DNA of 64,000 bases from Serratia surfactantfaciens (GTDB taxonomy: Bacteria > Pseudomonadota > Gammaproteobacteria > Enterobacterales > Enterobacteriaceae). Where the stretch lies: assembly GCF_001642805.2 (NCBI RefSeq), contig NZ_CP016948.1, forward strand, positions 3,720,001 to 3,784,000, written 5' to 3'. Both the position numbers and the translations under genes were made by a program. Positions 1 through 64,000 of the stretch are shown one piece after another (the first letter of the stretch is position 1; the number at the start of each line of letters is the position of its first letter). The notes beneath the pieces were generated by a model. It was given only the letters and a program-made list of their open reading frames with translations, did no database searches and was not told the origin of the DNA.

Positions 1-1019
1 AACAGCAAACGGCATTATTTACGAATAGGCCGTAGTTTTAATAAAAAATAAAGCTAAATATATTGCCTTACATAGAGTAATAACGCAGGTCTATGCACAT
101 CCCTGACCAGACAGTTTTTCACTCTGGCTGGAGAGTAGAAATGCATGGAGTTAACCGGGCTCTCCACTTGGTTGCCCTGCGGGTTAAATGCCAGTCACGA
201 TGGCCAAACGGATTGTCGGATAGAACTCGCTAGCCTGGTCGCCGTACCAGAATCTTTCGCAGCCGGCTCGAGCAATCACCCTCCCCTGGCAATCGTTGCC
301 CTCATTAGTTAAACAAAAGGTAAACCCAAGAGTTAACGCGAACAATCCATGCCCACGGGTTTATGCAACGGGTGGGTAAAATCTTACTGTTTAGCGCGGT
401 AATAAGGAAAAACCAGGGGAAAAATGCCAGGCTCGACTCCGGTTAACTGGCGCGCCACGCCCCAGCGGAACAAAATCAACCCATTGAATTTATTTAAAAA
501 ACAGAAATAAAAACCAATCGATTTTATAATTTCACTTCTGATTTCATATTTTCAAAAAGCACCCGGCTTCTAATATCACGTTATTTCACCTTCCCAGCGC
601 CTATTTTAAGGCTATCCTAAGCAACAAATACCTGATCTCAGAAATGCCAGACGAACGCAGGCTGGCGCATACAGCAGAAAAACAGATGAGTACCCGAACG
701 GTTGACCTCTTCCCCAAGGTTACTGTTTTCATGACGTGATGAATCAGGTTTATCAGATTCTTACTTAAGAATATTAATTAAATACACACGCAAGCTTTCA
801 TAGGGATTTTCATGGAAAGAAAACACCCGTAGCCTTTACCTTATGCGCTACCGAATTTTAAACGGACATTTAAAAATACGACATTTTTAACCCGTGCAAT
901 TTTTAATCACATTTAATTCGTGAAGTTTACTTATAAGAAAAAGACAGCCTGGTTGCTATGAGCCACCCCATCTGCAGCCGTATTTCTGGGTATTATTCTC
1001 ATTATACTGGAGCTTATTA
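1..1019. other. Long AT-rich intergenic region
   Basis: No credible gene is visible in either strand of this kilobase. It is much more AT-rich than the rest of the window, mainly from about 480 to 1000. A two-step inverted repeat lies at 151-187: TTAACC and GGGC at 151-160 pair with GCCC at 174-177 and GGTTAA at 182-187. The last 30 bases hold a Fur-like box and the ribosome binding site of the next gene. The base composition fits acquired or decayed DNA, but no recognisable gene remnant was found. Confidence 0.6.
988..1006 (-). promoter_or_regulatory. Fur-box-like operator before the lysine hydroxylase
   Basis: Read on the minus strand, this 19-mer (TATAATGAGAATAATACCC) matches the classical Fur box at about 13 of 19 positions and contains the frequent core ATAATGAGAAT. 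It sits 14 bases before the start codon, overlapping the likely promoter or leader, where Fur would block transcription in iron-replete cells. The match was made by eye. Confidence 0.5.
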
Positions 1020-2315
1020 ATGAATCAGCGTTTGGATATCATCGGTATTGGCCTTGGCCCGTCGAATCTTAGCCTGGCGGCCTTAGGGAGTGAAATAGAG
1101 GGATTTACGGGGCAATTCCTTGAACGCAAACCTCATTTCTCTTGGCATCCAGGGATGATCCTGGCGGATTGCAGCATGCAGACCAACTTTTTAAAAGATT
1201 TGGTGAGCGCAGTTGCCCCAACCAACCCCTATAGTTTTCTCAACTATCTGGTAAAAAACAGAAAGTTCTACCGATTCCTGACAACGGAACAGCGCACCGC
1301 GTCGCGTGAAGAATTCGCCGATTACCTCACCTGGGCCGCGAGCGGAATGGGATCGTTGGCGTTCAATCAAGACGTTCAGCGGGTCGAGTTTGACGATCGG
1401 GAACGCCAATTCGTGGTCACGACCTCAAATGCAGTATTCCACGCCAGACACGTAAGCATAGGTATTGGTAAGAAAATAAAGTTGCCGGACTGCGTGACGG
1501 CGCAAAACGATCGCTGTTTCCATGCCAGCGAAATGATGCTGCGCAACCCCAACCTGGCAGGCAAACGCGTGGCGATCGTCGGCGGTGGCCAGAGCGGCGC
1601 GGATCTGTTCCTGAATATTTTTAAAGGGGAATGGGGGCAGCCGGAACAACTCGACTGGATATCACGGCGCAATAATTACAACGCGCTTGATGAAGCGGCC
1701 TTTGCCAACGAATATTTCACGCCTGATTACGTCGAGAGCTTTTACTCGCTCGATAGCGCGGCCAAGCGGCATATGCTGGCCGAGCAGAAGATGACCTCAG
1801 ACGGCATCACCAGCGAATCGCTGCTGGCCATTTATCGTGCCATGTACCACCGCTTCGATGTATTGCGCGAGAAATTATGGGTGCGCCTGCTGCCCAGCCG
1901 TTCGCTAACGGCCTTGAAGCACACGCTGGATAACGCCTACCAACTCGAAACGCACCATCATCTCGATCATGGCCAGGAAGCCTTCAAGGCGGACGTGGTG
2001 ATCTTTGCTACCGGTTATCAATCGGCGACGCCAGAGTTCCTTGAACCTTTAGCCCACCGTTTATTGACCACTGCCGACGGCGAATACCGCATAGCCCCTG
2101 ATTTTACCTTTGAGTGGGAAGGCCCTGCGGAGAACTGTTTATTCGCCATGAACGCCAGTATGCATAATCACGGCATTGCCGATCCTCAGTTGAGCCTGAT
2201 GGCGTGGCGATCGGCTCGCATTCTTAATCGGGCGTTAGATCACCAGCCATTTGATCTGGGAACCACGCCGACCGCCATGCAATGGCGCAGTGAAAGCGTG
2301 TTACCCGCGCTTTAA
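1020..2315 (+). CDS. L-lysine N6-hydroxylase (IucD-type siderophore monooxygenase)
   Basis: This is a flavin-dependent N-hydroxylating monooxygenase of the IucD/SidA/PvdA family, which uses NADPH and O2 to hydroxylate the side-chain amine of lysine in hydroxamate siderophore synthesis. The FAD motif GIGLGPSN is at residues 9-16, the NADPH motif VGGGQSGAD near 187-195 and the family motif FATGY near 328. Stretches such as KDLVSAVAPTNPYSF and ALDEAAFA follow E. coli IucD closely, which favours lysine over ornithine. The 431-residue length is normal. GGAG lies 7 bases before the ATG. The usual aerobactin partners iucA, iucB and iucC are not in the window; an ATP-grasp gene follows instead, so the product is unknown. 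A Fur-like box lies just upstream. Confidence 0.88.
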   Translation: MNQRLDIIGIGLGPSNLSLAALGSEIEGFTGQFLERKPHFSWHPGMILADCSMQTNFLKDLVSAVAPTNPYSFLNYLVKNRKFYRFLTTEQRTASREEFADYLTWAASGMGSLAFNQDVQRVEFDDRERQFVVTTSNAVFHARHVSIGIGKKIKLPDCVTAQNDRCFHASEMMLRNPNLAGKRVAIVGGGQSGADLFLNIFKGEWGQPEQLDWISRRNNYNALDEAAFANEYFTPDYVESFYSLDSAAKRHMLAEQKMTSDGITSESLLAIYRAMYHRFDVLREKLWVRLLPSRSLTALKHTLDNAYQLETHHHLDHGQEAFKADVVIFATGYQSATPEFLEPLAHRLLTTADGEYRIAPDFTFEWEGPAENCLFAMNASMHNHGIADPQLSLMAWRSARILNRALDHQPFDLGTTPTAMQWRSESVLPAL

Positions 2316-2355
2316 GTCTTAATCATTGTCACTACGCTTTGATGGAATCAGGTAT

Positions 2356-3240
2356 ATGAAAAGACAAATCATTAAATTTATTACGAAGAATCTGGCCGTA
2401 TTGGCCCCCGAATTCAAGGCCAGATTGCTCTACAAAAAGGCATTTGGCAAACCGTTAAACTTACAGGCGCCATCTACCTGGAATGAAAAGATCAATCACC
2501 TGAAGTTGAATGGCTATAGTCATAATGCGTTGGTGAAGCAGTGCGCGGATAAATACGCGGTAAGACAGTACATCAAAGATCAAGGGTGCGAAGAGATCCT
2601 TAATGAATTGTACTTTGCCTGTGACTCAGTAAGCGATATCCCGTGGGACTCATTGCCGGATAAGTTCGTGATCAAAGGGAATCATGGTTCCGGATATAAC
2701 CTGATTTGCCAGAATAAAAAATTACTGAATATCAAGAGCGCTGCCAAATTGATCGATGGCTGGATGAGGGATGATTATTGGAAAACCTATGTAGAGCTCA
2801 ACTACAAAGGAATACAAAAGAAGATCATTGGGGAGAAGTATATCGAATCGGCCAATGGCCACGGACCTGAAGACTATAAGATCTATTGCTTCCGCGGTGT
2901 GCCATACTGCACCTTGCTGTGCGTCGGCAGAGAGACCGGGTCGCCAAAATATTACTTCTTTGACAAAGATTTCAAGTTTCTGTGCTACAGCGAAGACTGC
3001 CAGGCATTAAACCAGGAACAGATAGACGCTTTCGTAAAACCTGAAGGTTACGACGAGCTGTTTGAGTATGCCGCACGCTTGTCGACGCCCTTCGAGTTTG
3101 TTCGCGTTGATTTCTACATTTCCAAAGGTCAGATCATTTTCGGCGAGCTGACCTTTACCCCTTCCGCCGGGTTGGATACGGATATCCTGCCGCCAACCGA
3201 TGTTTTACTTGGCGAGATGTTGACGTTGCAACAGCACTGA
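2356..3240 (+). CDS. TupA-like ATP-grasp ligase
   Basis: The protein (294 residues from this ATG) resembles the ATPgrasp_TupA family, named after a teichuronopeptide synthesis protein. ATP-grasp enzymes activate a carboxylate as an acyl phosphate and join it to an amine. Visible landmarks are the N-terminal family block with STWNEKINHLK, a glycine-rich ATP loop KGNHGSGYN near residue 105, VRVDFY near 248 and the metal-binding-type segment FGELTFTPSAG near 261. An in-frame TTG at 2326 would add ten residues; the ATG at 2356 fits family N-termini better, though its Shine-Dalgarno is weak. It starts 40 bases after the hydroxylase stop and is probably cotranscribed. Base composition is clearly AT-richer than most of the window. 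Making an amide bond to hydroxylysine is an inference from context only. Confidence 0.7.
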   Translation: MKRQIIKFITKNLAVLAPEFKARLLYKKAFGKPLNLQAPSTWNEKINHLKLNGYSHNALVKQCADKYAVRQYIKDQGCEEILNELYFACDSVSDIPWDSLPDKFVIKGNHGSGYNLICQNKKLLNIKSAAKLIDGWMRDDYWKTYVELNYKGIQKKIIGEKYIESANGHGPEDYKIYCFRGVPYCTLLCVGRETGSPKYYFFDKDFKFLCYSEDCQALNQEQIDAFVKPEGYDELFEYAARLSTPFEFVRVDFYISKGQIIFGELTFTPSAGLDTDILPPTDVLLGEMLTLQQH

Positions 3241-3266
3241 TTTTCAGCGGACAGCCGCTGAGGAGA

Positions 3267-3305
3267 AATACCGGCAGGCATTTTTGCAGCCCGCCAGCCG
3301 GTATT
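3267..3305. repeat. Perfect 9-bp inverted repeat
   Basis: AATACCGGC at 3267-3275 is answered by GCCGGTATT at 3297-3305 with 21 bases between. It follows the ATP-grasp stop codon by 26 bases and could fold in the 3' untranslated region. No T-run follows, so it is not a typical intrinsic terminator. Confidence 0.55.
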
Positions 3306-3312
3306 GCCTTAA

Positions 3313-3333
3313 GGATCATCGGGCCGATGATCC
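3313..3333. repeat. Perfect 9-bp hairpin with 3-base loop
   Basis: GGATCATCG at 3313-3321 and CGATGATCC at 3325-3333 are exact reverse complements around GGC. With the preceding repeat it gives the ATP-grasp transcript two 3' stem-loops. It could protect the mRNA 3' end or be a protein site; no T-run follows. Confidence 0.55.
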
Positions 3334-3460
3334 CGCCTGTTCCATACCGCCGTTACAGCACAGCTCCCAGCCTCCTGCCCCTCAGCCTGCCCAACACATG
3401 ATTCAGGAACAATACCTCAGCCAGGCTGCATAACCGCTTGAAAAACAATGGCATTAATAC

Positions 3461-3479
3461 ATTAATAAGAATCGTTTAC
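3461..3479 (+). promoter_or_regulatory. Weak Fur-like site upstream of the candidate sRNA
   Basis: The 19-mer beginning ATTAATAAGAATC matches the Fur consensus at about 12 of 19 positions. It lies roughly 40 to 55 bases upstream of the TATAAT box of the candidate sRNA. In AT-rich DNA such a match has limited weight. Confidence 0.25.
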
Positions 3480-3515
3480 ATATTTATAATAAAATGTTCT
3501 ATATGTATAGGTAGC

Positions 3516-3586
3516 TATAATATAAGATACCGGAAAGTTTCCCTGGTGTTGTTGTGTGTCTTTGCCCTATTTTATAGGGCTTTTTT
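3516..3586 (+). ncRNA. Candidate ArcZ-like small RNA (promoter to terminator)
   Basis: A perfect TATAAT at 3516-3521 would start a transcript near 3528, ending at the intrinsic terminator at 3564-3586, so about 59 nt. Positions 3538-3551 read TTTCCCTGGTGTTG, identical to the conserved target-pairing segment of ArcZ as I recall it from E. coli and Salmonella. The predicted size is close to the processed 3' ArcZ fragment (about 56 nt). The rest of the sequence and the terminator stem differ from ArcZ, and the arcB/elbB neighbourhood of true arcZ is absent, so this would be a second seed-sharing RNA. No good -35 box is seen. It may instead be released by processing from the 3' end of the upstream operon mRNA. 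Antisense or chance origin is not excluded. Confidence 0.5.
3564..3586 (+). terminator. Intrinsic terminator of the candidate sRNA
   Basis: GCCCTA at 3564-3569 pairs with TAGGGC at 3575-3580 around TTTTA, followed directly by six T residues. This is a typical plus-strand rho-independent terminator, with a U-tail of the kind Hfq-bound sRNAs carry. Confidence 0.85.
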
Positions 3587-3857
3587 CACTGATATTATTG
3601 GATAACCTTGTGTTTACATGCCTTCACGCAGATTCTCTTCCTCACAAAAATCATAACCATTTCTAATTAATTTTAACCCCTCTTATTCCTGTACTCGCCA
3701 ATAATAACAATGGGTTGCTATTAACTCTGCAAAGCGACTGACGGCCCGCTTGTGGGCTTCGGCCGCAATTCGCCGCCGGAATGCCCATCCAAAGGATAGG
3801 TTTTTACCGGGCGCGTACGGGTGCTAATATCGACTTTTTCCGAGGATGTTGACCTGC

Positions 3858-4772
3858 ATGTTATTGTCTAACCGGAATTTTATTTCCGCGCTTCTGGCGC
3901 TCGCCATCGGCGTTGGGCTGCCGGGCAGCGTGCTGGCCAGGCCCGATCTGGAACGCAAGATCGGCGTTACCGTCGCCGATAGCGATTCAACGGATTACCG
4001 CTTCAGCGATCTGCGCTTCGCCTCCGCCGATGGCGAGCGGCATTATCGCATTCGTATCGCTCAGCCGCGTCAGGCGCCTGCGCCTGGTGGCTATCCAACG
4101 ATTTATTTCCTCGACGGCAATGCGGTGCTAATGGAGCTGAACGCTGCCCTGCTGGCAAAACTGGCGGCGGCGAAGCGGCCGCCGGTGCTGGTCATGATCG
4201 GCTATGACAACGATCTGCGCATCGATGCCGCCGGCCGTGCCTACGACTATACGCTCCCTCTGCCGGCAAGCATGAAGAAACCGCCGCGGGCCGTGGGAGG
4301 CGCTGATGCCTTCTTGCAGTTGATTGAAACGCAGATCAAACCGGCGATCGCCGCCAAAATAGCGATCGATCCGCAGCGACAAACGCTGTGGGGGCACTCC
4401 TACGGCGGGCTCTTCGTTCTGCACACGCTATTCACCCGTCCCGCCGCCTTCCAGCGCTACATCGCCGTTGAGCCCTCGCTGTGGTGGGGGCAGGGTATGA
4501 TCCTGCGGGAAGCGCAACAGATGATCGAACGGCGCCCGACGCTGGCGGCAAGTCTGCAATTATGGGTTGGTCTGGCGGAACGCGATCGCGCGGCACCGCC
4601 CGGCGTAAAGAACCCCGCGCTGCCGGCGGACGCGACGCATTTGCTGGCCGAACACCTGGCGCCGCTCAACGGCCTTGCCGTCGGCTACCGGGAATGGCCC
4701 GCCTTAGGGCATGGTGCCATGCTGGGCGCCACCATCGAGCCGGCGCTGCGCGGCGTCATATCAGAGGACTAA
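3858..4772 (+). CDS. Secreted IroE-like siderophore esterase family protein
   Basis: This alpha/beta-hydrolase belongs to the IroE/esterase-D-like group (COG2819 type). IroE is a periplasmic esterase that opens trilactone siderophores of the enterobactin/salmochelin type. Seen here: a signal-peptide-like N-terminus ending near SVLA, an oxyanion-region motif YFLDGN, the nucleophile elbow GHSYGG near residue 180 and a late GHGAM that can supply the catalytic histidine. An ATG at 3846 is in frame, but GAGG at 3842-3845 directly abuts it; the ATG at 3858 is spaced 12 bases from GAGG, so the start is uncertain. Iron context (IucD-like hydroxylase upstream, iron receptor genes 9 kb downstream) supports a siderophore role, but the substrate is not shown by the sequence. 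Confidence 0.72.
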   Translation: MLLSNRNFISALLALAIGVGLPGSVLARPDLERKIGVTVADSDSTDYRFSDLRFASADGERHYRIRIAQPRQAPAPGGYPTIYFLDGNAVLMELNAALLAKLAAAKRPPVLVMIGYDNDLRIDAAGRAYDYTLPLPASMKKPPRAVGGADAFLQLIETQIKPAIAAKIAIDPQRQTLWGHSYGGLFVLHTLFTRPAAFQRYIAVEPSLWWGQGMILREAQQMIERRPTLAASLQLWVGLAERDRAAPPGVKNPALPADATHLLAEHLAPLNGLAVGYREWPALGHGAMLGATIEPALRGVISED

Positions 4773-4893
4773 ATCAGCGGATCAGCAGGTATCGGCCGCA
4801 TTTTCATCTGCGACTCATATCTTCTGATAAGAAGAGTGTTTAATATCTGAGACAGAGAGTGGCCAACGTGGAATGGCTGCGGCAAAAACAAAG

Positions 4894-4938
4894 TGGCTCC
4901 CCCGTCGGCAAGTTAGCTTGCTCTATCCGGTGGAGCCA
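4894..4938. repeat. Two-tier inverted repeat
   Basis: TGGCTCC at 4894-4900 pairs with GGAGCCA at 4932-4938, enclosing GCAAG (4908-4912) and CTTGC (4917-4921), which form an inner hairpin. This could be a structured leader, an mRNA 3' element or a remnant of a small mobile repeat. No known family was recognised. Confidence 0.45.
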
Positions 4939-5090
4939 TACAGTACTGCAGTTTTCCCGGTGGGGCCCTGGTGAGGCGCAAGATAGGAAAAGATGGTGTA
5001 AGCAGGGCATTTCAGCGTTTTAATACCGCCTGTTTCACTATTTTCTTCTCCCTGTGGCAGCTACTATAAGCGCCCTCTCACCTGGCGGAA

Positions 5091-5109
5091 AAGGGTGAAA
5101 ACCACCCTT
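5091..5109. repeat. Perfect 7-bp hairpin before the GNAT gene
   Basis: AAGGGTG at 5091-5097 and CACCCTT at 5103-5109 flank AAAAC. It lies about 90 bases before the acetyltransferase start and could be an operator or a leader stem-loop. Confidence 0.4.
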
Positions 5110-5200
5110 GAAATACATTAATGAAAGTGATATTAGAAGCGGTTAAGGCGAAAACGCCTAGTTCAGTTTTGAATAATTAAATCAGGGAATTATATTAAAA

Positions 5201-5611
5201 ATGAATATTAATATCACCGACAAACCCAACCCGCAGGATGAAGAGTTCGTTATCGACAGTCTGTGGGCTCACAACCATAAAACCCAGCCCGTAGACATTC
5301 ACCCGTTGTTCCTGACCGTTACCGACGACAATCAGCAGATCGTCGGCGGCCTGGTCGCGCGCACCTGGTGGGGCGGCCTGGAAGTGCAGTATCTGTGGGT
5401 CGGCGATCAATGCCGCAAAAGCGGTTACGGCCGCCAACTGATGCAGTTGGCCGAAGAAGAAGCCCGCAAACGCGGTTGCCACATGGCCTATGTCGATACC
5501 TTCGATTTCCAGGCCAGAGGCTTCTACGAAAAACTGGGCTACCGGGTCTACGGCGAACTGGGCGATTACGCACACCGCCACACCCGCCATTACCTGGCTA
5601 AAAGCCTGTAA
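5201..5611 (+). CDS. GNAT family N-acetyltransferase
   Basis: A single-domain GCN5-related acetyltransferase of 136 residues, which transfers an acetyl group from acetyl-CoA to an amine. The acetyl-CoA loop (motif A, R/Q-x-x-G-x-G/A) is seen as CRKSGYGRQL near residues 70-79, and the C-terminal motif B segment FYEKLGYRVYGE near 107-118. The substrate cannot be read from the sequence. The next gene begins 27 bases later on the same strand, so it is probably the first gene of an operon with a LuxR-type regulator and a permease. Confidence 0.85.
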   Translation: MNINITDKPNPQDEEFVIDSLWAHNHKTQPVDIHPLFLTVTDDNQQIVGGLVARTWWGGLEVQYLWVGDQCRKSGYGRQLMQLAEEEARKRGCHMAYVDTFDFQARGFYEKLGYRVYGELGDYAHRHTRHYLAKSL

Positions 5612-5638
5612 CGCGGCCTGAGCGGCGCAGAGGTAGGT

Positions 5639-6328
5639 ATGGGTTCCTCGCATAAAAATAATGAATCTTATTTTAAGGGTCTCATCACCATGATGGAGCA
5701 CCTGAGCGAGCCCTGGGGCATCAAAGACCAGCTGTCCCGCCACCTCTATATGAACCGCGCCGCTTATCTCTATACCAATACGCCGCTGAACTTCGACGTC
5801 GCCGGTAAATATGACCACGAATTCCCCGCCGACTGGGCCGACTCCGCCGCCGACTTTATCGAGCACGATAAAATGACCGAAGCGGCGCGCGATCGGGTCA
5901 CGGTCATAGAAACGCACTATTGGTACGGTAAAGACAGCCTGACGCCGTTTATCAGCGAAAAGCTGCCGGTGTACAACGACGACAAACAGGTGATTGGCGT
6001 GATCTGGAACGCCAAGCCGATGAACAGCCTGTCGCCGCTCAAGTACATCAACCAGCAAAAGCCCAGCGTATTGACCACCGAGGTCAACAACGAGCTGTTC
6101 ACCCGCGCTGAACTCGATGTCATTTTCCTTATGCTGCAGCGATTTACGGTGAAAGAGATCGCCAAAATCTATAGCGTCAGCAATAAGACCATCGAAAACC
6201 GCATTTATAACATCTACCAGAAGGCCAACGTGCATACTCAGCAGCAATTTGAGGAGTACTGCAAATACGCCAACCTGGATAACTACATACCCGATCGCCT
6301 GATAACTAAAGGCATTCAGTTTATTTGA
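5639..6328 (+). CDS. LuxR-type regulator with PAS-like N-terminal domain
   Basis: A 229-residue transcription factor. The C-terminal part (about residues 150-215) is a LuxR/GerE helix-turn-helix: it starts with FTRAELDVI, and VKEIAKIYSVSNKTIENRI fits the recognition region. The N-terminal 130 residues resemble a PAS-type sensor, including KLPVYNDDKQVIGVIW, typical of a PAS beta-sheet. The ligand is unknown. GAGGT lies six bases before the ATG. Its stop overlaps an in-frame TTG of the next gene, so it is probably cotranscribed with, and may control, the permease. It lacks the phospho-acceptor receiver domain of two-component regulators. Confidence 0.78.
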   Translation: MGSSHKNNESYFKGLITMMEHLSEPWGIKDQLSRHLYMNRAAYLYTNTPLNFDVAGKYDHEFPADWADSAADFIEHDKMTEAARDRVTVIETHYWYGKDSLTPFISEKLPVYNDDKQVIGVIWNAKPMNSLSPLKYINQQKPSVLTTEVNNELFTRAELDVIFLMLQRFTVKEIAKIYSVSNKTIENRIYNIYQKANVHTQQQFEEYCKYANLDNYIPDRLITKGIQFI

Positions 6329-6348
6329 ACCGCAAGGAAGATCTCACC

Positions 6349-7650
6349 GTGATAAAGATCGAAGATTATCCGCTCACCCGGGTGCCGCAGGATAAAAGAG
6401 TCTCATTTTTAAGCGTGGCCATCGTGCATATGGGCATGCTGACCGCGCTGGATCAGTTCATGCTCGGCGCCGTGCTCGGCAACTCCATGTCGCTGATTGA
6501 CGCCTTCACCGCCATTTTCGTCGGCAGCCTGATCTTCGGCGTAGTGACCTACGGCCTGGGGCTGGCGGGCATGCGCGAAGGAATTTCCGGCAGCCTGCTG
6601 GCGCGCTGGTGCGGCTTCGGCCGTTTGGGGTCGGTACTGATCGGCGTCGTGGTGGCCGTCAGCCTTCTGGGCTGGTTCGGCATTCAAAACGCCATTTTCG
6701 CCAAGTCGCTCGACTTCGCGCTCGGCAATAAGCTGGGCTTCGGCCTGGCCGCCGGGCTCTCGGGCACGCTGCTGACCATCCTGGTGGCGTTCGGCTTCAA
6801 GGCGCTGCGCATCGCCGCTCGCATTGCCGTACCGATGTTCATCATGCTGGTGGCCTATATCTCCGTGACGGCGCTTTCCGGCCATAACCTGCAGGAGATC
6901 ATCCAGCTGGCTCCGCCGGGTGAGCCACTGACCATCAGCGCCGGCATCACCATCGTTGTCGGTGGCGCCATCGTCGCCAGTCTGATGACGCCCGATCTGA
7001 CCCGTTATTCCAAAAACGGCAAACACGTGCTCGGCGTCACGCTCTTCACCATCATCGCCGGCGAGTTCGTGGTGAACGGCCTGGCTATCCTCATTGCCAA
7101 AACGCTGGGCACCGCAGACGTCGTCACCATAATGTCGCAAGCGGCCGGCGGCGCGGGCCTGCTGGTGGTGGTGTTCTCTACCCTGCGCGTCAACGATCTC
7201 AACCTGTATTCTTCTTCGCTGGGCATCGTCAACGCGGTGGAAGGCATCACCGGCAAAAAGCTGAAGTACACCTACACCACACTGGTGATCGGCATTCTGG
7301 GCACCACGCTCTCGGTGCTGGGTATTCTCGACCGCTTCGTCGATTTCCTGACGGTGCTTGGCGTGGTCTTCCCGCCGATTATCGGCATCATGCTGGTGGA
7401 CTATTATCTGCTGCGCAGCCACCGCAAAATCCTCGACGAGAGCCGTCGCACGGGCCAACTGCCGAACGAAACGCCGACCATCGGCTGGGCGGCGATCGTC
7501 GCCAGCATCGCCGGCGGCGCCGTTGGCCTGGCGACCGAATGGGGCGTACCGACCATCAACTCCCTGGTGGCCGCCAGCCTGCTGTATTGGGTGCTTAAAC
7601 TGGCCTTCAGCCGGGCGCAAAAACCGCTGGCCTCGCAAAAGTCACTCTGA
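6349..7650 (+). CDS. NCS1-family nucleobase (cytosine/purine) permease
   Basis: A polytopic inner-membrane transporter of the nucleobase:cation symporter-1 family (CodB-like), with about 12 hydrophobic segments over 433 residues. Family landmarks include the N-terminal amphipathic part before MLTALDQFMLGAVLG, a glycine-rich LLARWCGFGRLG segment and the TPDLTRYSKN loop near residue 220. The track-style start at TTG 6325 is less likely: AAGGAAG at 6334-6340 is eight bases before the GTG at 6349, giving an N-terminus beginning MIKIEDYPL. The gene follows the PAS/LuxR regulator within 20 bases. The substrate is unknown; cytosine, purines, allantoin or a hydantoin are all possible for this family. 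Confidence 0.8.
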   Translation: MIKIEDYPLTRVPQDKRVSFLSVAIVHMGMLTALDQFMLGAVLGNSMSLIDAFTAIFVGSLIFGVVTYGLGLAGMREGISGSLLARWCGFGRLGSVLIGVVVAVSLLGWFGIQNAIFAKSLDFALGNKLGFGLAAGLSGTLLTILVAFGFKALRIAARIAVPMFIMLVAYISVTALSGHNLQEIIQLAPPGEPLTISAGITIVVGGAIVASLMTPDLTRYSKNGKHVLGVTLFTIIAGEFVVNGLAILIAKTLGTADVVTIMSQAAGGAGLLVVVFSTLRVNDLNLYSSSLGIVNAVEGITGKKLKYTYTTLVIGILGTTLSVLGILDRFVDFLTVLGVVFPPIIGIMLVDYYLLRSHRKILDESRRTGQLPNETPTIGWAAIVASIAGGAVGLATEWGVPTINSLVAASLLYWVLKLAFSRAQKPLASQKSL

Positions 7651-7670
7651 TTGGCAGGCACGCGCGAATG

Positions 7671-7698
7671 CACTCCTCCGGTAACGGGGGAGTGTTAT
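7671..7698 (+). terminator. Terminator after the NCS1 permease
   Basis: CACTCCTCCG at 7671-7680 and CGGGGGAGTG at 7685-7694 form a 10-bp stem with one G-T pair around GTAA, followed by a short TTAT. It lies 20 bases after the permease stop. Confidence 0.65.
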
Positions 7699-7734
7699 AC
7701 GCTTGAAAATACGGATTTCAATGCAGGAGAATGA

Positions 7735-7833
7735 GCCGCTCGTACAGACAAACGGCTGCGGTGAGGGTCCCTGGTGTCGGTAGCAAGTATCCATCATGCT
7801 CAGAGTGTGGAAACGCCCCCTCTGAGCTTTTTA
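7735..7833 (+). ncRNA. Candidate small RNA or attenuated leader
   Basis: A stretch between two terminators with no gene, ending in a strong intrinsic terminator. TTGAAA at 7703-7708 and GAGAAT at 7727-7732, 18 bases apart, form a mediocre promoter that would give a transcript of about 95 nt. The sequence includes TCCCTGGTGT at 7768-7777, also present in the candidate sRNA at 3538 and, on the minus strand, at 41837-41846. An inverted pair AGCCG/CGGCT occurs near 7735-7757. It may be an independent sRNA, or a leader of the queF operon with terminator-based control. No known riboswitch class was recognised. Confidence 0.35.
7798..7833 (+). terminator. Intrinsic terminator without an obvious gene
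   Basis: GCTCAGAG at 7798-7805 pairs with CTCTGAGC at 7820-7827, followed by TTTTTATT. It is a second terminator 100 bases after the permease terminator, which argues for a separate short transcript in between. Confidence 0.8.
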
Positions 7834-7924
7834 TTATAAATAATCGAAGCTTCCGTGTTTTTATCGTAAAGAAAAACTTCAGCTTGCATGAACAGTAGCC
7901 CATGAAATCGGTTTTGGTCAACAT

Positions 7925-7961
7925 AAAAGTAAACACAAAATCGGCTTTTGTGTTCACTTTT
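7925..7961. promoter_or_regulatory. Long near-perfect palindrome, likely operator
   Basis: A 16-base left arm (7925-7940, core GTAAACACAAAA) and a 16-base right arm (7946-7961, core TTTTGTGTTCAC) match at 15 of 16 positions around TCGGC. It lies about 215 bases upstream of the XRE regulator start. It could be the operator of that regulator or of another factor; as RNA it would be a stable hairpin. Its AT-rich arms end in T-runs on both strands, so bidirectional termination is an alternative. Confidence 0.5.
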
Positions 7962-8176
7962 CCATAAGCAAAACCTAATCAATTGATTTACACGGTTTTA
8001 TCATGTGCTCGGATAAACTGGATAACTCCGCTAGCGCCAATAGGCTAACCAGCTGGAAGAAAACAATAATTACCGTAAATAATCAGTCTGTTACCCTTTA
8101 GCCGGCGCCTTTTTATCTGGACAACGCCGATGCGTAAGATATAGTGAAGCCTGCGTAATGTTTGTAAGGACAGCCA

Positions 8177-8791
8177 ATGAAAACCACCAACGCACAGCGC
8201 AAAATCAACATCATTAAAAACATTGAATATCTGATGCGTACCCGCGGTGAAACCAAGGCTTCCTTTTCCAACCGCAGCGGCCTGACGCGCACCACCCTCT
8301 ACAAAATTCTCGACGGAAGAGTGAACAACGTTCAGCAATCCACCGTTAATCGAATTTCCGATTTCTTCGGCGTCTCCTGCGAAGAGATCGAAGACTACGA
8401 TCTGGAAAAACTCGAGCTGCTCAACGAAACGCTGTCCACCGAAGGCAACAAGAACCCTTCCGCCATTCCGGTGATCCCGCAGTCGCGCTACCTGGCCGTC
8501 TCGCAGCGCAAGATCGGGCAACTGGTCACCGAGTTTCCTTTGACTTATTTCTTCGGCGATGAGTCAAACATGTTGGCAATGAAAATAGAGACCGAAATTA
8601 AAGGGTCATTTATTCCCGGCGAAGTCATTATCATCAAACGTCCGCCGGTACTGATTTGCGATTCGCCTTTGCTGTATCACTCGGGAAAAAGCGGCTTCTT
8701 TGTGGTTGACGACAAAGACAGCGAAAGCATGGACAAACGCCCTCAGGACACCGTGCAATTCCTGGGTTACATCGTTGGAGAAAGGCTATAA
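8177..8791 (+). CDS. XRE-type helix-turn-helix regulator
   Basis: A 204-residue protein with an N-terminal Cro/C1-type helix-turn-helix (about residues 10-72), including ASFSNRSGLTRTTLYKIL and NRISDFFGV. The C-terminal 120 residues are not confidently recognised; they contain GEVIIIKRPPV and resemble a small beta-rich sensor or dimerisation domain of the kind seen in S24-like repressors, without clear catalytic residues. AAGGA precedes the ATG by six bases. The stop is directly followed by the transporter start, so it is the first gene of a three-gene operon for a 7-deazaguanine precursor and probably senses a related molecule. That role is inferred from position only. Confidence 0.75.
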   Translation: MKTTNAQRKINIIKNIEYLMRTRGETKASFSNRSGLTRTTLYKILDGRVNNVQQSTVNRISDFFGVSCEEIEDYDLEKLELLNETLSTEGNKNPSAIPVIPQSRYLAVSQRKIGQLVTEFPLTYFFGDESNMLAMKIETEIKGSFIPGEVIIIKRPPVLICDSPLLYHSGKSGFFVVDDKDSESMDKRPQDTVQFLGYIVGERL

Positions 8792-9688
8792 ATGGAACCG
8801 AATCAGAAGTTCAAGCTGTTGGGCTTCACCCGGCATGGCACTATCGCGGCCAATGTTATGGTATTGGCCACCGGTAAAACCATCACCATGGGGCTGAATG
8901 AACTGGCCGATAGTGAGATATCAGAAGATTTAAGCCGGCATGAGCTGCAGGCGCTGTACCGCAAACTCTATGGCGATAACAAGCAAAAAACCGCCTACGA
9001 ACTCAGCGATCGCCATGAACGCTCTTGGTACGCCTATTTGATCATCACCGTTGCGCTCAGCGTGATTTATATTTTCTCAACGCTGTGCGGCGTCAAACCG
9101 ATCCAAATTCCGGTGCTGAACCTCATCACGCCGCCGGCGATCTTCATCTATCCGCTCACCTTCATCCTGGTGGACATCCTCAACGAGTTCTATGGGCTGC
9201 GGCTGGCCAGACGCACCATCATCATCTCGTTTATCGCCAACCTGACCTTCGTCCTCGGCGTTTGGGTAACGACGCTGGTGCCGAGCATTCCGCAGTGGGA
9301 GTACAGCGAGACCTACAATGGCATCGTGCACAGCATCATGGCGGTGCTGGTGGCCTCGTCGGCGGCCTATCTGATCTCCGAGAACGTCAACTCCTACCTG
9401 CTTTGCAAAATCAAAGAGTTGACCAACTCCCGCTACCTGTTTGTACGCGTGATCACCAGCACCGTCGTGGCGTCGGCCATCGACAGCGTGGTGTTCTGTA
9501 CGCTGGCGTTCTACAACGTGCTGAGCTGGGATATCATCAAAACCATGATCCTGTCGCAGTTCCTGATCAAGGTGGTTTACGCCCTGCTGGGCGTCGGGCC
9601 GATCTACGCCACCCGCAGTCTGTTTAACCGCTACATCAATACCGAACAAGCAAAAGGCAATGAATATGCATATCCAAAAGCAAGATAA
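8792..9688 (+). CDS. YhhQ/QueT-type queuosine-precursor transporter with N-terminal extension
   Basis: Residues from about 78 to 285 match the VUT/YhhQ family of inner-membrane importers of queuosine precursors (preQ0/preQ1): six or seven hydrophobic segments, with the family features FPF/YPLTFILVDILNEFYG near residue 125 and the C-terminal LIKVVYALLGVGPIY. The first roughly 78 residues are soluble and are not part of E. coli YhhQ; they contain GTIAANVMVLATGKTITMG and an acidic/basic linker. The gene begins one base after the XRE regulator and overlaps the start of queF, which agrees with a role in bringing in or conserving deazapurines. The extension may be a regulatory domain. Confidence 0.8.
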   Translation: MEPNQKFKLLGFTRHGTIAANVMVLATGKTITMGLNELADSEISEDLSRHELQALYRKLYGDNKQKTAYELSDRHERSWYAYLIITVALSVIYIFSTLCGVKPIQIPVLNLITPPAIFIYPLTFILVDILNEFYGLRLARRTIIISFIANLTFVLGVWVTTLVPSIPQWEYSETYNGIVHSIMAVLVASSAAYLISENVNSYLLCKIKELTNSRYLFVRVITSTVVASAIDSVVFCTLAFYNVLSWDIIKTMILSQFLIKVVYALLGVGPIYATRSLFNRYINTEQAKGNEYAYPKAR

Positions 9689-10505
9689 GATCACCCATCT
9701 TGGCGCCAACTCCGATTATCCGGATCAATATGCTCCCGCATTGCTCGAAGCCTTGCCGCGCGCGCGTGGCCGCGATCTGATCGGCGTCGACGAGCGGCAG
9801 CTGCCGTTCAGCGGCTTCGACCTGTGGACCGCCTTCGAGCTGTCCTGGCTCAACGGCAAGGGCAAACCGGTGGTGGGCATCGGCGAGTTTACCTTCCCGC
9901 ACTCCTCGTCGAACCTGATCGAGTCCAAGTCGTTCAAGCTGTATCTCAACAGTTTCAACCAAACGCGCTTCGACAGCGTGGAACAGGTGAGCGCCGCCAT
10001 GCAGCAGGATCTGTCGCAGGCGGCCAACGGCCAGGTCACCGTCAAACTCTATCCGGGGCTGGAAGGTTATCCGGCGCAGATCGACCGCCTGCCGGGCATC
10101 AACATCGACGATTTGGACATCGCGGTTGACGACTTCACGTTCAAGCCGGAATACCTGTGCGGCGCGGCCGATCAAGGGGAACCGGTAACGGAGACGTTGT
10201 CTTCCAACCTGCTGAAGTCCAACTGCCTGGTCACCAATCAACCAGACTGGGGCAGCGTGGTTATCCGCTATGAAGGCCGCAAAATCGATCGCGAAAGCCT
10301 GCTGCGCTACCTGATCTCCTTCCGCCAGCACAATGAATTCCACGAGCAGTGCGTCGAACGTATTTTCAACGACATCAAGCAGCACTGCCGCCCGGAAAAA
10401 CTCAGCGTGTTCGCGCGCTATACCCGCCGCGGTGGCCTGGATATCAACCCCTTCCGCAGCGATTTCGAAACGGCGCCGGCGCTCGGCCGCCTGATCAGAC
10501 AGTAA
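9666..10505 (+). CDS. queF: NADPH-dependent 7-cyano-7-deazaguanine reductase
   Basis: QueF reduces the nitrile of preQ0 to the aminomethyl of preQ1, a cytosolic step of queuosine synthesis. The protein is of the long two-domain (E. coli) type, 279 residues. It shows the NADPH/substrate motif LIESKSFKLYLNS near residues 83-95, the catalytic cysteine in LKSNCLVTNQPDWG near 185 and the C-terminal HNEFHEQCVERIFND and YTRRGGLDINP segments. An ATG at 9660 is in frame, but AAAGG at 9653-9657 is eight bases from the ATG at 9666. It overlaps the transporter gene. Enterobacteria normally carry queF next to syd, so this could be a second, divergent copy; that cannot be checked within the window. Confidence 0.92.
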   Translation: MHIQKQDKITHLGANSDYPDQYAPALLEALPRARGRDLIGVDERQLPFSGFDLWTAFELSWLNGKGKPVVGIGEFTFPHSSSNLIESKSFKLYLNSFNQTRFDSVEQVSAAMQQDLSQAANGQVTVKLYPGLEGYPAQIDRLPGINIDDLDIAVDDFTFKPEYLCGAADQGEPVTETLSSNLLKSNCLVTNQPDWGSVVIRYEGRKIDRESLLRYLISFRQHNEFHEQCVERIFNDIKQHCRPEKLSVFARYTRRGGLDINPFRSDFETAPALGRLIRQ

Positions 10506-10516
10506 GCGTCATCCAC

Positions 10517-10545
10517 CAATGCTCCCGCCAGGGAGCATTGTTTTC
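10517..10545 (+). terminator. Terminator after queF
   Basis: CAATGCTCCC at 10517-10526 and GGGAGCATTG at 10531-10540 form a perfect 10-bp stem around GCCA, followed by TTTT. It closes the XRE-transporter-queF operon. Confidence 0.9.
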
Positions 10546-10628
10546 CTCGATTTCATCTCCCTGTTATTTTTCGCCATTATCGTCGTCAGCGGCTATCTTC
10601 AAAGCACACTGACGGAGATTAACGACGC

Positions 10629-12773
10629 ATGCCTGACCTTTCACGCAGAGACATACTGCGGGCTGCCGCCATCGGATCGGCGTTCTCGCTGCTGCCCGCT
10701 TCGATTCGCAAAGCGCTGGCCATTCCCGCCAATAATCGCACCGGCACCCTGCGCGACGTCGAACACGTGGTGATCCTGATGCAGGAGAACCGCTCTTTCG
10801 ACCACTACTTCGGCACCCTGCCGGGCGTACGCGGCTTCAGCGATCGCTTTACCATCCCACTGCCCGACGGCCGCCACGTCTGGCAGCAACAGGGCGCCGA
10901 GCGGCTGGTGCTGCCCTACCACCTGGACAGCAAACGCGGTAACGCCCAGCGCGTCACCGGCACGCCGCACTCATGGGTGGATGAACAGGCCGCCTGGGAC
11001 CACGGCCGCATGAGCGCCTGGCCGACCTACAAAACGCCGGCCTCGATGGGCTACTATCGCCAGCATGAGCTGCCGTTCCAGTTCGCGCTGGCCAACGCCT
11101 TCACCCTGTGCGACGCCTATCACTGCGCCATCCACGCCGGCACCAATACCAATCGGCTGTTCCACTGGACCGGCACCAACGGCCCGTCCGCCGCCGACGT
11201 GGCGGTGGTGGTCAACGAATGGGACAGCCCCGGCCCGGCAGAGATCGGCTACCAGTGGACAACCTATCCGGAACGGTTGGAGGCGAGCGGCGTCAGTTGG
11301 AAGGTGTATCAATTCCTGCCCGACAACTTTACCGACAACCCGTTGGCGGGCTTCCGCCAGTACCGCGCCGCCAGCATTCAGGTGGGCAACCCGGCGCGGC
11401 CGCCGAAAGACTTCAACGCCTTCGTGCCCTATCGCGACGAGCTCAACGCAAGCGCACCGCTATACAAAGGCAACGGCAACACCCTGCCCGCCGCCAGCGG
11501 CAACGATCTGGACGCCATGCTGGCCGGGTTCCGCGCCGACGTGCAGCAAGGCAAACTGCCGCAGGTCAGCTGGATCATCGCGCCGGCGGCCTATTCGGAA
11601 CACCCCGATCCCTCCAGCCCGGTGCAGGGCGGCTGGTTCACGCAAGAGATCCTCAACGCGCTGACCGATAACCCGGAGGTATGGAGCAAAACCATCCTGC
11701 TGGTCAACTACGACGAAAACGACGGCTTTTTCGATCACATGCCCTCGCCTTCCGCGCCGTCGCTGCGTGAAGACGGCAGCTTCGCCGGTAAATCGACGGT
11801 GCCGTTCGACACCGAGATCTTCCAGCACGTGGCGCCGCCCGGCTCGGAGGATCAGCCACCGCCGGACGGCCGCATCTATGGCCCCGGCCCGCGGGTGCCG
11901 ATGCTGGTGCTGTCGCCCTGGAGCCGCGGCGGCTGGGTCAACTCGCAGGTCTTCGATCACACCTCGGTGCTGCAATTTCTGGAGAAGCGCTTTCAGGTGC
12001 ATGAACCCAACATCAGCGCCTGGCGCCGCGCGGTGTGCGGCGATCTCACCTCGGCGTTCAACTTTGTCGACCCTAACGGCGAAGCATTGCCGAGCCTGCC
12101 CGCCACCAGCCGTCGCGCCGCCGACGGCCTGCGTCAACGCCAGGAGCAGCTGCCGCAGGTGCCGCTGCCGTCGCCCGCCCACCAGCGTTTGCCGCATCAA
12201 CGCCGCCTGGCGCGCCCTTCTCGCGCATTGCCCTACCAGCTGCACGTCGAAGCCGCCGTCGCGGCCGAGCAGCGGCGCGTCACGCTGAATCTGTTCAATA
12301 CCGGCGAGCAGGGGGCGGTGTTTCACGTTTACGATCGGCGAGATCTGGCACAGATCCCGCGCCGCTACACCGTCGAGGCCGGCAAAGCGGTCAGCGACGA
12401 CTGGCAGACGGAGGATGAGTACCATCTGTGGCTGCTCGGCCCCAACGGTTTTCATCGTGAACTGCGCGGCGCCCTGAGCCGGCCGCAGCCGGAAGTGCGT
12501 TTGCGCCCGGCGGGGCGCAGCCTGCAGCTGCAGTTGAACAACCCGGGCACCGAAGCGATAGCGGTCACCCTCGAACGCTGCCCCTATACGCAGCAGGGCC
12601 CGTGGCACATCACGCTGCCGGCGGGCGGCAGCCACCAGCAAACGTTTGACGCCCGCGCCAGCGGCGGTTGGTATGACCTTACGCTGCAAAGCCCCGGCTG
12701 GCTGCGCCGCCTGGCGGGCCGGTTGGAAGACGGCGAACACAGCGTCAGCGACCCGCTGATGGGCCAGGAGTAG
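10629..12773 (+). CDS. Tat-exported phospholipase C, phosphocholine-specific family
   Basis: A 714-residue PlcH/PlcN-type phospholipase C, which releases phosphocholine (or a related head group) from phosphatidylcholine outside the cytoplasm. The N-terminus has a twin-arginine signal (SRRDILRAAAIG, residues 5-16) and a hydrophobic stretch ending near ASIRKALA. The phosphoesterase core shows VVILMQENRSFDHYFGT near residues 48-64 and the metal motif YDENDGFFDHMPSP near 358-371. Two C-terminal beta-type domains (DUF756-like) fill about 510-700. It stands alone between terminated operons; no PlcR-type chaperone gene follows. A possible role is acquisition of choline or phosphate from host or plant lipid, or virulence. 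The ATG has only a distant GGAG. Confidence 0.9.
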   Translation: MPDLSRRDILRAAAIGSAFSLLPASIRKALAIPANNRTGTLRDVEHVVILMQENRSFDHYFGTLPGVRGFSDRFTIPLPDGRHVWQQQGAERLVLPYHLDSKRGNAQRVTGTPHSWVDEQAAWDHGRMSAWPTYKTPASMGYYRQHELPFQFALANAFTLCDAYHCAIHAGTNTNRLFHWTGTNGPSAADVAVVVNEWDSPGPAEIGYQWTTYPERLEASGVSWKVYQFLPDNFTDNPLAGFRQYRAASIQVGNPARPPKDFNAFVPYRDELNASAPLYKGNGNTLPAASGNDLDAMLAGFRADVQQGKLPQVSWIIAPAAYSEHPDPSSPVQGGWFTQEILNALTDNPEVWSKTILLVNYDENDGFFDHMPSPSAPSLREDGSFAGKSTVPFDTEIFQHVAPPGSEDQPPPDGRIYGPGPRVPMLVLSPWSRGGWVNSQVFDHTSVLQFLEKRFQVHEPNISAWRRAVCGDLTSAFNFVDPNGEALPSLPATSRRAADGLRQRQEQLPQVPLPSPAHQRLPHQRRLARPSRALPYQLHVEAAVAAEQRRVTLNLFNTGEQGAVFHVYDRRDLAQIPRRYTVEAGKAVSDDWQTEDEYHLWLLGPNGFHRELRGALSRPQPEVRLRPAGRSLQLQLNNPGTEAIAVTLERCPYTQQGPWHITLPAGGSHQQTFDARASGGWYDLTLQSPGWLRRLAGRLEDGEHSVSDPLMGQE

Positions 12774-12809
12774 CCACTATCGGCATCAAGGGTGTTCAAA
12801 AAGCGAAAG

Positions 12810-12828
12810 GATATCGCTTATCATTGCG
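12810..12828 (+). promoter_or_regulatory. Fur-box-like site before the iron-binding protein gene
   Basis: GATATCGCTTATCATTGCG matches the 19-bp Fur consensus at about 12 positions. It lies 34 bases before the start of the binding-protein gene, the right place for iron repression. Confidence 0.4.
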
Positions 12829-12861
12829 CTCTCGTTCCTCGCCGATTACTCAAGGATCTCC

Positions 12862-13998
12862 ATGTCCGCTGTTCTTATCGCCAAAGCCGGCCGCTGGCTG
12901 GCCGCCTGCATTCTGCTGTTGGCCGGCGCCGCTCAGGCCGCGCCGATCGTCGTCACCGATGTCGCCGGCCGTCAGGTCACTCTGCCGCAACCGGCCAAAC
13001 GCGTTATCCTGGCCGATGCCCGTGCGCTGTTGGCGCTCAATATTCTGCATCCGCAGGAACCGCTGAAAAACATCATCGCCTGGGACAACTCGCTGAAGGT
13101 CAAAGCACCGGATCTGGTGGAGGCCTACGCAAAAAAATTCCCGCAGGTCATGCAGATCCCCACCTTCGACAACCCCTACACCAGCGATTTCAGCGTAGAA
13201 AGCGCGGTGGTGCGCCAACCGGATCTGGTCATTTTCGACATCGGTCTGCTGAGCAAATTGAAGGACAGTGGCGTACTGACCCAGCTGGAAAAAGTCGGTA
13301 TCCCGGTGCTGATCATCGATTTTCGCCAGCAGCCGTTGACCAACACCGTCGCCAGCATGCAGCTGCTGGGTAAAGTGTTTGATGAACAGCCCAACGCCGA
13401 CGCCTTTATTCAGCTTTATCAGCAACGGCTCGACTTGGTGCGCCAACGGGTCGCCACGCTGAAACCGGAGCAGCGCCCCAGCGTCTTCATCGAACGCAGC
13501 GCCGGCATCAAAGGCGAGCAGTGCTGCAACACTTTCGGCAAAGGCAGCTTCGGGCAGTTTATCGAGACCGCCGGCGGCGACAATATCGGCAGCAAGCTGT
13601 TTTCCGACATGGGCGGTGAAGTGAACATCGAGCAGGTGATCGGCAGCAACCCGGATTTCTATCTGCTGACCGGCGCCGACTGGAGCCGTGGTCATCGCGG
13701 CACGCTGGCGGTGCCGCTGGGCTACACCACCGATATGGCCACCAGCCAAAAGAAACTGGCGCATCTGCTGGATCGCACCGGCATTAACGTGCTGAAAGCG
13801 GTGAAAGAAAAACGCGTGATGGCGATTTACCATCAATTTTACGACACGCCGCTCAACTTTATCGCCGTTGAGGCGATCGCCAAATTCCTGCACCCGGCGC
13901 TGTTTAAAGATATTGATCCGCAAGCGGATATCGAAATGGTCCACCAGAAATTCACCGCGCTGGATTACAGCGGCGTCTTCTGGCTTACGCCGCAATAA
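12862..13998 (+). CDS. Periplasmic iron(III)-siderophore/citrate-type binding protein
   Basis: A 378-residue class III (TroA/FepB/BtuF-type) substrate-binding protein, expected to deliver a ferric chelate to an inner-membrane ABC importer. It begins with a signal peptide (hydrophobic CILLLAGAAQA, cleavage near residue 26) and shows the family start VVTDVAGRQVTLP, then PDLVIFD near residue 115 and GSNPDFYLLTG near 261. A Cys-Cys pair occurs in GEQCCNTFG near residue 219. AAGGA is six bases before the ATG. No permease or ATPase gene is beside it; instead a FecA-like receptor follows, so the membrane parts must be elsewhere. The ligand is unknown. Confidence 0.82.
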   Translation: MSAVLIAKAGRWLAACILLLAGAAQAAPIVVTDVAGRQVTLPQPAKRVILADARALLALNILHPQEPLKNIIAWDNSLKVKAPDLVEAYAKKFPQVMQIPTFDNPYTSDFSVESAVVRQPDLVIFDIGLLSKLKDSGVLTQLEKVGIPVLIIDFRQQPLTNTVASMQLLGKVFDEQPNADAFIQLYQQRLDLVRQRVATLKPEQRPSVFIERSAGIKGEQCCNTFGKGSFGQFIETAGGDNIGSKLFSDMGGEVNIEQVIGSNPDFYLLTGADWSRGHRGTLAVPLGYTTDMATSQKKLAHLLDRTGINVLKAVKEKRVMAIYHQFYDTPLNFIAVEAIAKFLHPALFKDIDPQADIEMVHQKFTALDYSGVFWLTPQ

Positions 13999-14005
13999 TG
14001 TCCGT

Positions 14006-14030
14006 TCAGGGCCCACCCTCCGGGCCCTGA
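14006..14030. terminator. Hairpin after the binding-protein gene
   Basis: TCAGGGCCC at 14006-14014 and GGGCCCTGA at 14022-14030 form a perfect 9-bp stem seven bases after the stop codon. A T-run is lacking, so it may be a weak terminator or a 3'-end protecting stem. Confidence 0.55.
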
Positions 14031-14089
14031 CACCCCGCCCGCGCCACATCGTTACCCGCTTAACTATCCCGTAACAATTCTATTTACTT

Positions 14090-14108
14090 GCCAATAATTA
14101 TCATTAAG
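14090..14108 (-). promoter_or_regulatory. Fur box before the FecA-like receptor gene
   Basis: Read on the minus strand as CTTAATGATAATTATTGGC, this matches the Fur consensus at about 14 of 19 positions, including AATGATAAT. It lies 54 bases before the receptor start, a usual promoter position. Confidence 0.65.
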
Positions 14109-14161
14109 ATTGTCTTTTCTAAAAAAAACACATCCGGGTCTGAAACTCTTAAGGCATTATT

Positions 14162-16285
14162 ATGTCACCTCTTTTTCGGCTTTCTTTGCTGACGGCCTCC
14201 ATCGCCGTCGCATTCCCTGTCCTTGCTGCTGATAACTCATCTCAAAACGATGCCGACACCGTGACCGTCGTCGGCAACTGGCTGGACAACCCTGATACCA
14301 GTTCGGTGCTGCTTAACCATCCCGGCGCGCGCTCCATCGTCACTCAGCAGCAGATGCATGAACAGGGCGATCAAACCATCGCCGACAGCCTGCGCGGCGT
14401 GCCCGGCGTGCAGGTGCGCGACAGCAACGGCACCGGCGGCAGCGACATTTCGCTCAACGTCGGCGTGCGCGGCCTGACCTCTCGCCTTTCTCCGCGATCC
14501 ACCATTCTGATGGACGGCGTTCCATTGGCGGTTGCGCCTTACGGCCAGCCTCAGCTGTCGATGGCGCCGCTGTCGATCGGCAATCTGCAATCGGTTGACG
14601 TGGTGCGCGGCGGCGGTGCGGTGCGTTACGGGCCGCAAAACGTTGGCGGCGTGATCAACTTCGTCACCCGCGACATTCCCAAACAGTTTGGCGGCACCGC
14701 CAGCGTACAGACCCAGGGCGCCAGCCACGGCGGCCTGAAAACCCTGACCAGCGCCTCGGTGGGCGGCACCGCAGATAACGGCCTCGGCGCCGAGCTGCTC
14801 TACTCCGGCCTGCACGGTCAGGGCTACCGCGACAATAACGACAACACCGACATCGACGATTTCATGCTGAAAACGCGTTATGCGTTCACCGATCGCGATG
14901 AACTGCTGGCCAATTTTCACTACTACGACGCCAAAGCCGGCATGCCGGGCGGGCTGAGCAAAGCGCAATACGCGCAGAACCCGTTCCAGTCCACGCGGCC
15001 GTGGGATCAGTTCGAAGGCCGCCGCAAGGATATGTCGTTCAAATACAAGCATCAGGAAGACGACAAACAGTTCGAAGTGCTGACCTACTTCACCGACAGC
15101 TACCGCGGCAGCAACATCGAATCGGAAGGCACCGGCAAAAACGCCGGATTGCGGCGCATGGTGTCCTATCCGCGCCACTATTCGACCTGGGCGATCGAAC
15201 CGAGCTATTCACAGCTGTTTCGTTTCTGGGATATGGCGCACGAGATCACCCTCGGCTACCGCTACCTGAATGAAACCATGGATGAAAAGGCGTCGCGTTC
15301 GGCCTGGTATAACCCGGCGAACGTCGGCGCCACGCCGGATACCCCGGACTATTACCAGCACACCTCCGGCGGCACCGCAGCCAACGCGTTCTACATCGAC
15401 GACACCATCAACGTCGGCAACTGGACGGTCACGCCTGGCCTGCGCTACGAAAGCATCCGCACTCACGTGGACGATTCGTTCAACAACATCAGCCGCGAGA
15501 AAAGCTACAGCGAACCGCTGCCGTCATTGAACGTGATGTATCATCTGTCCGACGCCTGGAAACTGTTCGCCAACGCCAATACTTCGTTCGGCAGCATGCA
15601 GTATTTCCAACTGACCAAAGGCGGTAACGGCAACCAGCCGGCGCCGGGGCTGACGGCGGAAAAAGCGCACACCTATGAGTTCGGCACCCGCTACGACGAT
15701 ACCGTGGTCAAGGCCGAGGCCACGCTGTTCTACATCGATTTCGATAACCAGCTGCAGTACATCAGCAACGACGTGGGCTGGACAAATATGGGCGCTACCA
15801 AGCACAAAGGCATCGAGCTGGCGCTCAGCTACGATCTCAGCGAGCTGAATCGCGCGCTCGACGGCGCCAGCGTCTACACCAGCTATACCTACACCAAGGC
15901 CAGCACCGACAAGGGCGATTTCGCCGGTAAAGACCTGCCGTTCTACTCGCGTCAGGTGTATACCGTCGGCACGCGCTACGCCACCGGCAACTGGGTGTGG
16001 AATCTGGACGGCTACGCGCAGTCCAAACAGCACTCGCCGGGCACCGGGCCGGAGTACATCACGCAGGAGAGCGCCGACGGCCAGTTTGGCGATATCGCCG
16101 GTTACATGGTGTGGAACATGCGCGGGGAATATAATTTCGGGCCGCAGCTGTCGAACCTGACGCTGGGTGCCGGGGTGAAAAACCTGTTCGATCAGCGCTA
16201 CTTCACCCGCTCCAACGACAACAACTTCGGCAAATACGTCGGCGAACCGCGCATTTTCTTCGTGCAGGGCTCGATCGCGTTCTGA
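14162..16285 (+). CDS. FecA-like TonB-dependent outer-membrane receptor
   Basis: A 707-residue ligand-gated outer-membrane channel for a ferric chelate. It has a signal peptide (cleavage after VLAA near residue 23), a TonB box region DTVTVVG near 33, a plug domain with LNVGVRGL and the strongly FecA-like APYGQPQLSMAP, VVRGGGAVRYGPQNVGGVINFVTR (split here at residues 157-180), and a 22-strand barrel ending in an aromatic-rich strand with terminal F. The mature N-terminus goes almost directly to the TonB box, so it lacks the signalling domain with which E. coli FecA acts on FecR, and no fecIR genes are adjacent. Iron control is more likely by the Fur box upstream. Ferric citrate or a citrate-type siderophore is likely, not proven. 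Confidence 0.88.
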   Translation: MSPLFRLSLLTASIAVAFPVLAADNSSQNDADTVTVVGNWLDNPDTSSVLLNHPGARSIVTQQQMHEQGDQTIADSLRGVPGVQVRDSNGTGGSDISLNVGVRGLTSRLSPRSTILMDGVPLAVAPYGQPQLSMAPLSIGNLQSVDVVRGGGAVRYGPQNVGGVINFVTRDIPKQFGGTASVQTQGASHGGLKTLTSASVGGTADNGLGAELLYSGLHGQGYRDNNDNTDIDDFMLKTRYAFTDRDELLANFHYYDAKAGMPGGLSKAQYAQNPFQSTRPWDQFEGRRKDMSFKYKHQEDDKQFEVLTYFTDSYRGSNIESEGTGKNAGLRRMVSYPRHYSTWAIEPSYSQLFRFWDMAHEITLGYRYLNETMDEKASRSAWYNPANVGATPDTPDYYQHTSGGTAANAFYIDDTINVGNWTVTPGLRYESIRTHVDDSFNNISREKSYSEPLPSLNVMYHLSDAWKLFANANTSFGSMQYFQLTKGGNGNQPAPGLTAEKAHTYEFGTRYDDTVVKAEATLFYIDFDNQLQYISNDVGWTNMGATKHKGIELALSYDLSELNRALDGASVYTSYTYTKASTDKGDFAGKDLPFYSRQVYTVGTRYATGNWVWNLDGYAQSKQHSPGTGPEYITQESADGQFGDIAGYMVWNMRGEYNFGPQLSNLTLGAGVKNLFDQRYFTRSNDNNFGKYVGEPRIFFVQGSIAF

Positions 16286-16315
16286 TACCGAGGCCCCCAA
16301 CGGGGCCTCGGTATC
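16284..16315. terminator. Bidirectional terminator between the receptor gene and abgR
   Basis: GATACCGAGGCCCC at 16284-16297 and GGGGCCTCGGTATC at 16302-16315 form a perfect 14-bp stem with a 4-base loop. It lies exactly between two convergent genes and overlaps both stop codons. T-runs are poor. Confidence 0.75.
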
Positions 16316-17210
16316 ACCGACAGTAAAGGCGAAACAGGCGCGCCAGGTGCGCGCCCATCGGCGTCAGGGTGGTGTCCTTGCGTTGGATCAGATAAAACGT
16401 CGCCTTCGGCAGGCTCTCTTCCAGCTCGAGCGGCACCAAATGCTTGCCCAGAATCGGATCGGAGATCACGTCCACCGACAGAATGCTGACAAAATCGCTC
16501 TGCGCCACCAGGCTGGTACAGGCCATAAAGGTCTCGCAGGTCACACTGATCGACGGCGCCATGCCCAAGTCCCCGAACAGATCGTGCAATAGCCGGTAAT
16601 AGCTGCCTTTCGGCGTCGGCATGGTCCAGTCGCAGTGCTGCAGCTGTTTCAGCGAGGTCGCCTCCTCCATCGGATGCCCTTTGCGCACCACCACCCGATA
16701 CTCTTTTTCCATCAGCCGTTCGTACTGCAGCTCGTTATCGAGGCTGCTGGGATAGTAGGTATTGACGGTAAAATCCAGCTCGCCCTGGCGCAGTTCAGGG
16801 ATCATCGACACCAGCTGCCCCTCGACGATCCGCACCTTCACGTTGGGATACTCACGGTGAAACTGGGTGACCACCTGCGGCATCACGGTGCGCGCGATGC
16901 TGCCGCCAACGCCGATATTTACCGTACCGCCCGCCAACCCCAACCGCTGCTGAATGTCTTCCTGCGCCACCCGCAGCTCTTCGAGGATCAGGCTGGCATG
17001 CTGGAAAAAGTTATCGCCGCAGTCGGTCAATACCACCCCCTGACTGCGGCGAATAAACAGCTTGGCGCCCAGCACCTCTTCCAGTTCCTGAATGGCCTTG
17101 GTCAGCGCAGGCTGGGAAAGGCGTGAGGTACGACTGGCGGCGCGGATGCTGCCCTGGCGGCTAACGTCCACAAATGCACGTAATTGGTGCAATTTTATCG
17201 AGGCTGGCAT
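16314..17210 (-). CDS. abgR: LysR-type regulator AbgR
   Basis: A LysR-type regulator (298 residues from this ATG) with the N-terminal winged helix (RAFVDVSRQGSIRAASR, LSQPALTKAIQELEE) and a periplasmic-binding-protein-like effector domain. Matches to E. coli AbgR include EGQLVSMIPELRQGELDFT and TMPTPKGSYY. It is divergent from abgABT, the classical arrangement for a LysR activator and its operon. The frame extends to a TTG at 17246, but family N-termini begin close to the ATG at 17210; neither start has a clear Shine-Dalgarno. Effector is presumably p-aminobenzoyl-glutamate or a product. Confidence 0.87.
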   Translation of the reverse strand: MPASIKLHQLRAFVDVSRQGSIRAASRTSRLSQPALTKAIQELEEVLGAKLFIRRSQGVVLTDCGDNFFQHASLILEELRVAQEDIQQRLGLAGGTVNIGVGGSIARTVMPQVVTQFHREYPNVKVRIVEGQLVSMIPELRQGELDFTVNTYYPSSLDNELQYERLMEKEYRVVVRKGHPMEEATSLKQLQHCDWTMPTPKGSYYRLLHDLFGDLGMAPSISVTCETFMACTSLVAQSDFVSILSVDVISDPILGKHLVPLELEESLPKATFYLIQRKDTTLTPMGAHLARLFRLYCR

Positions 17211-17322
17211 AGGCGAAAGGCGATAACCGTTATTTATCAATAGCAAGATATTGGCATCTTATTTAGCCAGATTCCATTGTGTACATTCGGAAAAAACATA
17301 ATAAATAACCAAATTCTTATTT

Positions 17323-17336
17323 CGCTTAATTAAGCG
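17323..17336. promoter_or_regulatory. 14-bp palindrome in the abgR-abgA intergenic region
   Basis: CGCTTAATTAAGCG is a perfect palindrome, and its half TAAGCGCATT recurs nearly unchanged just downstream (TAAGCGCCATT at about 17353-17363). Placed between divergent abgR and abgA, it is a candidate AbgR binding region. Confidence 0.4.
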
Positions 17337-17482
17337 CATTTTCTGCGCCAATAAGCGCCATTCACGGCAGTTAGTAACCAAATACACCTTTTTCTTTGCA
17401 ATAGCTTCACCGTCTGATTTCAGTTCAGAGCATAACTGCTGCCTGGAGCGATCCAGCGCGCGATAACTTATGAGATATCACT

Positions 17483-18799
17483 ATGACTAATTCGCTTTCG
17501 ATGTTGGTGGCCGATTTGTACCCGCAATTGCAGGCCTGGCGCCGCGACTTCCATCGCTATGCCGAGTCCGGCTGGTTTGAGTTCCGCACCGCCACCCTGG
17601 TGGCGGAAGAACTCGATCGGCTGGGTTATCACCTGCAGCTGGGCCGCGAGGTCATCAAGGCAGAGGCGCGCATGGGGCTGCCCTCTCCCGCCGAGCTGGA
17701 AGCGCAGGAACAGCGCGCCCGCAATCAGGGGGCGTTGGAGAAATGGCTGCCGCACTTTTCCGGCGGCTTCGCCGGCATCGTCGCAACGCTCGATACCGGC
17801 CGTCCCGGCCCTACCATCGCCTACCGCGTGGATATGGACGCCCTCGATCTCAACGAATTGCTGGAGCCCGAACATTTGCCGTTTCGTGAAGGCTTCGCCT
17901 CTTGCAACAGCGGCATGATGCATGCATGCGGTCATGACGGCCATACCACCATCGGCCTGGGGCTGGCGCACGTGTTCAAAAGCCTGGAACCCCAGCTTAG
18001 CGGCACCGTCAAACTGATCTTCCAGCCGGCGGAAGAAGGCACTCGCGGCGCTAAATCGATGGTAGAGGCCGGCGTGGTGGACGACGTCGATTTCTTCACC
18101 GCGGTGCATATCGGCACCGGCGTGCCAGCCGGTGAGCTGGTGTGCGGCAGCGACAGCTTTATGGCCACCAGCAAGCTGGACGTCACCTTTCGCGGCGTCG
18201 CCTCGCACGCCGGCGCCAAGCCGGAAGACGGTCGCAACGCGCTGCTGGCAGCGGCGCAGGCTGCGCTGGGGCTTTACGCCATCCCGCGCCACAGCGAAGG
18301 CAGCTCGCGCATCAATGTCGGCGTGCTGCAGGCCGGCACCGGCCGCAACGTGATCGCCGATCGGGCGTTTATGAAGGTAGAAACGCGCGGCGCCACCAAT
18401 GAGATCAACGCGTTCGTTTATCAACAGGCGCTGAACGCCATCGAAGGTGCCGCCAGGATGCACGGCGTCGCCTGCGATATCGCGCTGATGGGCGCGGCGC
18501 AGAGCAGCAAACCGACCCAACCGTGGGTGGATTACATCCGCCGCCAGGCGCAGCAGATAACCGAGCTGGCCTCGGTGGTCGATCGCCGCGAACAGGCCGC
18601 CGGCTCAGAAGACGCCACCTACATGATGGAACGGGTGAAATCGCACGGCGGCCAGGCCTCATACGTCATTTTCGGCACCGAGCTGAGCGCCGGACACCAT
18701 AACGAAAAATTTGACTTCAACGAGCAGGTGATGGCGGTGGCGGTGAAAACGCTGGCGTCGCTGGCGCTGAACCTGCCGACATTCGGGAGCGAAGCATGA
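17483..18799 (+). CDS. abgA: p-Aminobenzoyl-glutamate hydrolase subunit A
   Basis: AbgA and AbgB together cleave p-aminobenzoyl-glutamate, a folate breakdown product, to p-aminobenzoate and glutamate in the cytoplasm. This 438-residue protein is an M20-family metallopeptidase homologue (E. coli AbgA is 436). The metal-binding segment [11 protein letters not shown] is near residues 144-154, the central acidic [12 protein letters not shown] near 180, and a second metal-region SEDATYMME near 374. It is the first gene of abgABT, and its last bases overlap the start of abgB (ATGA). Confidence 0.93.
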
Positions 18800-20247
18800 G
18801 CAATCCACAACGGCAGGCATTTATCGGCGACTACATTGACCAACGCCAACCCCGCTTCAGCGCGCTGAGTGACGCGATTTGGGACCATCCGGAAACGCGC
18901 TTCAACGAGACCTATTCCGCCACGCTGCTGGCCGATGCGCTGGAGCAGGAAGGCTTTTCGGTTGAACGCGGCGTGGGCGACATCGAGACGGCGTTTATCG
19001 CCAGCTACGGCAGCGGCCACCCGGTCATCGCGCTGCTGGGCGAGTACGACGCGCTGGCCGGGCTGAGCCAGCAGGCCGGTTGCGCCACGCCGCAGCCGCT
19101 GGTGGAAAACGGCAACGGTCATGGCTGCGGCCACAACCTGCTGGGCACCGCGGCGCTGGCCGGCGCCTTCGCCGCCAAGGCGTGGATGCAGCAGAACCGG
19201 CTGACCGGCACCCTGCGCTTCTACGGCTGCCCGGGCGAAGAAGGCGGCTCCGGCAAAACCTTTATGGTGCGCGAAGGCTTGTTCGACGACGTCGACGCCG
19301 CCCTCACCTGGCACCCGGAAGGCTTCAGCGGCATGTTCAATACCAGCACGCTGGCCAACATTCAGGCGGCGTTTCACTTCAAGGGCGTCGCCGCCCATGC
19401 CGCCAACTCGCCGCACCTGGGGCGCAGCGCGCTGGACGCGGTGACGCTGATGAATACCGGCGCCAACTTCCTGCGCGAACATATCGTGCAGGAAGCGCGG
19501 CTGCACTACGCGGTCACCAACACCGGCGGCAGCTCGCCCAACGTGGTGCAGGCCGACGCCGAAGTGTTGTACCTGATCCGCGCGCCGCAGCTCGATCAGG
19601 CGCAGGACATTTACCAACGGGTGATCAACATCGCCAAGGGCGCAGCGTTGATGACTGACACCCAGATGGAGGTGCGCTTCGATAAAGCCTGCTCCAATTA
19701 TGTGCCGAACCGCAGTCTGGAACGGGCGATGTATCAAAACCTGTGCGATTTCGGTCTGCCCGAGTACAGCGACGCCGAACGCCGCTTCGCCAAGGAAATC
19801 CGCCAGACGCTGAGCCGCGACGATCTGCGCAACGCCAAACTCAATATTGCCCGCACCGGCGGCGCGGCCGGGCGCGAGTGGGTGCAACTGCTGGGAGATA
19901 AGGTGCTGATGGACGAGGTCGCGCCTTATGTGGAATCCGACGACCTGCTGTACGGCTCTACCGACGTTGGCGACGTGAGCTGGGTGGTGCCGACCGCCCA
20001 ATGCTTCAGTCCCTGTTTCGCACTCGGCACTCCGCTGCACACCTGGCAACTGGTGGCGCAGGGCCGCACCGCTATCGCCCATAAGGGCATGTGCCTGGCC
20101 GGCAAGGTGATGGCGGCGACCGCCATCGATCTGCTGAGCGACAGCGCCCTGCTGGCGCGCTGCCGCAGCGAGTTCGAGCGCCAACGCGCCGAACAGCCGT
20201 ACCGCTGCCCAATCCCGCAAGAGGTGCAACCATCGCCATTGAAATAA
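18796..20247 (+). CDS. abgB: p-Aminobenzoyl-glutamate hydrolase subunit B
   Basis: A second M20-family subunit of 483 residues (E. coli AbgB is 481). Metal motifs [11 protein letters not shown] near residue 83, [14 protein letters not shown] near 105-118 and PGEEGGSGK near 150 are intact, so both subunits keep metal-site features. It starts with the ATGA overlap of abgA, indicating translational coupling and a stoichiometric complex. The transporter abgT follows after 100 bases. Confidence 0.93.
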
Positions 20248-20347
20248 CATGAACAGACAGGGCCCGGGCAATCGGGCCAATAAACATAATTATAAATAAA
20301 TCAAATAATAACAATCACACAACAGAGCAAACACAGAGGGTAAAATC

Positions 20348-21874
20348 ATGAGTGAGGCCACAACGCCAATCAATAAAAGCCCCGGACGCATTTTTTACTG
20401 GGTGGAACGCATCGGCAATAAGATCCCCAATCCGTTTCTCCTGTTCGTCTATTTGATCATGGTGCTTATGCTAGCCACCGCACTGTTTTCCTGGCTCGAC
20501 GTGGCGGTGAAAAACCCGGCCACCGGCGAACTCATCAAGGTAAATAACCTGATGAGCGTGGCGGGCATGCAATGGATATTCCCCAACATCATCCATAACT
20601 TCAGCAGCTTTGCGCCGCTGGGGGCTATTTTGGCGCTGGTGATAGGCGCCGGCCTGGCAGAAAAGGTCGGCCTGCTGCAGGCGCTGATGTACAAAATGGC
20701 CTCGCGCGTCAGCGCCCGCTACGCCAGCTATATGGTGCTGTTTATCGCCTTCTTCAGCCATATATCATCGGACGCCGCGCTGGTGGTGATGCCGCCGCTT
20801 GGCGCGCTGATGTTTATAGCGGTGGGCCGACACCCGATAGCCGGGCTGCTGGCGGCGATCGCCGGCGTCGCCTCCGGCTTTACCGCCAACCTGTTAATCG
20901 TCACCACCGACGTATTGCTTTCCGGCATCAGCACCGAAGCCACCAAGGCGGTGGACGGCGCGGTTCACGTCAGCGTGATCGACAACTGGTACTTTATGGC
21001 CACCTCCGTGATCGTGCTGACCATCGCCGGCGCGCTGCTCACCGACAAGTTTATCGAACCCCGACTGCCGAAGTGGCAAGGCAGCGCCGAAGACAAAATC
21101 GCAGCGCTGACCCCGCTGCAGAACCGGGGGCTAATGATGAGCGGCATCGCCGCGCTGGTGTTTATCGCCATCATCGCCGCCCTGGTGGTGCCGGAGGCCG
21201 CGCCGCTGCGCGATCCGCACACCGGTTCGGTGATCCCTTCCCCGTTCATCAAGGGCATTGTACCGATCATCATCCTGTTCTTCTTCACCGTCGCCATTAC
21301 CTATGGCGTGGTCACCAAACAGATCCGGCGGCCGGACGATATTCCCCACCACTTGCTCGATCCGATGAAAAGCATGGCGGGTTTTATCGTGATGGTGTTT
21401 CCGCTGTCGCAGTTCGTGGCGTTCTTTAACTGGAGCAACATGGGCAAGTTTATGGCCGTCGGCCTGACCGACATGCTGGAAGCCGCCGGCATGAGCGGCG
21501 CACCGGCGTTTCTCGGCCTGATGTTCCTCTCCGCCTTCCTGTGCATGTTCATCGCCAGCGGCTCGGCGATCTGGTCGATTCTGGCGCCGATCTTCGTGCC
21601 GATGTTTATGCTGCTCGGTTTTCACCCGGCATTCGCCCAGATGATCTTTCGCATCGCCGACTCTGCGGTGTTGCCGCTGGCGCCAATGTCGCCGTTCCTG
21701 CCGCTGTTCCTCGGCTTCCTGCAGCGCTACCGCAAAGACGCGCAGCTCGGCACCTATTACGTGCTGATCCTGCCCTATCCTTTGGTGTTCTTCAGCGTGT
21801 GGATTTTGCTGCTGCTGGCCTGGTATGCGCTTGGGTTGCCAATCGGCCCCGGCGTCTACCCGAAGATGGGCTAA
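20348..21874 (+). CDS. abgT: p-Aminobenzoyl-glutamate transporter
   Basis: An AbgT-family inner-membrane transporter of 508 residues, the usual length, importing p-aminobenzoyl-glutamate for AbgAB. Roughly a dozen hydrophobic segments and re-entrant loops are seen; family landmarks are NPFLLFVYL near residue 29, AFFSHISSDAALVVMPPLGA near 136 and the C-terminal DSAVLPLAPMSPFLPLFLG near 438-456. AGAGGG precedes the ATG by about seven bases. Some AbgT homologues act as sulphonamide efflux pumps, but the abgAB context supports uptake here. Confidence 0.93.
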   Translation: MSEATTPINKSPGRIFYWVERIGNKIPNPFLLFVYLIMVLMLATALFSWLDVAVKNPATGELIKVNNLMSVAGMQWIFPNIIHNFSSFAPLGAILALVIGAGLAEKVGLLQALMYKMASRVSARYASYMVLFIAFFSHISSDAALVVMPPLGALMFIAVGRHPIAGLLAAIAGVASGFTANLLIVTTDVLLSGISTEATKAVDGAVHVSVIDNWYFMATSVIVLTIAGALLTDKFIEPRLPKWQGSAEDKIAALTPLQNRGLMMSGIAALVFIAIIAALVVPEAAPLRDPHTGSVIPSPFIKGIVPIIILFFFTVAITYGVVTKQIRRPDDIPHHLLDPMKSMAGFIVMVFPLSQFVAFFNWSNMGKFMAVGLTDMLEAAGMSGAPAFLGLMFLSAFLCMFIASGSAIWSILAPIFVPMFMLLGFHPAFAQMIFRIADSAVLPLAPMSPFLPLFLGFLQRYRKDAQLGTYYVLILPYPLVFFSVWILLLLAWYALGLPIGPGVYPKMG

Positions 21875-21890
21875 GCCACCCCGTTATCTC

Positions 21891-21912
21891 GCCCCGCGCC
21901 GGTTCGCGGGGC
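21891..21912. terminator. Hairpin after abgT
   Basis: GCCCCGCG at 21891-21898 and CGCGGGGC at 21905-21912 form a perfect 8-bp stem 16 bases after the abgT stop. The following bases are C/T mixed, so termination efficiency is uncertain. Confidence 0.55.
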
Positions 21913-21989
21913 AGACTCCCTTCCCCAGGCCAAGCAGAAAGATTGATCTTCCTCACCCTCCAAACACCTTAACGCATTATTTCATTGCC

Positions 21990-22018
21990 TTGCTAAACCG
22001 GTTCTTCTATTTTAGCAA
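21990..22018. promoter_or_regulatory. ScrR operator region before scrK
   Basis: TTGCTAAACCGGTT at 21990-22003 is the left part of the palindrome TTGCTAAACCGGTTTAGCAA expected for ScrR. A separate TTTAGCAA follows at 22011-22018, inverted relative to the first half. The same words recur before scrY, as expected for two promoters under one LacI-type repressor. Confidence 0.7.
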
Positions 22019-22051
22019 CCCATCTAACAAGGACAAAAACAGGGATTATGC

Positions 22052-22978
22052 ATGATGAATCGCGTATGGGTACTGGGCGACGCCGTGATCGACCTGGTGC
22101 CGGAAAATGCCAACGGCTATCTCAAATGCCCCGGTGGCGCGCCGGCTAACGTGGCGGTAGGTATCGCCCGCCTCGGTGGCGACAGCGCCTTTATCGGCCG
22201 GGTGGGGCAAGACAGCTTCGGCGCCTTTTTGCAGCAGGTGCTAAGCGATGAAGGGGTGGATATCGGCCATATGCGGCCGGATCCCGAACATCACACCTCC
22301 ACGGTCGTGGTGGATCTCGATCAGCATGGTGAGCGTTCATTCACGTTTATGGTGCAGCCCAGCGCCGATCTGTTTTTGCAGCCCGACGATCTGCCGGTTT
22401 TCCAACAGGGGGAATGGCTGCACCTCTGCTCCATCGCGCTCTCTCAGGAACCCAGCCGCAGCGCGGCCTTTGCCGCGATGGAACGCATCCGGGCGGCCGG
22501 TGGCCGGGTCAGTTTCGATCCCAACATCCGCGAAGAGGTCTGGCGCCAGCCGGAAGCGCTGCGCCCCTGTCTGCAAAAGGCGCTGCTGCTGGCGGACGTG
22601 GTGAAACTGTCGCGCGAAGAGCTGGCTTTTATCAGCCATCTTGACGATCTGGAGAACGCCATTCGCTGGATGATGCAAACCTATCCGCTGCGCCTGCTGC
22701 TGGTAACGCTGGGCGGCGATGGCGTCTGCGTACACGATGGGCATCGTCTGCGCCATTTCCCCGCGCCGCCTGTCGTGCCGGTAGATACCACCGGCGCCGG
22801 CGATGCCTTCGTCGCCGGGCTGTTAGCGGCGCTGGCACGTCTTCACGAATTGCCGCAAGAAGCACAATGGTCGGCGATCATCGCCCAGGCTCAGGCCTGC
22901 GGCGCGCTGGCCACCACCGCCAAAGGCGCCATGACCGCCCTGCCCTGCGCCGACGAGTTGGCTGCTTTCCTGCGTTGA
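22052..22978 (+). CDS. scrK: Fructokinase of the sucrose regulon
   Basis: A PfkB/ribokinase-family sugar kinase of 308 residues that phosphorylates the fructose released inside the cell by ScrB, yielding fructose 6-phosphate. The N-terminal family motif CPGGAPANVAVGIARLGG is at residues 27-44, and the C-terminal PfkB signature DTTGAGDAFVAGLL near 247-260 carries the catalytic aspartate. It is transcribed separately from scrYAB, with its own ScrR-type operator and its own terminator, as in other enteric scr systems. Two adjacent ATG codons are possible starts. Confidence 0.92.
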   Translation: MMNRVWVLGDAVIDLVPENANGYLKCPGGAPANVAVGIARLGGDSAFIGRVGQDSFGAFLQQVLSDEGVDIGHMRPDPEHHTSTVVVDLDQHGERSFTFMVQPSADLFLQPDDLPVFQQGEWLHLCSIALSQEPSRSAAFAAMERIRAAGGRVSFDPNIREEVWRQPEALRPCLQKALLLADVVKLSREELAFISHLDDLENAIRWMMQTYPLRLLLVTLGGDGVCVHDGHRLRHFPAPPVVPVDTTGAGDAFVAGLLAALARLHELPQEAQWSAIIAQAQACGALATTAKGAMTALPCADELAAFLR

Positions 22979-22988
22979 CTCTCTGCGT

Positions 22989-23020
22989 CCACGGCGCTCT
23001 CCTTAGCGCCGTGGTCTTTT
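22989..23020 (+). terminator. Terminator after scrK
   Basis: CCACGGCGCT at 22989-22998 and AGCGCCGTGG at 23005-23014 form a perfect 10-bp stem, followed by TCTTTT. It separates scrK from the scrYAB promoter. Confidence 0.92.
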
Positions 23021-23031
23021 AGCCCACGATT

Positions 23032-23047
23032 TGCGTACTCGATCACA
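23032..23047 (+). promoter_or_regulatory. CRP-like site before scrY
   Basis: TGCGT, six bases, then TCACA fits the cAMP-CRP consensus TGTGA-N6-TCACA with two changes in the left half. It lies about 65 bases upstream of the scrY operator, a sensible activator position for a catabolic promoter. Confidence 0.5.
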
Positions 23048-23108
23048 ATAGCTGAATCGGGTTAGCAAACTTGATTGCCAGTCCGCTTCTCGATCGCTAT
23101 CTTTCGCC

Positions 23109-23136
23109 TTGAAAAACCGGTTTAGCAATTTAGCAA
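23109..23136. promoter_or_regulatory. ScrR operator before scrY
   Basis: TTGAAAAACCGGTTTAGCAA at 23109-23128 is an 18-of-20 match to the ideal palindrome TTGCTAAACCGGTTTAGCAA. A tandem TTTAGCAA follows at once at 23129-23136. The central CCGG is typical of LacI/GalR-family operators. Confidence 0.75.
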
Positions 23137-23169
23137 AAAATAATAACAACCCTTCCCGGATGATAGACG

Positions 23170-24582
23170 ATGATGAAAAAACTCAGCTATTTGGCGATAA
23201 CAACAGGGCTTTTCCTCTCCGCTTCCAACGCAGCGGCCTCGAGCGGCAACAGTATCGAGGCGCGTCTCAACGCGCTGGAGCAACGTCTGGCGCAGGCGGA
23301 ACGGCGCGCCACACAGGCAGAAACCCGCGCCACGGCGGCTGAACGTCGGGCGCAACAGCTGGAACAGCGCACCGCCAACACCGAAAGGCAAACCGCTCAG
23401 GTCGCGCAACGTGCCGCCGCGCCGGAAACGCAATCTCCCTCGACCGGCGCGCTGAAACTGAACGGCTTCAACGATCTGAAGCTGTACGGCGACGTGGAGT
23501 TCAATCTGGACGGCGCCAGCCGCAGCGGCCAGTTGACGTCGTTGAAAGGCAGCGATCACAAGGATTGGAAACCCGGCAACAAAGAGCGCTGGGATATCAA
23601 CGGCCGCATTCTGGTGGGGCTGGACGGCTATCGCCGCAATCCGGGCGGCAACTTTTCCGGCTTCAGCGTCCAGCCGCTGGCGGACATGACCGGCAAAATG
23701 AACCTGGACGACGCAGCTTTCTTCTTCGGCAATGAAAAGAACTGGCAAACCAAAATCGGCCGCTTCGAAGCCTACGACATGTTCCCGCTGAATCAGGACA
23801 CCTTCATTCAATACTCCGGCAATACCGCCAACGATCTGTACGCTGACGGCTTTGGCTATATCTATATGATGAAAGAAGGCCGTGGCCGCAGCAGCAGCGG
23901 CGGGAACCTGATGTTGAGCAAATACGCCGGGGATGTCTATTTCGAACTGAACACGCTGGTGGAAGACGGCACTTCGCTGTTCCAGGACAGCAGCTACCAC
24001 GGCAATGCGCTGGACAATAAGAAAAACGTCGCCTATTTGCGCCCGGTGATCGCCTGGAAGAAAGATGCCTTCAGCATCGCGGCGGCGATGGAAAGCAACG
24101 TGGTGAATAATGCCTACGGCTATCAGGACAGCCAGGGCCGCTTCGTCGATCAATCGAAGCGCAACGGCTACGGCATGACCATGAGCTGGAACACCAACGC
24201 GGCCGATCCGGATAACGGCATGGTGGCCAACCTGAGCACCGCCTATCTGGATGCGTCAGGCGAGCAAGACTTTACCGCTGGCGTTAACGTGCTGTGGCGG
24301 CGCTTCGAACTGGGTTATATCTATGCCCATAACAACATCCAAGAGTTCAATACCGCCGGGATCGCCGCCGATATCCACAATCCGCTCAGCGAGCCGGGCA
24401 ACTACGACATCCACACCGTTCATGCGTCGTATCAGATACCTAATATTATGAATATGAAGAATTTCAATGTGTATTTAGGCGCCTATGTTTCGCTGCTGGA
24501 AGCCAACGCCGAGAACAAGATCGCCAACGGCGACAACGACCAGCGTTACGGCGTGCGCGCCAGATTCAAGTATTTCTTCTGA
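23170..24582 (+). CDS. scrY: Sucrose porin
   Basis: A LamB-family outer-membrane porin of 470 residues for sucrose diffusion. A signal peptide (to about residue 23) is followed by a periplasmic coiled coil rich in Ala, Glu and Arg (about 27-76, heptad-like repeats LEQRLAQAERR), a ScrY feature absent from maltoporin. The barrel runs from TGALKLNGF to a terminal aromatic FKYFF. Typical LamB-family segments include FWGNEKNW-like FFFGNEKNWQTKIGRFEAYD near residue 182. It is first in scrYAB and preceded by operator and CRP-like sites. Confidence 0.92.
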   Translation: MMKKLSYLAITTGLFLSASNAAASSGNSIEARLNALEQRLAQAERRATQAETRATAAERRAQQLEQRTANTERQTAQVAQRAAAPETQSPSTGALKLNGFNDLKLYGDVEFNLDGASRSGQLTSLKGSDHKDWKPGNKERWDINGRILVGLDGYRRNPGGNFSGFSVQPLADMTGKMNLDDAAFFFGNEKNWQTKIGRFEAYDMFPLNQDTFIQYSGNTANDLYADGFGYIYMMKEGRGRSSSGGNLMLSKYAGDVYFELNTLVEDGTSLFQDSSYHGNALDNKKNVAYLRPVIAWKKDAFSIAAAMESNVVNNAYGYQDSQGRFVDQSKRNGYGMTMSWNTNAADPDNGMVANLSTAYLDASGEQDFTAGVNVLWRRFELGYIYAHNNIQEFNTAGIAADIHNPLSEPGNYDIHTVHASYQIPNIMNMKNFNVYLGAYVSLLEANAENKIANGDNDQRYGVRARFKYFF

Positions 24583-24645
24583 CACCGATTCACGGAATTG
24601 CGCCGCAAACTGCACGGCGACATTTTAATTTAGCAAGGGGACAAC

Positions 24646-26016
24646 ATGGACATTACCGCAACCGCCAACGCGCTGTTGCCGCTGCTCGGCGGTAAAGAGA
24701 ACATCGCCAGCGCCGCCCACTGCGCCACGCGCTTACGCCTGGTGCTGGTGGACGACAGCAAGGTGGACAAAGAGGCCATCGGCAAACTGGACGGCGTCAA
24801 AGGCTGCTTCAGCAACGCTGGCCAGATCCAGGTGATCTTCGGCACCGGGCTGGTCAACAAGGTGCATGCGGAATTCATCAAGGCGGCAGGCGTCAGCGAA
24901 TCCAGCAAGGCCGAAGCCGCCGATATCGCGGCGAAAAAACTCAACCCGCTGCAGCGCATCGCCCGCCTGCTGTCGAACATCTTCGTGCCAATCATCCCGG
25001 CGATCGTCGCTTCCGGTCTGTTAATGGGGCTGCTCGGCATGGTGAAAACCTACGGCTGGGCCGATGCCGACAGTGCGTTGTTCATCATGCTGGATATGTT
25101 CAGCTCGGCGGCGTTCATTATCCTGCCGATTCTGATCGGTTTCACCGCCGCACGCGAATTCGGCGGCAACCCTTATCTGGGCGCCACGCTCGGCGGCATT
25201 TTGACACATCCGGCGTTGACCAACGCCTGGGGCGTCGCCGGAGGGTTCCACACCATGAACCTCTTCGGTCTGGAAATCGCCATGATCGGCTATCAGGGCA
25301 CCGTGTTCCCGGTGCTGCTGACGGTATGGTTCATGAGCCTGTTGGAAAAACGCCTGCGCAAGGTGATCCCCAACGCGCTCGATCTGATCCTGACGCCGTT
25401 CCTGACGGTGGTCATCTCAGGCTTTGTCGCCCTGCTGTTTATCGGCCCCGCCGGTCGGGCGCTGGGCGACGGCATCTCCTTCGTGCTCAGCACGCTGATT
25501 GTCCATGCGGGGTGGTTCGCCGGGCTGCTGTTCGGCGGTCTCTATTCCGCTATCGTCATCACCGGCATCCACCACAGTTTCCACGCGGTAGAGGCCGGGC
25601 TGCTCGGCAACCCCAATATCGGCGTCAACTTCCTGCTGCCGATCTGGTCGATGGCCAACATCGCTCAGGGCGGCGCCTGTCTGGCGGTTTATTTCAAAAC
25701 CCGCGACGCCAAAATCAAAGCTATTGCGGTACCTTCGGCCTTTTCCGCCATGCTCGGCATCACCGAGGCGGCGCTGTTTGGCATCAACCTGCGCTTCGTG
25801 AAACCGTTTCTGGCGGCGCTGGCGGGCGGAGCGCTCGGCGGTGCCTGGGTGGTGGCCAACCATGTCGGCATGAACGCGGTCGGGCTGACGGCGATCCCCG
25901 GCATGGCGATCGTGCAGGCCAGTTCTCTGGTCAGCTATATCATTGGTCTGGCGATCGCCTTTGGCAGCGCCTTTGTCCTCTCCCTATTGCTGAAATACAA
26001 AACGGACGCGCAATGA
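24646..26016 (+). CDS. scrA: PTS sucrose-specific enzyme IIBC
   Basis: The inner-membrane sucrose permease of the phosphotransferase system, importing sucrose as sucrose 6-phosphate. Residues 1-85 are the EIIB domain with the phospho-cysteine in AAHCATRLRL near residue 26; EIIC follows from about 105 to 450, with GIHHSFHAVEAGL near 307. The EIIA domain is absent, so phosphate must come from a separate EIIA-Glc, as in other enteric ScrA. AAGGGG is five bases before the ATG. Its stop overlaps the scrB start. Confidence 0.94.
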   Translation: MDITATANALLPLLGGKENIASAAHCATRLRLVLVDDSKVDKEAIGKLDGVKGCFSNAGQIQVIFGTGLVNKVHAEFIKAAGVSESSKAEAADIAAKKLNPLQRIARLLSNIFVPIIPAIVASGLLMGLLGMVKTYGWADADSALFIMLDMFSSAAFIILPILIGFTAAREFGGNPYLGATLGGILTHPALTNAWGVAGGFHTMNLFGLEIAMIGYQGTVFPVLLTVWFMSLLEKRLRKVIPNALDLILTPFLTVVISGFVALLFIGPAGRALGDGISFVLSTLIVHAGWFAGLLFGGLYSAIVITGIHHSFHAVEAGLLGNPNIGVNFLLPIWSMANIAQGGACLAVYFKTRDAKIKAIAVPSAFSAMLGITEAALFGINLRFVKPFLAALAGGALGGAWVVANHVGMNAVGLTAIPGMAIVQASSLVSYIIGLAIAFGSAFVLSLLLKYKTDAQ

Positions 26017-27425
26017 TGGAAGAACTCAGCTTAATCAAGCAGGCAATGCGGGCGTTAATGAACGGCCAGCCGCTCGCGCGGCGCGATCCGCACCGACCGG
26101 ACTGGCATCTGGCACCCAGCGTTGGCCTGCTGAACGATCCCAACGGCTTTATCCAGCACAACGGCATTTATCATCTGTTTTATCAGTGGAATCCGCTGGG
26201 TTGCGATCACCGCAACAAATGCTGGGGACACTGGCAGTCAGCCGATTTACTGCATTGGGAGCACCAGCCGATCGCCCTGGCGCCCGGCGCCTGTTACGAC
26301 AGCCACGGCTGTTACTCCGGCTCGGCCGTGGTGGCGGAAGACAAAATCACGCTGATCTACACTGGCAACGTGAAATTCCCAGACGGCTCACGCACCGCCT
26401 ACCAATGCCTGGCTCAGGAAAGCGAGCGGGGCGAATATCGCAAACTCGGGCCGGTGCTGCCGCTGCCGGAGGGCTACAGCGGTCACGTACGCGATCCGAA
26501 AGTGTGGCGTCATCAAAATGACTGGTACATGGTGCTCGGCGCACGTGACTTGCAGGATCGCGGTAAGGTGCTGCTATGTCGTTCCAGCGATCTGCGCGAC
26601 TGGCAAGCGCTGGGAGAAATCGCCGGTTCCGGCCTGAACGGTCTGAGTGAATTCGGCTACATGTGGGAGTGCCCGGATCTGTTCTCGTTGGACGGTGACG
26701 AGGTGTTGATCTGCTGCCCGCAGGGACTGACGCCGCAGCCGGAACGTTACCTCAATCGCTATCAGGCCGGTTATCTGCTCGGCAAGCTGGATTACCAGCA
26801 GGCAGCCTTCCGTCACGGCGAATTTCGCGAACTGGACGCCGGCTTCGAGTTTTATGCGCCGCAGACAACGCTGGCGGAAGATGGTCGCCGCCTGATGTTC
26901 GGCTGGATGGGCGTACCCGAACAAGATGAAGAAGCCCATCCGACGCGCCTTTACGGCTGGCTCCACACCATGACCTGCCCGCGCGAGCTGTTGCTGCAGC
27001 ATGGCCGCCTCCACCAGCGCCCGGCACGCGAGCTGCAACAGCTGCGCGGCGAACCAACATGCTGGCAGGGGCGCGCCGATGACGCCCCCGTCTACGCACT
27101 GGGCGCGGCAGAGCTGCAATTAACGCCACAGGGCCCGTTCAACGCAACCTTTGGCGACGCGATGACGCTGAACTGGGACGGCGAAAGGCTGCAGCTGACG
27201 CGAGCTTCCCTGGCCGACGGCCGGCCGGAGCACCGTTACTGGCGCGGCCCGGTCACGCATCTGCAACTGCTGTTCGATCGTTCCAGCGTGGAGATTTTCA
27301 TCAATCATGGCGAGGCGGTGATGAGCGCACGCTACTTCCCGGCTGGTGAGCCGCAACTGCGGCTGTGCGGGAGCGCGCCGCTGGCGTTGGAATACTGGCC
27401 GCTGACGCCATGCATGCTAGAATGA
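26013..27425 (+). CDS. scrB: Sucrose-6-phosphate hydrolase
   Basis: A glycoside hydrolase family 32 invertase of 470 residues, splitting sucrose 6-phosphate into glucose 6-phosphate and fructose. The nucleophile motif is LLNDPNGF near residues 39-46, the transition-state stabiliser RDPKVW near 159, and the acid/base glutamate in WECPD near 219. The reading frame is open far upstream, but family alignment and the ATGA overlap with scrA fix the start at 26013 or 26016. Fructose made here goes to ScrK. Confidence 0.95.
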   Translation: MMEELSLIKQAMRALMNGQPLARRDPHRPDWHLAPSVGLLNDPNGFIQHNGIYHLFYQWNPLGCDHRNKCWGHWQSADLLHWEHQPIALAPGACYDSHGCYSGSAVVAEDKITLIYTGNVKFPDGSRTAYQCLAQESERGEYRKLGPVLPLPEGYSGHVRDPKVWRHQNDWYMVLGARDLQDRGKVLLCRSSDLRDWQALGEIAGSGLNGLSEFGYMWECPDLFSLDGDEVLICCPQGLTPQPERYLNRYQAGYLLGKLDYQQAAFRHGEFRELDAGFEFYAPQTTLAEDGRRLMFGWMGVPEQDEEAHPTRLYGWLHTMTCPRELLLQHGRLHQRPARELQQLRGEPTCWQGRADDAPVYALGAAELQLTPQGPFNATFGDAMTLNWDGERLQLTRASLADGRPEHRYWRGPVTHLQLLFDRSSVEIFINHGEAVMSARYFPAGEPQLRLCGSAPLALEYWPLTPCMLE

Positions 27426-27446
27426 CGCATCCTCCGATGACTTCAG

Positions 27447-28490
27447 ATGGCGTCAGTGAAAAAAAATAAACGCATTACCATCAGTGACATCGCCACGCTG
27501 GCCGGGGTGTCGAAATCGACCGCCAGCCTGGTGCTGAACGGCCGCAGCAAGGAATACCGGGTGTCCGACGACACCCGCGATCGCATTCTGGCGCTGGCGC
27601 ACGAACACCATTATCAGCCCAGCATCCACGCCCGCTCTTTGCGCTCCAACCGCAGCCACACGCTGGGGTTGGTCGTACCGGAGATGACCAACTACGGTTT
27701 TGCGGTGATTTCGCGCGAGCTGGAAACGCTATGCCGCGAAGCCGGGCTGCAGCTGTTGATCGCCTGCACCGATGAAAACCCAGCGCAGGAAATGATGGCG
27801 GTGAACAGTCTGGTGCAGCGGCAGGTGGACGGCTTGATCGTCGCCTCCAGCCAGTTGAACGATGCCGAATACCAGAAGATCAACGCCGGGCTGCCGGTGG
27901 TGCAGATGGATCGTCTGATCGCCGGTTCCGAACTGCCGCTGGTGATCACCGATTCGGTCAACTCGACCGCCGACCTGGTGGAAAAGGTCGCGCGCCAACA
28001 TCCGGACGAGATCTATTTTCTCGGCGGGCAGCCGCGCATTTCGCCGACCCGCGATCGGCTGGCCGGTTTCCAGCTTGGCCTGCAGCGCGCCGGCATAACG
28101 TGCAAACCGGAATGGATCATCAACGGCAACTATCATCCCAGCTCAGGTTACGAGATGTTCGCTCAGCTTTGCGCACAGTTGGGGCGGCCGCCCAAAGCGC
28201 TGTTTACCGCCGCCTGCGGCCTGTTGGAAGGGGTATTGCGTTATCTGACTCAACATCAGCTGATGGAGAGCGACATCCACCTGTGCAGCTTCGACGATCA
28301 CTACCTGTTCGACTGCATGACGCTGAAGATCGACACCGTCGCACAGGACTGCCGGGCGTTGGCGCAATATAGCTTCGACCAAGTCACCGCACTGATCGAC
28401 GAGCGGCCGCTGGAACAGAACGCGCTTTATCTGCCGGGCCGTATCCGCTGGCGCCATGCCGGTTCCCGGGCTTTGTTGGCCGGAGAGTGA
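27447..28490 (+). CDS. scrR: LacI-type sucrose repressor
   Basis: A LacI/GalR-family repressor of 347 residues. The N-terminal helix-turn-helix [20 protein letters not shown] is at residues 10-29, with the hinge helix region [10 protein letters not shown] near 53; the rest is a periplasmic-binding-protein-like effector domain. Fructose or fructose 1-phosphate is the usual inducer for the family. It is downstream of scrB with a 21-base gap, so it is probably transcribed with scrYAB and represses both scr promoters at the palindromes noted. Confidence 0.93.
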
Positions 28491-28507
28491 TATCTCTGAA
28501 CCAGTAA

Positions 28508-28531
28508 AAAAGGGCGCCGAAGCGCCCTTTT
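28508..28531. terminator. Bidirectional terminator between scrR and exbD
   Basis: AAAAGGGCGC at 28508-28517 and GCGCCCTTTT at 28522-28531 form a perfect 10-bp stem around CGAA, with T-runs on both strands. It serves the two convergent units. Confidence 0.92.
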
Positions 28532-28547
28532 CTGTTTCATCAGCCCG

Positions 28548-28970
28548 CTATTTGGCGGCGCCTTCCATGCCCACCAGCCCCACTTTCAGGTAGCCGGCTT
28601 TACGCAGAGTGTCCATCACGCTCATCAGCGTTTCATAGTCCACGCTCTTGTCCGCCTGGAAGAAGATGGTGGTTTCTTTGTTCGCCTGAGTGCGTTGATC
28701 CAGCACCGAAGTCAGCTGATCGGCATTCACCGGCTGATCGCCGACGTAGAGCTGCTTGTCGGCCTTCACCGACAGGAACACCGGTTTCTCCGGCCGCGGC
28801 TGCGGCTTGGCGGAGGAGGCCGGCAGATCGACGCGGATATCTACCGTTGCCAGCGGCGCGGCCACCATAAAGATGATCAACAGCACCAACATGACGTCGA
28901 TAAACGGCGTTACGTTGATTTCATGCAGTTCGCCGCTGTCGTCCAGATCTTCATTTAAGCGCATCGCCAT
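28548..28970 (-). CDS. exbD: TonB-system energy transducer subunit ExbD
   Basis: A 140-residue inner-membrane protein with one transmembrane helix (about residues 24-42) and a periplasmic domain. The proton-pathway aspartate lies in the helix start INVTPFIDVMLVLLIIF. With ExbB it uses proton motive force to energise TonB and thus receptors such as the FecA-like protein in this window. It starts three bases after the exbB stop, so the two are translationally coupled. Confidence 0.95.
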   Translation of the reverse strand: MAMRLNEDLDDSGELHEINVTPFIDVMLVLLIIFMVAAPLATVDIRVDLPASSAKPQPRPEKPVFLSVKADKQLYVGDQPVNADQLTSVLDQRTQANKETTIFFQADKSVDYETLMSVMDTLRKAGYLKVGLVGMEGAAK

Positions 28971-28973
28971 GAC

Positions 28974-29951
28974 TCACCCCGCCCGCAGTTGGTGTGCGTG
29001 CTGTGAGCGCTTGGCTTCCGCCGTCGCGGCCAGATCCAAATCACGGCCCTGCAGCAGCAAGACCTGTGCCGCTACGTCGCCCACCTGGGCGCGATGGCCG
29101 CTGATGACGCGAGCGAAGATGTTGTAGATAACGACGGCAGGGATAGCCGCGACCAGACCTAGTGCGGTCGCCAACAGCGCTTCCGCGATGCCCGGCGCCA
29201 CGACCGCCAGGTTGGTGGTCTGCGAATGGGCGATGCCGATGAAGCTGTTCATGATGCCCCACACGGTACCGAACAGACCGACGAACGGCGAGATGGCGCC
29301 GATGGTGGCCAGGAAACCGTTGCCGCGGCCCATGTTGCGGCTGTAGGCCGCTACGCGGCGCTCGAGGCGGAAACCGGTGCGCTCTTTGATGCCGTTGTTG
29401 TCGTTGGATTCCGCAGACAGCTCCAGCTCATTTTGCGCGTCGTTCAGCAATACCGCGCTGACGCTCTCCGGTGAGAAGTTTTGCGCCAGTTCGGAGGCTT
29501 CATCCAGAGAACGCGCTTCGGCCAGCGTCAGCTGTTCGCGGCGCAGACGGCGCTTGGCGCGCAGCAGTTCGCTGCCCTTGGAGAATAGAATGGTCCAGGT
29601 CACGATCGAGGCCAACACCAGGCCGATCATCACCGCTTTCACCACCGCGTCGGCGTGCTGATACATGCCCCAGACGGACAGGTCCATGCCGCGAGTTTCC
29701 GGTGGTTGGATCGTTGGTGCCGGGTTCACCGGCGTGATGCTCTCAGGCGCAGCGGCTGCCGGCGCAGGCGCGGTGCTCGGCGCAACGCTTTCGGTAACGG
29801 CCGGGTTGGTCGCCGGCGCGGCCTGCGCGCTGCCGGCCAGCCCCACGACCAGCACCATAGAAGCCATCAGGCTGCGGCCAAAGGCCTTGCCCCACTGCGC
29901 CCGGCCCTGACCGAACGATCCTTGATTTAAATTCTTGCCAGCCGTTTTCAC
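28974..29951 (-). CDS. exbB: TonB-system energy transducer subunit ExbB, long form
   Basis: ExbB forms the pentameric proton-channel scaffold around ExbD and TonB. From GTG 29951 it is 325 residues, about 80 more than E. coli ExbB. The excess is an N-terminal signal-peptide-like segment ([19 protein letters not shown], ending near residue 47) and an Ala/Pro-rich periplasmic stretch, then three transmembrane helices. The TTG start at 29978 is less likely: GGAGG stands six bases before the GTG. A processed N-terminal extension of this sort is known for Serratia ExbB and linked to use of HasB beside TonB. A Fur box lies upstream. Confidence 0.93.
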
Positions 29952-30026
29952 GCTGTGCCTCCACCCATTACCGATCAAAATTAAGGAATAATTCAGCGTG
30001 CGATCATATCAAACCAACCGGGGATT

Positions 30027-30045
30027 GATAGTAGTTCTCATTATT
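30027..30045 (-). promoter_or_regulatory. Fur box before exbBD
   Basis: Read on the minus strand, AATAATGAGAACTACTATC matches the Fur consensus at about 14 of 19 positions. It is 76 bases upstream of the exbB GTG. Fur repression of exbBD is known in enterobacteria. Confidence 0.65.
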
Positions 30046-30285
30046 ATTTACCAAATAAACGAGAAAATTTTAGACAGCCTTGCCGCAAAGTGCCAATCCG
30101 CGTCCGTTCAGCGCTAAAAGCCCCTTTTATAGGGCGATTTCGTTACTTTTATCCCACAACGGTGCAACAAGACCACGCTGCCGAACGGCGCCTCAGCCGA
30201 GGAATGGGCTTCTCTCTTCCCACTCGGCAGAAGGATGACGCGAGAAATGCGTGACCGGCAGCCAATTATAGCCGTTTCTATATCC

Positions 30286-30309
30286 AGAAGTTAAAACGTC
30301 TGGATGGCT
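30286..30309. promoter_or_regulatory. Three tandem met boxes (MetJ operator) before metC
   Basis: Three adjacent octamers, AGAAGTTA, AAACGTCT and GGATGGCT, match the MetJ consensus AGACGTCT at 5, 7 and 5 positions. Tandem boxes are needed for cooperative MetJ-SAM binding. They lie 74 bases before metC. Confidence 0.72.
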
Positions 30310-30382
30310 ATATTAACTCATGCTAACGTAAGGGCTATCGCAAACGGGCACGTGCAGAGCAACCAGAGGTGAGCCAGGTACC

Positions 30383-31579
30383 ATGACGTCAAAACACATC
30401 GAAACCACGCTGATCGGCGCCGGCCGCGGCAAACGCTACACCCAGGGCTCCGTCAATCCCGTTACGCAACGCGCCTCTTCCCTGGTCTTCGACTCCGTCG
30501 CCGCCAAAAAACACGCCACCGCACAGCGCGCCCACGGCGAGCTGTTTTATGGCCGACGCGGTACCCTGACCCACTTTGCGCTGCAGGATGCGATGGTGGA
30601 GCTTGAGGGCGGTGCCGGCTGCGTGCTGTACCCTTGCGGCGCGGCGGCGGTGGCCAATGCGATCCTGTCGTTCGTCGGCGCCGGCGATCACCTGCTGGTC
30701 ACAGGCTCGGTGTACGAGCCGACCCAAGATTTCTGCACCCATATCCTCGGCCGCATGAACGTCAGCACCACCTATTTCGATCCGCTGATCGGCGCCGACA
30801 TCGCCAATCTGATCCAACCCAATACTCGCGTGGTGTTCCTTGAGTCCCCCGGTTCCATCACCCTGGAAGTGCAGGATATCCCGGCCATGGTGCAGGCCAT
30901 TCGCGCCGTGGCGCCGGACGTGGTGATCATGATCGACAACACCTGGGCGGCGGGCGTGCTGTTCAAGGCGCTGGATTTCGACATCGACATTTCTATTCAG
31001 GCCGGCACCAAGTACCTGATCGGCCATTCCGATTACATGCTCGGCACCGCCGTCGCCAACGCGCGCTGTTGGGACCAACTGCGCGAGTACTCCTATCTGA
31101 TGGGGCAGATGGTGGATGCCGACACCGCCTACATGGCGAGCCGCGGCCTGCGCACCCTGAGCGTGCGGCTGAAACAGCACGAACGCAGCAGCATCGAGGT
31201 AGCCAACTGGCTGGCCGCGCGGCCGGAGGTGGCGACGGTCAATCATCCGGCCCTGCCGAGCTGCAAGGGCCACGAGTTCTACCGCCGCGACTTCAGCGGC
31301 TGCAACGGGCTGTTCTCTTTCGTGCTGAAGGAACGGCTGGACGATACGCAGTTGGCCGCTTACCTGGACAACTTCAGCCACTTCAGCATGGCCTACTCCT
31401 GGGGCGGCTTCGAGTCGCTGATCCTGGCCAACCAACCGGAAGAACTGGAAGCGATCCGCCCGGCGGGCGGCGTCGACTTCTCCGGCACGCTGGTGCGCTT
31501 ACACATCGGCCTGGAGAACGTCGAAGACCTGATCGCCGATCTGGCGGCCGGTTTCGATCGCCTCAGCGGCGTGCGCTAA
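30383..31579 (+). CDS. metC: Cystathionine beta-lyase
   Basis: A PLP enzyme of the Cys/Met metabolism family, 398 residues, converting cystathionine to homocysteine, pyruvate and ammonia in methionine synthesis. The PLP lysine is in [13 protein letters not shown] near residue 210, and substrate/PLP residues are seen in [13 protein letters not shown] near 84 and in MIDNTWAAG near 185. Position between exbBD and yghB is the same as in E. coli, and met boxes precede it. Confidence 0.95.
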
Positions 31580-31724
31580 GGCGGATTCCGGTAATTTTCT
31601 TCGTCTCGTTTAATGTCGGCTTAAGCTATTAGCGGTACACTAACCGGGTAACTGTCAGATACGGTAACCGCCGCACCCTGGAGAACGTGACCCCGGGCGC
31701 AACCGGCATGCAACAGGACATAAA

Positions 31725-32387
31725 ATGGATGTATTACGAGAGATTATTCATGCGCTTTGGCAGCAGGACTTTGTCGCCCTCGCCGATCCAAGCGTGATTT
31801 GGGTGGTTTACGCCGTGCTTTTCACCACCCTGTTTTTGGAAAACGGACTGCTGCCCGCCTCCTTCCTCCCCGGCGACAGCCTGCTGCTGCTGTCGGGTGC
31901 GCTGATCGCCAAAGGCGTGATGGGCTTTGCCCCCACTCTGCTGATTTTGACCGCCGCCGCCGGCCTCGGCTGCTGGCTGAGCTATATCCAGGGCCGCTGG
32001 CTGGGCCATACCAGCCTGGTAAAAGGCTGGCTGCTGCAGTTGCCGGCGCAATACCACCAGCGCGCGCACAGCCTGTTCAACCGCCATGGGCTGACGGCGC
32101 TGCTGATCGGCCGCTTCCTCGGTTTCGTGCGCACGCTGCTGCCAACCATGGCCGGCATCTCCGGGCTCAATAGCTCGCGCTTTCAGGTGTTTAACTGGCT
32201 GAGCGCGGCGATCTGGGTCTGTGCGCTGGTGGGCCTCGGCTACGCTTTCAGCCAAATCCCGCTGGTGAAACGCCACGAAAGTCAGGTGATGACCGGCTTG
32301 ATGTTGCTGCCGCTGCTGCTGCTGTTTGTCGGCTTATTGGGCGCCATGTTGGTGATCTGGCGCAAGAAGCGCGCCGCCTCGTCTTAA
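31725..32387 (+). CDS. yghB: DedA-family inner-membrane protein YghB
   Basis: A 220-residue polytopic DedA/SNARE-associated family protein. With YqjA it supports membrane proton motive force and envelope function in E. coli; DedA proteins are linked to lipid-carrier or phospholipid flipping. Acidic [18 protein letters not shown] near residues 36-53 and the conserved arginine/proline block [16 protein letters not shown] near 128-143 are intact. It follows metC as in E. coli, in an own unit (145-base gap). Confidence 0.92.
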
Positions 32388-32397
32388 GCCAGGCGCG

Positions 32398-33318
32398 TTA
32401 TAGCGCCTTTTCGACCAGCGCCAGGCTGGGGGGCAACTTGCTCACCAGCGTATCCACCGCCAGCCGCACCTTCAGCGGCAGATGGGGCGTGTGCAGCCAT
32501 ACCGCATGCGCTTCAAAGGCCGCACCCGGCCGATCGCGCAGCAAACGCACCAACGCCCCGCTCAGCAGCTGTTCACGCACCAGCCAGCACGGCAGCCAGG
32601 CGATACCGAATCCTGCCGTCGCCGCATCCGCAATGGCCTGCAGGTCGTCCATCTGCAGCCGGTTGTTCGGCATCACCTCCTGCGGCTTGCCGCCTTCGTC
32701 CAGCACCCGCCAGCTGCGCCGCGCGCCGGCGCGCATGTAGGTCACCGCCTCATGCTGCGCCAACTGCTCGATGTTATGCGGTTCGCCGCGACGCTGCAGA
32801 TAGGCCGGCGAGGCGCACAGCGCCATGCGGTGATCGCCGATACGCCGCGCCACCAAGCCGCTGCTGTTGGCCAGTGTACCGTTGCGAATCGCCATATCGA
32901 AACCGTCCTCAATCAGGTCCACCACCCGATCGCTGAACGACAGCTCCAACTCCAACCCAGGATGCTCGCGCGTCAGTTCGGTCAGCAGCGGCGCAATGCA
33001 CATGCGGCCAAACAGCACCGGCATCGACACTCGCAGCCGGCCGCTGACCTGTCGTTTTCCCGACTCCAGCAGCGTTTCTGCGCCGCGGATCTCCTCCAGC
33101 GCCCGCAGGCAACGCTCGTAGAACAGCGCACCGTCGTCGGTCAGGCTCTGGCTGCGCGTGGTGCGATGAAACAGCCGCACCCCCAGCCGCTGCTCCAACC
33201 GGGCGATGGTTTTGCCGACCGCCGAACGCGAAAGATGCAGCCGGCTGGCCGCCACTGCAAAACTGCCCGCCTCCACGGCGATAACGAATACCGAAATGCC
33301 GCTCAACCGATCGCTCAT
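32398..33318 (-). CDS. LysR-type transcriptional regulator
   Basis: A LysR-type regulator of 306 residues with the N-terminal helix-turn-helix (FAVAASRLHLSRSAVGKTIARLE) and a substrate-binding-like C-terminal domain of the CrgA/DsdC-like broad group. The frame starts at TTG 33342; the ATG at 33318 (MSDRLSG) fits the family. It is divergent, by 108 bases, from an MDR-family oxidoreductase gene, which is its most likely target. The effector is unknown. Confidence 0.82.
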   Translation of the reverse strand: MSDRLSGISVFVIAVEAGSFAVAASRLHLSRSAVGKTIARLEQRLGVRLFHRTTRSQSLTDDGALFYERCLRALEEIRGAETLLESGKRQVSGRLRVSMPVLFGRMCIAPLLTELTREHPGLELELSFSDRVVDLIEDGFDMAIRNGTLANSSGLVARRIGDHRMALCASPAYLQRRGEPHNIEQLAQHEAVTYMRAGARRSWRVLDEGGKPQEVMPNNRLQMDDLQAIADAATAGFGIAWLPCWLVREQLLSGALVRLLRDRPGAAFEAHAVWLHTPHLPLKVRLAVDTLVSKLPPSLALVEKAL

Positions 33319-33426
33319 GATTTGTCGCTCTGAAAGAAACAATCTGCGGAAATCTTATCGCCACTGGCGAACCTTTATCAACGATATTATCGGCAGGTCT
33401 GTTAATCGCTGACTTTGGAGAACATC

Positions 33427-34455
33427 ATGACCAACACCATGCAACGCTGGACGATGAGCGCCCTGGGGCGTGAGCACCTGCAGCTGAGCGCAAGCGCCAT
33501 CCCACAGCCGGGACCGCACGAAATCAGAGTGAAAGTGAAGGCTATCTCACTCAATTACCGTGACAAACTGATGATAGAAAGCGGCATGGGGCTCACGCTG
33601 CCGCAGCCGTTCACTCCCGCCTCGGACATGGCCGGCGAGGTCGATGCCATCGGTCCCGGCGTCAGCCGCTTTCAGCCCGGCGCGCGCGTCATTTCCACCT
33701 TCAGCCCCGGTTGGCTCGACGGCGAGCAAAAACCCTACGGCGATGCGCGCCGGGTGCCTTATCACACCCTCGGCGGTTTTTATCAGGGCGTGCTGGCGGA
33801 ATACGTGATACTGCATGAAGATTGGCTGGTGGCGGCGCCGGCGTCGCTGGACGATGCCCAGGCCAGCACCTTGCCGTGCGCCGGGCTGACCGCCTGGTTC
33901 GCACTGGTGGAGCAAGGCAGACTGCGCGCCGGCGACTCGGTATTGGTACAAGGCACCGGCGGCGTGGCGCTGTTCGCGCTGCAGATCGCCAAAGCGCAGG
34001 GTGCCGAGGTGTACGTCACTTCCGGCAGCGACGAAAAATTGGCGCGCGCCAAGGCGCTGGGCGCCGACCACGGCATCAATCGTCTGCATGGCGACTGGGT
34101 GGAGAAGGTCTATCAGCTGACCCAGGATCGCGGCATCGACCATGTGGTGGATACCGTGGGCGGCACCAATCTCGGCAACTCGGTGCGCGCCGTGGCGGTG
34201 GGAGGACGTATCTCGGTAATCGGCATCCTGGAAGGCAGCGAAATCTCCGCCCCCGCCGGCCCATTGCTATTGAAATCCGCAGTGATTCAGGGCATCGGCG
34301 TCGGCCACCGCCGCGCGCTGGAAGACCTGGTGCGCGCCGTGGACGCCGTTAAACTGCAGCCGGTGATCGATCAGGTATACCGCTTAGATCAACTGCCCCA
34401 GGCGTTGGATCACCTCGATCGCGGGCCGTTCGGCAAGATCGTATTGACTCCATAA
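33427..34455 (+). CDS. MDR-family NAD(P)-dependent alcohol dehydrogenase/quinone oxidoreductase
   Basis: A medium-chain dehydrogenase/reductase of 342 residues. The GroES-like N-terminal domain has SLNYRDKLM and PFTPASDMAGEV near residues 42-72; the Rossmann motif GTGGVALFALQIA is near 174-186. The cysteine and histidine zinc ligands of classical alcohol dehydrogenases are missing, which points to the zinc-free quinone-oxidoreductase-like subgroup. A TTG at 33415 is in frame, but TGGAG is six bases before the ATG at 33427. It is divergent from a LysR gene. The substrate is unknown; detoxification of aldehydes or quinones is plausible. Confidence 0.83.
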   Translation: MTNTMQRWTMSALGREHLQLSASAIPQPGPHEIRVKVKAISLNYRDKLMIESGMGLTLPQPFTPASDMAGEVDAIGPGVSRFQPGARVISTFSPGWLDGEQKPYGDARRVPYHTLGGFYQGVLAEYVILHEDWLVAAPASLDDAQASTLPCAGLTAWFALVEQGRLRAGDSVLVQGTGGVALFALQIAKAQGAEVYVTSGSDEKLARAKALGADHGINRLHGDWVEKVYQLTQDRGIDHVVDTVGGTNLGNSVRAVAVGGRISVIGILEGSEISAPAGPLLLKSAVIQGIGVGHRRALEDLVRAVDAVKLQPVIDQVYRLDQLPQALDHLDRGPFGKIVLTP

Positions 34456-34474
34456 CCCACCGCCCGGCGGCGAC

Positions 34475-35392
34475 TCACCCCTCCAACAGCAGCGGGTTGG
34501 CGTCGCGCAGCCGGGCGACTTCGTCGCTCGGCGTCATGCCGAACAGCCGTTTGAACTCGCGGCTGAACTGCGACGCGCTTTCGTAGCCGACGCGGATCGC
34601 CGCGGTGCTGGCCTTCAGGCCGTCATGCACCATCAGCAGGCGCGCCTTGTGCAGCCGGTACGACTTCACATACTGCAGCGGCGAAGTGTTGGTCACCGCC
34701 TTGAAGTTGTGATGGAACGCCGACACGCTCATATTGACTTCGCCGGCCAGCTGCTCGACGTTGAGATTGTCAGCATACTGATTTTCTATGCGCCGCAGCG
34801 CCTTGGCGATCTGGCTGAAGTGGGTATGGCGATTCACCAGTTCCTGCAGCGAGGCGCCGCAGGCGCCGCGCAGCACATAGTAGAGAATCTCCCGTACGAT
34901 CTGCGGCCCCAGCACCCGGGCGTCGAGCGGATTGGCCATCACGTCCAGCAGACGCTCGGTGGCGCACAGCAACTCTTCCGTCATTTCCGCCAGGTTCACC
35001 CCGTTGCTCTGGGCGCGCGGTTGCATCAGGTAGTCGTCGTCGCCGATGTCGATCAGCAAGTCCTGCAGCATTTGGGTATCGATATTGACCGCCAACCCAA
35101 CCAGCGGCAGTTCCGGGCTGGCGAAGGTTTCGCATTCAAACGGCAGCGGCACCGTCATCAGCAGGTAGTTGCGCGGATCGTATTGGAACTTCTTATTGCC
35201 GCAATAACCGACCTTGTGCCCCTGAAAAACGATGACGATCCCCGGTTCATACATCACCGGCTGACGCGGACTGTGGCGATCGACATACAAAATCTTCACC
35301 CGCGGCACCGGCGACGGCGTGTAGCCATTGCCGCTGGCGATAGCCATCGCCTGGCGCGCCATGCGGCCGCGCAGCGCATCGATTTCAATCAC
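34475..35392 (-). CDS. yqhC: AraC-type regulator YqhC
   Basis: A 305-residue AraC/XylS regulator with an N-terminal AraC-type sensing domain ([17 protein letters not shown]) and a C-terminal double helix-turn-helix including [21 protein letters not shown] and [19 protein letters not shown]. In E. coli, YqhC activates yqhD and dkgA in response to furfural, glyoxal and other aldehydes. The same divergent arrangement with yqhD is kept here. Confidence 0.9.
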
Positions 35393-35588
35393 GGAAACAC
35401 CCTCTTACAGTCAGAACGATTCGGCATAAATAATAATTTAAAACTCTCTATTTCTACATCTACTTGTAGGAATAGGCAAGAACCAGACAGGAATATGCAT
35501 TGTGCGTTGCCGCCCGGTTCCTGACAATACGGGCCAGACACCTTTGCGCCGCTTTGGCGCCCGCCTGACAGAAAGAGAGAAATTAGCC

Positions 35589-36752
35589 ATGCAAAACTTC
35601 ATTCTGCATACCCCAACCAAAATCCTGTTCGGCAAGGAGCAAATTGCCGACGTGGCCGGCCAGATCCCGGCGGACGCACGCATCCTGATCACCTACGGTG
35701 GCGGCAGCGTAAAGAAAAACGGCGTGTTGGATCAGGTGCATAGCGCGCTGGCCGGCCGCGACGTGCGGGAGTTCTCCGGCATCGAGCCTAACCCGACCTA
35801 CGAAACGCTGATGAAAGCGGTCGAGGTGGTGAAAGCGGAAAACATCGATTTCCTGCTGGCGGTCGGCGGCGGTTCGGTGGTTGACGGCACCAAGTTCATC
35901 GCCGCCGCCGCCCGCTATACGGCCAGCAGCGACGCCTGGCACATTCTGCAAACCGTCGGCAGCCACATCACCGACGCGGTGCCGATGGGCTGCGTGCTGA
36001 CACTGCCGGCCACCGGTTCAGAATCCAACAGCGGTGCCGTGATCACTCGTAAAAGCAGCGGCGACAAGCAGCACTTCTTCTCGCCGCTGGTGCAGCCGCG
36101 CTTCGCCGTGCTGGATCCGGTGGTGACCTACTCGCTGCCGCCGCGCCAGGTAGCCAATGGCGTGGTCGACGCCTTCGTACACACCCTGGAACAGTATTTG
36201 ACCTACCCGGTCGATGCCAAGGTGCAGGATCGTTTCGCCGAAGGCCTGCTGCTGACCCTGCTGGAAGACGGCCCGCGCGCGCTGGCCGAGCCGGAAAACT
36301 ATGCGGTGCGCGCCAACGTGATGTGGAGCGCCACCATGGCGCTGAACGGCCTGATCGGCGCCGGCGTGCCGCAGGACTGGGCGACTCACATGCTGGGCCA
36401 CGAGCTGACCGCCATGCACGATCTCGACCATGCGCAAACGCTGGCCATCGTGCTGCCTGCGCTGCTGCACGAGAAGAAAGCGCAGAAGCGCGAAAAACTG
36501 CTGCAGTACGCTGAACGCGTCTGGGGCCTGCGCGAAGGCAGCGAAGAGAGCCGCATCGACGGCGCCATCGCCGCCACCCGCGCCTTCTTCGAACAAATGG
36601 GCGTGCCGACCCGCATGGCGGATTATGGGCTCGACGGCAGCAGCATTCCGGCGCTGCTCAACAAGCTGCATCAGCACGGCATGACCGCCTTAGGCGAGCA
36701 CCAGGACATCACCCTGGACGTCAGCCGCCGCATTTACGAAGCAGCTCGTTGA
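35589..36752 (+). CDS. yqhD: NADPH-dependent aldehyde reductase/alcohol dehydrogenase YqhD
   Basis: A group III iron/zinc-type alcohol dehydrogenase, 387 residues as in E. coli. It reduces toxic aldehydes such as methylglyoxal, malondialdehyde and butyraldehyde with NADPH. The cofactor loop YGGGSVKKNG is near residue 38, GGGSVVDGTK near 93, and metal ligands are in DAFVHTLEQY (194/198) and GHELTAMHDLDHAQ (267/281). The open frame extends to 35502, but the ATG at 35589 matches the family and has AGAGA upstream. Divergent yqhC probably activates it. Confidence 0.95.
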   Translation: MQNFILHTPTKILFGKEQIADVAGQIPADARILITYGGGSVKKNGVLDQVHSALAGRDVREFSGIEPNPTYETLMKAVEVVKAENIDFLLAVGGGSVVDGTKFIAAAARYTASSDAWHILQTVGSHITDAVPMGCVLTLPATGSESNSGAVITRKSSGDKQHFFSPLVQPRFAVLDPVVTYSLPPRQVANGVVDAFVHTLEQYLTYPVDAKVQDRFAEGLLLTLLEDGPRALAEPENYAVRANVMWSATMALNGLIGAGVPQDWATHMLGHELTAMHDLDHAQTLAIVLPALLHEKKAQKREKLLQYAERVWGLREGSEESRIDGAIAATRAFFEQMGVPTRMADYGLDGSSIPALLNKLHQHGMTALGEHQDITLDVSRRIYEAAR

Positions 36753-36801
36753 TCGCAAAACGGCGATTTTTTGCTAGGCTTTAGTCTCCGTCTGGCATCC
36801 T

Positions 36802-36824
36802 GCGCCCGGCCGATCGCCGGGCGC
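36802..36824. terminator. Hairpin after yqhD
   Basis: GCGCCCGGC at 36802-36810 and GCCGGGCGC at 36816-36824 form a perfect 9-bp stem around CGATC, 50 bases after the yqhD stop. No T-run follows; partial read-through into dkgA is possible. Confidence 0.5.
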
Positions 36825-37017
36825 CTCAATGCGCCGCCGATCGTTTCGTACCACCCGTCTTACCGCTCATTCGCAGGGAGAGCGGGGAGAAAGTCGCCCT
36901 CCCGTCACCGCTGAAATTAGGCTGACAAACCCGGCAACCGCCCATTTTGCCAACTAGAATTTATCTATAGCCGTTTCGGCGCCGCAGGCGCCGCAATCCG
37001 TACACAAGGAGAAGCGC

Positions 37018-37842
37018 ATGACAACGCAACAACCCATCATCAAACTCCACGATGGTAATCTGATGCCGCAGTTGGGTCTCGGCGTTTGGCAGGCGAGTAT
37101 TGAAGAGACCACCCGCGCGGTGAGCAAAGCGCTGGAGATCGGTTACCGCTCCATCGATACCGCCGCGATCTACAAGAACGAGGAAGGCGTGGGCGCCGCG
37201 CTGCAGGCCAGCTCGCTGCCGCGCAGCGACCTGTTCATCACCACCAAGCTGTGGAACGACGATCAGGGCGATCCGCTGGCGGCGCTGGAAACCAGCCTGG
37301 AAAAACTCAAGCTGGACTATGTGGATCTGTATCTGATCCACTGGCCGCGCCCGCAGCAGGATCAATACGTCTCCGCCTGGCGCGAACTGATCAAGCTGCG
37401 CGATCAAGGCTTGGTGAAAAGCATCGGCGTGTGCAACTTCCATACGCCGCACCTGCAGCGCCTGCTGGATGAAACCAACGTAGCGCCGGTGGTCAATCAG
37501 ATCGAACTGCACCCGCTGCTGCAACAGCGCCAGCTGCGCGCCTGGAACGCCACCCATCACATCGCCACCGAATCCTGGAGCCCGCTGGCGCAAGGCGGCG
37601 AAGGGGTGTTCGACCAGCCGCTGATCAAGGCGCTGGCCGAAAAATACGAGAAAACGCCGGCGCAGATCGTGGTGCGCTGGCACCTGGACAGCGGCCTCAT
37701 CGTGATCCCGAAATCGGTCACGCCGTCGCGCATTCGCGAAAACTTCGAGGTGTTTGATTTCAAACTCGATAAGGACGAACTGGGCGAGATCGCCAAACTG
37801 GACGTCGGCAACCGCCTCGGGCCGGATCCGGATACCCTGTAA
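37018..37842 (+). CDS. dkgA: 2,5-Diketo-D-gluconate reductase A
   Basis: An aldo/keto reductase of 274 residues that reduces 2,5-diketogluconate, methylglyoxal and beta-keto esters with NADPH. The catalytic tetrad is visible: Asp and Tyr in SIDTAAIYKNE near residues 43-54, Lys in TTKLWN near 76 and His in LIHWPRP near 109. The C-terminal cofactor region IVIPKSVTPSRIREN is intact. AAGGAG is well placed before the ATG. yqhD-dkgA order equals E. coli. Confidence 0.94.
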   Translation: MTTQQPIIKLHDGNLMPQLGLGVWQASIEETTRAVSKALEIGYRSIDTAAIYKNEEGVGAALQASSLPRSDLFITTKLWNDDQGDPLAALETSLEKLKLDYVDLYLIHWPRPQQDQYVSAWRELIKLRDQGLVKSIGVCNFHTPHLQRLLDETNVAPVVNQIELHPLLQQRQLRAWNATHHIATESWSPLAQGGEGVFDQPLIKALAEKYEKTPAQIVVRWHLDSGLIVIPKSVTPSRIRENFEVFDFKLDKDELGEIAKLDVGNRLGPDPDTL

Positions 37843-37851
37843 TCCCTCCCC

Positions 37852-37878
37852 AAGCCCTCTTCGCCGAGGAGGGCTTTT
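37852..37878 (+). terminator. Terminator after dkgA
   Basis: AAGCCCTC at 37852-37859 and GAGGGCTT at 37869-37876 form the stem, and the T-run continues to 37878. It lies ten bases after the dkgA stop. Confidence 0.88.
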
Positions 37879-37983
37879 CCTTTCCGCGCATTGCTCCCTT
37901 CCATTGCCTGACGTTATGATGACAACGCCGGAGACCCCGGCCGCCGGTTAACGCCGTTAAAAAACAGACAAGCACGGAGCACC

Positions 37984-38589
37984 ATGAAACCCTCTTTCTC
38001 ACACTGGTCACGGCTGGGCATGCTTTGCGTCATGCTGGTGCTGGCGGGCTGCGCCGGCAAGAAACAGCGCGTCAGCTACGATCGCCACGCCTTTGATGGC
38101 GCCATCAAAGACGCCGCCAGCGAATACGGCGTGGACGCCAAGCTGATCACCGCCATGATCCAGGTGGAGTCCGGCTTCAACCCCGCCGCCGTCAGCAAGT
38201 CCAATGCGATCGGCCTGATGCAGCTGAAAGCCGATACCGCCGGCTGCGACGCCTATCGCTACAAAGGGAAACGCGGCTGCCCGGACGACGATGACCTGCG
38301 GGATCCTGACACCAATATCGATCTCGGCGCCGCCTATCTGGCCATCTTGCAAAAACAACAGCTTAAAGGGATCGCCAATCCCGTCACGCTGCGCTACGCC
38401 ACCATCATCGCCTATGTCAACGGCACCGGCGCACTGCTGCGCACCTTCTCCAGCAACCGTCAGCAGGCCATCGCGATGATTAACAACCTGTCGCCGGAAG
38501 CCTTTAACTGGCACGTGCGCAAATATCATCCCGCACCGCAGGCGCCGCGTCATTTGATGAAAGTGGAAGCCGCTTACGAACGGTTGTGA
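37984..38589 (+). CDS. Lipoprotein lytic transglycosylase, EmtA/MltE-like
   Basis: A 201-residue outer-membrane lipoprotein enzyme that cuts peptidoglycan glycan strands to 1,6-anhydro products. A lipobox LAGC is at about residues 19-22. The SLT domain shows the catalytic glutamate in MIQVESGFNP near residue 62, then SKSNAIGLMQLKADTAG, and AYVNGTGALLRTFSSNRQQA near 140-159, both close to E. coli EmtA. The C-terminal HPAPQAPR is also shared. EmtA as opposed to a related MltC-like protein is likely but not certain. Confidence 0.85.
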   Translation: MKPSFSHWSRLGMLCVMLVLAGCAGKKQRVSYDRHAFDGAIKDAASEYGVDAKLITAMIQVESGFNPAAVSKSNAIGLMQLKADTAGCDAYRYKGKRGCPDDDDLRDPDTNIDLGAAYLAILQKQQLKGIANPVTLRYATIIAYVNGTGALLRTFSSNRQQAIAMINNLSPEAFNWHVRKYHPAPQAPRHLMKVEAAYERL

Positions 38590-38605
38590 TGAACCAAAGT
38601 AAATA

Positions 38606-38634
38606 AAAAGGAGAACCCGAGGGTTCTCCTTTTT
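38606..38634 (+). terminator. Terminator after the transglycosylase gene
   Basis: AAAAGGAGAACCC at 38606-38618 and GGGTTCTCCTTTT at 38621-38633 form a 13-bp inverted repeat with a T-run, between convergent genes. Being symmetric it may also stop the YgiQ-gene transcript. Confidence 0.88.
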
Positions 38635-38655
38635 GTTTGCGCGTGAGCCTGGCCG

Positions 38656-40824
38656 TTACGGCTTGGCCTTGCGAATCGGTTTGCGCGGCGGCCGGTTGGA
38701 CGGCGTGCGCTGCCGATTGATGTCGGTGTGTTTGGTCAACGCCGGACGGGTATGGCGCTGCAGACGTTTCGCTTCGCGCTGCTCATCGATGCTCGGCGCC
38801 GGCACCAGGCAATCGCGACGGCTGCCGATCAGGTGCTTCAGCCCCATCTCTTCCAGCGCGGTGCGGATCAGCGCCCAGTTGGCCGGATCGTGGTAACGCA
38901 GCAGCGCCTTATGCAGACGACGCTGGCGATCGCCGCGCGGCACCACCACGTCTTCGCTCTTGTACCCCACCTTGCTCAGCGGGTTTTTGCCGCTGTAGTA
39001 CATGGTGGTCGAGTTGGCCATCGGCGATGGATAGAAGTTCTGCACCTGATCGAGGCGGAAACGGTTCTTCTTCAGCCACAGCGCCAGGTTCACCATGTCT
39101 TCATCACGGGTGCCCGGATGCGAAGAGATGAAGTACGGGATCAGGTACTGCTCTTTGCCCGCCTGCTTCGAGTAGTGATCAAACAGCTGTTTGAAGCGAT
39201 CGTAGCTGCCCATGCCCGGCTTCATCATTTTCGACAGCGGGCCTTCTTCGGTGTGCTCCGGCGCGATCTTCAGGTAGCCACCGACGTGGTGGGTCGCCAG
39301 CTCTTTGATATAGCGCGGATCTTCCACCGCCAGATCGTAACGCACCCCGGAGGCGATCAGGATCTTCTTGATGCCCTCCAGCGAACGCGCGCGGCGATAC
39401 AGCTTGATGGTCGGCTCGTGGTTGGTATCCATGTAGGTGCAGATCTCCGGATACACGCACGAGGCGCGGCGGCAGGTCTGTTCGGCGCGCGGGTTGGTGC
39501 AGCGCAGCATATACATGTTGGCGGTCGGGCCGCCCAGATCGGAGATCACGCCGGTAAAGCCCGGCACCTTGTCGCGGATCTCTTCAATTTCGCGAATGAT
39601 CGAATCTTCTGAACGGCTCTGGATGATGCGCCCTTCGTGCTCGGTGATCGAACAGAACGAACAGCCGCCGTAGCAGCCGCGCATGATGTTCACCGAGAAG
39701 CGGATCATGTCGTAGGCCGGAATGCGATCCTGACCATAGGACGGATGCGGCACGCGCTGATAAGGCAGGGCGAAGACACTGTCCATCTCCGGCGTGGTCA
39801 ACGGGATCGCCGGCGGGTTGATCCACACATAGCGATCGCCGTGCTTTTGCATCAGCGCGCGGGCGCAGCCCGGGTTGGTTTCATGGTGCAAAATGCGCGA
39901 GGTGTGCGCATACAGCACCTTGTCGCCCTTCACTTTCTCGAAGGACGGCAGCAGCACGTAGGTCTTCTCCCACGGCTTCGGCTTGGCGGCGCGCACGGTG
40001 ATCGGTTTGGCTTCCGGCTCTGCCGGCTTGGCGCCGTCGGCGCAAGGCAGGTCGTCGCCGTACGGGTTTGGGATAGGCTCAATGCGACCCGGCTTGTCGA
40101 GGCGGGTGGAATCCACGCCGCTCCAGCCCGGCAGCGCTTCTTTACGCATCACCGCAGTATTGCGGATATCGTGGATATCGCCGATCTTCTCGCCGGCGGC
40201 CAGGCGATGCGCCACTTCCACCAGCGGGCGTTCGCCGTTGCCGTAGATCAGCATGTCGGCCTTGGAATCCACCAGCACCGAGCGGCGCACGGTATCCGAC
40301 CAGTAATCGTAGTGGGCGATGCGACGCAGGCTGGCTTCGATGCCGCCCAGCACGATCGGCACGTCTTTGTATGCTTCTTTACAGCGCTGGCTGTAGACCA
40401 GGGTCGCGCGATCCGGGCGCTTGCCGCTGACGTTGCCGGCGGTGTAGGCGTCGTCATGGCGCAGTTTGCGATCGGCGGTGTAGCGGTTGATCATCGAGTC
40501 CATGTTGCCGGCGGTGATGCCGAAGAACAGGTTCGGTTTGCCCAGCCGCATGAAATCTTCTTTGTTGCTCCAGTCCGGCTGCGCGATGATGCCGACGCGG
40601 AAGCCCTGCGCTTCCAGCATGCGGCCGATGATCGCCATGCCGAAGCTCGGGTGATCGACATAGGCGTCGCCGCTGATGATGATCACGTCGCAGCTGTCCC
40701 AGCCCAGTTGATCCATCTCTGCCCGCGTCATCGGTAAAAACGGCGCGGTGCCAAAACATTCGGCCCAATAGGGCTTATAGGAAAACAGTTCACGATCGGG
40801 TTGGATCAGGCTGGTGGTGCTCAT
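38656..40824 (-). CDS. ygiQ: YgiQ-family radical SAM protein
   Basis: A 722-residue protein of the YgiQ family: an N-terminal B12-binding-like domain, a central radical SAM domain and a basic, disordered C-terminus. The [4Fe-4S] cluster motif Cx3Cx2C is seen as CYGGCSFC near residues 381-388, followed by [15 protein letters not shown]. Further cysteines occur in [17 protein letters not shown] near 448. The reaction is unknown. E. coli YgiQ has 739 residues, so the length is normal. It stands alone with its promoter in the gap before the GntR gene. Confidence 0.92.
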
Positions 40825-40904
40825 TCTGCCGCTCTTTTTACAGGTTAATTAATCGCCGGGCGGCGATTATACGCACTAGTGACAAAAAGAGCATGGTTAT
40901 TTCG

Positions 40905-41639
40905 CTAACCGTTCACTTCGAATTCATATACGTCGCTGCGGCACAAAATATCGCTGAACTCCAGCGCCTCCCCCTTGGCGTTACGGCTGGTCTGAGTGAT
41001 ATGCAACAGCGGTGCGCCGCACGGCACGTTCAGCAGTTCGGCGACCTCGTCGCTGCAGGACACCGCCTTCAGCAAAAAGTGTTTATCCTCAGGCACGATG
41101 CCGCGCGATTGCCATAACGCATACAGCGAGTGCTCCAGCTGCGCCGGCTCAGGCAGGAAGCGCGGCGGGATATAGGTGGTTTCCAGCGATACCGGGCTGC
41201 CGTTCAACAAGCGTAGACGCCGCAGCTTGACCACCTCATCCCCTTCCGTTAACCCCAGCGCCGCCGCGGCCTTGGCCGGCGCGCCGACCCGTGTACGCAG
41301 CAGCCAGCAGTTGCTGACGCTGCTGCCGTGACGCAGCGCCTGCGCGGTGAAGCCGCTGTCCTTATCGAGGGAATAGCCGATACGCATCGCCACGCGGGTG
41401 CCAACGCCCTGCTGCCGCGAAATCAATCCCTTCTCCTCCAGCAGTTTCATCGCTTTGCTGACGGTGACGCGCGACAGCGTCAAGCCCTCAGCCAGTTGCC
41501 GTTCCGCCGGCAAAAACGCCTCAGCCGCCAACACCTGCTGCCTGATCGCGGTTTCTATCGCCGTCGCCAGCTGAATATAGCGCGGCGCCGCCGTTCCCTG
41601 CGCCAGATGTTCACGCAACCAGGCCATAAAATCCGTCAT
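40905..41639 (-). CDS. GntR/HutC-type regulator with UTRA domain (YegW-like)
   Basis: A 244-residue GntR-family regulator: winged helix in the first 75 residues (LPAERQLAEGLTLSRVTVSKAMKLLEE) and a UTRA ligand domain from about 90 to 240 ending in CRSDVYEFEV. The ATG at 41639 is preferred over the longer frame at 41663 because AGAGGG is seven bases before it. E. coli yegW-yegV is the closest known pair, and here the divergent unit is a permease plus a YegV-type kinase, so this gene probably represses it with a sugar or nucleoside phosphate as effector. Confidence 0.83.
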   Translation of the reverse strand: MTDFMAWLREHLAQGTAAPRYIQLATAIETAIRQQVLAAEAFLPAERQLAEGLTLSRVTVSKAMKLLEEKGLISRQQGVGTRVAMRIGYSLDKDSGFTAQALRHGSSVSNCWLLRTRVGAPAKAAAALGLTEGDEVVKLRRLRLLNGSPVSLETTYIPPRFLPEPAQLEHSLYALWQSRGIVPEDKHFLLKAVSCSDEVAELLNVPCGAPLLHITQTSRNAKGEALEFSDILCRSDVYEFEVNG

Positions 41640-41809
41640 TCGCCAACCCTCTTGTCTCGCCATTTGTCCCTGGTTCGCCGTTATCCTATCGCCGGTTCGG
41701 CGACAAAGCCCTTCACCATAACTAAAATATCGCTAATGTTTTCAGAGTGACATCACAATTTTTGCTCAATGGACTTTCATTGGATCTAGATCGCGCGTAA
41801 TCTGTGCTT

Positions 41810-41829
41810 ATTGATGTTGATACATCAAT
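41810..41829. promoter_or_regulatory. Palindrome, candidate GntR-type operator
   Basis: ATTGATG at 41810-41816 and CATCAAT at 41823-41829 are exact inverted arms around TTGATA. It lies 171 bases upstream of the regulator start, in the divergent region, and is a candidate site for that regulator. GTATATAC at 41913-41920 is an alternative of the kind found in some HutC-type operators. Confidence 0.42.
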
Positions 41830-41857
41830 CGCACCAACACCAGGGACCCACTTTAAA

Positions 41858-41914
41858 AACAATAAAAAACCCGCTGCCGCGCCTAAAGGATACCCTTGAT
41901 GGTCGGCAGCGGGT
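41858..41914 (-). terminator. Minus-strand intrinsic terminator upstream of the GntR gene
   Basis: On the minus strand ACCCGCTGCCG (41914-41904) pairs with CGGCAGCGGGT (41879-41869), an 11-bp stem, with a small inner AAGG/CCTT pair in the loop, followed by a T-rich run to about 41858. No gene lies before it on that strand, so it either ends a short untranslated RNA or attenuates the leader of the regulator gene. Confidence 0.75.
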
Positions 41915-42294
41915 ATATACTGTCAGCATAAACGCCCTATAATAAGCAACGGAGCTAATGGATAGCTTGCTCACTGCTCATAGCCATATCACAGGATCCC
42001 TTTGCGGCGGGCGACACGGATCGATGTCGGCATATAGAAACGTTCCCGCTTCGCCCCCCCGCTGCAGACCCACTCTTTGACTACACTCATTGGCGCCGTG
42101 CGGCCGACGTGCCTCACCCGAAAAGACGGGCATCGCCCTCACTTTGACAGACCTGGCGGCATCAGCCGCTATACACTGCGCGGTATCGACACCTGTCCCG
42201 ACCGCGGGATAGCCAGTGTCAACCGCGCCAACGGAATCGATTTTCAGTCAACTGCGGCGGCCCTCGCGGCCCTGCGCAACAGGGATCATTTGCT

Positions 42295-43692
42295 ATGACC
42301 GATATCAATCGCAATGAAGCATGGAAGGTAGAGAGCACCGGTATCGACCGGGTGCCTGACGCGGAGCAAACCGGTAAGCCCATCGAGCTGTTTTGGATCT
42401 GGTCGGCAGCCAATATCGGCATTCTCGGCGTGGTGTACGGCGCCATCATCGTCGGCTTCGGCTTGTCATTCCTGCAATCGGTACTCGCCGCACTGGTCGG
42501 CGTCGCCAGTTTCGTGCTGGTCGGCCTCACCAGCTTCGCCGGCAAGCGCGGGCGCACCTCTACGTTGACGCTCTCGCGGGTGATTTTCGGCCTGAAGGGC
42601 AACGTGGCGCCGACCCTGTTCAGTTGGATCAATCTGATGGGTTGGGAAGCGGTCAACGTGATCACCGGCACCCTGACGCTGGCGGCGCTGTTCGAGGCCT
42701 TCGGGCTCGGAACCAGCCACCTGCTGACCGCGCTCAGCCTGCTGCTGTTCGGCGGGCTCACTATCGTTGTCAGCCTGCTGGGGCAAAATACCGTGGTCTG
42801 GATGCAAAGCTGGTTCAGCCGCATCTTCGGCACCATGACGCTGATCGTGGTGCTGTATATCCTGTTCAATACCGAGTGGAGCCAGGTGCTGGCGCTGCCT
42901 TCCGGCAGTTGGTTGACCGGCTTCCTGCCTGCGGTCTCGGTGATCGCCGCCGGCACCGGCATCAGTTGGGCGATCGCCGGAGCCGATTACAGCCGCTATC
43001 AAAGCCCGAACTCCTCGAGCAAAAGCATTTTCGCCGCAGTGATGGGCGGTGCCTGCTTGCCGCTGATGCTGCTGATGCTGGCCGGCATCCTGCTTTCCGT
43101 GCAGTTGCCCGATCTGGCCAGCGCCGCCAACCCCATCGCACTGATTGGCTCGGTGTTGCCCGCCTGGATGGCCATTCCTTATCTGCTGGCCGCCACCGCC
43201 GGCATCGTCACCATCGCGGTGCTCAGCCTGTATTCCGCCAGCCTTAACCTGCTGACCATCGGCGTGCAGGTCAAACAGTGGTTGGCGGTGTCGATCGACG
43301 CCGTAGTGGTGTTGGGCATCGCGCTGTATGTGCTGTTCATCTCCGGCGACTTTATGGGGCCGTTCATCTCCTTCCTGGTGTTCTGCGGCGTATTCCTGGC
43401 GGCCTGGGAGGCGATTTTCCTGCTCGATTACCTGTGCCTGCGCCGCCGCCACGGGTATGATGGCAACGCTTTGTACGGCCTGCATGGCCAGAACCGCGGC
43501 GTGCGCAAAGCCCCGCTGTTCTGCTGGTTCCTCGGCGCCCTGTGCGGCCTGCTGGTCACCAAAACCGGTTTTATCGACGGCCCGCTGGCCAAAGGCTTGT
43601 TCGCCGATTCCAGCCTGGGGCTGTTTGTGTCGTTTGCGGTTAGTCTGATCGCTTACGGTCTGTACCTGACCCAACGCAGAGAACATCAATGA
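42295..43692 (+). CDS. NCS1-family permease next to a YegV-type kinase
   Basis: A 465-residue polytopic transporter of the purine-cytosine/NCS1 group, about 12 transmembrane segments. Family features are a hydrophilic N-terminus, FWIWSAANIGILGVVYGA near residue 34, GLTSFAGKRGRTSTLTLSR near 80, and GADYSRYQSPNSS near 227, equivalent to the PDLTRY-type loop of NCS1 proteins. Its last bases overlap the kinase start (ATGA), so the two are translationally coupled and should handle the same nucleoside-like or nucleobase-sugar substrate. The substrate is not known. Confidence 0.82.
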   Translation: MTDINRNEAWKVESTGIDRVPDAEQTGKPIELFWIWSAANIGILGVVYGAIIVGFGLSFLQSVLAALVGVASFVLVGLTSFAGKRGRTSTLTLSRVIFGLKGNVAPTLFSWINLMGWEAVNVITGTLTLAALFEAFGLGTSHLLTALSLLLFGGLTIVVSLLGQNTVVWMQSWFSRIFGTMTLIVVLYILFNTEWSQVLALPSGSWLTGFLPAVSVIAAGTGISWAIAGADYSRYQSPNSSSKSIFAAVMGGACLPLMLLMLAGILLSVQLPDLASAANPIALIGSVLPAWMAIPYLLAATAGIVTIAVLSLYSASLNLLTIGVQVKQWLAVSIDAVVVLGIALYVLFISGDFMGPFISFLVFCGVFLAAWEAIFLLDYLCLRRRHGYDGNALYGLHGQNRGVRKAPLFCWFLGALCGLLVTKTGFIDGPLAKGLFADSSLGLFVSFAVSLIAYGLYLTQRREHQ

Positions 43693-44621
43693 GTGAGTGG
43701 GAAGCTGTAACACCTGTCCTGGTGATTGGGGGCGCGGTCGGCGATCTGGTGATGACGCTGCCGCGCCTGCCGACCAGCGGCGAAGATATCGAAGCCCAGC
43801 CGCAGGCGCGGCAAATCGGCGGCTGCGCGTTCAACGTGGCGCGCGCGCTGGTGCACCTCGAGGCGCCGGTGATCAACGGCATGCCGGTCGGCAACGGCGA
43901 ATGGGGCGCGGCGATCGAAGCCGCCATGGGCGAGCTCGGGCTGGAGGTGCTGTTGCGCCACGGCCAGATGGACAACGGCTGGTGCCTGGCGCTGGTGGAA
44001 CCGAACGGCGAACGCACCTTCATCACGGTTTCCGGTTGTGAAAGCCAGTGGAATAAAGCGCAGCTGGCCACGCTGCCGCTGGCGGAGCACACTCTGATCT
44101 ACGCCAGCGGTTACGAACTGGCGGGCGAAAGCGGCGAGGCGCTGCGCGAGTGGCTGACGCGTATGCCGTTCGACCAACCGCGCCTGATCGATCCCGGCCC
44201 GCGCATCGCTCAGCTCAGCGAAGATTTCTTCGCCATGCTCAGCGACAGCCACACCCTGTTGACGCTCAACCGCGACGAGGTGGCCACGCTGTGCGGCGCC
44301 GGTGACGCCGTGGAAGCCGCGCAGCGCTATGCCGCCGCGCGTAATCTGACGCTGATTTGCCGCCTGGATCGCGACGGCGCATGGATCTGCGATGGCCGCA
44401 CGCCGCCGCTGCACGTTCCCGCCTATCCGGTGGACGTGGTCGATACCATCGGCGCGGGCGATGCCCACTGCGCCGGTTTGCTGGCGGGCCTGTCCGCCGG
44501 CTGGCCGCTGCCGCAGGCGGTCGATTTGGCCAACCGAGTCGCCGCCTGCGTGGTGGCCAGCCTCGGCGCAGCCAATCCGCCGAGCCGGCAGCAACTGCAA
44601 CAGCGCTTCCCTCAGGCCTGA
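43689..44621 (+). CDS. PfkB-family sugar/nucleoside kinase, YegV-like
   Basis: A 310-residue ribokinase-family protein. The N-terminal substrate motif QIGGCAFNVARAL is near residues 41-53; the C-terminal PfkB signature DTIGAGDAHCAG near 252-263 holds the catalytic aspartate. DNGWCLALVEPNGERTF near 96-112 is shared with E. coli YegV, a kinase of uncertain substrate. Coupling to an NCS1 permease suggests phosphorylation of an imported nucleoside; pseudouridine kinase is an alternative in this family. It is convergent with xapB. Confidence 0.83.
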   Translation: MSEWEAVTPVLVIGGAVGDLVMTLPRLPTSGEDIEAQPQARQIGGCAFNVARALVHLEAPVINGMPVGNGEWGAAIEAAMGELGLEVLLRHGQMDNGWCLALVEPNGERTFITVSGCESQWNKAQLATLPLAEHTLIYASGYELAGESGEALREWLTRMPFDQPRLIDPGPRIAQLSEDFFAMLSDSHTLLTLNRDEVATLCGAGDAVEAAQRYAAARNLTLICRLDRDGAWICDGRTPPLHVPAYPVDVVDTIGAGDAHCAGLLAGLSAGWPLPQAVDLANRVAACVVASLGAANPPSRQQLQQRFPQA

Positions 44622-44628
44622 CGTTGCC

Positions 44629-44649
44629 GGGCGCAGCCAGGCTGCGCCC
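44629..44649. terminator. Bidirectional hairpin between the kinase gene and xapB
   Basis: GGGCGCAGC at 44629-44637 and GCTGCGCCC at 44641-44649 form a perfect 9-bp stem between the convergent genes. T-runs are short. Confidence 0.65.
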
Positions 44650-44655
44650 TCTGCC

Positions 44656-45906
44656 TCACTGCGCCGCCGCCGCGTTCTCCTGCGGCTGGTGGCGGTAGTT
44701 GAAGCTCAACGCGAAGACGATCCCCAGCACCAGCGTATACAGCGCAAACACCAGCCAGATGCTCTGCCAGTCTTTCACGCCGTCATGGCTGAAGAAGTCC
44801 ACCACCTCGCCGCTGGCGAGCGCCCCCAGATAGGCGCCCAAACCGTTGACCATGGTCATGAACAGCCCCTGCGCGCTGGCGCGGATACGGTGATCGGCCT
44901 CCTTCTCGACGAAAATGGCGCCGGAAATATTGAAGAAGTCGAACGCACAGCCGTAGACGATCATCGACAGCAGCAGCAGCACGAAACCAAAGCCGACCGG
45001 CGTGCCATAGGCCAGGAACAGGAAGCGCAGCGTCCAGGCCGCCATGCTGATCAACATGACCTGCTTGATGCCGTAACGGCGCAGGAAGAAGGGAATGGTG
45101 AGGATAAAGAACACTTCGGAGATCTGCGACAGCGACAGCAGCACCGCCGGATACCGGACGCTGAGGCTGTCCTGATACAGCGGATTGAGCGACAGATCGT
45201 GCAGGAACGGATTGCCGAAGGTATTGGTTATCTGCAGCGCCGCGCCAAGCAACATGGCGAACAGGAAAAACAGCGCCATGCGCCGCTGGCGGAACAGCAC
45301 CAGCGCATCCAATCCCAGCACGCTGACCCAGCTCTTCGACTCGGCCGCGCGGTTGGTCGGGCAGCGCGGCAACGTCAGCGAGTAGGCGGACAGCAGCAGC
45401 GAGGCCGCAGATGCCAGATACAGCTGCAGGTTGCTGAGCTCGATTTGGCTGAAACCGACCAGCCACATCGCCAGAATGAATCCCACCGTGCCGTACACCC
45501 GCACCGGCGGAAAGTCCTTCACCGTGTCAAAGCCGTGTTTCTCCAGGCAGAAATAGGAAATGGCGTTGGAGAGCGCGATGGTCGGCATATAGACCATGGC
45601 GTTGAACAGCATCACCCAGAACATCAGCATCGGTTGTTCAACCTGCGCCGCACAGTACAGCGCCAGCGCCCCGAGCAGGTGGCAAAGCGCATACAGGTAG
45701 TTGGCCTTCATCCACCGGTCGGCGATGATGCCCGCCAGCCCCGGCATGACCAGCGCCGCGATGCCCTTGGCGCTGTAAACCATCCCCACCTGCATGCCGC
45801 TGAAATGCAGCGTGTTGATCATGTAGGAGCCCAGCGTCACCAGCCAGGCACCCCAGATAAAGAACTGCAGGAAAATCATTAACTTCAATCGTGTTTTTAT
45901 CGCCAT
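44656..45906 (-). CDS. xapB: Xanthosine permease
   Basis: A nucleoside:H+ symporter (NHS) family MFS transporter of 416 residues with 12 transmembrane segments. LQFFIWGAWLVTLGSYMINTL in the first helix (split: positions 12-32) and ASAQGLFMTMVNGLGAYLG near 340 match E. coli XapB/NupG closely. GTG 45915 and ATG 45912 are in frame, but AAGG is eight bases before the ATG at 45906. It follows xapA on the minus strand, so imported xanthosine is next cleaved by XapA. Confidence 0.9.
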   Translation of the reverse strand: MAIKTRLKLMIFLQFFIWGAWLVTLGSYMINTLHFSGMQVGMVYSAKGIAALVMPGLAGIIADRWMKANYLYALCHLLGALALYCAAQVEQPMLMFWVMLFNAMVYMPTIALSNAISYFCLEKHGFDTVKDFPPVRVYGTVGFILAMWLVGFSQIELSNLQLYLASAASLLLSAYSLTLPRCPTNRAAESKSWVSVLGLDALVLFRQRRMALFFLFAMLLGAALQITNTFGNPFLHDLSLNPLYQDSLSVRYPAVLLSLSQISEVFFILTIPFFLRRYGIKQVMLISMAAWTLRFLFLAYGTPVGFGFVLLLLSMIVYGCAFDFFNISGAIFVEKEADHRIRASAQGLFMTMVNGLGAYLGALASGEVVDFFSHDGVKDWQSIWLVFALYTLVLGIVFALSFNYRHQPQENAAAAQ

Positions 45907-45945
45907 CGCCATCACCTTGTTATTATGCTTTCAACGATGATTGGT

Positions 45946-45971
45946 GCGGCGGGCCCCCTGCAGCCCGCCGC
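45946..45971. repeat. Stem-loop between xapA and xapB
   Basis: GCGGCGGG at 45946-45953 and CCCGCCGC at 45964-45971 form a perfect 8-bp stem in the 81-base gap. With no T-run it more likely stabilises the xapA end of the message or reduces xapB expression than fully terminates. Confidence 0.5.
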
Positions 45972-45987
45972 CGGTATGCTTGCGGTG

Positions 45988-46809
45988 TTACAGCGTTTTG
46001 AACAGCTCGCGGATCAGACGCATGAAATCGTCCGCCGCCAGCGCCGCGCAGCTGAGCGTTTGTTCATGGGAGAGCGGGGTATCCGACAGCCCTTCGGCGT
46101 AGTTGGTCATCGCGGACACCACCAGCACCTTGAGGCCACAGTGGCGCGCCGTCAGAACTTCCGGCACGATCGACATGCCCACCACGTCACAGCCGAGGGT
46201 CTGCATCATGCGGATCTCCGCCGGCGTTTCGAAGTTCGGCCCGGTGTAGGCGGCGAACACCCCTTCCGCCAGCGGGATGCCGGCGCTTTCGGCCACCGCC
46301 GCCAACTGGGCGCGCAGATCGCGATCGTAAGCGTTCGCCAGGCTGAAGAAGCGCGGCCCGAAGCGATCGTCATTGGCGCCGACCAGCGGCGATTCCGGCA
46401 TGAAGTTGATGTGATCGGTAATGGCCACCAGGCTGCCCGGTGCCACCGAGCGGCGCAGCGAACCGGCAGCGTTGGTCGCCAGCAGGAATTCACAGCCCAG
46501 CAACTTGAAGGTGCGTACCGCAGTCGTCATCACCTGCATGCCACGCCCTTCATAGAAATGACCGCGCCCTTTCATGCACAATACCGGCACGCCCTCCAGC
46601 TTGCCGGCAACCAGTTGCCCGGCGTGGCCGGCGACGCCGCTCACCGGGAAACCCGGCAGCTCCGCGTAATCGATGGTGACGGTTTCGGTCATCACCTCCG
46701 CCAGGGCGCCGAGCCCGGAGCCGAGAATCAAGGCCGCCTTCGGCTGGAAACCCGGCAGGCGGGCGCGGACGACATCGGCGCAGGTAAAAGCATCTTCTTG
46801 ATTAAACAT
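45988..46809 (-). CDS. xapA: Xanthosine/purine-nucleoside phosphorylase
   Basis: A trimeric-type purine-nucleoside phosphorylase, 273 residues, splitting xanthosine, inosine or guanosine with phosphate to base and ribose 1-phosphate. The phosphate-binding motif ILGSGLGAL is near residues 28-36, CMKGRGHFYEGRG near 76-88, and NAAGSLR and GPNFETPAEIRM match the family. The longer frame to 46875 is rejected because MFNQEDAF fits family starts and AGAGA precedes it. It is divergent from xapR. Confidence 0.92.
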   Translation of the reverse strand: MFNQEDAFTCADVVRARLPGFQPKAALILGSGLGALAEVMTETVTIDYAELPGFPVSGVAGHAGQLVAGKLEGVPVLCMKGRGHFYEGRGMQVMTTAVRTFKLLGCEFLLATNAAGSLRRSVAPGSLVAITDHINFMPESPLVGANDDRFGPRFFSLANAYDRDLRAQLAAVAESAGIPLAEGVFAAYTGPNFETPAEIRMMQTLGCDVVGMSIVPEVLTARHCGLKVLVVSAMTNYAEGLSDTPLSHEQTLSCAALAADDFMRLIRELFKTL

Positions 46810-46945
46810 CGTATTCTCTCTTTCAGCGGGGGACAATAATGCCCATAGTAGAGAGCGAGGCATGGCCGAGACCAATACATTCTTGGCGGCCGATTTATTC
46901 CATTTACCTATAAGTTGAGCTGCGTCACAGGAGGCGTTACCCCGG

Positions 46946-47857
46946 ATGAACCCGCCCCATGCCCTGCCCGATCCCGGTCGGATTAACTTCCGCCTGCTGC
47001 ATTATTTCCGCGTGGTGGCGGAAGAGATGAATTTCACTCAGGCGGCGCGGCGGCTGAATATGTCACAGCCGCCGCTTAGCAAGCACATCAAGGAACTGGA
47101 AAGCCAGCTCGGGGTAGTGCTGTTCAAACGCACCACCCGCTCCATGACGCTGACGCCGGCCGGCCGCACGCTACTGCGCAACGTCGAACGGCTGCTGGAT
47201 CAGGCCGACAGCGCGCTGCATCAGGTACAACAAATGGGGCGCGGCGAAGGCGGCCACATGGTGGTCGGCATGGTCGGCACCTCAGCCTGGGGCGGTTTGA
47301 TCGCGGCGCTGCGGCGCTTCAGCGAGCAGAGCGTCGGCGTCACCTGGTCGTTGAACGAGCTGACGCCCAGCCAGCAAATCGCCGCGCTGCAAAAGCGGCA
47401 TATCGATATCGGGGTATGGCGAGAGGCGCAGCAGCAGACGCTGCCGGGATTGACCTGCCAACGGCTGGCGTGCGAAAGCATCGCCGTGGTGCTGCCGCTC
47501 GGTCACCCGCTGGCGCAGCAGGAAAATATTCCGCTGGCGGCGCTGCAGAACGACAGCTTCATCGTGCTGCCGCCGCATGAGGCCAGCCTGGGGCTGTATC
47601 TGCACAATCTGTGCCTGCAACAGGGATTCCTGCCGGACGTCGCGTATCAGGTTAACGAGCCGCAGACCCTACTGGCGCTGGTGGCGGAAGGCTGCGGCAT
47701 TACGCTGCTGCCGGACAGCTACGGCCGTATCCCATGGCCCGGCGTGCGGTTTTGCTCGCTGCAGCACGCGCCTTCGGCGGATCTGTACGCGGTATACCGC
47801 ACCGACAGCGTGACACCGGTGGTGCAGGCCTTTTTGGAAATGCTGCGGGCGCCGTAA
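46946..47857 (+). CDS. xapR: LysR-type regulator XapR
   Basis: A 303-residue LysR-type regulator with LHYFRVVAEEMNFTQAARRLNMSQPPLSKHI-type helix-turn-helix (about residues 18-48) and an effector domain containing NEPQTLLALV and GCGITLLPDSYG, both close to E. coli XapR. E. coli XapR activates xapAB with xanthosine. It is divergent from xapA by 136 bases; in E. coli xapR lies downstream of xapB, so the arrangement differs. Confidence 0.86.
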   Translation: MNPPHALPDPGRINFRLLHYFRVVAEEMNFTQAARRLNMSQPPLSKHIKELESQLGVVLFKRTTRSMTLTPAGRTLLRNVERLLDQADSALHQVQQMGRGEGGHMVVGMVGTSAWGGLIAALRRFSEQSVGVTWSLNELTPSQQIAALQKRHIDIGVWREAQQQTLPGLTCQRLACESIAVVLPLGHPLAQQENIPLAALQNDSFIVLPPHEASLGLYLHNLCLQQGFLPDVAYQVNEPQTLLALVAEGCGITLLPDSYGRIPWPGVRFCSLQHAPSADLYAVYRTDSVTPVVQAFLEMLRAP

Positions 47858-47874
47858 GCGGCCCGCAGAGCAGG

Positions 47875-49290
47875 TTACATCGCCGGCTGCACCATCAGCT
47901 GGCCGGCGGTGCCGCGGTCGGCCATCTCCAGCGTCTGGCTGTAATACAGGAACGGGAAGTGTTCGGAGGTGGGTTGGTTGAAATACACCAACAGCTCAAC
48001 GTCGCCATCGACCCAGACGGTATCCTTCCAGCCGCGATCTTCCGCCATCGGCTGCGCGCCGTTAACGCGTTTGATCAGGAACTGCACGCCCTGAATATGG
48101 AACGCCTGCGGCGTATCCGCATGAATGTTCCAGCGTTCCCAGGTGCCTTGCTGCGCCTGCACGTCGATGCGGTTCATGTCCCAAATCGCGCCGTTGATGC
48201 CGACGCCACCCTCACCCAGGCGGAAATCGCGGGTGCGGCTGGCGCTGCCGTCCAACAGCTGATCCGCCAGCAGGCGCATCGGCAGGTTGTCGGTCACCAG
48301 CGGCAGCAGGCCGGTTGGGCGTAGCGTCAGCACCTGAGTGGACACCAGAATGCTCGACGGTTCGAACAGGCCGCGCAGGCGATCCATGATGCCCGCCGCT
48401 TCACCGGCGGTGATGGTCACCTCGTCGCCCTTCGACATGTCGATCAGCACTTCCCGACGTTCCCCCGGTGCCAACGACAGCTGTTGCACCGCGACCGGCG
48501 CAGGCAGGAAGCCCTGATCGCTGGCAATCACGTTGAACGGCCGCCCGTCGCTGAGCTGCAGGGTATAACGCCGGGCATTGGAAGCGTTGAGCAAACGCAA
48601 ACGCACCCAGCCGCGCGACACTTCGACATACGGGTTTTGCACACCGTTGACCAGCAGCGTATCGCCGACGAAACCGCCCTGCGACGGCGCATCGTATTGC
48701 GGCGTGCCAAAGTTATCGAAGCGTTTGTCCTGAATGATCAGCGGGAAGTCGTCGACGCCATAGTGGTTGGGCAACGGCAGCGCTTTGCTGACGGCGTCCT
48801 CCACCAGCCACAGCCCGGCCAGCCCGTTGTATACGTGCGGCGCCATACGGTTTGGCGTGTTGGCGTGGTACCAGCAGGTGGCCGCCGCCTGGCGAATAGG
48901 CAGCACCGGCGACCAGTCAACGTTAGGCGACATCATGCGCGGCGCGCCGCCCATCAGGGTGCCCGGCACCTGCAGACCGCTGATGGTCATCGCCACCGGC
49001 TCCTGCAGACGGTTGCTGTAGATCAGTTTGACGTCATCACCGCTGTAAACCCGCACCGTCGGCCCCAGGTACATGCCGTTGATGCCCCACACCGCCGCTT
49101 TGCGGTTATCCATAAACGCCCAGTGGGCGCGCTGCAAGGTCAGGAACAGCGGCTGACCGCGGCGAGATTCCAGCAGCGGGGGAATGGGTAACGGGGTCTG
49201 CGTTCCGCTCGCCTCAGCCCTCAGCGGCACGGCGCCCGCGCACAGCGCCAGGCCCGATGCCTGTAAAAACTGACGTCGACTGAGTGACAT
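47875..49290 (-). CDS. ftsP: Cell division protein FtsP (SufI)
   Basis: A 471-residue multicopper-oxidase-fold protein that lacks the copper-ligand histidine clusters of true oxidases and protects the divisome under stress in the periplasm. The twin-arginine signal SRRQFLQASGL is at residues 4-14, with cleavage near RAEA. Three cupredoxin-like domains follow. The upstream 20 codons of the open frame are rejected: GGAG is five bases before the ATG at 49290. It follows plsC on the minus strand, as in E. coli. Confidence 0.93.
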   Translation of the reverse strand: MSLSRRQFLQASGLALCAGAVPLRAEASGTQTPLPIPPLLESRRGQPLFLTLQRAHWAFMDNRKAAVWGINGMYLGPTVRVYSGDDVKLIYSNRLQEPVAMTISGLQVPGTLMGGAPRMMSPNVDWSPVLPIRQAAATCWYHANTPNRMAPHVYNGLAGLWLVEDAVSKALPLPNHYGVDDFPLIIQDKRFDNFGTPQYDAPSQGGFVGDTLLVNGVQNPYVEVSRGWVRLRLLNASNARRYTLQLSDGRPFNVIASDQGFLPAPVAVQQLSLAPGERREVLIDMSKGDEVTITAGEAAGIMDRLRGLFEPSSILVSTQVLTLRPTGLLPLVTDNLPMRLLADQLLDGSASRTRDFRLGEGGVGINGAIWDMNRIDVQAQQGTWERWNIHADTPQAFHIQGVQFLIKRVNGAQPMAEDRGWKDTVWVDGDVELLVYFNQPTSEHFPFLYYSQTLEMADRGTAGQLMVQPAM

Positions 49291-49422
49291 ATTTTCTCCA
49301 TGAAAAGCAATAACTAAACCGTGTGCAAAACCCAAACGCCCGCCAATCAAGATTAGCAGGCGTTCAGGCGTTAACGGCGCTGAACGCCAATTAAAACCCT
49401 ATTCTTTGAAGCCGGTAGACTC

Positions 49423-50157
49423 TTATTTTTTTGCGGCGTTGCGCTGGGCGACTTCGGCGTCCAATTCGGCGATCTTCGCCTCCATCAGCTCGCGGCAATG
49501 GGCCGCCAGCTCGCGCACGTTTTCTTTGCCGTACTTGCTGGTATCCACCGGCGCCAACATCTCGACGATCACATGACCGTTATTCCAACGGTTAAGATTT
49601 ATATTACCGCTGGTGGTGGATACGCAGATCGGCACAATCGGCACGCCGGCGGCGATGGCCGCGTGGAACGCGCCGGTTTTAAACGGCATCAGCCCGCGCC
49701 CGCGGCTGCGGGTCCCTTCCGGGAACATCCAGATCGAAATGTCTTTCTTCTTGAACTGCTCCGCCACCTGGGCGATGGTGCCGTGCGCCTTGGCGCGATT
49801 ATCACGATCTATCAGCAGATTACCGGTCAGCCAATACAGCGGGCCGAAAAACGGGATCCACACCAGATTTTTTTTACCGACGGTCACGGTGCGCGGCTGC
49901 ACGATATTGGAGGCCGTCACCATGTCGTAGTTATTTTGGTGGTTGGCGATATAGATGCAGTTGCCGTTGTTGGCCGCATCGGCCGGCACGCGGGTTTCAA
50001 CCTTGATGCCGAACAGCGTCGACAGACGGCCGAAAAGATGGCCGAAGGTCGCCACATGGCGAGGGTTGCGCGGGCTGAACAAGCAATAAACAGAACCGAA
50101 AATACACACCAGAATACAGAAAAGAGTGGCGAGAACGGCACGCAAAATCAATAACAT
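49423..50157 (-). CDS. plsC: 1-Acyl-sn-glycerol-3-phosphate acyltransferase
   Basis: PlsC acylates lysophosphatidic acid to phosphatidic acid at the inner membrane, 244 residues. An N-terminal transmembrane helix (residues 3-25), the catalytic HX4D motif HQNNYD near residue 73 and the substrate motif FPEGTRSRG near 146 are seen. It is essential in E. coli and lies in the same parC-plsC-ftsP order. Confidence 0.95.
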   Translation of the reverse strand: MLLILRAVLATLFCILVCIFGSVYCLFSPRNPRHVATFGHLFGRLSTLFGIKVETRVPADAANNGNCIYIANHQNNYDMVTASNIVQPRTVTVGKKNLVWIPFFGPLYWLTGNLLIDRDNRAKAHGTIAQVAEQFKKKDISIWMFPEGTRSRGRGLMPFKTGAFHAAIAAGVPIVPICVSTTSGNINLNRWNNGHVIVEMLAPVDTSKYGKENVRELAAHCRELMEAKIAELDAEVAQRNAAKK

Positions 50158-50344
50158 AACAACCTCATTAGCACACTGCCAACGCAGTTTACTTCGCTGC
50201 GCAGATTCCTTTACTCATTATTTGCCGGCAAGGCGGAAAGCACGCCCATGTCGCCTGCATTTCTCGCTATTTTCCCGCCCGGCGGCAGTACGCACAATAA
50301 TTTTTTGCGCAGAAATGTTAACTATTTGGAAAATAAACGCCAGC

Positions 50345-50382
50345 AAAAATAAATAAGGCGGCCACAGCACGCTGCGACCGCC
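50345..50382 (-). terminator. Terminator after parC
   Basis: On the minus strand a 12-bp stem, GGCGGTCGCAGC (50382-50371) with GCTGTGGCCGCC (50368-50357) including two G-T pairs, is followed by TTATTTATTTTT. It lies 22 bases after the parC stop. Confidence 0.85.
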
Positions 50383-50403
50383 CATTAACGCCAGCGCCAA
50401 CGC

Positions 50404-52677
50404 TTACTCTTCGCTGTCGCCGCCCGCAGCCCGCACCGGCGCATCCACTTCGACGCGATCGATGCGCTGCAGGCCGCGCGGCAGCTGGGTGCCTTTGCGG
50501 CCGCGTTCCGCACGGAATTTCTGCAGATCTTCAGGACGCAGCGTCAGCTTGCGTTTGCCGACGTGCAGCGTGACGGAGGCCTGCGGCGGCAGGACGAACA
50601 GCCAGGCCAGTTTGTCTTCGCCGGCCGCGGCCTGCGCCGCCGGAATGGAGACGATCTTGTTGCCCTTGCCCTTCGACAGCTGCGGCAGATCGGCGACCGG
50701 GAACATCAGCATGCGCCCGGCGGCGGTGATCGACAGCAGCATGTCGTCTGCGCCGTGGATCTCCATCGGCGGCAGCGCTCTGGCGTTGTCCGGCAGCGTG
50801 ATCATCACCTTGCCGGCGCGGTTGCGCGCCACCAGATCGTTGAAGGTGCAAACGAAGCCGTAACCGGCGTCGGAGGCCATCAACAGTTTCTGATCGTCGG
50901 CCGCCATTAGCACCTGTTCAATGGTGGCGCCCGGCGGCGGCGTCAGCTTGCCGGTCAACGGCTCGCCCTGCCCGCGCGCCGAAGGCAGCGTCATCGGATC
51001 GAGCGCATAGCTGCGCCCGGTAGAGTCGATGAACACCACCGGCTGGTTGCTCTTGCCGCGCGCCGCGCCACGGAAGCTGTCGCCGGCCTTGTAGCTCAAA
51101 CCGCTCGGATCGATATCGTGACCCTTGGCGCTGCGCACCCAGCCCATTTCCGACAGCACGATGGTTACCGGCTCGGACGGCACGAAGTCGTGCTCGCTCA
51201 TTGCCTTGGCTTCCGCACGCTCGGTCAGCGGCGAACGGCGATCGTCGCCGTAGGTCTGCGCGTCGGCCTGGATCTCTTTCTTAATCAGCGTGTTCAGCTT
51301 GCGCTCGGACGCCAGCAGCGCCTGCAGCTGATCGCGCTCTTTCGCCAGCTCATCCTGTTCGCCGCGGATCTTGACCTCTTCCAGCTTGGCCAGGTGACGC
51401 AGTTTCAGCTCGAGGATCGCTTCCGCCTGGGTGTCGGAGATGCCGAAACGCTGCATCAGCACTGGCTTCGGTTCATCCTCGCTGCGGATGATGTGGATCA
51501 CCTCGTCGATGTTGAGGAACGCCACCAGCAAACCTTCGAGGATATGCAGGCGCTTCAGCACCTTCTCGAGGCGGTAGTTCAGGCGGCGGCGCACCGTATC
51601 GCGACGGTAGGCCAGCCATTCGGTGAGGATCTCCACCAGCCCTTTCACCTGCGGGCGGTTGTCCAGACCGATCATGTTCATGTTGATGCGGTAGCTGCGT
51701 TCCAGATCGGTAGTGGCGAACAGGTGATTCATCACCTGCTCCAGATCGATGCGGTTGGAGCGCGGCACGATCACCAGACGCGTCGGGTTTTCGTGGTCGG
51801 ACTCATCGCGCAGATCTTCAACCATCGGCAACTTTTTAGCGCGCATCTGACTGGCGATCTGCTCCAGCACCTTGGCACCGGACACCTGGTGCGGCAAGGC
51901 GGTGATCACCGCGCTGCCGTCTTCTTTCTTCCACACGGCGCGCATGCGCACCGAACCGCGGCCGCTCTGGTAGATCTTACGAATTTCATCGCGCGGGGTG
52001 ATGATCTCGGCTTCGGTCGGGAAGTCCGGCCCCTGCACGAATTCGAGCAGATCGTCGAGTGAAGCGCCCGGCTTGTCGAGCAGCGCCACCGCAGCGGCGG
52101 CGACTTCGCGCACGTTATGCGGCGGAATATCGGTCGCCATGCCGACCGCGATGCCGGTGGTGCCGTTCAGCAGGATGTTCGGCAGACGCGCCGGCAGCAT
52201 CTTCGGCTCTTGCAGCGTACCGTCGAAGTTCGGGATCCAGTCGACCGTGCCCTGACCCAGTTCGGCCAGCAACACTTCGGCGTATTTGGACAGGCGCGAT
52301 TCGGTATAACGCATCGCCGCGAACGACTTGGGATCGTCCGGCGCACCCCAGTTCCCCTGGCCGTCCACCAGCGGATAGCGGTACGAGAACGGCTGCGCCA
52401 TCAGCACCATGGCTTCATAACACGCGCTGTCGCCGTGCGGGTGGTATTTACCCAACACGTCGCCCACGGTACGGGCGGATTTTTTGAATTTGGCGCTGTT
52501 GTTCAGCCCCAGCTCAGACATGGCGTAGATGATGCGGCGTTGTACCGGCTTCAAACCGTCGCCAATGTACGGCAACGCCCGATCCATGATGACGTACATG
52601 GAATAGTTCAGATAGGCGTTTTCAGTGAATGTGTGCAGCGGTAAACGCTCTACACCGTCATGAGTCAGATCACTCAT
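50404..52677 (-). CDS. parC: DNA topoisomerase IV subunit A
   Basis: The DNA-cleaving subunit of topoisomerase IV, 757 residues, which decatenates daughter chromosomes. The catalytic tyrosine is in [12 protein letters not shown] (residue about 124). The quinolone-resistance region reads [12 protein letters not shown], so the residues equivalent to E. coli Ser80 and Glu84 (here about 84 and 88) are wild type. The C-terminal beta-pinwheel is complete. Four extra residues near the N-terminus relative to E. coli are seen. Confidence 0.97.
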
Positions 52678-53002
52678 TACTCAATTATCCTCAGACCGTG
52701 GCTTGGCAATCCCTTGGACGACAAAAGGCATCGCTTGTCGATTCTGCCCGCGATAGTAACCCATCTGCGGGGTAGCTGTCACAGTTGGCGCAAGGATCGC
52801 CGGCGACGGCCGGTTGCGCTATGCGGTTTATGCAAAATTTCGCTCTCTGGCGGCCTGTTTATTGACTGACAGTCAACACTGTTGTGCGCCAGATCGCATT
52901 TTTACCTGCGCGGCTAACGATTACACTCATCGCCAGCTAGGTAGTTTCCCCCTTTGCGGCGGGAAGCATGCCATATCTTAACTCTGACGGGAGCCGCGAA
53001 AG
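52678..53002. other. Divergent region parC-mdaB
   Basis: No gene in 325 bases. It holds the parC promoter side and, nearer mdaB, the palindrome TTGACTGACAGTCAA at 52862-52876. Nothing else distinct is seen. Confidence 0.6.
52862..52876. promoter_or_regulatory. Palindromic TetR-type operator candidate before mdaB
   Basis: TTGACTG-A-CAGTCAA is a perfect 7-bp-arm palindrome with a one-base centre, a form common among TetR-family operators. It lies 127 bases before the mdaB start, and its TTGACT may double as a -35 element. No TetR gene is adjacent. Confidence 0.45.
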
Positions 53003-53584
53003 ATGAGCAATATCCTGATTATCAACGCTAAAAAGCAATTCGGCCATTCTAACGGCGAACTCAACCAAACCCTGAGCGACGTGGCGGAAAGCTTCCTGCG
53101 CGATCTGCAGCACGATGTGCAGGTCACCGTGGTCGACGACGGCTATGACATCGAGGCCGAAGTACAGAAATACCTGTGGGCCGACGCGGTCATCTATCAG
53201 ATGCCGGGCTGGTGGATGGGCGAGCCCTGGATCCTGAAAAAGTACATCGATGAAGTGTTCACCGCCGGTCACGGCAGCCTGTACGCCAGCGACGGCCGCA
53301 CCCGCACCGATGCAGGTAAAAAATACGGCTCCGGCGGCCTGATTCAGGGCAAGAAATACCTGCTGAGCCTGACCTGGAACGCCCCGCTGGAAGCTTTCAC
53401 CGATCCCGACCAGTTTTTCCACGGCGTCGGCGTCGATGGCGTTTATCTGCACTTCCACAAAGCCAATCAGTTCCTGGGGATGGAAGCGCTGCCGACCTTT
53501 ATCTGCAATGACGTGATAAAACAACCGGATATCGAAACGGATATCGCACGTTATCGCGAGCATCTAGCGAAAATTTTTGCTTAA
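53003..53584 (+). CDS. mdaB: NADPH:quinone oxidoreductase MdaB
   Basis: A flavodoxin-fold FAD enzyme of 193 residues that reduces quinones by two electrons, protecting from redox cycling. MSNILIINAKKQFGHSNG opens the flavin-binding fold, and MPGWWMGEPWILKKYIDEV near residues 72-90 matches the family. The C-terminal FICNDVIKQPDIE is also typical. The quinol monooxygenase ygiN follows after 33 bases, as in E. coli. Confidence 0.94.
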   Translation: MSNILIINAKKQFGHSNGELNQTLSDVAESFLRDLQHDVQVTVVDDGYDIEAEVQKYLWADAVIYQMPGWWMGEPWILKKYIDEVFTAGHGSLYASDGRTRTDAGKKYGSGGLIQGKKYLLSLTWNAPLEAFTDPDQFFHGVGVDGVYLHFHKANQFLGMEALPTFICNDVIKQPDIETDIARYREHLAKIFA

Positions 53585-53617
53585 CTGAACCAGAATATCT
53601 TCATTAACGAGGCAAGC

Positions 53618-53926
53618 ATGATCACTGTAATTGCAGAAATCAAAGCCAAACCGGGCCACCGCGCCACCGTACTGCAAGCCATTGAAAAATTGGTGCCGCT
53701 GGTGCTGGCGGAAGAAGGTTGCGGCGAATATACGCCGATGATCGACAGCAATACCCAAGCCCCCTGGCAGAAGCTGTCGCCGGATTCGGTATTCATGCTG
53801 GAGAAATGGGAAAGCATGGCGCATCTGGAAAAACACCTGGCGATTGAGCACATGCTCAAACACCGCGACACCATCAAGGACAGCGTGCTGGGCACCGAGA
53901 TCTACATTCTGGAAAACGCCCTGTAA
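53618..53926 (+). CDS. ygiN: Quinol monooxygenase YgiN
   Basis: A 102-residue antibiotic-biosynthesis-monooxygenase (ABM) domain protein, dimeric ferredoxin-like fold, which oxidises quinols such as menadiol made by MdaB. EIKAKPGHRATVL near residue 6 and FMLEKWESMAHLEKHL near 63 are the usual conserved parts. It forms a quinone redox-cycle pair with mdaB. Confidence 0.93.
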   Translation: MITVIAEIKAKPGHRATVLQAIEKLVPLVLAEEGCGEYTPMIDSNTQAPWQKLSPDSVFMLEKWESMAHLEKHLAIEHMLKHRDTIKDSVLGTEIYILENAL

Positions 53927-53934
53927 ACCCCGCC

Positions 53935-54831
53935 TTATAACGTCTGCGCGTCGATGTGCGCGCTGACGTAGTCAAGAAAACAGGTGATGCGCGCCGCCAA
54001 TTGCGTATTGCGGTAATAAACGGCATTGATCGGCTGGCGCACGTCCAGCGTCTCCTGTTCCAGCAACGTCACCAGCCGGCCCTCTTCACGATCGCGGCGG
54101 GTCATGAAGTCTGCCAGCTGTACGATCCCCTCGCCTCGCAGCGCCAATTGCCGCAGCGTTTCACCGCTGGATGCAGCCAGGGTTGGCGTGATGGTGAAAT
54201 GTGGCGCCTGGCGATAACGCAATGGCCACTGGTTCAGCGATTCCGGCTGGGTAAAACCCAGCAGGCAATGATGATGCAGCTCATCCACGCTCTGCGGCAC
54301 ACCGCACCGCTGCAGATAAGCCGGGCTGGCGAGAATGCGCAGTCGGCTGGCCCCCAGCGCGCGCGCGTGAATGGTCGAATCACGCAGCACGCCGATGCGA
54401 ATGGCGATATCCGTGCGTTTTTCCAGCAGATCGATAATCAGGTTGTCGGTGTTCAATTCGAGCGAAATTTGCGGATAGCGTTCTCTGAACCCGGCCACCA
54501 TCGGCACGATGACGTGCTCCATGAAAGGCGCGGCCGCGTTGATCCGCAACCGCCCGGCTGGCATTTGCCGGCGCACCGCCATTTGCTCCTCGGCATTTTC
54601 CACCGAGCTGATGATCGTACGCGCATGGCTCAGGAAACTCTGCCCCTCTTCGGTCAGCTCTAAGCGACGCGTCGTGCGGCGCATCAGGGTGGTATCGAGC
54701 TTGTTCTCCAGGCGGCTGAGCGCGCGGCTGATGCCGGAGGTGGTCTGGCCGAGCTGATCGGCGGCGGAGGTAATGGAGCCGCTGTCGACCACCGAGGTGA
54801 ACGCCAGCAATTCTTCGAGCGTGATCTTCAT
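53935..54831 (-). CDS. LysR-type transcriptional regulator
   Basis: A 298-residue LysR-type regulator with an N-terminal helix-turn-helix (SGSITSAADQLGQTTSGISRAL) and a C-terminal sensing domain of the broad CrgA-like group (FMEHVIVPMVAGFRERYP, RTDIAIRIG). It is convergent with ygiN, separated by eight bases. The target is not evident from position; mdaB-ygiN is nearby but not divergent. Confidence 0.85.
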   Translation of the reverse strand: MKITLEELLAFTSVVDSGSITSAADQLGQTTSGISRALSRLENKLDTTLMRRTTRRLELTEEGQSFLSHARTIISSVENAEEQMAVRRQMPAGRLRINAAAPFMEHVIVPMVAGFRERYPQISLELNTDNLIIDLLEKRTDIAIRIGVLRDSTIHARALGASRLRILASPAYLQRCGVPQSVDELHHHCLLGFTQPESLNQWPLRYRQAPHFTITPTLAASSGETLRQLALRGEGIVQLADFMTRRDREEGRLVTLLEQETLDVRQPINAVYYRNTQLAARITCFLDYVSAHIDAQTL

Positions 54832-54919
54832 GCACTCCGCCCCAGGTTATCGGGCGCCGCATGAACGCCCTGCGGGAAAGCAGGCCCGACGAACCGCCGG
54901 GCCAGGGTCAGGGTCAGGC

Positions 54920-56821
<1,902 letters not shown>

Positions 56822-56861
56822 TTATTTTTTCGTGGTTAAAGGGAGGTGCCGGAACGGTCCG

Positions 56862-57446
56862 TCAGACCGCGTTTAGCCCTAAAAAATCCACAATCTGGGG
56901 GAAGTAGTGCTCGAAACCGACGAAGGCGTGGTTTCCACCCGACTCCACCGTTTGCCGACACGCGGTGTAATACGCCACTGCCTGGCCGTAATCGAGAATT
57001 TCATCGCCCGTTTGTTGCAGCAGCCAGATTAAATCCGGCGACTCCAAAGGATCGATCTGCATCACTTTCAGATCGTAAACGTGCCGAGACTCTAACACAT
57101 ATTGCTGGCCGGTGTAGGGGTTCTCGTTGGCGCCGAGGTAGTCGACCAGCAGCTCAAACGGCTTGACCGCCGGGTTGACCACCACCGCCGGCAGCGAAAA
57201 ACACTGCGACAGCCAGGTGGCGTAATAGCCGCCCAGCGATGAGCCCACCAGCCCGAGCGTTTGCCCGGCGCGTTCCAGCACCAGGTTCTCCAGCATCTCG
57301 GCGGCCTCCGCCGGAAACGCCGGCAGCTGCGGCACCAGCATCTCGATATCGGGATGACGCTCGGCCAGCCAGGCCTTGAAGGCCACCGCCTTGGCCGACT
57401 GCGGCGAGCTGTTGAAACCGTGCAGGTAGAGCAGTGTCGAAGGCAT
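56862..57446 (-). CDS. yqiA: Esterase YqiA
   Basis: A 194-residue alpha/beta-hydrolase of the UPF0227 family with activity on acyl esters in E. coli. [16 protein letters not shown] near residues 5-20 gives the oxyanion region and [10 protein letters not shown] near 68 the nucleophile serine; GGNHAF near 170 provides histidine. The start ATG shares its A with the cpdA stop codon (TGATG), indicating coupling. An open frame further upstream in cpdA is rejected. Confidence 0.92.
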
Positions 57447-58273
57447 CAGTATCCATCCGAGTCCATATCGGGGCGGAAGTCGTCGTTTTCCAGGCGGAAC
57501 ACCTGCGTCTCGACGCGGCCGTCCGGCAGCAGATCGAGGTAGCGCCAACCGGGAGAGACGTCGTCGATGGTAAAGTTAGTGCAGTGCGGCTTGAATTGCA
57601 CGCAGGTGGACGGCGTCGCCAGCAGACGCCGGCCTTGCCATTCCAGATCCAAATCCTGGTGAATGTGCCCGCACACCACGGTGTTCACTTTCGGGTAGCG
57701 CAGCAGGATCGCCCCCAGCATATGCGGGTTGCGCAGGCTGTGCTGATCGAGCCAGGTACAGCCGGAAGGCAGCGGATGATGGTGCAACAGCAACAGCGTA
57801 TAGCGCTCGGGGTGAGCCTGCAGGCAGCGCTCCATCCATTCGAGCTGGTATTCGCTCAATTCGCCGTGCGGTACGCCGAATACCTGGCTGTCCAACATCA
57901 GCACCTGCCAGCTGTCGCCCAGCAACACCTGCTTGGAAGGGGCGATGCCAGCGGCGGCCAACGCGTCGACCATCGCCGGTTGAAAATCGTGGTTGCCCGG
58001 CAGCCACACGCAGGGAGCCGGCAGTTGCGCAATGCCGGCGGCAAAGTGGCGGTACGCCGCCTGCGAATGATCCTGCGCCAAATCTCCCGTGGCGACGATC
58101 AGATCGACATCGCGGCGCTGCGCCTGAATGGCCTCCAGCACCGCGTGATAACTGCGATAGGTATTGATGCCGAGCAGCGTCTCGTGTTCGCCGGCAAAAA
58201 GGTGGGTATCTGTTATTTGTAGAATCCTGACCGCGGCCCCACTCGCCACAGGCAGTTTAAACAGGCTTTCCAA
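57446..58273 (-). CDS. cpdA: 3',5'-Cyclic-AMP phosphodiesterase
   Basis: A class III metallophosphodiesterase of 275 residues that hydrolyses cAMP to AMP. All metal motifs are present: QITDTHLF near residue 20, [10 protein letters not shown] near 61, LPGNHDF near 92, HHHPLPSG near 163 and GHIHQDL near 202. It may link cAMP level to CRP-controlled genes such as scr. Coupled to yqiA. Confidence 0.95.
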
Positions 58274-58300
58274 ATGGTGTCCTTTGTTATTTCAGTCTGT

Positions 58301-58726
58301 CTAACAAACCGGAACCGCCATCGCTCCATGCGCCAAACAGTAGCGCAGCCAATCAGCAAGAAACTGGTTAATTTGATGCTTTTCGTCGCGTTGATGCAAC
58401 TTTTTATTAGGATAATCATAACGCGCTTTAAAGCGGTAGATCTGCTGACTGGAACACACTTCCGCAACCATGGCGTCATGGTATAACCGCACCGTCATCG
58501 CGGGCAGGCTCCAGTAGCTGACCGCCGGAAAAATCTGCTCGATCTCCACCAGCGACGTGTAACGCGTGGACTCAACGATGGTCAAACGATAGCCGGCGCC
58601 GTTCACCTGATAAGTTACCGTTTCACCCGCTTCGTCGTTGCGCGGCAGCAAGCGGCGCAATTGCGCGAAGTTGGTTTCGCACAATCTCATCATTTCGGGG
58701 AAATCAGGGGTATAGCGCTGTTTCAT
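58301..58726 (-). CDS. yqiB: DUF1249 protein YqiB
   Basis: A 141-residue protein of unknown function, conserved next to nudF and cpdA in enterobacteria. The sequence is very close to E. coli YqiB, for instance [13 protein letters not shown] at the start and [20 protein letters not shown] in the middle. The ATG at 58726 overlaps the nudF stop (TAATG). No catalytic motif is recognised. Confidence 0.92.
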
Positions 58727-59358
58727 TAGTTGGCCCACTCTTTTCTCAACGATTCATGGTGCAACGCCAGCCATTGCAATGCAATCACTGATGCGGCGTT
58801 ATCGATCGCGCCCTCTTCGACCCAACGGTAAGCCTGCTCGCGGCTGACCACGTGGACGCGGATATCTTCATGCTCTTCCGCCAGGCCGTGGATGCCTTCG
58901 GCGGTGCCGGCGTCCACCTCGCCGACCATGATCGACAGACGTTCGCTGGTGCCGCCGGGGCTCGCCAGGTAGCTCAGCACCGGTTTGCAACGTCCGACCA
59001 CCACGCCGGCCTCTTCCTGCGCTTCGCGGCGGCACACGTCTTCGACGCTTTCGCCGGTTTCGATCATACCCGCCACCATTTCCAGCAGCCAGGGCGAATT
59101 ACTGGTATCGACCGCGGCGATGCGCAGTTGTTCAATCAGCACGACTTCGTCGCGCACCGGATCGTAAGGCAGCAGCACCGCCGCATGGCCGCGCTCGAAA
59201 ATTTCACGCGTGATTTCAGGACTCATTTCGCCATTGAACAAGCGATGACGGAACCGGTATAAATTGAGTGAAAAAAAACCACGGTACAGCGTCTCGCGTG
59301 CAATAATCTCTACATCTTTTTTGTCGAAAGTGACGGGCGACGGCTGCGAACGGTTCAT
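58726..59358 (-). CDS. nudF: ADP-ribose pyrophosphatase
   Basis: A Nudix hydrolase of 210 residues that cleaves ADP-ribose to AMP and ribose 5-phosphate. The Nudix box runs through [20 protein letters not shown] and AGV near residues 97-119, complete in its glutamates. It is first in the nudF-yqiB-cpdA-yqiA-parE minus-strand cluster and divergent from tolC. Confidence 0.95.
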
Positions 59359-59595
59359 TAGCGAATTCTCCTGCGTGAGTATGCCGATAAAATAAACGGT
59401 TTTGATGACAGAAACAGCGGGACTGTCCGCCGCGGCTTTATGTTAGGCTGTTTTTCGCCGCCGGATGCGGCACGTTTGTGCGCTCGCATGTAATAGTGGG
59501 AAACAATCCGGATTGTCAGCCATAATATCAGCTGCAGTCGACCCGGGCAGTACGTCAAGGTAAATAGGCGGTCTGAAAGGTAAAAGTTGCGCGAG

Positions 59596-59614
59596 ATGGC
59601 ACATTCAGCCACCT
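59596..59614 (+). promoter_or_regulatory. marbox-like site before tolC
   Basis: The 19-mer begins ATGGCACATTCAGCC and fits the MarA/SoxS/Rob consensus at about 12 of 14 specified positions. It ends 21 bases before the -10 element. Control of tolC by this regulator group is established in E. coli. Confidence 0.6.
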
Positions 59615-59632
59615 GATGCGCACCGCAGACTC

Positions 59633-59641
59633 TGCTAGAAT
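59633..59641 (+). promoter_or_regulatory. Extended -10 promoter of tolC
   Basis: TGCTAGAAT is an extended -10 element (TGn plus TAGAAT), 65 bases before the tolC start. A good -35 box is missing, as expected for an activator-assisted promoter with the marbox just upstream. Confidence 0.5.
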
Positions 59642-59705
59642 CGGCAACTATTTCGTCTATCGTCAGCGCTAACATAGCAATATTGCTGCACAACAAGGAA
59701 TGCAA

Positions 59706-61220
59706 ATGAAGAAACTGCTCCCCCTTCTTATCGGACTGAGCCTGGGCGGCTTCAGTGCAATGAGCCAGGCAGAGAACCTGCTGCAGGTCTACAAACAGGC
59801 CAGGGAAAGTAACCCGGATCTGCGCAAAAGTGCTGCTGACCGCGACGCCGCATTCGAAAAGATCAATGAAGCGCGCAGCCCGCTGTTGCCGCAGCTCGGC
59901 CTGAGCGCCGGTTACAACTACAATAACGGCTATCGCGACAGCAACGGCGTCAACAGCAATGTCACCAGCGCTTCGCTCGGCCTGACCCAAACCATTTTCG
60001 ACATGTCGAAATGGCGCGCGCTGACGCTGCAGGAAAAGACCGCCGGCATCTCCGACGTGACCTTCCAGACGGCGGAACAGCAGCTGATCCTCAACACCGC
60101 GACCGCCTATTTCAACGTGCTGAGCGCCATTGACACGCTCTCCTATACCCAGGCGAACAAACAAGCGGTTTACCGTACGTTGGATCAAACCACCCAGCGC
60201 TTCAACGTAGGCCTGGTGGCGATCACCGACGTGCAGAACGCCCGTTCCTCCTACGACACCGTGCTGGCGGCCGAAGTCACCGCCCGCAACAACCTGGACA
60301 ACGCGCTGGAAGCGCTGCGCCAGATCACCGGCACCTTCTATCCGGAGCTGGCCTCGCTGAATACCGATCGCTTCAGCACCCAGCGCCCGGAAGCGGTGAA
60401 CAACCTGCTGAAAGAAGCGGAAGCGCGCAACCTGAGCCTGCTGTCCGCCCGTCTGAGCCAGGACCTGGCGCGCGAGCAGATCCGCTCTGCGCAGACCGGT
60501 TATATGCCGACGGTCAACCTGAATGCGTCGACCGGGATCACCAATACCCGTTACAACGGTTCCGCCACTCACGACACGCTGAGCTCCAGCCGTTACAGCA
60601 ATTCTGATGCCGGCCAAAACCAGGTGGGCGTTTCGATCAGCCTGCCGCTGTACAGCGGCGGCGCAACCAACTCGCAGGTGGAACAGGCGCAGTACGGCTT
60701 TGTCGGCGCCAGCGAGCAGCTGGAAAGCGCCCACCGCGGCGTGGTGCAGACCGTGCGTTCGTCATTCAACAACGTCAACGCCTCGATCAGCAGCATCAAC
60801 GCCTACAAACAGGCGGTGATCTCCGCGCAGAGCTCTCTGGATGCGATGGAAGCCGGTTACCAGGTGGGTACCCGCACCATCGTCGACGTGCTGAACGCCA
60901 CCAGTACCCTGTATAACGCCAAGCAGCAGCTTTCCAGCGCGCGTTATACCTACCTGATCAACCAGTTGAACATCAAGTCGGCGCTCGGCACGCTGAACCA
61001 GAACGATCTGCTGACGCTGAACGGCGCACTGGGCAAACCGGTGTCGACCGCGCCTGACGCCGTCGCGCCGCAGAACCGTGCTCAGGACGCCTACGCGGAC
61101 GGCTATCAGGACAACGCGCCGATGCAACAGGTCGCCGCGCCTGCGCCAACCGCTACCCGCGCTGCCGCACCGGCCGTCAGCCAGCCGGTTCGCAACAGCG
61201 GCAACCCATTCCGCAACTGA
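59706..61220 (+). CDS. tolC: Outer-membrane efflux channel TolC
   Basis: The trimeric outer-membrane exit duct for AcrAB-type pumps and type I secretion, 504 residues. The signal peptide MKKLLPLLIGLSLGG... ends at SQA near residue 22. Two OEP repeats with SRNNL-type helical parts are seen, for example NARSSYDTVLAAEVTARNNL near 178 and the equivalent in the second repeat. The C-terminal tail after about 450 is Ala/Pro/Thr-rich, as in E. coli. An ATG at 59700 abuts AAGGA; the ATG at 59706 is six bases from it and matches the family. Confidence 0.96.
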   Translation: MKKLLPLLIGLSLGGFSAMSQAENLLQVYKQARESNPDLRKSAADRDAAFEKINEARSPLLPQLGLSAGYNYNNGYRDSNGVNSNVTSASLGLTQTIFDMSKWRALTLQEKTAGISDVTFQTAEQQLILNTATAYFNVLSAIDTLSYTQANKQAVYRTLDQTTQRFNVGLVAITDVQNARSSYDTVLAAEVTARNNLDNALEALRQITGTFYPELASLNTDRFSTQRPEAVNNLLKEAEARNLSLLSARLSQDLAREQIRSAQTGYMPTVNLNASTGITNTRYNGSATHDTLSSSRYSNSDAGQNQVGVSISLPLYSGGATNSQVEQAQYGFVGASEQLESAHRGVVQTVRSSFNNVNASISSINAYKQAVISAQSSLDAMEAGYQVGTRTIVDVLNATSTLYNAKQQLSSARYTYLINQLNIKSALGTLNQNDLLTLNGALGKPVSTAPDAVAPQNRAQDAYADGYQDNAPMQQVAAPAPTATRAAAPAVSQPVRNSGNPFRN

Positions 61221-61240
61221 TGCGCGCACGTTGATAAACA

Positions 61241-61274
61241 CGGGGTTCGGCCTGCGCCGCACCCCGTTTTTTTT
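61241..61274 (+). terminator. Terminator after tolC
   Basis: CGGGGT at 61241-61246 pairs with ACCCCG at 61261-61266, with an inner CGG/CCG extension, followed by eight T residues. It is a strong intrinsic terminator. Confidence 0.93.
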
Positions 61275-61370
61275 GCCCTATTTCCCCCGCTTCTGCCCAC
61301 CGCCTCACAGCCGCCGCTGCGCCAGGTGGTATCATCGTCACTCTCGTTTTCGCAGTCTGGATGAGGTTCG

Positions 61371-63320
61371 ATGGACAACGATTCACGCTGGCAGCGTTTG
61401 ATTAACGACGGCGAACTGCCGCCGCCACTGCGCCCGACGCAGGCGGTTTACGCCTCCTGGCTGCGCTGCCGCAGCCTGATGCAGCCCGAGGTCTGGCAAG
61501 CGCCGCACCGCGCGCAGGGCGCCACCTTCGAATCGATTTGTCGCCGCAAGAACGACCTGCTGACGCTCGGCCAGGCGGCGCTGGAAGACGCCTGCGAATA
61601 CATGGAGCCGCGCCGCTGCCTGCTGATGATCCTCGACGAGAGCGGCTGCATGCTGTGGCGCTGCGGCGACGCCCAAACCTGGGAGCATTTGCAGCAATTG
61701 GGGTTCGCCCCCGGCGCTTATTGGGCAGAGGGGCAGATCGGCACCAACGCCCCGGCGCTGGCGGCGGCGGAAGGCCATCCGGTGCGAGTGAGCGGTGAAG
61801 AACATGTGCGCCGGGCGCTGCACGGCTGGTCGTTCTGCGCCACGCCGGTTTACGACAACAGCGGCCGTCAGCGCGGCTCGATCGCGTTGGGCTGCCTGCT
61901 GGCCGATTGCGCCGCCGGTGATTTGTCGCTGACGCTGGCCATCGCCCGCGAAATCGGCAATTCACTGAACGCCGACGGCCTGCTGGCGGAGTCCAATCGC
62001 CATCTGAATCAGCTTTACGGCCTGCTGGACGGCGTGGACGACGGCGTAATGGCCTGGGATCACCGCGGCTACCTGCAATACATCAACCAACGCGCCGCCG
62101 GCCTGCTGAAGCTGGACGAACAGCAGAGCCAGGGCAAACCGCTGGCGCAACTGCTGACGCTGCCTGCCCTGCTCAAACGCGCCATCGCCGCTCGACAACC
62201 GCTGCAACACGTCGAGGTCACCTTCGAAAGCCAGCGGCAGTTTATCGCCGCCTTGCTGACGCTAAAGCCGATTTTCGACGGCGATCGCTGCAGTTTCATC
62301 GCTCTGCTGCACCCGCTCGAGCGATTGCGCCAGTATGTCAGCAGCCAGTTGGGGCGCGTCAGCCACAGCTTCGAGCAGATGCCCTCCGCCTCGCTGGAGA
62401 TGCGGCGGCTGATCCGTTATGGGCAGCAGGCGGCCAAAGGCCAGCACCCGATCCTGCTGCGCGGGGAGGAAGGCGTCGGCAAAGAGCTGCTCAGCCAGGC
62501 CATCCACAACGCCGGCGAACGCGCCGCCGGGCCGTATATCGCCCTCAACTGCCAGCTGCTGCCGCAGGCGCAGGGGCTGCGTGAACTGCTGGGCAGCGAC
62601 GCCAGCGAAGAAGAGGCCGGTCAGCTCAGCAAATTCGAATTGGCCAACGGCGGCACGCTGTACCTCGAACAGATCGAATACCTGCCGGCGGAGATGCAGT
62701 CGGCGCTGCTGCAGGTGCTGAAAACCGGTGTAGTGATCCGCCTCAATTCCAGCCGGGTGATCCCGGTCGATGTGCGGGTGATCGCCGGCAGCGCCGCCGA
62801 TCTGCCGCTGCTGGTGCAGCAAAACCGCTTCCGCCGCCAGCTGTTTTACAGCCTGCAGGCGTTCGAGATCCAGATCCCACCGCTGCATCAGCGGCTGAGC
62901 GATATTCCGCTGCTGGTCAAACACCATCTGCGCACGCTGGAGCAGCATTTTCAGTGCCGCTTTCGGGTGGATGACGAAGTGATGACCCAGTTGGCGCTCT
63001 ACCTGTGGCCGGGCAACGATTTGGAACTGAAAGGGGTGGTGGAGCGCGCGGCGATGATCTGCCACGGCCACCACATCCAGCTGGCGGATCTGCCGGCGCA
63101 CCTGCTCGGCCAGCCGTCACTGCTGGAGAGCGATCCGCAGCCCGGCGCGCCGCTGTTGACGCTGACGGACATGGAGCGCCAGGCGATCCTCCGCGCGGCG
63201 ACCGTCAGCCGCGGCCAGCTGACGGAGATGGCGCAGCTGCTGGGCATCGGCCGCACCACCCTGTGGCGGAAGATCAAACAGCACGGGATCGACATCCGCC
63301 AATTCAAGCTGCGCGCTTAG
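61371..63320 (+). CDS. dhaR: Dihydroxyacetone kinase operon regulator DhaR
   Basis: A 649-residue enhancer-binding-protein-like regulator: N-terminal GAF-type sensing region (to about 200), a PAS domain (about 205-310), an AAA+ domain (about 340-565) with Walker A-like RGEEGVGKELL near 361, and a C-terminal Fis helix-turn-helix (TEMAQLLGIGRTTLWRKI). The sigma-54 contact motif GAFTGA is not present between Walker A and the SKFELANGGTLYLEQIE segment, consistent with DhaR acting at a sigma-70 promoter in E. coli. DhaK and DhaL act as co-repressor and co-activator in that system. GAGG precedes the ATG. It is convergent with dhaM. Confidence 0.9.
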   Translation: MDNDSRWQRLINDGELPPPLRPTQAVYASWLRCRSLMQPEVWQAPHRAQGATFESICRRKNDLLTLGQAALEDACEYMEPRRCLLMILDESGCMLWRCGDAQTWEHLQQLGFAPGAYWAEGQIGTNAPALAAAEGHPVRVSGEEHVRRALHGWSFCATPVYDNSGRQRGSIALGCLLADCAAGDLSLTLAIAREIGNSLNADGLLAESNRHLNQLYGLLDGVDDGVMAWDHRGYLQYINQRAAGLLKLDEQQSQGKPLAQLLTLPALLKRAIAARQPLQHVEVTFESQRQFIAALLTLKPIFDGDRCSFIALLHPLERLRQYVSSQLGRVSHSFEQMPSASLEMRRLIRYGQQAAKGQHPILLRGEEGVGKELLSQAIHNAGERAAGPYIALNCQLLPQAQGLRELLGSDASEEEAGQLSKFELANGGTLYLEQIEYLPAEMQSALLQVLKTGVVIRLNSSRVIPVDVRVIAGSAADLPLLVQQNRFRRQLFYSLQAFEIQIPPLHQRLSDIPLLVKHHLRTLEQHFQCRFRVDDEVMTQLALYLWPGNDLELKGVVERAAMICHGHHIQLADLPAHLLGQPSLLESDPQPGAPLLTLTDMERQAILRAATVSRGQLTEMAQLLGIGRTTLWRKIKQHGIDIRQFKLRA

Positions 63321-64000
63321 TGGCTGAGCTGCAACACCCCGCGCGCGGCGTCCAACATCGCTTTCTGCCCGCTGCGGGTTTTGCTCAGGCAATCCTGCAT
63401 GCCGACCACCATCGGAATGCCCATCGCCTTCGCCAAAATGGCGCTGTGCGACAGGGCATTGCCGCCGCTCAGGCAGATGCCGAGCACCAGCCGGCGGTCG
63501 AGCATCACCACCTCTGAGGGCATCAGCTCGTCCATCACCAGTATCGACGGTTCTGCCAGCGCGATGGCCGGCAGCGCCTGCCCCTCTAGATGGCACAGCG
63601 TGCGGCGCAGCATGTCGCGCACGTCCAGTTCGCGCGCCCGCATGTAGTCGTCATCCAGCTCGCGGTACTCTTCGGCGATCGCCTCCAGCACCTGTCGCCA
63701 GGCCTGCTCGGCGCTGCATAGCTGCTGCGCAATGCGGGTGTAAGCCGCCTGCTGCAGATCCGGGTCGTCCAGCAGCATGCTGTGAGCGCCGAAGATCGCC
63801 GCCTGCGGCTTGCCGATCAGCGTGCCGGTGCGCTCCGCCAGCCGGTTCAGATCGCTCAACGTTTGCTGCAGCGCCTCCCGCAGGCGTTGCTGTTCGCCCA
63901 ACACCTCGTCCGCGCCAATCCGTCGATCGGCGGCTGGCGGCCAGAAACTGCGGGCCTGAAACACCGGCCCGCTGGTGACGCTTTCCGCCACCGGGATGCC
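63317..64000 (-). CDS. dhaM: PTS-dependent dihydroxyacetone kinase subunit DhaM, 3' part
   Basis: The visible 227 C-terminal residues form an enzyme I N-terminal-like domain. The phospho-histidine motif GGNALSHSAILAKAMGIP is near the end, preceded by SILVMDELMPSE. In E. coli, DhaM passes phosphate from PTS to ADP on DhaL for dihydroxyacetone phosphorylation and has EIIA-Man, HPr and EI-like domains in order; the first two would lie beyond the window. Its stop codon overlaps that of dhaR by four bases, so the two genes are tail-to-tail. Confidence 0.88.
   Translation of the reverse strand, partial: GIPVAESVTSGPVFQARSFWPPAADRRIGADEVLGEQQRLREALQQTLSDLNRLAERTGTLIGKPQAAIFGAHSMLLDDPDLQQAAYTRIAQQLCSAEQAWRQVLEAIAEEYRELDDDYMRARELDVRDMLRRTLCHLEGQALPAIALAEPSILVMDELMPSEVVMLDRRLVLGICLSGGNALSHSAILAKAMGIPMVVGMQDCLSKTRSGQKAMLDAARGVLQLSH

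Follow-up and report, generated by a model that had tools for sequence, protein, structure and literature searches.

A putative small RNA gene of Serratia surfactantfaciens carries the ArcZ seed and has sibling loci in the genus and beyond

Results

A conserved locus with the ArcZ seed

In the window, namely the 64,000-nucleotide stretch of Serratia surfactantfaciens DNA analysed in this study, we have identified a locus that is very probably a real and conserved small RNA (sRNA) gene with a product of ~60 nt. We put at roughly 70% the probability that this locus is a stand-alone gene for a trans-acting and probably Hfq-bound sRNA, which is one of several siblings equipped with the seed of ArcZ under different promoters. 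The transcription, Hfq binding, processing, signal and targets of this RNA are predictions from its sequence.

All parts of the locus lie on the plus strand. The hexamer TATAAT at 3516-3521 would be the -10 element of the sRNA promoter, from which the start of the presumed ~60-nt RNA (3527-3586) is placed. The ArcZ-type seed TTTCCCTGGTGTTG occupies 3538-3551 and is exact in 14 loci of what we call kind B, the window locus and its orthologues; it is followed by the linker TTGTGTGTCTTT at 3552-3563, which weakly matches the corresponding part of RprA and is identical in 11 of 11 aligned orthologues. An intrinsic terminator, detected by a terminator scan, then extends over 3564-3586 with a 7-bp stem (GCCCTAT TTT ATAGGGC, 3564-3580) and six T residues (3581-3586), and the stem is kept in orthologues. 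The -10 hexamer, the seed and the terminator reported in the first-pass annotation were thus borne out to the base, and there is indeed room for a directly made RNA of a size similar to processed ArcZ. No open reading frame of 60 or more amino acids covers the locus. Pfam assigns the upstream neighbour (2326-3240, plus strand) to TupA-like ATP-grasp proteins, the gene preceding it (1020-2315) to lysine/ornithine monooxygenases and the downstream neighbour (3846-4772, plus strand) to putative esterases, all of which serve as context only.

The exact 14-nt seed occurs once in the window, and one additional site was found when up to two mismatches were allowed (0.30 expected). The sequence GGTCCCTGGTGTTG at 41835-41848 on the minus strand, two mismatches from the seed, has stops in several flanking frames.

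Taken in the window by themselves, the promoter and the terminator are statistically weak. No -35 match accompanies TATAAT at 3516, which is also absent from the list of a promoter scan; that scan gave sites at 3462-3490 and 3571-3598 in the region (two found vs 1.0 expected). The terminator scan gave one site vs 0.7 expected, so that the terminator by itself does not stand out from shuffled sequences. This weakness is offset, nonetheless, because both elements are conserved in orthologues. The predicted fold of 3528-3587 has an energy of -15 kcal/mol and a z-score of -3.25.

When 3440-3600 was used as the query of a DNA search, matches were obtained in 27 of 30 Serratia genomes. The long matches, present in 15 of the 30, are the kind-B orthologues, and the shorter ones are sibling loci. 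The seed is exact in 14 of the 15 orthologues, while its start is altered in the remaining one (G025, reading ATTACCTGGTGTTG); the conservation of seed and terminator in related Serratia genomes, on which the first-pass annotation had made its proposal depend, is hence present. Among the 11 orthologues taken into the alignment, the stretch from AAAG through seed and linker to terminator is identical in eight; the loop is longer by one base in G003, G002 and G025 with the terminator stem kept, and G002 and G025 have one additional base ahead of the seed. Ten of the 11 have the same -10 block, CTATAATATAAG, and G025 has TATAGT. In G002, G003 and G025, the sequence upstream is strongly divergent, as opposed to the near-invariant stretch from AAAG to the terminator in all 11. 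The block TTTCCCTGGTGTTGTTGTGTG was found in 28 stretches of named genomes, every one of which (28/28) belongs to Serratia. A DNA search of plasmids with the window locus gave nothing similar, and relatives of the upstream monooxygenase were not found in a viral scan.

The iron neighbourhood

The siderophore operon has the orientation of the locus and stops at 3240, ~300 bases upstream of it, and it is conceivable that the RNA is a 3' fragment of the operon mRNA that is freed by RNase E and signals iron starvation. The cleavage consensus RN/WUU given in passages of PMC11331407 (the slash marks the cut) indeed fits AG/UUU ahead of the seed. The orthologues in G002, G003 and G025, however, stand outside a siderophore context: no siderophore gene was seen near them, and each adjoins, on its downstream side, a similar protein of the molybdopterin-oxidoreductase type (Pfam on the G003 protein only). 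Two of these out-of-context orthologues (G002 and G003) have the -10 block unchanged and the third (G025) has it in variant form, so release from an iron-operon mRNA is not needed, and we regard the fragment origin as unlikely.

Control by Fur through a RyhB-like box over the promoter was also considered and rejected. The best match to the Fur consensus is 12 of 19 positions, and 47.8% of 500 randomised sequences equalled it; this chance-level match further disfavours an origin in the iron operon. The Fur-linked signal and the iron linkage suggested by the first-pass annotation were therefore not upheld, the latter as a general feature in view of the three orthologues outside a siderophore context, and the iron neighbourhood is context rather than evidence.

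Relation to ArcZ and RprA

The window locus is not a member of the ArcZ family as defined by Rfam. At the cut-offs of Rfam (gathering scores of 66 bits for ArcZ, RF00081, and 70 bits for RprA, RF00034), no family including ArcZ matched anywhere in the window, and a permissive scan of 3380-3845 gave no ArcZ match up to an E-value of 10. The sole arcZ match in this genome is the canonical locus (83.3 bits, C1:3850203-3850308), ~127 kb from the window locus. Family searches placed kinase, receiver and Hpt domains of the arcB type beside it, together with an elbB-like protein whose DJ-1/PfpI match is below the cut-off only; we take these neighbours to be arcB and elbB. The window locus is flanked by ATP-grasp and esterase genes, so its location is not of the arcB/elbB type, and the first-pass annotation was right that arcB and elbB are not nearby and that the flanks and the terminator differ from those of ArcZ. 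Its proposal of a second ArcZ-type sRNA holds for the seed, which is exactly that of ArcZ, but neither for the covariance model, which matched the canonical arcZ locus elsewhere in the genome and not this one, nor for the word "second", as four non-arcZ loci with seed and terminator exist in the genome. What is common to the window locus and ArcZ is therefore the identical 14-nt seed, a terminator after it and the shortness of the RNA (56 nt for processed ArcZ); in contrast, the window locus has no Rfam match and lacks the GCGC inner stem, the long 5' part and the arcB/elbB neighbours, and its terminator and promoter are different.

The best Rfam match to 3380-3845 is instead RprA, at 24.6 bits vs the cut-off of 70 and an E-value of 1.5 over the whole library; mir-9209 matched on the opposite strand with 14.8 bits vs a cut-off of 90, and nothing further was found. 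The locus might accordingly be read as a diverged RprA-type sRNA that has acquired the ArcZ seed and acts mainly via its RprA-like linker. Indeed, linker and terminator resemble the 3' part of RprA, and the linker TTGTGTGTCTTTGCCC, invariant in the 11 aligned orthologues, is in part common to kinds C and D of the siblings described below. The score is, however, far under the cut-off, and a canonical rprA is found separately in this genome (71.6 bits); an RprA origin is hence weak, and this second alternative appears decidedly improbable.

Seed accessibility and possible targets

According to passages of PMC11331407, ArcZ acts with Hfq via this seed after RNase E cuts at RN/WUU just 5' of the seed, and processed ArcZ in E. 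coli is 56 nt long. In the stand-alone gene that we favour, the -10 element at 3516 would set a start ~11 nt ahead of the seed, and the transcript, terminating at 3586, would contain the seed but not the long 5' part of ArcZ. With such a start, little processing would be needed, while RNase E could still trim the RNA just ahead of UUUCCC. The seed is predicted to be open (0.98 unpaired) when the RNA is counted from the seed and half paired via CCGG (0.48 unpaired) when it is counted from 3527; this CCGG pairing is not conserved in the aligned orthologues.

The RNA would then base-pair with mRNA sites of the ArcZ type in response to its own signal. This genome contains ACAAGGGGAAATCC, presumably the site in the rpoS leader to which ArcZ binds. 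In a duplex test on the rpoS leader, the fraction of shuffles that were as good was 0.277 for ArcZ, 0.100 for kind B, 0.067 for C, 0.040 for E and 0.220 for F, and the presumed site was missed for all five RNAs. Because ArcZ itself neither beat its shuffles nor found the site, the test is without power, and the targets are predicted from seed identity. In flhD, the longest complementary runs are 7-9 nt in a scan that had no control, and a target search with CACCAGGGAA in the window gave nothing except the antisense of the locus itself. As any RNA with this seed would be expected to share the partners of ArcZ, the RNA might alternatively be a decoy that binds factors or sponges normally acting on ArcZ without mRNA targets of its own, which we judge to be very unlikely.

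Siblings in the genome and the genus

It is well supported that the ArcZ seed recurs across several kinds of sRNA-like loci. This genome has six exact matches: one in a LacI-type coding frame (L001), canonical arcZ (L004), the window locus and L002, L005 and L006, in each of which a hairpin and a T-run follow the seed. In 30 Serratia genomes, the exact seed gave 150 matches in 29 genomes, and the reversed pattern as a control gave none. These counts, together with conservation in 15 of 30 genomes, leave it barely credible that a seed-like 14-mer stands by chance ahead of a plain terminator without RNA function, even though chance alone would give 0.7 terminator-like sites in the region and 16 of the 149 seed contexts are labelled coding.

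We classified the 149 distinct contexts in the genus from the sequence after the seed: namely, 29 arcZ, 14 kind B, 27 C, 15 D, 16 E and 26 F/G, plus one of prophage type, 16 labelled coding, three of kind H and two others. By this classification of ours, 127 of the 149 are sRNA-like and fall into at least six kinds, with one coding-looking F/G row (L241) left out of the 127 and one member (L066) failing the terminator test; the coding labels are given mostly by pattern alone, the frame being checked for L001 only. An Rfam scan of 16 loci, three kind-B orthologues included, gave no sRNA family at cut-off, and its four matches were all tRNAs or CRISPR repeats. The siblings may share one function. 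In kind H (L096, L123 and L133), the seed lies directly 3' of a GC-rich inverted repeat, with no clear terminator after it. Another recurrent exact match, in L116, L124, L086 and L250 of Serratia and L154 and L169 of other genera, is apparently antisense to a similar coding sequence, which may thus offer an mRNA target site that is perfectly complementary.

Neighbours of kinds E, F and G

Genes for LuxR and LuxI, quorum-sensing proteins assigned by Pfam, recur beside part of the siblings (LuxR adjoining L006 and L117; LuxI in L077). We counted luxR/luxI within 1.5 kb, where the flank was that long, in 207 distinct seed contexts. Such a neighbour is present in 43 of 68 terminator-bearing contexts of the class "GGC/other" (kinds E, F and G), with Serratia contributing 23 of the 43 and 12 other genus codes the remaining 20; it is present in none of the 44 arcZ, 11 kind-B, 22 kind-C and 16 kind-D contexts (0/93 together), in one of 19 viral ones and in none of 27 without a terminator. 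Because the 68 include coding-looking rows that pass the terminator test, such as L116 and L154, real siblings probably have such a neighbour even more often. Of the loci in this genome, L006 (kind F) has a luxR within 1.5 kb and L005 (kind E) lacks one. In L264 (C1:4962000-4972000 of this genome), a kind-F locus has a LuxR gene and, in the stretch searched, no luxI; a tRNA and an integrase-like frame nearby make a genomic island probable. The LuxR beside L150 has an identical counterpart in Pantoea sp. 1.19 and is related, among others, to ExpR and to quorum-sensing regulators of Yersinia.

The kind-G loci L117, L131, L148, L046 and L085 lie upstream of luxR and have, ahead of the seed, an inverted repeat (CCGGCCAG or similar ... 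CTGACCGG) whose CTGACC arm is found again in the terminator; an alternative fold with attenuation into the same-strand luxR is therefore conceivable. Pairing of the seed with luxI was tried on 18 loci, 10 of which were set aside as luxI starts at the locus edge; in none of the eight scored loci did fewer than 5% of shuffles do as well (the lowest value was 15.5%), and five of the eight had a called start that lay inside luxI.

Kinds E, F and G resemble by position the YenS/EsaS sRNAs (EsaS being, we presume, the name of the YenS-similar RNA of Pantoea stewartii), in that they adjoin luxR/luxI like the sRNAs beside quorum-hindered luxR genes. The likeness is one of position; YenS is 165/105 nt long, and the window locus, unlike these sRNAs, has no luxR neighbour. 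According to passages of PMC3493969, YenR activates YenS, which represses yenI and in addition has a yenI-independent stimulating effect on motility; a similar RNA in Pantoea stewartii is mentioned there.

Other genera and phages

The seed was found in 114 of 198 sampled genomes of the family and in 26 of 197 of the order, where the reversed control occurred in two. A T7 run 20-48 bases after the seed was present in 195 of 392 family genomes, the counts per genome being inflated by several registers within one T-run. Among the matches listed, most are canonical arcZ, and by our reading a non-arcZ form is present in at least 23 non-Serratia genomes of at least 13 genus codes.

Viral sequences held 23 stretches with seed and T7, 21 of which look sRNA-like by eye and two (L295 and L297) do not; the scripted terminator test, unlike this reading, passed all 19 distinct viral contexts. 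Family searches placed an endolysin, an Rz-like spanin and a small terminase around the seed locus of L305, an endolysin and a small terminase in L310, a small terminase in L299 and DinI-like proteins in L298 and L317. The loci of L305, L310 and L299 are thus adjacent to, or flanked by, lysis genes and the small terminase gene, possibly a conserved slot for phage sRNAs. Another viral contig (L315:1-2050) has luxI, luxR and a seed-plus-terminator locus together. DNA searches gave nothing similar for L314 in plasmids, for L298 and L310 in phages and for L298 in E. coli genomes; L300 and L309 had partial matches in phages, in two records (35% covered) and 13 APSE-type records (47% covered), respectively.

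Discussion

The wider set would consist of sRNA genes that have one seed in common but differ in promoter, linker and terminator, some of them beside luxR or in phages. As far as passages of PMC8383071 describe them, RyhB-1/RyhB-2 and DapZ/GcvB are likewise separate genes with a common pairing sequence and different expression; those are pairs, whereas here many genes with unrelated flanks have one seed. Phage-borne sRNAs that act on host RNA networks are also known from AgvB and StxS, the latter being reported to activate rpoS like host sRNAs (passages of PMC4104026 and PMC12197685). AgvB mimics a target of GcvB, however, while the phage loci described here bear the host sRNA's own seed.

Descriptions of ArcZ present it as a hub encoded by a single gene, and the words "paralog", "copies" and "homolog" are absent from a 2024 ArcZ review (PMC11331407). 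We recognised no report of ArcZ-seed siblings in the literature searched by title and abstract, a scope outside which most subscription papers fall, and there was none in passages of PMC6749038, PMC4046660, PMC8557413, PMC12112432, PMC9438474, PMC6027161 and PMC4773443.

The evidence is about evenly balanced on a broader proposal, namely that TTTCCCTGGTGTTG is a shared regulatory address. Many otherwise dissimilar sRNA genes of Enterobacterales, in core intergenic regions, beside quorum-hindered luxR genes and in temperate phages, would then have acquired the ArcZ seed by convergence or capture, placing a single ArcZ regulon under the influence of several signals and mobile elements. If true, this would explain the effect of YenS on motility beyond yenI, and the yenI-independent effect described in passages of PMC3493969 becomes a testable question. 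If several promoters make one seed, furthermore, deleting arcZ in Serratia and related bacteria would show only part of its effect, RNA chimeras might be credited to the wrong sRNA, and rpoS, motility and other targets of ArcZ would be within direct reach of quorum sensing and prophages.
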